From assembly GCA_003819715.1 (NCBI GenBank), contig RPQN01000025.1, positions 1-33,466 of the forward strand: DNA of 33,466 nucleotides, in the 5' to 3' direction. This stretch comes from Ignavibacteriota bacterium. GTDB taxonomy: Bacteria; Bacteroidota; Ignavibacteria; UBA10030. Made by a program: the position numbers and the translations under genes. The notes beneath the pieces were generated by a model, which had not been told where the DNA came from, searched no databases, and saw only the letters and a list, made by a program, of their open reading frames with translations. Positions 1-33,466 of this stretch are shown here, piece by piece (position 1 is the first letter of the stretch; every line of letters begins with the position of its first letter).

Positions 1-1847
1 TGAATAATCGGATGGAAAAACCCTCTGTCATCTACAAATCTTTCGGTGAATTCATGGAGCGTCGCATGAAAAGCTGAAGGAAAGACATCGGTGATACCGA
101 GAGGATAAATTCCGGATACGAATCCAATGGCGCTTTCATCAAACGGACGCGATGGTGACGCAGGAATAAGATTGCAGCCCAACCGGTCGGCAACAATTTC
201 CAGCGAGCGCCGGATATCGTTGGAGAACATTTCGGCTTCACGATCCCAACGTTCCGCCAATTCTCGCCGATGAATAATACGGGCGAGAGCTGCTGCAGAA
301 CGAATGCCTCTTAATCCCCAAAAGGAATCCCAATAGTATTGGTCCACCGTTCCGAAATGCTCGGCGCTTAAGCTTGGGGGAAGAAGTCCTTTATGTGTCG
401 TGGCAGACTCGTTGCTCTGTTTTCTTTTCTGAATAATCCACTCAGCACCGCGTTGAATATGCAGAAAGAGATGCTTGATCCAGGAACTTGAATGCGATAC
501 TGCAGCGTGCTGCTCAATCAGCCAGAGCGCTTCGCCGTTGGAATCCCATTCGCCGTCGGGCCCGCGAAAGAAACCATCCGATGTTTGTCGATCCGGAAAA
601 CCATCGATCACCTGCCGTGCACGACGATGAAATCCCAGCCGCTCTAATGCATACATCATCGGCGCCGCATCACGGAACCAAAAATGATGATAGAGAAAAG
701 GACCGGGAGAAATAAATTCACCGTCATGCAATTGCAGCAGCGTCAGGACATTCGCATCAAAGAGTTTTTGAAGACGTTCATCGGCAAGTTCGATCACAGC
801 ACCGGTTGACCGTTCTTTATTCCACCGGGCTTGATGTCTTTCCCTTCGCTGTTCAAAGGAGACGCGCCAGGTGGACTTTGGCGTTACGTGTGAAAGATCC
901 TTTTTTGTTCCTAATGCTACACTCATGTGAATTGAGCACTTTGCACTGGAAGCAAGTCTCACTTCAAATACGACTGCTGCGTTCGCCAGACCGTTCGGAC
1001 ACGACACCGAATGTTTCAGCCCTGTTCTGTCTGGTGAATTGCCGTGTGCCGCTTGTCGGCGAAGTATATTCACTGCATCCCCACGCTGACCGTTGGAACA
1101 ATATACTCTCTGCGGCACCTCAGCAAATACGAGTCCAAGACATTTATCGACATATAATTGTCTGCCGAGTTTGAATTCGATATGGTGAATCGGTGCAACA
1201 CCCTCTGGATTAAACGGCCGCAGAGCAAAGCACACCAATGCATCTGAAATTTGATCGGTCGTATTGGTTACGTGAACGGCTTGGAAAAGCACATCTCTTC
1301 CCTGGTTCGTGGTATCGACGAATGCTTCAATCTCCAATAAAATACCGTGAGCATCAAATCGAGTGGTTATTCTCGGTGCTTTCGTATCGTTTTCCTGACA
1401 TATCGGAATGGAAAGCGAAGGCAGGAATATCCTCCGGTCTGTCACAAGCCAAACATCGATCGACCATTCACGCGGCAGCGGTGTGAGTAATCCGCAAGGA
1501 TCGACAATAGCTTCATATTCTCCATTCGGACTGCCGAGCATTGTCCAATTTCGATGCGTCATGTTCAGAAGCAATGGATTTTGTGATCTCGCGACAAAGC
1601 TTGTGCTTTTGGGATCAAGTTGTCGATGCACCCAATAGGGATACACCCAGTCCCGCTTCATCTGCAGGATTGCGTAGTTCAGCAATCCCCGCGTTACCAT
1701 CGGAGCACTCAACTGAATCAATTCAGTTGGAAACCCGCTGCCGTTGATATCACTCAATTGACCGGCAATCTGCAGCTGCCGGATTGCAGCAGCAGGTACA
1801 CCAAGCCGCTTCAGTGTTTGTTCAAAAACAAAGGATGATACATTCAT
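1..1847 (-). CDS. Six-hairpin glycosidase-like protein, C-terminus beyond window
   Basis: Reading the minus strand from ATG at 1847 gives an uninterrupted frame of about 615 codons to the window edge. The ORF track misses it because no stop lies inside the window. The N-terminal half is beta-rich. The second half has an (alpha/alpha)-barrel look with motifs such as HHFWFRDAAPMMYALERLGF, QTSDGFF, EWDSNGEALWLI and YYWDSFWGLRGIR, which resemble the six-hairpin glycosidase superfamily (GH15/GH63/GH37 and amylo-1,6-glucosidase relatives). The substrate cannot be named. No signal peptide is seen (MNVSSFVFEQTLKRLG), so it is probably cytoplasmic and may act on glycogen, trehalose or another glucoside. 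Every plus-strand track ORF between 488 and 1838 is a shadow of this gene. The start is the first ATG of the open frame and no strong ribosome site was identified. Confidence 0.8.
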   Translation of the reverse strand, partial: MNVSSFVFEQTLKRLGVPAAAIRQLQIAGQLSDINGSGFPTELIQLSAPMVTRGLLNYAILQMKRDWVYPYWVHRQLDPKSTSFVARSQNPLLLNMTHRNWTMLGSPNGEYEAIVDPCGLLTPLPREWSIDVWLVTDRRIFLPSLSIPICQENDTKAPRITTRFDAHGILLEIEAFVDTTNQGRDVLFQAVHVTNTTDQISDALVCFALRPFNPEGVAPIHHIEFKLGRQLYVDKCLGLVFAEVPQRVYCSNGQRGDAVNILRRQAAHGNSPDRTGLKHSVSCPNGLANAAVVFEVRLASSAKCSIHMSVALGTKKDLSHVTPKSTWRVSFEQRRERHQARWNKERSTGAVIELADERLQKLFDANVLTLLQLHDGEFISPGPFLYHHFWFRDAAPMMYALERLGFHRRARQVIDGFPDRQTSDGFFRGPDGEWDSNGEALWLIEQHAAVSHSSSWIKHLFLHIQRGAEWIIQKRKQSNESATTHKGLLPPSLSAEHFGTVDQYYWDSFWGLRGIRSAAALARIIHRRELAERWDREAEMFSNDIRRSLEIVADRLGCNLIPASPSRPFDESAIGFVSGIYPLGITDVFPSAFHATLHEFTERFVDDRGFFHPII

Positions 1848-1998
1848 AACGATTTGTTCTCTTGTCTTTTAATATACGCTCGCATCTTAACCGATACAAG
1901 ATAGGTGAACAGTCTTAACAAATTGGTAATGAATCGGTTATTGTTCAGCAAGAACCATTTTGTATCCTTATCAATATCTTCTTGAGGAAATGATTACC

Positions 1999-2784
1999 AT
2001 GGAATTAGCACAAGCGGTACAATTGCTCTTCACTGCGTTCTTCGCAGTGATCGTTCTTTTTTCGAATCCCCCCAAAGAGAACCATATCGCCATGGGAGAT
2101 TGTTATTATCAGGCATTCGATAATAAAGCAGCTCAACGGGAGTACGAGCAGGCGTACAATGAATCTCCAGCGAGTTATACTGCATTGCTTCGTATGGTTC
2201 GAACTCACAACGACAATGGAAGAATCCATCTGCATAAAGACTCAGATTCTGAACAGGCATATAAGAAAGCATTCGGTTTTGCAGACTCTCTGACACACCA
2301 TTATCCCGACAGCGCAGCAGCACATTTTTGGTATGCACTGTCAAAAGGAAGCCTTCTTCCGTTTGTCGGCCTTCAAGAAAAAATAGCTTTGGGGAAGGAT
2401 ATAAAATTGCACATACAAAAATCATTGGAATGCGATTCAACATTTACCTATGCCTATGTCGTTCGCGCGATTTTCAAACGTGAAGGGACAAAACTCAACT
2501 GGCTGGAAAAAGGAATTGTGCGTGCGGTATTCGGTGAGAATCTCTCTGGTTTCCTGGAAGCATCGGAACAATATTTGAAGACCGCTTTACGGTACGACTC
2601 GTCCAATTCATTCGCATACGATGAACTGTTTTGGACCTATACAGCGATGGGAAATAAATCCCTGGCGATATCTTCACTCCAAGAAGTGATACGGCGAGCT
2701 CCAAAGAATCTCCGGGAAAAGCAGCAGCAAGACGAAGCACGTGAACATTTTACAGAATTGTCAATGCCGATTCAAATCCATTGA
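1999..2784 (+). CDS. Tetratricopeptide-repeat protein with N-terminal membrane/signal segment
   Basis: This 261-residue protein begins with a hydrophobic stretch (MELAQAVQLLFTAFFAVIVLF), which may be a signal peptide or membrane anchor. Four to five TPR-like helical hairpins follow, for example AAQREYEQAYNESPASYTALL, YPDSAAAHFWYALSKG, YLKTALRYDSSNSFAYDELFW and LAISSLQEVIRRAPKN. TPRs are protein-interaction scaffolds and no enzymatic motif is visible. I chose ATG 1999 rather than the track's 1960 because GAGG at 1984-1987 lies 11 bases upstream of it, whereas ATG 1990 is too close. It converges with the small gene at 2798, leaving only 13 bases between the stops. Its role is unknown. Confidence 0.75.
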   Translation: MELAQAVQLLFTAFFAVIVLFSNPPKENHIAMGDCYYQAFDNKAAQREYEQAYNESPASYTALLRMVRTHNDNGRIHLHKDSDSEQAYKKAFGFADSLTHHYPDSAAAHFWYALSKGSLLPFVGLQEKIALGKDIKLHIQKSLECDSTFTYAYVVRAIFKREGTKLNWLEKGIVRAVFGENLSGFLEASEQYLKTALRYDSSNSFAYDELFWTYTAMGNKSLAISSLQEVIRRAPKNLREKQQQDEAREHFTELSMPIQIH

Positions 2785-2797
2785 TACGAGTTCTCTG

Positions 2798-3103
2798 TTA
2801 TGACGATGCTTCTGCTTGAAGATTCATCTGGAATCGCACCGCCATTTGACAAACATTCTCTAATGCAACAATCACGATAGCACTATAATATTTTGTCGAA
2901 TAAGAGATATCAGATGGCGTTTGCTGGAAATCGAGAAGACGCATAAGACGGCGCTCAATTGCAAGTGCATAGTAATTATTCCGGTCATATGCGAGAATCG
3001 TACGAACCCTTGATAAAGCAACTTCCAGATTGTGATGGTGAAGGTGCTCCTCAACAGACTGAAAGAGAGAAATAAGATCAGGAAAAGAAAATTGATTGTT
3101 CAT
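2798..3103 (-). CDS. Small helical protein with one TPR-like hairpin
   Basis: This 101-residue acidic/helical protein has no recognised catalytic motif. Residues about 14-52 (SVEEHLHHHNLEVALSRVRT, then AYDRNNYYALAIERRLMRLL) form a helix-turn-helix TPR-like unit. It closely resembles the N-terminal unit of the response regulator at 26866 (VDQLIHKGELDHAQLEIKKA...RNVYVFALEERIAIL). The start at 3103 (MNNQFSF) was preferred over 3109 because AAGGA lies 8 bases upstream of it. The gene is divergent from the PhoB-like regulator at 3231, so the two may share a control region. It may be an accessory or adaptor protein to a signalling system; this is inference from resemblance and neighbourhood. Confidence 0.6.
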   Translation of the reverse strand: MNNQFSFPDLISLFQSVEEHLHHHNLEVALSRVRTILAYDRNNYYALAIERRLMRLLDFQQTPSDISYSTKYYSAIVIVALENVCQMAVRFQMNLQAEASS

Positions 3104-3230
3104 CAACATCGTCCTTCATCATATTATTGATGCTTCCAGTATTTCACTATGATGAACTTATTTATTTCCTGAACGATGCGCAAGAAATAATTCGTTATCC
3201 TCCTGTAAAACTATTGTAAACGAAAAGTAC

Positions 3231-3929
3231 ATGGCCACTGCAGGAAAATCTATACTTATTGTTGATCCGGAAACAGAAATATCTTCGATGCTGTTCAGCG
3301 TTCTTTCGCAGGATGGATATTGTGTGACATCCGCCTCCTCCGGCACGGAAGCGTTGAACCACCTGCAGTATTTGCCCGATCTCATCATCCTTGATCCACA
3401 ACTACCGGATATGAATGGATTGGACATTTTTCATGTTATCAAACAAAAACCCGAATTACACAATGTTCCTGTATTCATTCTGAGTTCAAAGGAAACAGAG
3501 ATAGATGAAATTATTAGCCTTGAAATCGGCGCTGATGATTATATCACGAAACCTCTGCAGGTACCACGGTTGAAAGCCCGGATACACGCCCTTTTTAGAC
3601 GGCAGGATCAACAGATCACCACTCAGGAAAATGAGACTGATATGATTACGATCGACGATCTTTCGATCCTGATTCCGCAATTTACAGTAGTCTGTGGAGA
3701 GGAATATATCGGATTTTCTAAAAAGGAATTTGAGATTCTCGTACTCATCGCAAAGAACCATGGACGGGTAGTGACGCGTCAGACGTTATTTCATACGATC
3801 TGGGGTCATGATGACAACTCAGCCAACCGAACAATAGATGTACATATTGGCCGCATACGAAAGAAACTAAAAAGCTATGCACATTACATCGAGACAGTGC
3901 CCGGTATCGGGTACCGGCTTCGCCAATAG
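3231..3929 (+). CDS. OmpR/PhoB-family response regulator (orphan)
   Basis: This 232-residue two-domain regulator has a receiver at about residues 6-120 and a winged-helix DNA-binding domain at about 140-232. The phosphoacceptor Asp is in DLIILDPQLPDMNG, the switch Ser in VFILSSKE and the conserved Lys in DDYITKP. The usual acidic pair near the N-terminus is DP rather than DD (ILIVDPETE). The C-terminal domain has the family pattern SKKEFEILVLIAKNHGRVVTR, RTIDVHIGRIRKKL and TVPGIGYRLR. No histidine kinase is adjacent and none is in the window. PhoB-family regulators bind 11-bp-spaced direct repeats, and such repeats occur upstream of the pst operons here, so this is a plausible but unproven Pho regulator. 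No strong ribosome site precedes the ATG. Confidence 0.9.
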   Translation: MATAGKSILIVDPETEISSMLFSVLSQDGYCVTSASSGTEALNHLQYLPDLIILDPQLPDMNGLDIFHVIKQKPELHNVPVFILSSKETEIDEIISLEIGADDYITKPLQVPRLKARIHALFRRQDQQITTQENETDMITIDDLSILIPQFTVVCGEEYIGFSKKEFEILVLIAKNHGRVVTRQTLFHTIWGHDDNSANRTIDVHIGRIRKKLKSYAHYIETVPGIGYRLRQ

Positions 3930-4292
3930 ATTTTCCAACATCATTCTCTCTCGTCTCTGTTCAAAATCGTAATCCTTTCATAATACCCGTCTAAAATCTC
4001 CATGACATATTTCACCATATGTAATACTAAGGTATCACTGCGCATAGGTTTCAAGGAAAGGACATGAAACATACAACTAATCGGTTAGTCACATCTGAAT
4101 CGAGAGTCGTGTTCTCTCTCCTGTCGTTCTCATAAATGACAGAACTACCATTAAAAGTCAGTGTGCTTCATTAACTCTATCCGGTCGCTATGCCAACCCA
4201 AACAAACAGCGATGGAGCATGTGGTGTGCTAACTTTCCGCGAGAAATGTATCTGTTTTCTCTCCGGAATGCAATACCTCAGCGGGGTCTGAG
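3930..4292. other. Intergenic gap with no convincing gene
   Basis: This stretch of more than 350 bases separates the response regulator from the tandem repeat and the dehydrogenase gene. The only coding hint is a 23-codon ORF at 4064-4135 (+, MKHTTNRLVTSESRVVFS...) preceded by AAGGA at 6-base spacing. It is too short to judge. I see no terminator hairpin with a T-run and no RNA gene. Confidence 0.5.
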
Positions 4293-4362
4293 AAATCAGA
4301 ATTGAGAAATCAGAAAGCAGAATTCAGAAATCAGGAATCAGAATTCAGGGATCAGAATTCGG
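4293..4362. repeat. Seven-bp tandem repeat, ten units (consensus AAWTCAG)
   Basis: The sequence divides exactly into ten consecutive 7-bp units: AAATCAG, AATTGAG, AAATCAG, AAAGCAG, AATTCAG, AAATCAG, GAATCAG, AATTCAG, GGATCAG, AATTCGG. The last unit runs into the hairpin at 4361. The array is non-coding, lying just beyond the stop of the minus-strand dehydrogenase gene. Its function is unknown; a slippage-prone minisatellite is the simplest reading. Confidence 0.85.
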
Positions 4363-4380
4363 GCTTGATGAATCAAGCCC
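4361..4380. terminator. Perfect 8-bp stem-loop downstream of the dehydrogenase gene
   Basis: GGGCTTGA, loop TGAA, TCAAGCCC forms a perfect 8-bp stem immediately 3' of the minus-strand stop at 4384. No T-run follows on either strand, so intrinsic termination is uncertain. It could instead be an mRNA 3'-end stabiliser. Confidence 0.4.
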
Positions 4381-4383
4381 CTA

Positions 4384-5664
4384 TTAGTTCGGCCTGACCT
4401 GCGGCGGTGGCGGTACTGGAGAGAGAATAAGGATACATTGCGTTATATCATCCGAACCGAGATAAATATTCCCGCGGAGGTCGACGGCAATTCCCACGGG
4501 ACGTCCCCAAATGGAACCCGCCGGAGATGTCGGCGTCGGCTGGAATCCTGTAATAAGGTCCGCAACATATTGGATGGTGGTGTCGGTATTGTTTCTAAAT
4601 TTCATGTAAATCACTTTGTACCCCGTCGGCACCGTGCGGTTCCATGAACCGCGCAGGACCACTAATGCCCCGTTGCGCAGCGTCAATGGGAGTGAGGGAT
4701 TGGATCCGGTAAACTCAATTGCCATCGGCGCTGAATGAGCCGGTATAAGCGCAACTGGAGGCACCATCGACCGTACGCGTGCGCTGTCCTCTTCGGTGAT
4801 GGGGAGCAGTTCCTGATATTCTTTGTGTGCATTAAAATCGAAGTATATACCGTTTCCGTACGCAAGCGGATGCCCGTAAAATCCTCCGTCACGGACAATA
4901 TCGATCCATTCGGGGGGAATTTTGTCGCCCTGCCAATCACTTCCGTTATTGTCCGCCCACAGCCGTCCGTTATGCATCGCCATGCCGACGGCATTCCGTA
5001 TGCCCGTTGCAAACGTCCTGCGGCCGGTTCCATCATCATTATATTCTTCGATGATCGAGCGGTGATCCTCCCGGCAGACGTTGCAGGAGGACCCGATCGA
5101 GAGATACATTTTCTTTTTATCCGGATCGAACACCATTGTCCGCGTATCATGGCCGCCCCCCGGCTGCCTGGCGCCCTGGGCAATATGATCTATAAAGACC
5201 TCTTTGGTTTCGTAAATGCCGTCGTGGTTCTTATCGGTGCATTTTATAATCCGCCGTTCTTCCGTCACATACAACGCGCCATTATAGAATTTGAGATCAT
5301 GCGGTGAGTGAAATCCCGAAACGGCGACAATGGCCTTATCGGCAACACCGTCGTGGTCTTTATCGGGCAGGGCAATAATTTCTCCGCTCCTCTTGTTCGC
5401 AACATAGAGCACGCTGTCCGGGCCCCATGAAAAAAACCGCGGCTTGCTCAACCGTCCGGTGTAAAATACTTTCACTGTATATTGTACGGGAATATTCAAG
5501 AGACGGCCTTCCGGGAATTTCCCTTTGAATTTTTTGGGTACCTCGACCGTATCAGAAATAAGATTCAATATTTTGAGATGACTTAATTTTGCGCCGGGCG
5601 GCAGCTCCTGTGCAGGACAGAATAAAAAGGCCAGCGTTACACACAACACGAAATACATCTTCAT
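4384..5664 (-). CDS. Secreted sorbosone/glucose dehydrogenase-like beta-propeller protein
   Basis: This protein of about 426 residues has an N-terminal signal peptide (MKMYFVLCVTLAFLFCPAQ). The body matches the PQQ-dependent glucose/sorbosone dehydrogenase (GSDH) six-bladed propeller family: PRFFSWGPDSVLYVANKRSGEI, SPHDLKFYNGALYVTEERRI, GGGHDTRTMVFDPDKKKMYLSIGSSCN and GRPVGIAVDLRGNIYLGSDD. Two EF-hand-like DxDxDG loops (DKDHDGVAD, DKNHDGIYE) suggest bound calcium. Family members oxidise sugars in the periplasm using PQQ, but many homologues have no proven substrate, and no PQQ genes are in the window. ATG 5664 was chosen over the track's 5679 because GGAG lies 7 bases upstream. It is monocistronic as far as can be seen. 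The C-terminus is proline-rich (SPVPPPPQVRPN). Confidence 0.85.
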   Translation of the reverse strand: MKMYFVLCVTLAFLFCPAQELPPGAKLSHLKILNLISDTVEVPKKFKGKFPEGRLLNIPVQYTVKVFYTGRLSKPRFFSWGPDSVLYVANKRSGEIIALPDKDHDGVADKAIVAVSGFHSPHDLKFYNGALYVTEERRIIKCTDKNHDGIYETKEVFIDHIAQGARQPGGGHDTRTMVFDPDKKKMYLSIGSSCNVCREDHRSIIEEYNDDGTGRRTFATGIRNAVGMAMHNGRLWADNNGSDWQGDKIPPEWIDIVRDGGFYGHPLAYGNGIYFDFNAHKEYQELLPITEEDSARVRSMVPPVALIPAHSAPMAIEFTGSNPSLPLTLRNGALVVLRGSWNRTVPTGYKVIYMKFRNNTDTTIQYVADLITGFQPTPTSPAGSIWGRPVGIAVDLRGNIYLGSDDITQCILILSPVPPPPQVRPN

Positions 5665-5930
5665 AGCTTCTCTCCGCATTTCTTCTATTGTCTGGATATA
5701 AGTAAAAACCCTGGAAATGAAAACAAAAAAAGAAGTTTGTAAATTCCCCGCGATGCTCAGCCCTACGGAGAAGTGAACAGGATTTCTTCCTCACTCTTCT
5801 TTCCATCTTTTGCCGCATTCATACTGCGTTTTCCCGGTTCACTCATTTGTCATCGAGACATGGCTGACTACGAGAAATTGAAATAACCTGTCAAAGGTTT
5901 ACCAAGTATATGAAAATATGAAGGATTTAT

Positions 5931-6947
5931 CTATACTGCTGTCAGGACAATGACGGTCGTGTCGTCAAGAGGCTGCGTTGTTTGTGTAAATTGGTGCAGT
6001 GTCTCCCTGAGTGATGCGATGACCTGAGATGTCGGCAGCGCTGCAGAATTGTGCAAAAACTGTTCGAGCCGTTCTTCACCAAACTGTTCTTCGTTTTTAT
6101 TAAAAGATTCTACAACACCGTCCGTATATAGAACAACCCGATCTCCCTGTTGCAGGATAACAGAGTTCTGGAGGAATTCCGTCTGTTCAATCAATCCGAT
6201 CGCCGCGCCTGTCGGGATCAGCCATTCGATCGAGCCATCGGCATGCCGCAGCAGCGGAGGATTATGGCCGGCATTGCAATACGTCAGGGTGCGTGTTGCT
6301 TCATCGATCTGTGCCAGAAAAAAAGTGACAAATTTTGTCAGCCGGATGTTGTGACAGAATATATGGTTCAGCCGTTCAAGAACATCCGCAGGCTTTAATT
6401 TCTCCGGTGCAATGATCCGCAGCGATGCCTGGAGATTCGACATTAACAGACTTGCCGGCATCCCTTTTCCCATGACATCGGCTATGGCAAGCGCATGAGT
6501 GCCGTCCTGGAACCTGAGAAAATCGAAATAATCCCCTCCGACAATTCTCGCCGGCTGGCTGAACGCCGCAATTTCAAATCTCTTTATTTCCGGCAGGGTA
6601 TTCGGGAGAAGCGCCCGCTGTACTTTTTGTGAAAGCTCCAGATCGTATTCAAGTTTTGTCCGTTCTTCTCCTGATAAATGCTCCAGGCAGACGCAGGCGG
6701 AATAATCCATTTCCAGACGCGCCGCTTCGACCGATTCATGACACACTTCACACTGCCCCAAGGTATTCTCATCAGCTTTTTTGAGAAGGTGATCCAGGTG
6801 GTTGAGTTCCTCCTCGACCGCTTTTTTATCATTCGGGCCAATCCGGGTAGTCAGCGTAAAAGGATCTGTCTTATTGACAAACTCGAGGATAAACTGTTTA
6901 CGCTGAAGGATATTTTCCTTGAGCAGGGGGACAAGTTCTTTTTCCAT
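5931..6947 (-). CDS. SpoIIE/RsbU-type PP2C phosphatase with N-terminal DksA-like zinc finger
   Basis: This is a protein of about 338 residues. Residues about 1-60 form a helical region. At about 68-92 there is a CxxC-x17-CxxH zinc-ribbon-like motif in a DksA/TraR-like context (LGQCEVCHESVEAARLEMDY...VCLEHL). The C-terminal two-thirds is a SpoIIE-family PP2C domain with GGDYFDFLRF, IADVMGKGMPASLLM, VLYTDGVVESF and LDDTTVIVL, which carry the metal-binding aspartates. Such phosphatases dephosphorylate anti-sigma antagonists in partner-switching pathways, but no anti-sigma factor or antagonist is nearby. I prefer ATG 6947 (MEKELVPLL) over the track's 7073 because GGAG precedes it by 8 bases and the extra 42 residues look non-conserved. 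It is divergent from the pst operon 1 leader genes. Confidence 0.9.
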   Translation of the reverse strand: MEKELVPLLKENILQRKQFILEFVNKTDPFTLTTRIGPNDKKAVEEELNHLDHLLKKADENTLGQCEVCHESVEAARLEMDYSACVCLEHLSGEERTKLEYDLELSQKVQRALLPNTLPEIKRFEIAAFSQPARIVGGDYFDFLRFQDGTHALAIADVMGKGMPASLLMSNLQASLRIIAPEKLKPADVLERLNHIFCHNIRLTKFVTFFLAQIDEATRTLTYCNAGHNPPLLRHADGSIEWLIPTGAAIGLIEQTEFLQNSVILQQGDRVVLYTDGVVESFNKNEEQFGEERLEQFLHNSAALPTSQVIASLRETLHQFTQTTQPLDDTTVIVLTAV

Positions 6948-7080
6948 AGCACATGCTCCGGCGATTTCTCTGATATTACGAAAAATATAGAGTGAAAGTT
7001 CCAGACCGTCATTTAAAGATACGATATCAGCACATGGGCTTCCATCTCTCCAATATCCGCCATCCCATCCCATTCCAATC

Positions 7081-7109
7081 TTAACAATTTGATAACCAAA
7101 CGATTAACT
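7081..7109 (+). promoter_or_regulatory. Possible Pho box of pst operon 1
   Basis: Three TTAACA-like hexamers lie here: TTAACA (7081), ATAACC (7092) and TTAACT (7104), spaced 11 and 12 bases. The pattern resembles the much clearer array upstream of pstS2. It lies between the divergent phosphatase gene and the first small ORF of operon 1. The irregular last spacing keeps confidence moderate. Confidence 0.4.
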
Positions 7110-7128
7110 TCCGGCAATGTTCATTTTC

Positions 7129-7136
7129 GATATTTG
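7129..7136 (+). promoter_or_regulatory. Bacteroidota-type -7 element (GATATTTG) for operon 1
   Basis: GATATTTG differs from TAnnTTTG at one base and lies 41 bases upstream of the ATG at 7177. No clear -33 TTG-type element is seen, which is compatible with an activator-dependent promoter using the upstream repeats. Confidence 0.4.
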
Positions 7137-7176
7137 TATCGTGCAATTGAGAACAATAAGGACAAAGGAGCATAAC

Positions 7177-7332
7177 ATGAAACAATGGATATCAGCCCAC
7201 ATTTTATCTGCCGAAGAATTGAGACTGGAAGAAAATATTCCCATCAGCAACCAGGAGTTCTTCCTCTCCTTGAGCTTGGTCGGTATCGCCCTTGCATTCT
7301 TTGGGATTATCATTCGAGTATTCGGAGCTTAA
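7177..7332 (+). CDS. 51-residue single-span membrane protein, leader gene of pst operon 1
   Basis: ATG 7177 is preceded by AAAGGAG at ideal spacing, much better than the track's start at 7117. The product begins MKQWISAHILSAEELRLEEN, then NQEFFLSLSLVGIALAFFGI forms one transmembrane helix, ending IIRVFGA. It matches no family I recognise. It precedes a second, similar mini-gene and the porin, downstream of a possible Pho box. This suggests a phosphate-starvation-induced small membrane protein; the role is unknown. Confidence 0.65.
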   Translation: MKQWISAHILSAEELRLEENIPISNQEFFLSLSLVGIALAFFGIIIRVFGA

Positions 7333-7341
7333 TGCAGCCCC

Positions 7342-7518
7342 ATGATAACAAACACAAATCAGAATGCCCGGCAAAGGCCATTGCTCATTCGGCATATCGT
7401 CGACCTGTTCGGCCGCGACGAAATGCAAGAAGTTGAAATTCAACGATCAACCGATGGAGAATATTTTCTCTTTCTCGGCTTAATTGCACTTGCGCTGTTC
7501 ATCCTGTGCTCTCTTTAA
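7342..7518 (+). CDS. 58-residue single-span membrane protein, too short for the ORF track
   Basis: This frame opens with ATG at 7342, only 9 bases after the previous stop, and ends with TAA at 7516-7518. It encodes MITNTNQNARQRPLLIRHIV then LFGRDEMQEVEIQRSTDG and a C-terminal hydrophobic helix (EYFLFLGLIALALFILCSL). The hydrophobic end resembles that of the preceding gene (EFFLSLSLVGIALAFFGI), suggesting the two are paralogues. The ribosome site is weak (GGAG about 15 bases upstream), so translation may be coupled to the first mini-gene. An internal ATG (MQEVEIQ) is an alternative start. Confidence 0.5.
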   Translation: MITNTNQNARQRPLLIRHIVDLFGRDEMQEVEIQRSTDGEYFLFLGLIALALFILCSL

Positions 7519-7612
7519 TGGATGCATCACCATCTTTATGAAATCGTTTTTCTACTGATAACAAAATAACTTAATCCATAACAATCACATATATATAAAG
7601 GAATAAATACAT

Positions 7613-8758
7613 ATGAAGAAGATGCTAGCAGTTTCTACACTTCTCATTCTTCTTGGATTAACGACTGCCGTTGGTCAAGGAAAATTCAGCGGTTACATGT
7701 TCGGGGATTACTATTATAATGTAGGGCGGGACGCAAGTATTCCGAGCTCGAACATCGCCAGCCCGGCTGGGACAACTGCGTATCAAGCATTCCAATTACG
7801 CCGCATTTACTTCGCGTACGATAACGATATTTCCGAGCAATTCACCACTCGCTTCCGTCTTGAAGCCGATCAGGCAGCTGCCACAAGTGCTCCAACCGCT
7901 TCGGGCGATGTTCTTCCCAGCGGCAAGGTCGGTGTATTTGTGAAAGACGCGTACTTGATGTGGAAAAATGTTTTCGGCGGCAGCAATCTGATTTTCGGCG
8001 TCCAGCCGACTCCCGCCTATGATGTTTCAGAGGGAGCGTGGGGATACCGGTCGCTTGAAAAGACGATTATGGATTTGCGCGGGACAGTTCCTTCGCGCGA
8101 TCTCGGAATTTCGTTAAAAGGAAAAATTACGAGCGACGGAATGATCAATTACTGGGCAATGTTTGCTAATGGAAGCGGCAACAATGTGGAAATAGATAAA
8201 TACAAACGGTACTATGCCCATATTCAATTGAAACCCGTGACGAATCTTCAGGCCACACTCTACGTCGATTACAAAGATGCAGTGGATATTCTCAATACTT
8301 ACACAAAAAATACTGTCAGCAACAGCGCGGTAACAACTGCGTTGTTTCTTGGATACAGCGAGCCGTTCAGTTATAACATCGGCGTCGAAGCTTTTGTACA
8401 ATCCATTTCTAATGCTCTCAAGGATACATCCGCAAAATCCTATGCGGCAAAATCCACTATGGGTTTCTCTGTGTTTGGCTCTTATAACATCCTGCCTGAG
8501 CTTGCAATTGTTGCCCGTTATGACAATTTCAACCCAAGCACGGACGACAAGGGAAAAGATCCCGTTGCAGTCACCGCCGCTGTCGCAAATGCGAATTTAT
8601 CCCGCAATTATATTATTGCCGGATTTTCATGGAAAGTCGACAAGAACGTCTCAATTATGCCCAATGTTTTGTATGAGACCTACGAAACACCGAAGGGCGG
8701 AAAAGCGATAAATGCTTCTACGACTGCTCGTCTCACCGCATATTATGTTTTTCTCTAA
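7613..8758 (+). CDS. Outer-membrane porin, phosphate-selective porin O/P-like
   Basis: This 381-residue protein has a signal peptide (MKKMLAVSTLLILLGLTTAVGQ). The body of alternating hydrophobic beta strands has features of the Porin_O_P family: FQLRRIYFAYDNDISEQFTTRFRLEAD near the N-terminus, YLMWKNVFGGSNLIFGVQPTPAY, and a terminal strand ending in an aromatic/hydrophobic pair (TARLTAYYVFL). Porins of this type form outer-membrane channels, with OprP/OprO of Pseudomonas selective for phosphate and polyphosphate. Placement directly before pstSCAB supports a role in bringing phosphate into the periplasm; selectivity is inferred, not shown. A perfect hairpin separates it from pstS1. An AAAGGA site lies 10 bases before the ATG. 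Confidence 0.85.
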   Translation: MKKMLAVSTLLILLGLTTAVGQGKFSGYMFGDYYYNVGRDASIPSSNIASPAGTTAYQAFQLRRIYFAYDNDISEQFTTRFRLEADQAAATSAPTASGDVLPSGKVGVFVKDAYLMWKNVFGGSNLIFGVQPTPAYDVSEGAWGYRSLEKTIMDLRGTVPSRDLGISLKGKITSDGMINYWAMFANGSGNNVEIDKYKRYYAHIQLKPVTNLQATLYVDYKDAVDILNTYTKNTVSNSAVTTALFLGYSEPFSYNIGVEAFVQSISNALKDTSAKSYAAKSTMGFSVFGSYNILPELAIVARYDNFNPSTDDKGKDPVAVTAAVANANLSRNYIIAGFSWKVDKNVSIMPNVLYETYETPKGGKAINASTTARLTAYYVFL

Positions 8759-8770
8759 TCAATAATTATT

Positions 8771-8802
8771 AGAATCCCGAAGTCTGGTGATTTCGGGATT
8801 CT
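8771..8802 (+). promoter_or_regulatory. Perfect 11-bp stem-loop between porin and pstS1
   Basis: AGAATCCCGAA (8771-8781) pairs perfectly with TTCGGGATTCT (8792-8802) around a 10-base loop. No T-run follows, so it is more likely an mRNA-processing or stability element, or a partial attenuator, than a full terminator. The pstS1 ribosome site (AAGGAG) begins 7 bases after the stem. Confidence 0.55.
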
Positions 8803-8820
8803 TAACCTAAGGAGATGAAG

Positions 8821-9852
8821 ATGAAATTTACAAAGATATGTATGAGTCTGGCGCTTGTGGTGGTCCTTTTCGGCACTACGCTTGCACAGATGAAACTTAA
8901 TGGCGCTGGTGCCACATTCCCGTACGTCATTTATTCAAAATGGTTCGACGTGTACAGCAAACAACATGGCGTGCAATTCAATTATCAATCTATTGGCAGT
9001 GGTGGCGGCATCAAGGCGGTGACAGATGGAACAGTAGACTTTGGTGCTTCCGATGCCGCGTTGTCTGATGGACAATTGAATACCATCAAAGAAAAGCAAG
9101 GATCAGATGTCCTGCATATACCAACCGTAATGGGCGCAGTGGTGGTGACGTATAACCTTCCGGGAGCAGGCAAAGACCTTCGCTTGTCTCCAGATGTACT
9201 TGCTAAAATTTTTCTCGGTCAGGTGAGAAACTGGAATGACCAATCGATCGCCCAGATCAATCCGGGAAAAACCCTGCCCAATGTACCGATTATCGTTGCG
9301 CATCGTTCGGACGGAAGCGGCACAACAAATATCTTCACGGATTATTTGAATAAGGTCAGCAAAACGTGGGCCGTGAATATTGGCAAAGGGACATCGGTCA
9401 ACTGGCCGATTGGTCTTGGCGGTAAAGGGAACGAGGGGGTTGCCGGTTTGGTGAAACAATCGGAAGGCGCAATAGGATATGTCGAATTAGCCTACGCTGT
9501 CCAAAACGGATTATCGTATGCTTCCATGCAAAATAAAGAAGGGAACTTTATCGTACCAAATTTTGACGCGGTTTCGGCTGCAGCTGCAGGCGTATCGAAG
9601 AATATGCCGGAGGATTTCCGTATCTCTTTGACTGATGCACCGGGAAAAGATTCTTATCCTATCAGCGGATTTACCTGGTTGTTAATCTACAAAAACATGA
9701 AAGACAAGGGAAAAGCGCAGGAGATTGTCAGGTTTTTGAAATGGGCAATGGAGGATGGTCAATCCTACGCGAAAGATCTTTATTATGCGCCGCTGCCGAA
9801 GGATGTCGTTAAACTGTGCGAAAAGAAAATTAACACGATCGTCACGAATTAA
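8821..9852 (+). CDS. pstS: Periplasmic phosphate-binding protein PstS (copy 1)
   Basis: This 343-residue protein has a signal peptide (MKFTKICMSLALVVVLFGTTLAQ) without a lipobox, so it is a soluble periplasmic protein. Classical PstS phosphate-pocket motifs are present: GAGATFPYVIYSKW, SIGSGGGI, VDFGASDAAL and RSDGSGTTNIF. It delivers inorganic phosphate to the PstCA channel. ATG 8821 was chosen because AAGGAG sits 6 bases upstream; the track's ATG at 8815 touches the ribosome site. Stem-loops on both sides could make this the most abundant segment of the operon transcript. It differs strongly from PstS2, which is a lipoprotein of a different subtype. Confidence 0.95.
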   Translation: MKFTKICMSLALVVVLFGTTLAQMKLNGAGATFPYVIYSKWFDVYSKQHGVQFNYQSIGSGGGIKAVTDGTVDFGASDAALSDGQLNTIKEKQGSDVLHIPTVMGAVVVTYNLPGAGKDLRLSPDVLAKIFLGQVRNWNDQSIAQINPGKTLPNVPIIVAHRSDGSGTTNIFTDYLNKVSKTWAVNIGKGTSVNWPIGLGGKGNEGVAGLVKQSEGAIGYVELAYAVQNGLSYASMQNKEGNFIVPNFDAVSAAAAGVSKNMPEDFRISLTDAPGKDSYPISGFTWLLIYKNMKDKGKAQEIVRFLKWAMEDGQSYAKDLYYAPLPKDVVKLCEKKINTIVTN

Positions 9853-9904
9853 TTTCGCAGAATAGTTCCTTGGGTGGAAACACCGACTATGACTGCGCAA
9901 CGGC

Positions 9905-9938
9905 CGGGTGGTGACAAACGGTGGATTGTTACCACCCG
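9905..9938 (+). promoter_or_regulatory. 13-bp stem-loop between pstS1 and pstC1
   Basis: CGGGTGGTGACAA (9905-9917) pairs with TTGTTACCACCCG (9926-9938), with one G-U pair and an 8-base loop. It lies 52 bases after the pstS1 stop and before the pstC1 ATG. Such intercistronic hairpins commonly protect upstream mRNA or reduce read-through, matching the need for excess binding protein over channel subunits. Confidence 0.6.
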
Positions 9939-9955
9939 TTGTTCTATCAGAGATC

Positions 9956-10879
9956 ATGAGACAAACAAACATCAATATTGGGGACAGAATATTTAAGAAC
10001 ATGACAATGTTCTTTGCGATTATTGTGTTCGGACTTGTATTCCTTATGGCATACGAGATGATCCGTGGATCAGAATTATCACTTCAAAAGTTCGGATGGA
10101 AATTTCTGAGCGGTACCGTGTGGGACCCGGTTGCGGATGTGTACGGGGCTCTTCCCTATATCTATGGCACATTGACTTCCTCCTTTTTGGCAATGGTATT
10201 GGCATTTCCATTAAGCATCGGGATTGCAATTTTTCTCTCCGAACTCGCACCTCCATGGATCGAACGCCCTGTTTCCTTTATGGTCGAACTGCTTGCCGCC
10301 ATTCCAAGTATTGTGTACGGTCTCTGGGGAATATTCGTTCTTGTGCCGTGGCTGCGCACGTCTGTCGAGCCATTTCTTATCAAACATCTTGGCAGCCTGC
10401 CTTTTTTCAAAGGTGCGCCGTACGGATTTGGTATGCTCGCAGCAGGAATAATATTGGCCATTATGATACTCCCTATCATCTCCTCTATTTCACGGGATGT
10501 GCTCCGGGCAATTCCAAACTCGCAGCGGGAAGCTGCCCTTGCCATTGGCGCAACAAGATGGGAATCGACAAAGATCATCCTTGCTGGCGGAAAATCCGGC
10601 CTTCTCGGCGCGGCATTGCTCGGCCTCGGCCGCGCCGTCGGCGAAACGATGGCAGTCACGATGGTGATCGGCAACCGGGCTGAAATCTCCGCGTCACTTC
10701 TTGATCCGGGCCATTCCATGGCAAGTGTCATCGCAAACGAATTTGCCGAAGCAACGACAGCGCTGTATTCAAGCTCTCTTATAGAGATTGCACTCATTCT
10801 CTTTGCGGTTACGATTATTCTGAATGTTATTGCACGATTGATTGTCTGGAGTATCACCAAGAAATTTAAAACGACATGA
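9956..10879 (+). CDS. pstC: Phosphate ABC transporter permease PstC (copy 1)
   Basis: This 307-residue protein has about six hydrophobic helices and the EAA loop that contacts the ATPase ([20 protein letters not shown]), followed by GLGRAVGETMAVTMVIGN, all characteristic of PstC. It forms the inner-membrane channel with PstA. The start is ATG 9956 (MRQTNINIGD); the track's GTG at 9908 falls inside the intercistronic hairpin and adds an implausible extension. The stop overlaps the start of pstA1 by 4 bases (ATGA), implying translational coupling. Confidence 0.93.
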   Translation: MRQTNINIGDRIFKNMTMFFAIIVFGLVFLMAYEMIRGSELSLQKFGWKFLSGTVWDPVADVYGALPYIYGTLTSSFLAMVLAFPLSIGIAIFLSELAPPWIERPVSFMVELLAAIPSIVYGLWGIFVLVPWLRTSVEPFLIKHLGSLPFFKGAPYGFGMLAAGIILAIMILPIISSISRDVLRAIPNSQREAALAIGATRWESTKIILAGGKSGLLGAALLGLGRAVGETMAVTMVIGNRAEISASLLDPGHSMASVIANEFAEATTALYSSSLIEIALILFAVTIILNVIARLIVWSITKKFKTT

Positions 10880-11739
10880 AGAAAATAAATTATGAAAAAT
10901 ATCATTGGCGGAAGATAAAAAGCACAACGATGACCGCGCTTTCCATCATGAGCGTTGTCATTGCTGTTATTCCGCTGTTTCTTATTTTCTTTTATACGCT
11001 TGCACAGGGAATCAGCGCTCTGAATCTCGATTTCTTTATTCACATGCCAAAGCCCGTCGGCGAAACTGGCGGCGGTATGGCAAACGCACTAATGGGAACT
11101 GCAATTCTCATCGGGTTAGGATGCCTCTTCGGATTGCCCGTCAGCATTTTTGCCGGCATCTACCTTGCAGAGCATGGCAATAACACGTTCGGGCAAATAG
11201 TAAGATTTTTCACCGATGTTCTCAGCGGCATTCCCTCCATCGTCGTTGGTGTCGTTGCATATATTTTAGTTGTCGTTCCGATGAAACAATACTCAGCGCT
11301 TGCAGGAGGTGTCGCACTCGGTATTCTCATGATCCCTACAGCCACTCGCACCACGGAAGAAATGATCCGGCTTGTACCTCACTCGCTGCGGGAAGCTGCG
11401 CTGGCAATCGGCCTCCCGCAATGGAAAACGACCTTGAGAATTATTCTCCCGACCGCGCTGAAAGGCATAACGACCGGTGTCCTTCTTGCCATCGCCCGTG
11501 CGGCGGGCGAAACTGCACCGCTGCTGTTTACTGCGCTGGGTAACCGGTTCTGGTCAACCGATCTCGGTCATCCCATGGCATCGTTGACCGTTTTTATTTA
11601 CGATTATGCTAAGGCTCCATTTGAAGACTGGAACAGGCAGGCCTGGGGCGCGGCATTTGTACTGATCGTACTTATTTTCATCGTCAACATGACGTTCCGT
11701 TTTGTCACCCGCGGGCGTTATGGTGATCATCAGAATTAA
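10876..11739 (+). CDS. pstA: Phosphate ABC transporter permease PstA (copy 1)
   Basis: This 287-residue inner-membrane permease has the PstA pattern: an N-terminal transmembrane helix, then [51 protein letters not shown], an EAA loop ([22 protein letters not shown]) and [18 protein letters not shown]. It pairs with PstC1. It overlaps pstC1 by the ATGA tetranucleotide, and pstB1 follows after 10 bases. Confidence 0.93.
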
Positions 11740-11749
11740 GGGAACCGTA

Positions 11750-12547
11750 ATGATAGAGACCCTCCAAAAGTTTTCACCAGCAATTGTATCACATAAAATG
11801 GACCTCAAACTCGAAGCGAAAACCGTAAATGCCTTCTTTGGAAAAACACAGGCATTGCAAAATGTATCACTCTCGATAGAAAAGAACCATGTCGTCGCAA
11901 TCATAGGTCCATCCGGCTGTGGCAAGTCGACGTTTCTTCGATGCTTGAATAGAATGCATGAAGTGGCAGGCGGAACGATGAACGGAACTATTTTGCTCGA
12001 TGGCAAAGATATTCACGAGAATGACCCGGTGAATCTCAGGCGGCGGGTCGGCATGGTATTTCAAAAGGCCAATCCCTTTCCGACGATGTCGATCTTTGAC
12101 AATGTCGCCGCCGGTCTTCGGTTGAACGGCATGGCACACAACGGCCATATTGCGGAGATAGTTGAACGAAGCCTTCAGCAGGCAGCACTCTGGAATGAAG
12201 TGAAGGATTCACTTTCAAAAAACGGCATGAGCATTTCCGGAGGGCAGCAGCAGCGCTTATGTATCGCCCGCGCCCTTGCCGTCAATCCGGAAGTACTTCT
12301 CATGGATGAACCTGCCAGCGCGCTCGATCCCATCCCAACAGCAAAAATTGAAGAATTGATTTATGAGTTGAAGAAGGACTATACTATCATCATTGTAACA
12401 CACAACATGCAGCAGGCGGCGCGCGTGAGCGATGAGACAGCGTTCTTTTATCTGGGTGAAATCATTGAATTTGACAATACGAAGAAAATCTTCACTGCGC
12501 CGTCGATCAAGCAAACGGAAGATTACGTTACGGGAAGATTCGGATAA
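11750..12547 (+). CDS. pstB: Phosphate ABC transporter ATPase PstB (copy 1, all motifs intact)
   Basis: This 265-residue ATPase has a complete motif set: Walker [11 protein letters not shown]-loop in [12 protein letters not shown], signature SISGGQQQR, Walker B VLLMDEP, D-loop SALD and H-loop VTHNMQQAA. It should therefore work as an ordinary PstB homodimer, in contrast to the pair in operon 2. The start is ATG 11750 (MIETLQKF), preceded by AAGGGA; the track's start at 11702 lies inside pstA1. The protein has about 20 extra N-terminal residues before the typical PstB start. Confidence 0.95.
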
Positions 12548-12562
12548 GGAAGAGGAATTATT

Positions 12563-13225
12563 ATGGAACGGCATTTTCAGCATGAGCTCGAAGGCGTAAA
12601 AACAAATCTCATCAAAATGGGAAGTGCTGTTGAAGAAAACATTAACAATGCGGTCATTGCAATTCTGGAGCGGAATGAAGTCATTGCAGCAAAGGTGATC
12701 GAGAGCGACAAACGAATCGATACACTCGAAATCGAGATAGACAATGCGATCATCGATATGCTGGCACTGCAGCAGCCGGTCGCGAGCGATCTCCGATTTA
12801 TTATTGCGGCACAAAAGATCAATAACGATCTCGAGCGCATCGGCGATCATGCCGTCAACCTTGCTGAATCAGCATTGACACTCCAGAAAAGCAAGAAATT
12901 GGAATCACTTTTAGAGATTCCTCAGATGGTCTCGGCAACGAAACTGATGCTGAAGTATGCCCTTGATAGTTTCATCCTCCTCGACCCAAAAATGGCGCGT
13001 ATAGTGCTGGAAACGGATGACCAAATCGATGAGTGGAATCGTTCTATGACAACGAACGTCATTGAACTTTTAAAAAACGATAAACAGTTGATCGAACCAG
13101 GCCTTGCACTCATCCGTATCAGCCAAAATCTGGAACGTGTGGCAGATATGGCCACAAATATTGCAGAAGAAGTAATTTTTCATATACAAGCACTGGTCGT
13201 AAAGCATCACGCCGAAGAGATATAG
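12563..13225 (+). CDS. phoU: Phosphate-signalling protein PhoU (copy 1)
   Basis: This 220-residue all-helical protein is built of two PhoU three-helix repeats with the characteristic metal-binding E/DxxxD motifs, for example DTLEIEIDNAIIDMLALQQP, ASDLRFIIAAQKINNDLERIGDHAVN and ISQNLERVADMATNIAEEVIF. PhoU links Pst transport state to the PhoR/PhoB two-component system and to intracellular phosphate homeostasis. It is the last gene of operon 1, 15 bases after pstB1, with AGAGGAA as ribosome site. It is very similar to PhoU2. Confidence 0.95.
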   Translation: MERHFQHELEGVKTNLIKMGSAVEENINNAVIAILERNEVIAAKVIESDKRIDTLEIEIDNAIIDMLALQQPVASDLRFIIAAQKINNDLERIGDHAVNLAESALTLQKSKKLESLLEIPQMVSATKLMLKYALDSFILLDPKMARIVLETDDQIDEWNRSMTTNVIELLKNDKQLIEPGLALIRISQNLERVADMATNIAEEVIFHIQALVVKHHAEEI

Positions 13226-13308
13226 GGCCGGGCTCTCCTCATTCCTTTTTTCCTCCTTTGCTTAGCCGTTATTCGGTGAATCTGCCTGATATCTGTCCAC
13301 TCTATTTG

Positions 13309-13347
13309 TTAACAATTTCTTAACACCACTGTTACAGAATGTTTACC
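13309..13347 (+). promoter_or_regulatory. Pho box: four hexamer repeats at exact 11-bp period
   Basis: TTAACA (13309), TTAACA (13320), GTTACA (13331) and TTTACC (13342) are spaced exactly 11 bases apart, so they lie on one face of the helix. PhoB-family sites in other phyla have the same 11-bp periodicity, and the hexamer resembles the Bacillus TTAACA-type and cyanobacterial CTTAACCT-type boxes. The last repeat abuts the -7 element of the pstS2 promoter, as expected for an activator site replacing the -33 element. Confidence 0.75.
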
Positions 13348-13355
13348 TATATTTG
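13348..13355 (+). promoter_or_regulatory. -7 promoter element TATATTTG of pst operon 2
   Basis: TATATTTG is a perfect match to the Bacteroidota -7 consensus TAnnTTTG. It lies 48 bases upstream of the pstS2 ATG and immediately after the Pho box. A transcription start near 13362 is expected. Confidence 0.65.
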
Positions 13356-13403
13356 AAACATAAAATATCGAACAATATGACCATACTGTAAAGGAACATT
13401 CAA

Positions 13404-14288
13404 ATGACTAAATCAACCAGCATTATCGTTTCAGCCGTGCTCGGGCTGCTGCTCTTCAGCGGGTGTGCGCGGAAAAGCGGTGATCAATCGAATTCCGTGC
13501 AAATTAAAGGTTCCGATACCATGGTGAACCTCGGCCAGGCTTGGGCAGAAGCGTATATGAAGCAAAATCCCGGCATGTCCATTGCCGTGACCGGAGGCGG
13601 ATCCGGAACCGGTATTACCTCTCTCATTAATAATACGTGCGACATTGCAGAAGTGTCGCGTGAGATGAAGCAGAGCGAAGTCGATCTCATCGCATCTAAA
13701 GGCGCGGCCCCATTGAAACTGATCGTTGCCCTGGACGGCCTTGCGGTTGTGGTCAGCCCTGAAAATAAAATTTCTGAACTGACGATAGACCAGCTCGCCG
13801 ATATATTCACCGGAAAAATCAAGAACTGGAAAGAACTCGGCGGGCGGGATGCAAAGATTGTCCTCCTCTCAAGGGAAGTAAATTCCGGGACCCATGTGTA
13901 TTTTAAAGAACACGTCCTCCGCCATGGCAAATCCGACGGCAAGGAAGAATTTGCAGCAGAAGCGCTGCTCCTCTCAAGTTCACAGGCCATTGCCGACGAG
14001 GTATCGCAGAACCAGGATGCCATCGGCTATTACGGAATGGGGTATATCACCTCGAAAGAAAAAGCGCTGAAGGTTGCGAAGGATAAAAATTCTCCTTTTG
14101 AAGCTCCGACGATGGAGAACGTTATCAGCGGCGCCTATCCCATCTCGCGGCCGTTGCTGATGTATACCAAAGGCGATCCAAAGGGATTGGCAAAAGCATT
14201 TATCGATTTTGTGCTTTCTTCTGCAGGCCAGGAAGTGGTGAAGAAGCTGGATTTTGTGCCGGTGCAACCCCTGAAACAAAGTAAGTAA
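13404..14288 (+). CDS. pstS: Phosphate-binding lipoprotein PstS (copy 2)
   Basis: This 294-residue protein has an N-terminal lipoprotein signal with lipobox LFSGC (Cys21), so it should be membrane anchored. Binding motifs are VQIKGSDTMVNLGQAW, TGGGSGTGITSLINNTCDIAEVSR and LSREVNSGTHVYFKEHVL, typical of the shorter PstS subfamily seen in Gram-positives, archaea and cyanobacteria. It starts operon 2 behind a clear Pho box. The two PstS proteins in the window are not recent duplicates, which suggests different affinities or locations. Confidence 0.94.
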   Translation: MTKSTSIIVSAVLGLLLFSGCARKSGDQSNSVQIKGSDTMVNLGQAWAEAYMKQNPGMSIAVTGGGSGTGITSLINNTCDIAEVSREMKQSEVDLIASKGAAPLKLIVALDGLAVVVSPENKISELTIDQLADIFTGKIKNWKELGGRDAKIVLLSREVNSGTHVYFKEHVLRHGKSDGKEEFAAEALLLSSSQAIADEVSQNQDAIGYYGMGYITSKEKALKVAKDKNSPFEAPTMENVISGAYPISRPLLMYTKGDPKGLAKAFIDFVLSSAGQEVVKKLDFVPVQPLKQSK

Positions 14289-14295
14289 CGCCGAA

Positions 14296-15168
14296 ATGCA
14301 CCTGCGAAAAGTAAAAGAGTTCATCATCGAACGGATGATTTTCCTCAGCGGCATCATGTCGATTATCATCGTCGCGTTGATTTTCATTTTTTTGCTCAAG
14401 GAAGGGCTGTCTATTTTCTGGAGGGTTCCGATTTCTGATTTTTTATTCGCGCGCAATTGGTACCCGATATCCGATCCCCCGCAATTCGGCATCCTGCCTC
14501 TCATCCTCGGATCGATTTTAGTCACGGCCGGGGCGGGAGTGATTTCCATTCCCATTGGAATCGCCAGCGCGCTTTTTATCGCAGAGATTGCCCCGCGTAA
14601 AACCAAGGAGGTTCTGAAAGCGGGCATCGAACTTCTTGCCGCAATTCCCTCCGTCGTGATCGGGTTTATCGGAATGGTGACGCTCGGCCCGTTTATAAAA
14701 GATCTCTTTCATCTATCAACCGGGCTCACAGCGCTTTCCGGGTCTATTACGCTCGCATTCATGGCGATGCCCACCATTGTGTCCATCGCCGAAGATGCCA
14801 TTACAGCGGTCCCCCGCCAGTACCGTGACGCTGCCATCGCCATGGGTGCAACAAAATGGCAGACCACGTGGCGCATTGTCGCCCATGCGGCGCGCCCCGG
14901 AATGGTTGCAGCCGTGATGCTCGGTATCGGCCGCGTGATCGGCGAGACGATGGCCGTCATGATGGTCACAGGGAATGCCGCATTAATACCGCATAGCATT
15001 CTTCAACCGGTGCGCACGTTAACGGCAACGGTTGCCGCGGAAATGGGCGAGACCGTGCAGGGCGGCGAGCATTATGCAGCGCTGTTCGCGATCGGTATTG
15101 TGTTATTCATTATTACATTCCTTATAAACGGCGTTGCCGATATTTATCTTCATAAAACAAAGAAATAA
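14296..15168 (+). CDS. pstC: Phosphate ABC transporter permease PstC (copy 2)
   Basis: This 290-residue inner-membrane permease has PstC motifs: IELLAAIPSVVIGFIGMVTLGP, the EAA loop (YRDAAIAMGATKWQTTWRIVAHAA), and GIGRVIGETMAVMMVTGN. It begins 7 bases after pstS2. It is clearly homologous to PstC1 but diverged, so operon 2 is not a simple recent duplication of operon 1. No strong ribosome site is seen, which is compatible with coupling to pstS2. Confidence 0.93.
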   Translation: MHLRKVKEFIIERMIFLSGIMSIIIVALIFIFLLKEGLSIFWRVPISDFLFARNWYPISDPPQFGILPLILGSILVTAGAGVISIPIGIASALFIAEIAPRKTKEVLKAGIELLAAIPSVVIGFIGMVTLGPFIKDLFHLSTGLTALSGSITLAFMAMPTIVSIAEDAITAVPRQYRDAAIAMGATKWQTTWRIVAHAARPGMVAAVMLGIGRVIGETMAVMMVTGNAALIPHSILQPVRTLTATVAAEMGETVQGGEHYAALFAIGIVLFIITFLINGVADIYLHKTKK

Positions 15169-15186
15169 GATTTCCGGAATGATGAG

Positions 15187-16032
15187 ATGAACGTTCAGGT
15201 TGAACAAAAGATTGCATTCAGTATCCTCTTTCTCTGCACGCTGCTGGTGGTCGTGCCGGTACTGATCATTCTCGTCATCATCTTCGTGAAAGGTGCGGGC
15301 GCTCTCAATCTGGGGTTTTTATTTGAGATGCCCACGAATGGGATGACCGAAGGCGGAATTTTCCCGGCAATTTTAGGCACGTTGTACCTTGTCCTCGGAG
15401 CGCTCTTTTTTGCCGTGCCGCTCGGCGTCCTCTCTGCAATTTATCTCGTGGAGTACTCGCAGGAAACAGTGCTCAGCCGGATCGTGAAACTGGCCATTGT
15501 GAATCTTGCCGGAGTCCCATCGGTCGTGTACGGACTTTTCGGTCTGGGCATTTTTGTACTATTTTTAGGATTCGGCGCCTCTATCCTCTCCGGTTCGCTG
15601 ACGCTGGGTATTATGATCCTGCCGGTGATTATCACTTCATCCCGCGAAGCCCTGGAAAGTGTCCCGCAATCCTTCCGCATTGTCAGTTTATCACTCGGGG
15701 CGAGCAAATGGCAGACCATCCGGCATTCTGTCCTCCCACATGCGCTTCCCGGAATTCTTACAGGAACCATTCTCGGTATTGGAAGGGCTGCAGGGGAAAC
15801 CGCTCCGATTCTCTTCACCGTTGCCGCTTTTTATCTTCCAAAATTGCCGCAGTCCATGTTCGATCAGACGATGGCGCTTCCGTACCATTTGTACGTTATT
15901 TCCACGCAAGTCCCGGGCATACCGGAAACCATCCGTTACGGGACAGCCCTGGTGCTGCTGCTCCTGGTGCTGATCATGAATCTTGCCGCAATCATCCTCC
16001 GGTATCAATTTCGCAGGAGGAAAAAATGGTAG
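15187..16032 (+). CDS. pstA: Phosphate ABC transporter permease PstA (copy 2)
   Basis: This 281-residue inner-membrane permease has a first helix at about residues 10-33, AIYLVEYSQETVLSRIVKLA, AGVPSVVYGLFGLGIFVLFLG, the EAA loop (FRIVSLSLGASKWQTIRHSVLP) and [19 protein letters not shown]. It partners PstC2. Because PstC2 and PstA2 differ from each other, each could dock a different ATPase subunit, which fits the two unlike PstB proteins encoded next. Its stop overlaps the pstB2 start by 7 bases (ATGGTAG). Confidence 0.93.
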   Translation: MNVQVEQKIAFSILFLCTLLVVVPVLIILVIIFVKGAGALNLGFLFEMPTNGMTEGGIFPAILGTLYLVLGALFFAVPLGVLSAIYLVEYSQETVLSRIVKLAIVNLAGVPSVVYGLFGLGIFVLFLGFGASILSGSLTLGIMILPVIITSSREALESVPQSFRIVSLSLGASKWQTIRHSVLPHALPGILTGTILGIGRAAGETAPILFTVAAFYLPKLPQSMFDQTMALPYHLYVISTQVPGIPETIRYGTALVLLLLVLIMNLAAIILRYQFRRRKKW

Positions 16033-16787
16033 GGGCAAAAGCACCAAAATTTTCCATTCAGGATTTCACAATCCATTTCGGGAATGTTGCGGCGCTTAAA
16101 AATCTTACTCTCGATATATTCTGCAACGAGATTTTTACGATCATCGGCCCTGCAAATTCCGGAAAATCATCGCTCCTCCAATCGCTGAACCGTCTCAATG
16201 ATCTCAATGCAGCTTACCGGAAAAGCGGGAAGATACTCCTGGATGGGACCAATATCGACGAACTGGAGGTGGAATCACTCCGGAAACGCGTCAGCATTGT
16301 CTTTGCACTGCCATTCCCCCTCCCCCTGTCGATATTTGACAATATCGCGTACGGGCCGCGTATGCACGGGATAAAAAATAAAGCGAAGCTTGCAGGAATT
16401 GTCGAGAATAGTCTGCGCGAATCCTATCTCTGGGATGAAGTGAAAGACCGTCTGCACATTCCGGCCATGAATCTTTCGGGCGGCCAGCAGCAGCGCCTCT
16501 GCATCGCCCGGATTCTTGCCGTCGAGCCAGAAGTGATCATGTTCGATGAACCGACCTCCGGTCTCGATCCGATATCAACCGCGCGCGTCGAGGAAACCCT
16601 GCGCGTGCTGAAAGAACGGTATACCATTATCCTCGTGACCAACAATGTCGCACAGGCAGCGCGTGTAGGCGACCGGACGGCGTTTGTTCTCATGGGAGAA
16701 CTCGTCGAACTCAACGAGACCAAACGGCTGTTCACCACCGCTGTAGACAAACGGACGGATGACTACATCACGGGAAAATTCGGATAA
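16026..16787 (+). CDS. pstB: PstB-family ATPase with degenerate Q-loop and H-loop (PstB2)
   Basis: This 253-residue protein has a Walker A (GPANSGKSS, residues 41-49), a perfect signature LSGGQQQR (150-157) and Walker B VIMFDEP. The conserved Q-loop glutamine is alanine (VFALPFPLP, Ala94, codon GCA at 16305) and the H-loop histidine is asparagine (VTNNVAQAA, Asn206, codon AAC at 16641). In ABC ATPases these residues coordinate Mg/transmission and hydrolysis, so its own composite site should be impaired. ATG 16026 follows AGGAGG and overlaps the pstA2 stop; the track's long extension to 15708 is a pstA2 shadow. It is followed after 2 bases by PstB3, which carries the opposite lesion. Confidence 0.93.
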   Translation: MVGAKAPKFSIQDFTIHFGNVAALKNLTLDIFCNEIFTIIGPANSGKSSLLQSLNRLNDLNAAYRKSGKILLDGTNIDELEVESLRKRVSIVFALPFPLPLSIFDNIAYGPRMHGIKNKAKLAGIVENSLRESYLWDEVKDRLHIPAMNLSGGQQQRLCIARILAVEPEVIMFDEPTSGLDPISTARVEETLRVLKERYTIILVTNNVAQAARVGDRTAFVLMGELVELNETKRLFTTAVDKRTDDYITGKFG

Positions 16788-16789
16788 TC

Positions 16790-17548
16790 ATGAAAAAGTT
16801 GATCATTGAAACACGGCATCTCGATTTATTCTACGGCAGTTTTCAGGCGCTGACCGATATCAACCTCGGCATCGAAGAGAAAAATATTACAGCGCTCATC
16901 GGCCCTTCCGGATGCGGAAAATCAACTCTCGTGCGGGTCTTCAACAGAATGAACGATACGATCGAGGGCGTTCATACGAACGGCGAGGTGGAAGTCCTGG
17001 GTGAAAATATTTTCGGACCGGAAGCAGACCTCATCGCGCTCCGCCAGAAAGTCGGCATGGTGTTTCAGCGGCCCAATCCGTTTCCCTTGTCCGTCTACGA
17101 GAATATCACGTTCGGACTTGAAATCCATCACTCAAGGTCCAAAAAAGAATTTGGAGAGATGGTGGAACAATCGTTAACAGACGTCATGCTCTGGAACGAT
17201 CTGAAAGACCGCCTGGACCGCTCTGCGCTCCGGCTCTCCCTCGAGCAGCAGCAGCGGCTGTGCATCGCCCGCGTGCTGGCGATGAAACCGCAGATTATTC
17301 TCATGGATGAACCCTGTTCAGCGCTCGATCCGATTGCCACACTGCGGATTGAAGAGCTGATGCAGGAATTAAAGAGGAATTATTCGATTGTCATTGTGAC
17401 ACACAATATGCAGCAGGCGGCCCGGGCAAGCGACTATACGGCGTTTATGTATTTGGGCAATCTTATCGAATTCGGCAATACCAAAAGCATCTTTACGAAG
17501 CCCGTACAAAAGAAAACAGAAGAATACATCACTGGAAGATTTGGTTGA
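16790..17548 (+). CDS. pstB: PstB-family ATPase with degenerate signature motif (PstB3)
   Basis: This 252-residue protein keeps Walker [10 protein letters not shown] (38-46), Q-loop VGMVFQRPNPFP, Walker B IILMDEP, D-loop SALD and H-loop VTHNMQQAA. The ABC signature LSGGQ is replaced by LSLEQ (149-153, bases 17234-17248), losing both glycines that contact the gamma-phosphate in the partner's site. Paired with PstB2, which has an intact signature but defective Q- and H-loops, it would form one full and one dead ATP site. The gene starts 2 bases after pstB2, indicating tight co-expression. Confidence 0.93.
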   Translation: MKKLIIETRHLDLFYGSFQALTDINLGIEEKNITALIGPSGCGKSTLVRVFNRMNDTIEGVHTNGEVEVLGENIFGPEADLIALRQKVGMVFQRPNPFPLSVYENITFGLEIHHSRSKKEFGEMVEQSLTDVMLWNDLKDRLDRSALRLSLEQQQRLCIARVLAMKPQIILMDEPCSALDPIATLRIEELMQELKRNYSIVIVTHNMQQAARASDYTAFMYLGNLIEFGNTKSIFTKPVQKKTEEYITGRFG

Positions 17549-17564
17549 CAGGAGGAGAACAACA

Positions 17565-18035
17565 ATGGAACTGACCAAACATATTGCATTGGTCGCCCAT
17601 GATAACTGCAAAAAGGACCTGGTCGAATGGGTGGAATGGAACTGGAAAATACTGTTAAACCATAAACTTATCTGCACCGGAACCACCGGCCGGCTCGTAG
17701 AGGAAACCATCCTCAAAAGCCTCGAAAAAGATCATTCCATGAAGTACGACATTATGAAGCTCAAATCCGGACCGTTCGGCGGCGATCAGCAGCTCGGCGC
17801 TCTGATTTCGGACGGGCAAATTGATGTCCTGATATTCTTCTGGGATCCCATGCAGCCGCACCCCCATGATGTGGACGTCAAAGCACTGCTCAGAATTTCG
17901 GTGCTTTATAACATCCCGACCGCATGCAACAGATCTACGGCAGATTTTCTTATATCGTCGCATCTCCTGAACGATCCGTACATACAGAAGCTCACAGATT
18001 ATACGGAATATCTGGAACGCTCGTTGCCGTCATGA
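17565..18035 (+). CDS. mgsA: Methylglyoxal synthase
   Basis: This 156-residue cytoplasmic enzyme converts dihydroxyacetone phosphate to methylglyoxal and inorganic phosphate. It matches E. coli MgsA throughout: KHIALVAHDNCKKDLVEW, the phosphate-binding TGTTGRL, catalytic-Asp motif GPFGGDQQLGALI, and DVLIFFWDPMQPHPHDVDVKALLRISVLYNIPTACNRSTADFL with the catalytic His (PHD). A short insertion follows the TGTTG loop (LEKDHSMKYD). ATG 17565 is preceded by AGGAGGAG at 7 bases; the track's 17541 is upstream of that site. Its location between pstB3 and phoU2 strongly suggests Pho control. The family is inhibited by phosphate, so it would be most active during phosphate starvation. Confidence 0.95.
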   Translation: MELTKHIALVAHDNCKKDLVEWVEWNWKILLNHKLICTGTTGRLVEETILKSLEKDHSMKYDIMKLKSGPFGGDQQLGALISDGQIDVLIFFWDPMQPHPHDVDVKALLRISVLYNIPTACNRSTADFLISSHLLNDPYIQKLTDYTEYLERSLPS

Positions 18036-18097
18036 GGAAAGCAAACAAACGATTTTCTTAATTAAAGATTTGATGATCATGGACTGGAGACAGCATT

Positions 18098-18775
18098 ATG
18101 GAACGCCACTTTCAAAAAGAACTGGAAAGCCTTAAAACAGCACTCATTAAAATGGGAAGTGTCGTCGAGGAAAATATCGCCTCCGCGATCCGCACCGTCC
18201 TGGAAAAGAGCAACGGCCTTGCACAGAAGGTGATCGAAACAGATCAGCGCATTGATGCTCTGGAAATTGAAATCGATAACGCGGTGATCGATTTGCTTGC
18301 ATTGCAGCAGCCGGTGGCAAGCGATTTGCGGTTTATTATTGCAGCACAAAAGATCAATAACGATCTTGAACGGATCGGCGACCATGCAGTCAATATCGCG
18401 GAAGCCGCTGAAATATTACATTCGTTTCCCCAGTTTGAGATCCTGGAGGAAATTCCGAAGATGGCGGGTATCACGAAGTCGATGCTGAAAGATGCGCTGG
18501 ACAGCTTCATCCTGCTTGATCCGGTCAAAGCAAGGATGGTCATTACAACGGACGACCAGATCGACGACTTAAACCGGCTGGTTGCAAGAAAGATTATAGG
18601 ATGGGTGAAAACCAATACCCAGTCGATTGAATGCGGATTGGAGATGAGCAGAGTGAGCCGTGAATTGGAGCGGGTTGCGGATCTCGCCACCAATATCGCA
18701 GAAGAAGTAATTTTCCATACACAGGCGCGCGTCGTCAAGCATCATGCGGATGAGAAAGAACAGCCGGCATCATAA
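18098..18775 (+). CDS. phoU: Phosphate-signalling protein PhoU (copy 2)
   Basis: This 225-residue protein has two PhoU helical repeats. It is strongly similar to PhoU1 (MERHFQKELESLKTALIKMGSVVEENI; DALEIEIDNAVIDLLALQQPVASDLRFIIAAQKINNDLERIGDHAVNIAEAAEIL; ELERVADLATNIAEEVIFHTQARVVKHH). The N-terminal half is nearly identical between copies, while the middle differs. It ends operon 2 and has GGAG 10 bases upstream of its ATG. Two PhoU proteins, one per transporter, could give each Pst system its own signalling input. Confidence 0.95.
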   Translation: MERHFQKELESLKTALIKMGSVVEENIASAIRTVLEKSNGLAQKVIETDQRIDALEIEIDNAVIDLLALQQPVASDLRFIIAAQKINNDLERIGDHAVNIAEAAEILHSFPQFEILEEIPKMAGITKSMLKDALDSFILLDPVKARMVITTDDQIDDLNRLVARKIIGWVKTNTQSIECGLEMSRVSRELERVADLATNIAEEVIFHTQARVVKHHADEKEQPAS

Positions 18776-18831
18776 CTTCCCGAATGACGTGATGCCCGGC
18801 AGGTCCGCCCGGAGTCTTTTTTCCCTTTTCC

Positions 18832-21800
18832 TTACGACACTCCGCCGTCAATTTTCTTAGGAACAAAATTCGGATACAATTTTTTCAGGCAATCAGGGCA
18901 GACTCCGTGGCTGAACTTGGCCTGCGAATGCGCCTGGATGTATCCTTCAAGCTGCGTCCAATATCCTTTATCGTCGCGTATCTTTTTACAGCTTGAACAA
19001 ATCGGGACGAGCCCGCTCAGGACTTTGATATCTGCAATGGCCTGCTGGAGCTCGGTGATCAGCCGTTCGCGTTCGACTTCAGCCCGTTTGTGTTCGGTGA
19101 TGTCGCGTGCAATTCCGACGATCCCCACGACATTGCCGTTGTTGTCTATCAGCGGGACTCTCGACGTCAGATGCCAGCGCTGTTCCCCCGTATCCCGATG
19201 CACCGCAAGTTCTTCCTTGTCGAGCATTTCCTTTTTGTTTTGGATGACCTGTTTTTCATCATCCGTATAATGCTGCGCTAATTCCGGCGGGTTAAAATCG
19301 AATGTGTTTTTGCCGATAATACCGTTGGGATCTGTCAATCCCATCGACCTCAAGTGCGATAGATTATCGAGAAGGTACCGGCCTTCCACATCCTTGAAGA
19401 ATATCTTGTCGGGCAGGTTATCGATGAGTGTCCGGAGAAGATTGCGTTCGTTCTGGAGGGCTTCTTCTATAAACTTGCGCTCAGTAATGTCGCGGCTAAT
19501 ACAAACCAGACCAATGGTTTGACCTTTTTCATCTCGTAAAGGAAGCTTTGAAGTGGATAGCCAACGTTTCTGGCCCTCCTCATCAATCACATATTCTTCT
19601 CTGTTAATCACCTGCTGTCCGGTTTGTATCACTGTTCGGTCGTCGGCAATAAATCCTTCCGCTAATTCTTTCGAAAATAATTCAAAGTCGTCTTTGCCTA
19701 AGGCTTCCGCTTCTGATTGTAAACCCATGAAATGCACATCGGCTAAATTCGCAATAACTTTACGGTAATGTACATCTTTTATAGATACCGCATCAGGCAA
19801 ATTGTCAATGAGTGTCCGTAGAATTGTCCGCTCGCGCTGGAGTGCTTCCTGAGAACGTTTCTGATCTGTGATATCGTGTAAAGCTCCTACAATACCAACG
19901 ATCGCGCCATGTTCGTCGCGCAAAGGGATCTTGAATGAAAGGACATTTACCTTGTTTCCCTGTTTATCGAAATACGATCCTTCTCGTCCAAGGATGGGTA
20001 TACCAGACTGCAGAACTGATTGGTCTTCTGCAAAAAATGTTGCTGCGGTATCTGCCGAGAAAAAAACATCATCCGTTTTTCCGATAACCTCCGCCTCCGA
20101 CTGTGCTCCCATACTGCGAACATCAGCAGGATTTGAAATGATTTTTTTGCTTTCAAGATCTTTAACAAATACTGCATCCGGCAGGTTGTCTATAAGCGTT
20201 CTGAGTAGATTGCGTTCGTTCTGAAGGGCTTCTTCTGCCAGCTTTCGGCCGGTAATATCGTGCCCGATTCCGATCAAACCGATAATCTGATTGTGTTCAT
20301 CCCGCAGCGGTATTTTTGTGGTCACTAAAAAATGTTTCCGCCCTTTGCCGTCGATCACGTATTCTTCCCTGTTGATTACCGGCTGGCCGGTTTCAATGAC
20401 CGTCCGGTCATCAGCGATAAAACCTTCGGCCATTTCTTTCGGGAACAGCTCATAATCATCTTTCCCCAGGACATCCGCTTCCGAGGCGCGGCCAATATTA
20501 TTCACATCGGTACGGTTGGAGATTGTTTTCCGAAATTTCAAATCTTTCGCATAGATTGCATCGGGCACGTTATCGATCACGGTTCGGAGCAGGTTTCGCT
20601 CTTTCATCAGGGCTGCCTCCATCCTCTTTTGCAACGCCAGATCTCTTGCCTGCATCCACCATTGATAAATCCAGTAAATAATTCCGGCAACGACGATCGC
20701 TCCCAGTAATTGAAACCAGAGGGTTTGCCAATAGGGGGGCGTAATAATAATTGTAAGAGAGACGCCTTCTTCGTTCCACACGCCGTCGTTATTACTTGCT
20801 TTAACCCGAAAAGTGTATCTGCCGGCGTCCAGGTTCGTATATGTCGCTATTCGGTTTTCAGCATCGGCACTGCGCCATTGATTGTCGAATCCTTCCATCG
20901 TATAAGCATATCTGTTTTTTTCAGGATTTGTAAAATCCAATGCGGAGAACTCGAATGAAATAAAGTTTTCTTTATAGGGAAGTGTCAATAATTTAGATTC
21001 TGTGATCGATTCGTCCAGGACAATATTTCCATTTATTTTTTGTCCAACAGCTACCGAACCGTTATAAATTTTAAAATCTGTTAATACTACGCGAGGCGGA
21101 ACAGTATTGGTTGATAAACTTCTGGGACTGAATACAATAAAACCATTCGATTCCCCAAATAATAATCTGCCATCTTTCGATCTACAACTGGCATTTGAGA
21201 AATCATTGGCAATATTGAAGATATGAAAGACCCTTTTTTGGGGATCAAATTTTGAAATTCCTTTTTCCGAGCTTACCCAGATGTTATTATCATTATCCTC
21301 TAATATTCTTCTAATAGTATTGTCCGGCAGTCCATCTTTTTCAGTAATATTAACAAATTCATTTGTTTTTGTATTCAGCCTATTCAACCCTCCGCTATTA
21401 GCGCCAAACCACATATTCCTCTCATGATCTTCATAAATACAGGACATGCTATTTGTACTGATGCTGTTTATGAGATTGTTATGTCTATAATGATTGAAAT
21501 GAAGTTTCGGTGAGGATAGGTTGAAATCGTATTTGTATAATTCTATCATTTCCAGACCGCCAGAAGTGGCAATCCACAAACAATGACGGCTGTCTTCAAA
21601 TAAATCGGTCGTATAGACGCCAACAAAACTACCAGGATCGTTTGGGTTGTTTTTATAAGAATAAAACCGGTTTGTTTTCCTATCAAATAAATTCAACGTT
21701 CCTTCCAGTGTGCCAATCCAGAGATTATGTTTGCTGTCTTCCAATAAAGCCCATACATTATTGTGACTCAGCGAGTAATTGTCGCCCGGGACATTCATAT

Positions 21801-23187
21801 ATCGTATAAATTTATCTTCTTTTCTTTTATAACAATTGAGACCTTTCGTATAGGTGCCGATCCAGATATTACCTTCAAAATCTTCTGCGAGGCTTACGAC
21901 TACATTGCCGCTAATAGAGTTTGGATTAGAAGGATCGTGAAGGAAATGCCTGAAATTCTTTGTCCTATTATTCCAAAAGTTTAACCCGCCGCCATCAGTC
22001 CCAATCCAAAAATTTCCCTCTTTATCTTCGAGAATGGATGTCACCGATTTATTGCTCAAACTATTTTTGTCAAATGGGTTAGGTGTAATGTGCCTGAAAT
22101 TCGTGTTAGCCGCTTCAAACTTGTTCAAACCCATATTAAAAGTACAGATCCAGATAATACCCGATCTATCTTCAAAAGTTAAATTGACAGCATTGCTGCT
22201 GAGCGAATTCGGATTTGTTGTTTCGTTTTTACAATAATCAAATAAACCGGTTTTATTATCATAGAATGAAATCCCGCCTCCATCGGTACTGATCCATAAC
22301 ATTCCATCTTTTGCCTGGCGGATGTGTGTTACAATATTAGCGGATAAAGAATTTTTACCTGATCTATATAAATATTGTTTAAAAATATTGCGTTCTTTAT
22401 CCCACGAGATCAAACCTGCACCAGAAGAACCGAGCCAATATAAACCGGCGGAATCTTCTAATTGCAATGTTACAATATCGGTCTGTTTTTCTATGCCTGG
22501 AATATTTATTGGATAATGGTCAAAGTTGTCGGTTTGCGGATTATATCGGTCAATAATTTTATTACCGGCATTTATCCAGATATTGGATTTTCTATCTTCA
22601 TAAATGCAACTAATAGAATTTGCGCCGACGCTCTTCGGCTTATTATTGTCGTGTGTATATTGTTTAAAATGCGGTTTTATCTTACTGAAATCGGTTGAGT
22701 CATTGACGGGTAAATTCCAAACGCCCTTGTTATTTGTTCCTATCCATAAGATTCCTTTTGAATCCACAAGTAATCTTGTAAAATAAGTTCCTGTTGATGT
22801 GTCATTAGAGGAAATACGTACGAACCTGTCTTTCGCTTCATCATACATACTGAGCCCGGTGTGACAAATGATCCAAATCCTGCCATTATTATCTTCAGCA
22901 AGCCTCATGATTCCATCTGAAAAAAGTGTGGACGAATCATTTTCAACAGACTTATATACTTTAAATTTATAACCATCGTACCGATGTAGCCCATTCCAGG
23001 TTCCAATCCATAAAAATCCGCGTTTATCCTGTATAATTGCATTGACAAAGACATTAGAAAGGCCTTGGTTTTTAGAAAATTCCCTGAATACCATATTTCT
23101 GTTTTGCCCAATCGCATAATTCCCTGCGATGGCAAGAGTAAAAAATATGGTTAAGAAATTAAATTTTTGAAAATATTTCATATTCAT
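18832..23187 (-). CDS. Giant sensor protein: Reg_prop propeller, Y_Y_Y, TM, four PAS, Cys-rich tail, no kinase
   Basis: This is a protein of about 1451 residues. The order is: signal peptide (MKYFQKFNFLTIFFTLAIAGNYAIGQ); about 700 residues of Reg_prop repeats (FLWIGTWNGLHRYDG, NFWIGTDGGGLNFWN, NIWIGTYTKGLNCY and many more); a Y_Y_Y-like domain (YTMEGFDNQWRSAD...YTFRVKASNNDGVWN); one transmembrane helix (FQLLGAIVVAGIIYWIYQWW); four PAS domains each starting ERNLLRT-IDN-PD; and a tail with CSSCKKIRDDKGYW...FSHGVCPDCLKKLYP. No HisKA, HATPase, GGDEF, EAL or DNA-binding domain is present. The propeller part is visibly more AT-rich than its neighbours. The start is uncertain: ATG 23187 or 23181, both after the track's 23226, with no clear ribosome site. 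It converges with phoU2. Confidence 0.85.
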   Translation of the reverse strand: MNMKYFQKFNFLTIFFTLAIAGNYAIGQNRNMVFREFSKNQGLSNVFVNAIIQDKRGFLWIGTWNGLHRYDGYKFKVYKSVENDSSTLFSDGIMRLAEDNNGRIWIICHTGLSMYDEAKDRFVRISSNDTSTGTYFTRLLVDSKGILWIGTNNKGVWNLPVNDSTDFSKIKPHFKQYTHDNNKPKSVGANSISCIYEDRKSNIWINAGNKIIDRYNPQTDNFDHYPINIPGIEKQTDIVTLQLEDSAGLYWLGSSGAGLISWDKERNIFKQYLYRSGKNSLSANIVTHIRQAKDGMLWISTDGGGISFYDNKTGLFDYCKNETTNPNSLSSNAVNLTFEDRSGIIWICTFNMGLNKFEAANTNFRHITPNPFDKNSLSNKSVTSILEDKEGNFWIGTDGGGLNFWNNRTKNFRHFLHDPSNPNSISGNVVVSLAEDFEGNIWIGTYTKGLNCYKRKEDKFIRYMNVPGDNYSLSHNNVWALLEDSKHNLWIGTLEGTLNLFDRKTNRFYSYKNNPNDPGSFVGVYTTDLFEDSRHCLWIATSGGLEMIELYKYDFNLSSPKLHFNHYRHNNLINSISTNSMSCIYEDHERNMWFGANSGGLNRLNTKTNEFVNITEKDGLPDNTIRRILEDNDNNIWVSSEKGISKFDPQKRVFHIFNIANDFSNASCRSKDGRLLFGESNGFIVFSPRSLSTNTVPPRVVLTDFKIYNGSVAVGQKINGNIVLDESITESKLLTLPYKENFISFEFSALDFTNPEKNRYAYTMEGFDNQWRSADAENRIATYTNLDAGRYTFRVKASNNDGVWNEEGVSLTIIITPPYWQTLWFQLLGAIVVAGIIYWIYQWWMQARDLALQKRMEAALMKERNLLRTVIDNVPDAIYAKDLKFRKTISNRTDVNNIGRASEADVLGKDDYELFPKEMAEGFIADDRTVIETGQPVINREEYVIDGKGRKHFLVTTKIPLRDEHNQIIGLIGIGHDITGRKLAEEALQNERNLLRTLIDNLPDAVFVKDLESKKIISNPADVRSMGAQSEAEVIGKTDDVFFSADTAATFFAEDQSVLQSGIPILGREGSYFDKQGNKVNVLSFKIPLRDEHGAIVGIVGALHDITDQKRSQEALQRERTILRTLIDNLPDAVSIKDVHYRKVIANLADVHFMGLQSEAEALGKDDFELFSKELAEGFIADDRTVIQTGQQVINREEYVIDEEGQKRWLSTSKLPLRDEKGQTIGLVCISRDITERKFIEEALQNERNLLRTLIDNLPDKIFFKDVEGRYLLDNLSHLRSMGLTDPNGIIGKNTFDFNPPELAQHYTDDEKQVIQNKKEMLDKEELAVHRDTGEQRWHLTSRVPLIDNNGNVVGIVGIARDITEHKRAEVERERLITELQQAIADIKVLSGLVPICSSCKKIRDDKGYWTQLEGYIQAHSQAKFSHGVCPDCLKKLYPNFVPKKIDGGVS

Positions 23188-23746
23188 ATTGTTCAGTTTT
23201 CCGACCCGCTTACGTAAGAATGGCAATAGACAGCAACCGTTTCTATTTATCCTCTACGGATGGACCTCTCTCATTTACACAGGATATTACGAACAGTGAC
23301 ACTACATCACATTTACTGTAAGAACAATAAGATCAGGATTTGATGGATATTCAGAATAAAACGGATCATACAATACCCCTCTTCAACAGTCACAGCAATA
23401 ATACATATCATAAACAATGCCACCCGGTAAAAAAACGGCGGTTTGTTCGTGGAGACGGATATGGGCAAAAACGGTGAATATTAGCTTTTGCGAGCGCTGC
23501 AAAGCTTGCCTCTATATTCTTTTTCAGGGAACTGTTGAGCGGCGTCCGTTACAAAAGGAACTTTGGAGAAATTACAGAGTGTTCACCGATAAGCAGATAT
23601 TTCGTCCAATACTTCTTCATATTCCAGACAACAACTATAAACCACAGATATTTGTATTAAGGTACTCTATATCATTATCAAAATCAAAGTAAGCAGGATA
23701 ACCGTGCAAGGGTAGCTCAAAAATAAGCCATGCGAACCCTTAATAA
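23188..23746. other. Intergenic gap with no convincing gene
   Basis: This divergent region of about 560 bases lies between the sensor gene and uvrB. The only open frame of note (23417-23692 +, 91 codons) has no ribosome site, no domain and an odd composition rich in Arg, Lys and Cys, so I do not call it. The region presumably holds both divergent promoters. Confidence 0.5.
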
Positions 23747-23763
23747 TTGCTTTCGACAAGCAA
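23747..23763. promoter_or_regulatory. Palindrome upstream of uvrB, possible operator
   Basis: TTGCTT, spacer TCGAC, AAGCAA is a 6-bp inverted repeat located just upstream of the probable uvrB promoter. Because uvrB is a damage-inducible gene in many bacteria, this could be a lineage-specific LexA-type operator. It matches neither the E. coli nor the Bacillus LexA consensus. Confidence 0.25.
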
Positions 23764-23773
23764 ATAAAATATG

Positions 23774-23781
23774 TATTTTAG
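23774..23781 (+). promoter_or_regulatory. Possible -7 element (TATTTTAG) for uvrB
   Basis: TATTTTAG matches TAnnTTTG with one difference and lies 70 bases upstream of the uvrB start, next to the palindrome. Confidence 0.25.
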
Positions 23782-23851
23782 TTAGTAAAGAACCTCATAA
23801 TTGCACTTAAATGACACACTGGTACTTACGTGTAAGATTGAATTTCTATTT

Positions 23852-25861
23852 ATGCCCTATCAACTCATAACGGATTTGGTACCATCCGGCGACCAGCCGG
23901 AGGCAATCCGCCAGCTTCTCGAAGGAATCGAACGCGGCGACAGGCATCAGACGCTGCTCGGCGTTACGGGCAGCGGTAAAACTTTCACCATTTCCAACGT
24001 CATAACCCACATAAACAAACCTGTGCTGGTTATGTCTCATAATAAGACACTGGCCGCACAGCTCTATGCCGAATTCAAGAATTATTTTCCCAAAAACCGG
24101 GTGGAGTTTTTCATCAGTTACTACGATTATTATCAACCGGAAGCATACGTTCCAACGACCGACACCTATATCGCCAAAGACTCGTCCGTGAACGATGAAA
24201 TCGACCGCTTACGGCTTCGGGCAACCAGCGCATTACTCAGCGGAGATTCAAACGTAATCGTTGTTGCATCGGTCAGCTGTATCTACGGTATTGGTGCGCC
24301 GGACCAATGGATCAGTCAGACCCTGATGATAAAAAAAGGCGACCGGATCGGCCGGCAGGGCCTGCTCAAGCGGCTTATCGATCTCTTATATACGAGGAAT
24401 GATTATGAATTTGCCCGCGGGACATTCCGCGTACGCGGTGATGTTGTCGAAGTGATCCCCAGTTATGAAAACGAGGAAGCGATCCGCATTGAATTCTTTG
24501 GCGATGAAATTGAGCGGCTATCCTATATCAACAAAGTCGACGGACGGGTCCTTGGAGAAGCGGACTATGAGATGATCTTTCCAGCAAAACAATTTATTAC
24601 TTCACGCGAGACCATCGAGCGCGCCATGAACGGCATCTATGATGAATTGCGCGAACGGACCACAGAACTGCGTTCGCTCGGCAAGCTTGTGGAGGCGCAG
24701 CGTATTGAACAGCGGACACGATTTGACATGGAAATGCTTCGTGAAGTCGGCTATTGTTCCGGAATTGAAAATTATTCGCGGCATTTCGCGGGCAGGCCTC
24801 CTGGATCCCGTCCCTCATGCCTCCTCGATTACTTTCCAAAAGACTTTCTGACCATCATTGACGAATCGCATGTGACCGTATCGCAGATAGGTGCGATGTA
24901 TGCCGGCGACCGTTCACGTAAAACAACGCTCGTGGAATACGGATTCCGGCTTCCGTCGGCACTCGATAACCGCCCGTTAAAATTTGACGAGTGGGAGGCG
25001 ATGGAAAAACAAATTATCTATGTGAGCGCTACTCCAGGAGCCTACGAATTGGAGAAGTGCCGTGGTGTGGTCGTGGAACAGGTGATTCGCCCGACGGGGC
25101 TCATCGATCCGGAAGTAGAAGTCCGGCCGAGCAAACATCAGATTGACGACCTGATCGGGGAAATCCGGGCGCGCACAGCAAAGAAAGAGCGGACGCTCGT
25201 GACAACACTGACCAAACGCATGGCGGAAGACCTGACCGAATATCTCTCGAATATCAACATCAAGGTTCGGTACGTCCATTCTGAAGTCGATGCGCTGGAA
25301 CGGGTGGAAACACTGCGGGATTTACGCCTGGGAGAATTCGATGTTCTGGTGGGGGTGAACCTGCTCCGCGAAGGCCTTGATTTGCCGGAAGTGTCGCTCG
25401 TTGCAATCATCGATGCGGACAAGGAGGGGTTCCTGCGTTCGGAACGTTCACTCATCCAGACCGCAGGCCGTACTGCCCGCAACGCGAATGGGAAAGTAAT
25501 CTTGTACGCGGATAAAATGACCGGATCGATGGAACGGATGATGAACGAAACGAGCCGCCGCCGGAAAAAACAAATCGCATACAATACGGCGCATGGGATT
25601 ACACCGACGACGATCTACAAAACAACAGAAGAAATTCTTGCCGCAACGTCTATCGCGGATGTGAAAATGAGACAGGATGAGCGTTATCAGAAATCCAAAC
25701 CCGCTGCTATTTCCGAAACCGTGGCAAAATATCTGACGAGCGACCAGAAGAAGGACATGCTGGAAGAACTCAAAGTGGAGATGCGACGGGCGGCAAAAGA
25801 CCTGGAATTCGAGCGCGCTGCAGAGCTGCGGAATGAAATCGAGAAGCTCGAAAGAACATAA
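23852..25861 (+). CDS. uvrB: Excinuclease ABC subunit B (UvrB)
   Basis: This 669-residue protein is full length for UvrB, the DNA-damage-verification helicase-like subunit of nucleotide excision repair that receives DNA from UvrA and recruits UvrC. Visible motifs are Walker [11 protein letters not shown], the beta-hairpin [87 protein letters not shown] and QTAGRTARN. The C-terminal UVR (UvrC-binding) domain is [32 protein letters not shown]. The start [19 protein letters not shown] is the conserved N-terminus; the track's 17-residue extension from 23801 is not conserved. No Shine-Dalgarno sequence is visible. The ComF-family gene follows after 3 bases. Confidence 0.97.
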
Positions 25862-25864
25862 CAC

Positions 25865-26572
25865 TTGGACCTGCGCACCGCGGCATACCGAATCGCTTCT
25901 CCCGTTCTTGACTTCCTATACCCTCCGGCATGTATTGCATGCAATTTGCCATTATCAGATGGATCGCAAAAAGTCTGTCCGGCCTGCTGGAGTGCGATTC
26001 CACGAGTGACGAGAGAACTCCCGCTCTATCAACAAACACGCATGAAGCTTCTCTCCGACGGCAATATCAGCGACCTTATTTCTTGTTTTGTGTTCGAAAA
26101 AGAAGGGCCGTTTCAACATATTGCCCATGCGTTAAAGTACAAAGAATATAAGACTCTTGGAGTTGATTTAGGCCGGGCTCTCGGGGAAGTACTGGACCAT
26201 TGGGATTGCGGGATCGATCTTATCATCCCGGTACCGCTTCACCGGATCAAACAGCGTGAACGAGGATACAACCAATCCGAATTTATTGCACACGGTGTTG
26301 CTTCCATTCTCGAGAAACCCGTTGTTCTCAATGCGGTGCGCAGGACGCGTCATACGCTGACTCAGACTCAGCTCAATATCGAGGAACGGCGCAGGAATAT
26401 GGAACACGCATTCGAACCGAGGATACATTCTTCAAGGATCCTGTCCGGAAAAAATTGTCTCCTGGTGGATGATGTGATCACCACGGGTGCAACGACAAAC
26501 TCCTGCGCTCAGGCAATCCGCACTGCAGGCGCATCCGAAATAATCGCTGCATCTGCGGCACTTGCCATCTAA
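25865..26572 (+). CDS. ComF-family phosphoribosyltransferase-like protein
   Basis: This 235-residue protein has an N-terminal zinc-binding double-zinc-ribbon-like region (YPPACIACN...QKVCPACW) and a C-terminal phosphoribosyltransferase fold with the PRPP loop LLVDDVITTGATTNSC. Conserved ComF segments are ALKYKEYKTLG, DLIIPVPLHRIKQRERGYNQSE and RTRHTLTQTQLNIEERRRNM. ComF proteins take part in DNA uptake in competent bacteria, but most homologues are of unproven function. The start codon is TTG at 25865, three bases after the uvrB stop, so translation is probably coupled to uvrB. Confidence 0.9.
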   Translation: MDLRTAAYRIASPVLDFLYPPACIACNLPLSDGSQKVCPACWSAIPRVTRELPLYQQTRMKLLSDGNISDLISCFVFEKEGPFQHIAHALKYKEYKTLGVDLGRALGEVLDHWDCGIDLIIPVPLHRIKQRERGYNQSEFIAHGVASILEKPVVLNAVRRTRHTLTQTQLNIEERRRNMEHAFEPRIHSSRILSGKNCLLVDDVITTGATTNSCAQAIRTAGASEIIAASAALAI

Positions 26573-26865
26573 CCGCATTCCTTTTATCCTCTTTACTTAT
26601 CATCTTTTTCCTATTTTGTATTTACTTTTCTACAATTTTCATAGCCATTTTTTGGCTGTAAAAAATTCCGACGAATAAACCGCCATTTTTCGTAAATAAA
26701 CGAAGGTTTTTACTATCATCCACGAAAATTTTGCGGTGGGATTATAGGAACGATTATTGTAGGAATAATCCCAGCGATAAGAATTAAACTATGTGTTCTG
26801 ATGAAGAAAATAGAGCAAGTATTGCTCGTTGCTGCCTGACTCAGGCGGTTTGAAGGACAGAGATT
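26573..26865. other. Intergenic region with inverted repeats, no gene seen
   Basis: This 293-base AT-rich gap lies between comF and the response regulator. It contains a short hairpin ATAGCCA-TTTTT-TGGCTGT (26641-26659), a weak hairpin followed by TTTTT (TTCGT...ACGAA, 26689-26704) that might terminate comF, and an 8-bp inverted repeat GGGATTAT...ATAATCCC (26738-26772) enclosing two copies of ATTAT-n-AGGAA. No confident -7 element was found. Confidence 0.5.
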
Positions 26866-28065
26866 ATGATTGGTCAACCGATAACCCCGCAAAAGCCATT
26901 GATTCCTCATGAACCGACACCTCGTGATGATGCAAAAAAAATGGTCAGTGAAATTTTAAAAAGAGTGGATCAGCTTATTCACAAAGGCGAACTGGATCAT
27001 GCACAACTGGAGATTAAAAAAGCAAAAGAAGTCGACCCGCGCAATGTCTACGTGTTCGCGTTAGAAGAACGAATTGCCATTCTCAAAGCTGAAATTATCA
27101 GTGTACCGGAAGAACCGGTTAAAATCGAACCGGTTCCCGTCCCTGTTGCCGCACCGGTTCCTCAACCGGCACCAAAGATTTCCACGGTCCAGAATTTGAC
27201 AAACCCCGCTCCCGCGATTCCTTCGCCGGCACCGGCGGTTCAACCTGCTCCTCCTGCACCGCCGCCGCCTTCGCCTGTTTCTCCGGTGAAGCCGCAGGAA
27301 AAAAGAGAAGAACGCGCATTTGACCGAGCGGGCAATTTAGATTCTTACCGGCAGGCCCTGAACCACGCGTGGTGCGACGGAGCTTTAACCGACAACGAAA
27401 AGCAGCAGCTGACCGAACTTCGAGTCGTGTTTGATATTTCCAATGCAGAACATGAACAGATGGAAAGGAATGTGAAATACGAATGCTACCGGAATGCACT
27501 GCTTCGCCTGCTCACCAGCAATCCGGCAGCATCATCGAATTCAAGAGCCCTGACCGATTTACAGTGCACGTATCAAATTTCAGATGAGGAACATCTCAAT
27601 ATCCAGATCCAGATGATGAACACCATTCAGCGGAAACAACGGGATAAAGTACTGGTCATCGACGATGACACGCGGCTTTTAGAACTGCTTGCGGCGTCGT
27701 TGGAAGACAGCGGATTTGACGTTACCGCACTTTCCACCTCGGATGAAGCCTATACGCTCCTCCGCAAATTCGTTCCCGATTTAATTCTATGCGATATTAA
27801 CCTGGAAACATCGACCATGGGCGGTTTCACCTTTTACGAAAAGGTTCAGGAATTAAAAAATCTTCAGAGTATTCCATTTGTTTTCTTAACCGGACTCACG
27901 GACGAAGCGCTGGTTCGTACCGGCAAAGAACTCGGCGTGGATGATTATCTGATGAAACCGATTTCCGAACAAACATTGATTTCAACCCTGCGCGGAAAGC
28001 TGAAGCGATTCAAGCAGCTGAATAAAGCGATGGCTTCCCCCTCTCCCACCATGGCGGCGGCATAA
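26866..28065 (+). CDS. Response regulator with N-terminal helical repeat, Pro-rich linker and C-terminal receiver
   Basis: This protein has 399 residues. Residues about 20-65 form a TPR-like helical hairpin (ILKRVDQLIHKGELDHAQLEIKKAKEVDP). Residues about 80-145 are a Pro/Val/Ala-rich linker. About 150-250 hold two related helical modules (YRQALNHAWCDGALTDNEKQQLTEL...ISNAEHEQME and YRNALLRLLTSNPAAS...ISDEEHLNIQ). About 260-385 is a receiver with VLVIDDDTRLLELL, phosphoacceptor DLILCDINL, FVFLTGLT and DYLMKPIS, so it is phosphorylation-competent. There is no DNA-binding or enzymatic output; the output is probably protein interaction through the helical modules. AAGGA lies 9 bases before the ATG. 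No kinase is adjacent. Pro-rich linker bases are locally repetitive (CCGGTTCC, CCGGCACC). Confidence 0.85.
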   Translation: MIGQPITPQKPLIPHEPTPRDDAKKMVSEILKRVDQLIHKGELDHAQLEIKKAKEVDPRNVYVFALEERIAILKAEIISVPEEPVKIEPVPVPVAAPVPQPAPKISTVQNLTNPAPAIPSPAPAVQPAPPAPPPPSPVSPVKPQEKREERAFDRAGNLDSYRQALNHAWCDGALTDNEKQQLTELRVVFDISNAEHEQMERNVKYECYRNALLRLLTSNPAASSNSRALTDLQCTYQISDEEHLNIQIQMMNTIQRKQRDKVLVIDDDTRLLELLAASLEDSGFDVTALSTSDEAYTLLRKFVPDLILCDINLETSTMGGFTFYEKVQELKNLQSIPFVFLTGLTDEALVRTGKELGVDDYLMKPISEQTLISTLRGKLKRFKQLNKAMASPSPTMAAA

Positions 28066-28194
28066 CCAAGCCTGGGCTCCTCCGGCCGATCGATGGAACC
28101 ATGAGTACCGATCTGTCAGAGGTTAATACTCCTGCATCATTGAGCAGCGCGCGCACGTTCCCTAAAATACCGCTCCCTCATCCAGGTTCCGATA

Positions 28195-30549
28195 TCACTC
28201 ACCATCGTCCGAAATCATCGATCTCGAAAAAATGGAATATCGCGGTGCCGGCATGGGGTTGCCGGTAACGACGCGCCAGATAATTTCGCTGAATTCACGA
28301 TCGGGGATATCATCTTCCTTTTTCAAATTATAGCGCTCCATCATCGCTTCGCCGTACGAACCATTTTTATTCCGCTCGTTCAAATCCCAACGGGCCTCCT
28401 CTGCCCGATAGCGGAGCGTATCCGCGATGGTCGTGAAGGCATTAAACATCGGTGTTGCAGCCGCATCGTACTGGCTCATGGGCGGCAATCCGAGAATTAA
28501 TTCCATCGTGCGCAGCATCGATGCCGTCGTATAGAGCGTGTGATTCACCTCGTGTTTCTTGATATAGGGGCTTATCACCAAGCCCACCGATCGGTGCGCA
28601 TCCACATGGTCGGGGCCGTTTTGTGCATCATCCTCTACCACGAAAATTGCACTCTCCAGCCAATATCTGCTCTGGGAAATCCGATCAACGATCAACCCGA
28701 GGGCACGGTCATTCTGGGCGACATAGGCGCGCGGAGATAACGCACCTTTCTTTGACCCAGAGGTATGGTCGTTCGGCAAATGCATAATGCAGAGCTGCGG
28801 CAAAGAGTCGTTTTTTTCGTATTCTGAAAACTCCTTATTCCATTCTTCAAACCGGTTGACATCCGAATAATTGAGATCCCATCCGCGATAGTATGGCGCA
28901 AAATGTCCATCCAATCCTTTCTCGCGCGACACTCCGGGTTTTCCTATAATTTCGTTCGCTGTAATAAATTCGCCATAGCTCCGGAAACTGATGTTCTGTC
29001 TCGCGGCAAGCGTCCACAAATAACCGGAGGCCGGCTCACCGGCAACTTGTCCGCCTTCAAAATCATATTCCCCGCCGCGATCGCCGTATTGTGTAGGCCA
29101 GGTTTTTTCAATGTAATCCGTTGCATAACCGGCCATCGACCAGTTGTGACCATCGGCGCTGACTTCCGAATTCACATAGAAGTTATCAAAGAGCATGAAT
29201 TCACGTGCAAGCTTGTGATGGTTCGGAGTGACCTTCTCGCCAAAGATACAGAGGGATGTATCGCCATTTCCCTCCTGCATGTCCCCGAACACCTGATCGT
29301 ATGTCCGATTTTCCTTGATGATATAAAAGACATGCTTCAGAGGAGATGGATCGCCGACAGAATGAGGGATAGCGCTCTCGTTGGCATAAGGAACGTGAAG
29401 CAGCTGTTCGTGTTTGTACGGTGTATTGGAAAAAACCTGCCTGGAATAATCAAGCAGCGTTTTCTCGTCAGGAAGACGAACGAGAGAAAGAGATCCTTCC
29501 ATGAGGTTGGCGATGTAGTGTCCATCCGGATTGGCAAATGACCGGCCCCCTTTGCCGTTCAGGACAAGAACCGTTTTGTCCTTGAGCACCATGACTTTTG
29601 TCGGGTACCACCCCACCGGTATGAAACCGGCAGGTCTCGGATGGTCGATCTTTTTGAGATCAATGACGGTGAGGGAATTATTATCGGCATTTGCCGCCAG
29701 TATTCTTTTTTCGCCCGGAACCAGGGCAATCGAATTTGTTGTCGAACCTTCCGGAGCATCCGGATGAATGGCCGTAGAGAGAGAGGCCACCGCTTTCTTT
29801 TTTTCAAGATCGACAATGCTCACCGTGTTATCATTAGAACAAGCGATATAGGCGACCCTTCCATCGTCAGAAAGTGTAATTTCATTCGGGTGATCTCCCG
29901 TTGGAATTTCATACTGAAGTTTCATGTTCCTGAATACTTCAACCTTCTTCGATCCCCATATGGAAACCATCACTGCGCCGTCTTTCAGGAACACGCAGGT
30001 ATACGGCATTCCGTCCAGTTTGACGATTTCCTGTTTCTTCTTTTTCATGTCCATGACACGGAATGTGCTGTCATTGCGGAATACGACGGCCAGTAAATCC
30101 TTCTGGAGGTCCAGACCCTGCAACGCACCATTATAAGCCGGGCGCGGTTCGGCAAAGCGGATCGTATCGGCTTTTTCCAATCTTCCGTTGTTCAATGTGA
30201 ATGTGAAAACGCAGTTGTGATATCCACCGGAGACATAGAGGGTCCTGCCGGAAAACTTGATTCCATACCACGTATCCGGCAATTCGATCTTCTGTACATT
30301 CTTCTTCGTGTGCAAGTCCAGCAGCCAGATTTCCGCTTTCGATTGTCCGCTGTGTGATATTGCGAGATATCGCTCATTTTCCGACAGTGCCGCATTCATG
30401 GGAAAATCGCCTAAACGAACCTGTTCCCCGGCGGGCGAAAGCCACCATCCGTTCGGAAGGAGTACACGGTTGTTCCTTTCGCCCGGAATTTGTGCATGAA
30501 GGATTGCCGCAGCAACAACGCATAACATCACAAGAAATCGGGTTTTCAA
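28195..30549 (-). CDS. Secreted beta-propeller (YVTN-like) phosphoesterase
   Basis: This protein of about 784 residues has a signal peptide (KTRFLVMLCVVAAAILHAQ). Residues about 30-380 are a YVTN/cytochrome-D1-like propeller (DDGRVAYIACSNDNTVSIVDL, GEKRILAANADNNSLTVIDL, FIPVGWYPTKVMVL). The C-terminal half is an alkaline-phosphatase-fold phosphoesterase of the acid phosphatase/phospholipase C family: VFYIIKENRTYDQVFGDM, LFDNFYVNSEVSADGHNW, HLPNDHTSG and VVEDDAQNGPDHVDAHRS, which supply metal ligands. It probably hydrolyses phosphate esters outside the cytoplasm. I place the start at a TTG (30549) because GAGGAG precedes it by 6 bases and it begins directly at the signal peptide; the track's 30648 would overlap the upstream gene. 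It is last in a four-gene minus-strand cluster, 22 bases after the phosphatidyltransferase. Confidence 0.88.
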   Translation of the reverse strand: MKTRFLVMLCVVAAAILHAQIPGERNNRVLLPNGWWLSPAGEQVRLGDFPMNAALSENERYLAISHSGQSKAEIWLLDLHTKKNVQKIELPDTWYGIKFSGRTLYVSGGYHNCVFTFTLNNGRLEKADTIRFAEPRPAYNGALQGLDLQKDLLAVVFRNDSTFRVMDMKKKKQEIVKLDGMPYTCVFLKDGAVMVSIWGSKKVEVFRNMKLQYEIPTGDHPNEITLSDDGRVAYIACSNDNTVSIVDLEKKKAVASLSTAIHPDAPEGSTTNSIALVPGEKRILAANADNNSLTVIDLKKIDHPRPAGFIPVGWYPTKVMVLKDKTVLVLNGKGGRSFANPDGHYIANLMEGSLSLVRLPDEKTLLDYSRQVFSNTPYKHEQLLHVPYANESAIPHSVGDPSPLKHVFYIIKENRTYDQVFGDMQEGNGDTSLCIFGEKVTPNHHKLAREFMLFDNFYVNSEVSADGHNWSMAGYATDYIEKTWPTQYGDRGGEYDFEGGQVAGEPASGYLWTLAARQNISFRSYGEFITANEIIGKPGVSREKGLDGHFAPYYRGWDLNYSDVNRFEEWNKEFSEYEKNDSLPQLCIMHLPNDHTSGSKKGALSPRAYVAQNDRALGLIVDRISQSRYWLESAIFVVEDDAQNGPDHVDAHRSVGLVISPYIKKHEVNHTLYTTASMLRTMELILGLPPMSQYDAAATPMFNAFTTIADTLRYRAEEARWDLNERNKNGSYGEAMMERYNLKKEDDIPDREFSEIIWRVVTGNPMPAPRYSIFSRSMISDDGE

Positions 30550-30571
30550 ATTCTTCTCCTCAGAGTCAATA

Positions 30572-31483
30572 TCAGATGTTGTTTTTTCTCGCACAGACCC
30601 GTGATAAAACAAACCGTCTGTAAACAATGCCCGCGAACAGGATCCCATTCATCAGGAATATATTAAGATAAAGATATAATTCCAGTCGATTCATAACCGA
30701 ACAGATCATCAGGAGAAATAATTCCGTACCAAAACCAAGAAACCCCGAAATGCGGAGTCCGATGGTGTCGGAATACCATGCCGCGGTCCATTCCGTCGGT
30801 TCTCCGGTTTCATCGGTCGATGCGGAAGATTCCATGCCGGGCCATCCTGCACACCACGCGTCGACCAGCACCATCAATCGATCCTGCCAGCCGTAGATGA
30901 ATTGAAAAATATACTGGAGTGTCAATTCATATCCGCCGGTGACGAGATCTTCGTTCCGCACTTCTTCGGTGATACGGTTGGTTTCGTACCGCCGTGCCAA
31001 ATGAAGAAAATGCACTTGATAAAACACATGATAGGACACGCGCAGGGTGATCCCGGCCAATCCGAGGAATCCGGCCATCACCATGGTCCAATCATGATTC
31101 TGTTGGAAGAGTATCCATCCGATAGAACCGAAGATTACGGCATCGACGACAAAATCGCCGATCGAATCCAAGAATCTTCCGGTACGGCTTTGCTGCTCTC
31201 TGGCACGCGCGAGCTGCCCATCCGCTGAATCAAGGATGTCTTTGAGTGTCACCAGCAGTCCGGCGGCAACGAAAGCGCCTGATGTCCCTATTCCATAGAA
31301 CACCGCAGCGGCAATTCCGGAAATGATCGAGAGGAGGGTAACCTGGTTGGGAGTGACGGGAGTATGAAACAGTACCCGGACAATGATTCCTGCAACGGGA
31401 CGGAGCAAGTACGTATTTATGAGTTCGTCGGACTTATCGGATTTGAGAGTATTATGGTAGGAATAATTCTTACTCGTCGACAT
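30572..31483 (-). CDS. CDP-alcohol phosphatidyltransferase family membrane enzyme
   Basis: This 303-residue multi-span membrane protein has the complete family signature DSADGQLAREQ-type: D85-x2-D88-G-x2-A-R-x8-G-x3-D-x3-D (DSADGQLARAREQQSRTGRFLDSIGD). These enzymes displace CMP from a CDP-alcohol using another alcohol, making phospholipid or phosphodiester products. The preceding gene, overlapping by 14 bases, is a nucleotidyltransferase of the type that makes CDP-alcohols. This arrangement resembles a split IPCT/DIPPS (di-myo-inositol phosphate or inositol-phospholipid synthesis). The hydrophilic insert around residues 180-235 (RYETNRITEEVRNEDLVTGG...) lies between membrane spans. The actual acceptor alcohol cannot be told from sequence. 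Confidence 0.88.
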   Translation of the reverse strand: MSTSKNYSYHNTLKSDKSDELINTYLLRPVAGIIVRVLFHTPVTPNQVTLLSIISGIAAAVFYGIGTSGAFVAAGLLVTLKDILDSADGQLARAREQQSRTGRFLDSIGDFVVDAVIFGSIGWILFQQNHDWTMVMAGFLGLAGITLRVSYHVFYQVHFLHLARRYETNRITEEVRNEDLVTGGYELTLQYIFQFIYGWQDRLMVLVDAWCAGWPGMESSASTDETGEPTEWTAAWYSDTIGLRISGFLGFGTELFLLMICSVMNRLELYLYLNIFLMNGILFAGIVYRRFVLSRVCARKNNI

Positions 31484-32264
31484 TCATCCGCCCTGCTTGT
31501 TCGAGGTCCTCCGGAGTATCAATTTCTATCGCCGGAAAAGCACTGACATCAACCGCTTTAAGAACCATACGGCCGTCTATCATTTCCTGGAACGATGCTT
31601 CGTAAAACTCAGTCCTGCCCACGCCGCTGCGGACACGCCGTTCGAGGATTGCGAAAAGATCTGCAACCGCTGCGGCGGAAAATAATTCAATCCCGATAGA
31701 TTCGCTGGGGGATTCCAGAAGGTCCGGTTTCTTGCCGATGAAGTGAATCCGTCCATCCGGTTTTAGTCCCACCTGAATTTCTTCCACATTATGCTCGCCG
31801 GAGATTCGCACCGCAATTTTATTTTCAGCCCCGGACGCAAGAAAGTATGGTAATAATTTGCCGGAAAACATAATATCCGAATCGAGCAGAAGAATCTTAT
31901 TGCTGAATTTCCCGACCCGGTCCTCTACAAATTGCCGTGCGAGCAACAGTGAATAGGCATTGCCGGTCTGAGCATAATGGGGATTGAAAATGAAGCGAAC
32001 GCGGTGTGTCGGAAATCGCCGTTTTAAAAAATCACGGATCATGGAAGCCCGGTATCCGGTCACGACGGCGATTTCGTTCACGCCGGCAACAAGGATGTTT
32101 TCCATCGTCCGCTCGAGTATGGTTTTTCCTTGAACGGTCAACAAACACTTTGGCCGCGAGTCTGTCCATGGGCGCAAACGCGTCGACGCACCGGCGGCAA
32201 GGATCACACATCCGGGATTGCGGGAATTTTCCAATGGGTTATCTGATAAACGGCTTTCGGTCAC
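31470..32264 (-). CDS. Sugar/inositol-phosphate-type nucleotidyltransferase
   Basis: This protein of about 264 residues has the NTP_transferase fold: VILAAGASTRLRPWTDSRPKCLLTV (nucleotide-binding loop and Lys), TILERTMENILVAGVNEIAVVTGYRA, FNPHYAQTGNAYSLLLAR, and LLLDSDIMFS (metal-binding Asp). This is the pattern of phosphocholine/inositol-1-phosphate cytidylyltransferases that charge an alcohol phosphate with CTP. It would supply the overlapping CDP-alcohol phosphatidyltransferase. The start is uncertain. The track's 32372 is a TTG inside the helicase gene. I favour GTG 32264, which overlaps the stop of a 12-codon leader frame that has a good ribosome site (see findings). The downstream gene overlaps by 14 bases. 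Confidence 0.82.
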   Translation of the reverse strand: MTESRLSDNPLENSRNPGCVILAAGASTRLRPWTDSRPKCLLTVQGKTILERTMENILVAGVNEIAVVTGYRASMIRDFLKRRFPTHRVRFIFNPHYAQTGNAYSLLLARQFVEDRVGKFSNKILLLDSDIMFSGKLLPYFLASGAENKIAVRISGEHNVEEIQVGLKPDGRIHFIGKKPDLLESPSESIGIELFSAAAVADLFAILERRVRSGVGRTEFYEASFQEMIDGRMVLKAVDVSAFPAIEIDTPEDLEQAGRMNVDE

Positions 32265-32325
32265 TGAAATTTCACACGGTGCAGTACGCGTTTGGTCATA
32301 CTCGATGTTTCCTGATTTCTCTTCT

Positions 32326-33354
32326 TTACTCCACCACCCAGGGTTCCAGTAAATTCTCACCGATCCCTTCAATAAAGCGCGATGGTTTGGTGAGGATCAA
32401 ACCGCTTTCGCGGTCATAAATATTCATGGGGTACGTGATGATCAGATGTTCTTTCGCACGCGTGCATGCAACATACATCAGGCGGCGTTCTTCTTCCATT
32501 TCCTCTTCGCTTGCCGCAGAGCGCATGGTGGGGAATCTCCCTTCAAGTGCGTAGATAACAAAAACGGTATTCCATTCCAGCCCTTTCGCACTGTGGATCG
32601 TCGAAAGTGTCAGGAATTCGGTTTCAGGGCCCGGCGATTCAATATCGGCGATGCTTTCATTTGGCGGTTCGAGCGCAAGGTCGGTGAGCAGCTCATCCAC
32701 CGATGTATATCGTTCGGTTATGTTCTGGAACGTGTCGAGGTCCTTTTTTCGCTTGAGATGGTCTTCATACCGCACGCGCAATATCGGCTCATAATATTGC
32801 AGGATGTGAAACGTTTTTTCCGCCGGCGGAATATGGGGGGCGGCAATGTCCTTCAACATATTGAATAAGGTGCGGATATTTTCCGGATAATTGCCGTAAT
32901 CCATCCAGAATTTTGTCGTCGCAGTGACCGCTTCTTTAAATTCCTTCGCCAGGCCGACGCGCCGTTTGAGAATATCATCCACGACTTTTTCCGCTGTACG
33001 CGGACCGACTCCGTCAATGAGCAGCAGAATGCGGTTCCAAGAGACGACATCGCGCGGGTTTTCCAGAACGCGCAAGTATGCGACGACGTCTTTCACGTGG
33101 GCGGTCTCAATAAACTTGAATCCGCCGAATTTTAGAAACGGAATATTCGCCTTCGCCAGCTCAATTTCCAAATCGAAGGAATGGAATGAAGAGCGGAACA
33201 GGACGGCCATTTCTTCCAGCGGAATGCCCATTTCGCGCTCTTCAAGAATTTTCTGCACCACGTAGCGCGACTGCTGGTTTTCCGTTTGCGCAGAGACCAG
33301 CTGCGGCAGATTTCCGCCGGTTTTCTTTGTAAAGAGTTCTTTGGTATACATCAT
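32326..33354 (-). CDS. UvrD/PcrA-like helicase, C-terminal half only (5'-truncated)
   Basis: Its 342 residues cover only domains 2A/2B of a superfamily 1 helicase: motif IV region EEMAVLFRSSFHSFDLEIELAKANIPFLKFGG, motif V LSTIHSAKGLEWNTVFVI and motif VI EEERRLMYVACTRAKEHLIITYP. Walker A, Walker B and the rest of domain 1A are absent. The alignment would begin mid-protein (MMYTKELFTKK matches the segment after NYRS...ILN in intact UvrD). Immediately upstream is an in-frame TGA (just after 33360), and none of the other frames to the window end resembles the missing part. It is either a decayed gene, a recombination remnant or an assembly join. It cannot act as a helicase by itself. Confidence 0.7.
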   Translation of the reverse strand: MMYTKELFTKKTGGNLPQLVSAQTENQQSRYVVQKILEEREMGIPLEEMAVLFRSSFHSFDLEIELAKANIPFLKFGGFKFIETAHVKDVVAYLRVLENPRDVVSWNRILLLIDGVGPRTAEKVVDDILKRRVGLAKEFKEAVTATTKFWMDYGNYPENIRTLFNMLKDIAAPHIPPAEKTFHILQYYEPILRVRYEDHLKRKKDLDTFQNITERYTSVDELLTDLALEPPNESIADIESPGPETEFLTLSTIHSAKGLEWNTVFVIYALEGRFPTMRSAASEEEMEEERRLMYVACTRAKEHLIITYPMNIYDRESGLILTKPSRFIEGIGENLLEPWVVE

Positions 33355-33466
33355 TTCTCAGAGCGCGTGAATGTCAAAGTGAACGGGGCCGAGAGTTTTC
33401 CGCGAGCACGCTTTCTTGAACACCATTCATCGATCGTCAAGAATAATTTTCTGGACCATCATTCCA

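Follow-up and report, generated by a model that had tools for sequence, protein, structure and literature searches.

Contig C48 of an Ignavibacteriota bacterium, analysed here over its whole stretch of 33,466 nucleotides (hereafter the window), carries two tandem pst operons, and its nearest named relatives by PstS2 are the Ignavibacteriota MAGs fen_1299 and fen_1287. Four similar hexamers precede the second operon and run directly into a promoter element. Is this array a Pho box and, if so, does it provide a consensus for the order, which regulator reads it, and how does it work with a promoter of the Bacteroidota type? A search of the open-access literature, outside which most subscription papers lie, yielded no Pho-box consensus published for either Bacteroidota or Ignavibacteriota.

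The pstS2 array and the consensus of the order

The array and the operon that it would control are composed as follows.

13309..13314, plus strand: repeat 1 of the putative Pho box, TTAACA, read directly, identical in all five compared congeners and the invariant part of the order-wide pattern
13320..13325, plus strand: repeat 2, TTAACA, read directly and recovered in the alignments of the congeners and of the order
13331..13336, plus strand: repeat 3, GTTACA, in register +22
13342..13347, plus strand: repeat 4, TTTACC, in register +33, abutting the -7 element here
13348..13355, plus strand: putative -7 element TATATTTG, of the TAnnTTTG type, without gap after repeat 4 and with 95% pairwise identity among five congeners
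13404..14288, plus strand: pstS2, at the head of this operon, with its ATG at 13404 (TIGR02136, 256.9 bits, above the cut-off)
14296..18775, plus strand: pstC2, pstA2, two PstB-type ATPases, an MGS-domain gene and phoU2, the rest of a probable operon, judging by spacing and common strand

A direct read thus confirmed the four hexamers, 11 bases apart and gapless up to TATATTTG, that the earlier note had described. The array covers 39 bases with an 11-bp period, and the spacer that follows repeat 1 (ATTTC) is conserved. Based on the position of TAnnTTTG elements relative to transcription starts (PMC9723704), the start of pstS2 would lie near 13360.

The earlier note had also proposed KTWACM-N5 repeats as a consensus. 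Exact three-repeat matches to KTWACM in the 4.03-Mb genome number only two, which overlap and both lie in the pstS2 array, but this pattern had been fitted to that very site and is not independent evidence by itself. With two mismatches allowed, a search of the genome gave 18 matches compared to 60 for the reversed pattern. This unenriched pattern was therefore dropped and replaced by a phylogenetically derived one, TTAACAATTTcnTAACA being common to the upstream regions of the pstS2 orthologues. The resulting search pattern, TTAACAATTYVDTAAYM, has 23 matches compared to three for its reversed form in 32 genomes of the family, and 73 compared to eight in 98 genomes of the order. The 73 order sites are distinct; 67 are outside long ORFs and 59 are non-redundant.

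TTAACAATTYVDTAAYM spans offsets 0-16 only and thus includes neither repeats 3 and 4 nor the -7 element. Among the 59 non-redundant sites, 28 nevertheless carry nTAAY at offset 22 and 35 carry it at offset 33, whereas no other offset has it in more than three; TAnnTT[TG] is found at offset 48 in 33 sites, compared to four at offset 39. These fixed offsets (22, 33 and 48) are independent evidence, at the level of sequence, for a four-repeat 11-bp operator followed 9 bp downstream by a -7 element. Direct repeats at 0, 11, 22 and 33 thus recur across the set, and the lineage consensus is cTTAACAATTtcnTAACA-N5-nTAAYn-N5-nTAAYn-N9-TAnnTTtG. Of the proposal made in the earlier note, the kind of box and the four 11-bp repeats stand, whereas KTWACM-N5, fitted to one site, does not. 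It should also be emphasized that repeat 4 of the pstS2 site (TTTACC) deviates from nTAAY, which is a point against reading the array as a Pho box.

We claim this consensus for the order, and its range is likely wider. Matches at the class and phylum levels include sites preceding genes for PstS, PhnD-like proteins, PhoB, Pit and porins. Three loci in further families of the class (L246, L247 and L248) have TTAACAATTTCTTAACAATTTCTTAACA as a perfect triple repeat in front of genes for PstS or PhnD-like proteins, which suggests such a wider distribution. Other matches at these levels appear unrelated, mostly those of a large Flavobacterium-like family. Flavobacterium-like matches at the phylum level (L203-L212) were not counted: their repeats are out of register, and they have unrelated neighbours or lie inside genes.

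Genes behind the boxes

Most intergenic matches in the order lie upstream of pst, porin, pit or phoB genes, which corroborates the enrichment in front of other phosphate genes that the earlier note had expected. Pfam scans of the downstream genes, which took in seven loci from other families of the class, identified PstS-type binding proteins (n = 14), PstC-type permeases (n = 11), PhnD-like proteins (n = 4), DUF47 Pit accessory proteins (n = 2), TonB receptors (n = 2), Pit (n = 1), PhoB (n = 1) and Porin_O_P (n = 6, a count that excludes porins unrecognised by Pfam). Three matches to GT4 correspond to a glycosyltransferase on the far side of a small membrane-protein gene.

A profile derived from 43 sites, all outside the genus of the window, gave only five matches at E <= 10 in the genome of the window. 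The best two of the 4-Mb genome start at 13307 (1.9e-5) and 7079 (2.2e-5), and are followed by C247:2308 (6e-4), C247:2619 (0.015) and a weak one (0.39). Boxes are thus found upstream of phosphate-starvation genes in this genome as well as in related ones. The match at 7079 reveals a second box in the window, absent from the earlier note, and that at C247:2308 adds an operon on another contig.

7081..7119, plus strand: putative second Pho box, TTAACA-ATTTG-ATAACC-AAACG-ATTAAC-TTCCG-GCAATG, upstream of the first pst operon and ranked second in the genome by the independent profile
7129..7136, plus strand: putative -7 element GATATTTG, located 9 bp after the second box, at the lineage-standard offset of +48
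7177..13225, plus strand: two small membrane ORFs, a porin, pstS1, pstC1, pstA1, pstB1 and phoU1, the probable first pst operon, judging by spacing and common strand
G000:C247 147-2284, minus strand: glycosyltransferase and calcineurin-like phosphoesterase operon, with its box at 2308-2363 (L135), adjoining a PhoB paralogue

Overall, four sites of the genome are convincing, namely those of both pst operons, of the glycosyltransferase/phosphoesterase operon and of a small membrane-protein gene. A match at C134:9099 lies inside a transporter gene and was therefore not considered as a promoter. In the family-wide profile search, 12 of the 14 newly found loci that were examined adjoin porin, pst, pit or co-regulated glycosyltransferase genes; at E <= 0.1, six of the 32 family genomes lack a profile match.

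At C247:2308, the repeats are TTAACA-AATCA-ATAACC-ACCCC-ATCATT-TTCCA-GTAATA, with TATATTG after a 9-bp gap. The best NCBIfam match of the glycosyltransferase that follows, below the cut-off, is N-acetylglucosaminyl phosphatidylglycerol synthase. In plcP clusters, phospholipids are replaced under phosphate starvation (PMC4796936), and the C247 operon fits such lipid remodelling, the activities of its enzymes being predicted ones. Since a PDB search with the co-regulated phosphoesterase gave no match, we only infer that this protein is PlcP-like.

Two other kinds of genes were observed at these loci. The MGS-domain (methylglyoxal-synthase-type) gene inside the second pst operon (17541-18035) has a homologue directly upstream of the pstS2 box in genome G005, and a phosphate-releasing bypass would fit the regulon. 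Furthermore, two small single-helix membrane proteins without Pfam match are encoded at 7177-7332 and 7342-7518 of the window, and similar proteins are encoded directly behind Pho boxes at L135 (2395-2580, minus strand), L143, L146 and L161. They have 51-68 amino acids and a loose pattern in common (NxP ... EF followed by a hydrophobic helix), and are encoded upstream of the porin in the first pst operon or divergently from a PhoB paralogue; they possibly constitute an undescribed family of Pho-regulated small proteins.

Promoter geometry

The norm of the lineage is four repeats, a 9-bp gap and TAnnTT. The 7081 box conforms to it, whereas the pstS2 site departs from it (0 bp), and the gapless join that the earlier note had included in its consensus is therefore not general. 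The gapless form was found in genomes G000, G005, G001 and G003, and a weaker form in G002; G004, from the same genus, has a -7-like element at about the standard distance. Among the five gapless congeners, that of the window included, identity is 79% over the box and -7 element, compared to 30% over the 43 bp upstream. The most conserved parts are repeats 1 and 2, repeat 4 (83% pairwise identity, against 30% for the flanks) and the -7 element. By this comparison, the fused arrangement is real and conserved but is a derived or alternative form, mainly of the pstS2 promoter of the genus.

These promoters have the TAnnTTTG -7 element of the Bacteroidota primary sigma factor and lack its -33 TTTG: none of the 38 aligned promoters carries TTTG at a -33-like spacing (17-23 bp spacers). 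Such an absence is expected if an activator substitutes for this element, and the box occupies the -33 place at a short fixed distance as the lineage norm. The suggestion of the earlier note that the box takes the place of the -33 element thus gains support. The fuller reading is that PhoB recruits the Bacteroidota-type polymerase through an operator replacing the -33 element throughout the order and that, at pstS2 of the genus, one protomer sits directly against the -7 element, closer than in described Pho promoters; taken as a whole, we regard it as tentative and rather doubtful.

In E. coli, the last Pho-box repeat precedes the -10 element by about 10 bp (PMC1906773). At pstS2, 11 bp separate repeat 3 from the -7 element downstream, which is close to this distance, so that repeats 1-3 could be sufficient for activation. 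At the gapless promoter, therefore, either repeats 1-3 do the work or the last protomer is unusually close to the start. The abutting position of repeat 4 also raises another explanation, namely that the pstS2 repeats are an operator for repression or mixed control, where the bound protein could block polymerase. Conservation of the gapless form within the genus, unlike the 9-bp norm, speaks for it. However, the target is a high-affinity phosphate transporter, the spacing of most other boxes of the lineage is activator-like and repeats 1-3 alone retain an activator-like distance to the -7 element, so that repression or mixed control seems improbable. The array is instead very probably a Pho box where a phosphorylated PhoB-type regulator would activate the pstS2 operon under phosphate starvation.

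Candidate regulators and comparison with known Pho boxes

The genome encodes six Trans_reg_C proteins. One of them, on C80 (802-1491), is followed by a PhoR-like kinase (1492-2934) that matches the WalK, PnpS and PhoR models below their cut-offs. With the NCBIfam Bacteroidota PhoB model, the C80 protein reaches 245 bits and its C247 paralogue 243, so that no PhoB protein of the genome passes the curated cut-off (270), although PhoB is the best NCBIfam match. A PhoB-type regulator with a partner kinase is thus present, and a canonical PhoB of the type adjoining a PhoR-like kinase is found in all six genomes of the genus. The profile scan detected no box for the C80 phoBR pair itself. The earlier note had designated another protein, encoded in the window.

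3231..3929, plus strand: PhoB-family response regulator, diverged accessory paralogue (194.8 bits with the PhoB model)

That this diverged regulator reads the box is even less probable than repression. It has an OmpR/PhoB-family DNA-binding domain, adjoins the pst genes here and has an orthologue on the same contig as pst genes in G005. However, G005 is the only one of five congeners with a close copy (68%), in which the phospho-acceptor Asp is replaced by Gly (NLIILGL); the protein of the window itself has a diverged acidic pocket (VDPE), and the congeners devoid of it keep both the boxes and the canonical PhoB. Because regulator 3231 is also lower-scoring, the canonical PhoB on C80 or its C247 paralogue is the more likely binder.

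The window (3231-3929) and L288 show a diverged PhoB paralogue of the pst locus that is losing its phosphorylation residues (VDPE here, Asp to Gly at the phospho-acceptor position in G005). Just upstream of the start codon of 3231, the minus strand carries TTTACA-ATAGT-TTTACA and weaker repeats (3193-3231), of which TCCTGTAAAACTATTGTAAACGAA is conserved in G005. These repeats were rejected as a Pho box: they score 5.5 bits in the profile scan, are on the wrong strand for 3231 and have only two repeats conserved in G005.

Within the window, runs of three or four [GT]T[AT]AC[AC] occur only at period 11 and only in the pstS2 array. None was obtained in 100 dinucleotide shuffles of the window, where pairs averaged 0.13, nor did three or four hexamers in a row appear when the 178-bp intergenic region was shuffled 20,000 times. 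AT-rich DNA is rich in TTAACA-like words and the loose two-mismatch KTWACM pattern is not enriched, but the shuffles and the strong footprint among congeners refute a chance, functionless repeat at the sequence level and, together with the association of the pattern with phosphate genes across the order, make its probability negligible.

The PhoB promoters of E. coli have their upstream promoter element replaced. In B. subtilis, PhoP boxes consist of TT(A/C/T)A(C/T)A with spacers of about 5 bp, and strong promoters have four of these repeats ahead of the -10 element. The present array resembles these PhoP boxes, but B. subtilis, listed among the organisms with such repeats (PMC4415409), has a Gram-positive sigma-A -10 element. 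It shares with the E. coli PhoB box (pstS, phoA), whose core is CTGTCAT-like (PMC4415409), the 11-bp direct repeats, a PhoB-family regulator and a position upstream of pst genes. Unlike E. coli, which has a sigma-70 -10 element, the lineage has TAnnTTTG, and the last repeat of pstS2 in the window has no gap to it. The nearest published consensus that we found is that of the cyanobacterial SphR boxes, which are also tandem TTAAC-core repeats: in Synechocystis, CTTAACCT, with 8 bp and a 3-bp linker making 11 bp, is present in at least three copies (PMC1906773). Spacer and flanks (cTTAACAATTtc here), sigma factor and promoter differ. The promoters of B. fragilis belong to the same -7/-33 class (PMC7366714). 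Its PhoB binds to a 512-bp fragment of the pst promoter, and pstC requires this regulator for its expression when phosphate is low; in contrast to the present array, we found no Pho-box sequence defined for that promoter (PMC3547664).

In the mechanism that we propose, phosphate starvation would lead phosphorylated PhoB, most likely that of C80 or its close paralogue of C247, to occupy the direct 11-bp repeats in head-to-tail orientation, with the four repeats probably accommodating two dimers. The bound protein would recruit RNA polymerase carrying a Bacteroidota-type primary sigma factor to TAnnTTTG, standing in for the missing -33 contact, and pstS2-pstCAB-phoU2 would be switched on.

The Pho box is a known kind of operator, while the consensus of the lineage and the geometry of its promoters appear to be new. 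As far as our literature search could find, this is the first Pho-box consensus for a little-studied order. Together with the profile, it can be used to read the phosphate regulons of uncultured members from sequence. Furthermore, these promoters, which lack the -33 element, are a clean natural system for testing how an activator of the OmpR family works together with the sigma factor of Bacteroidota.
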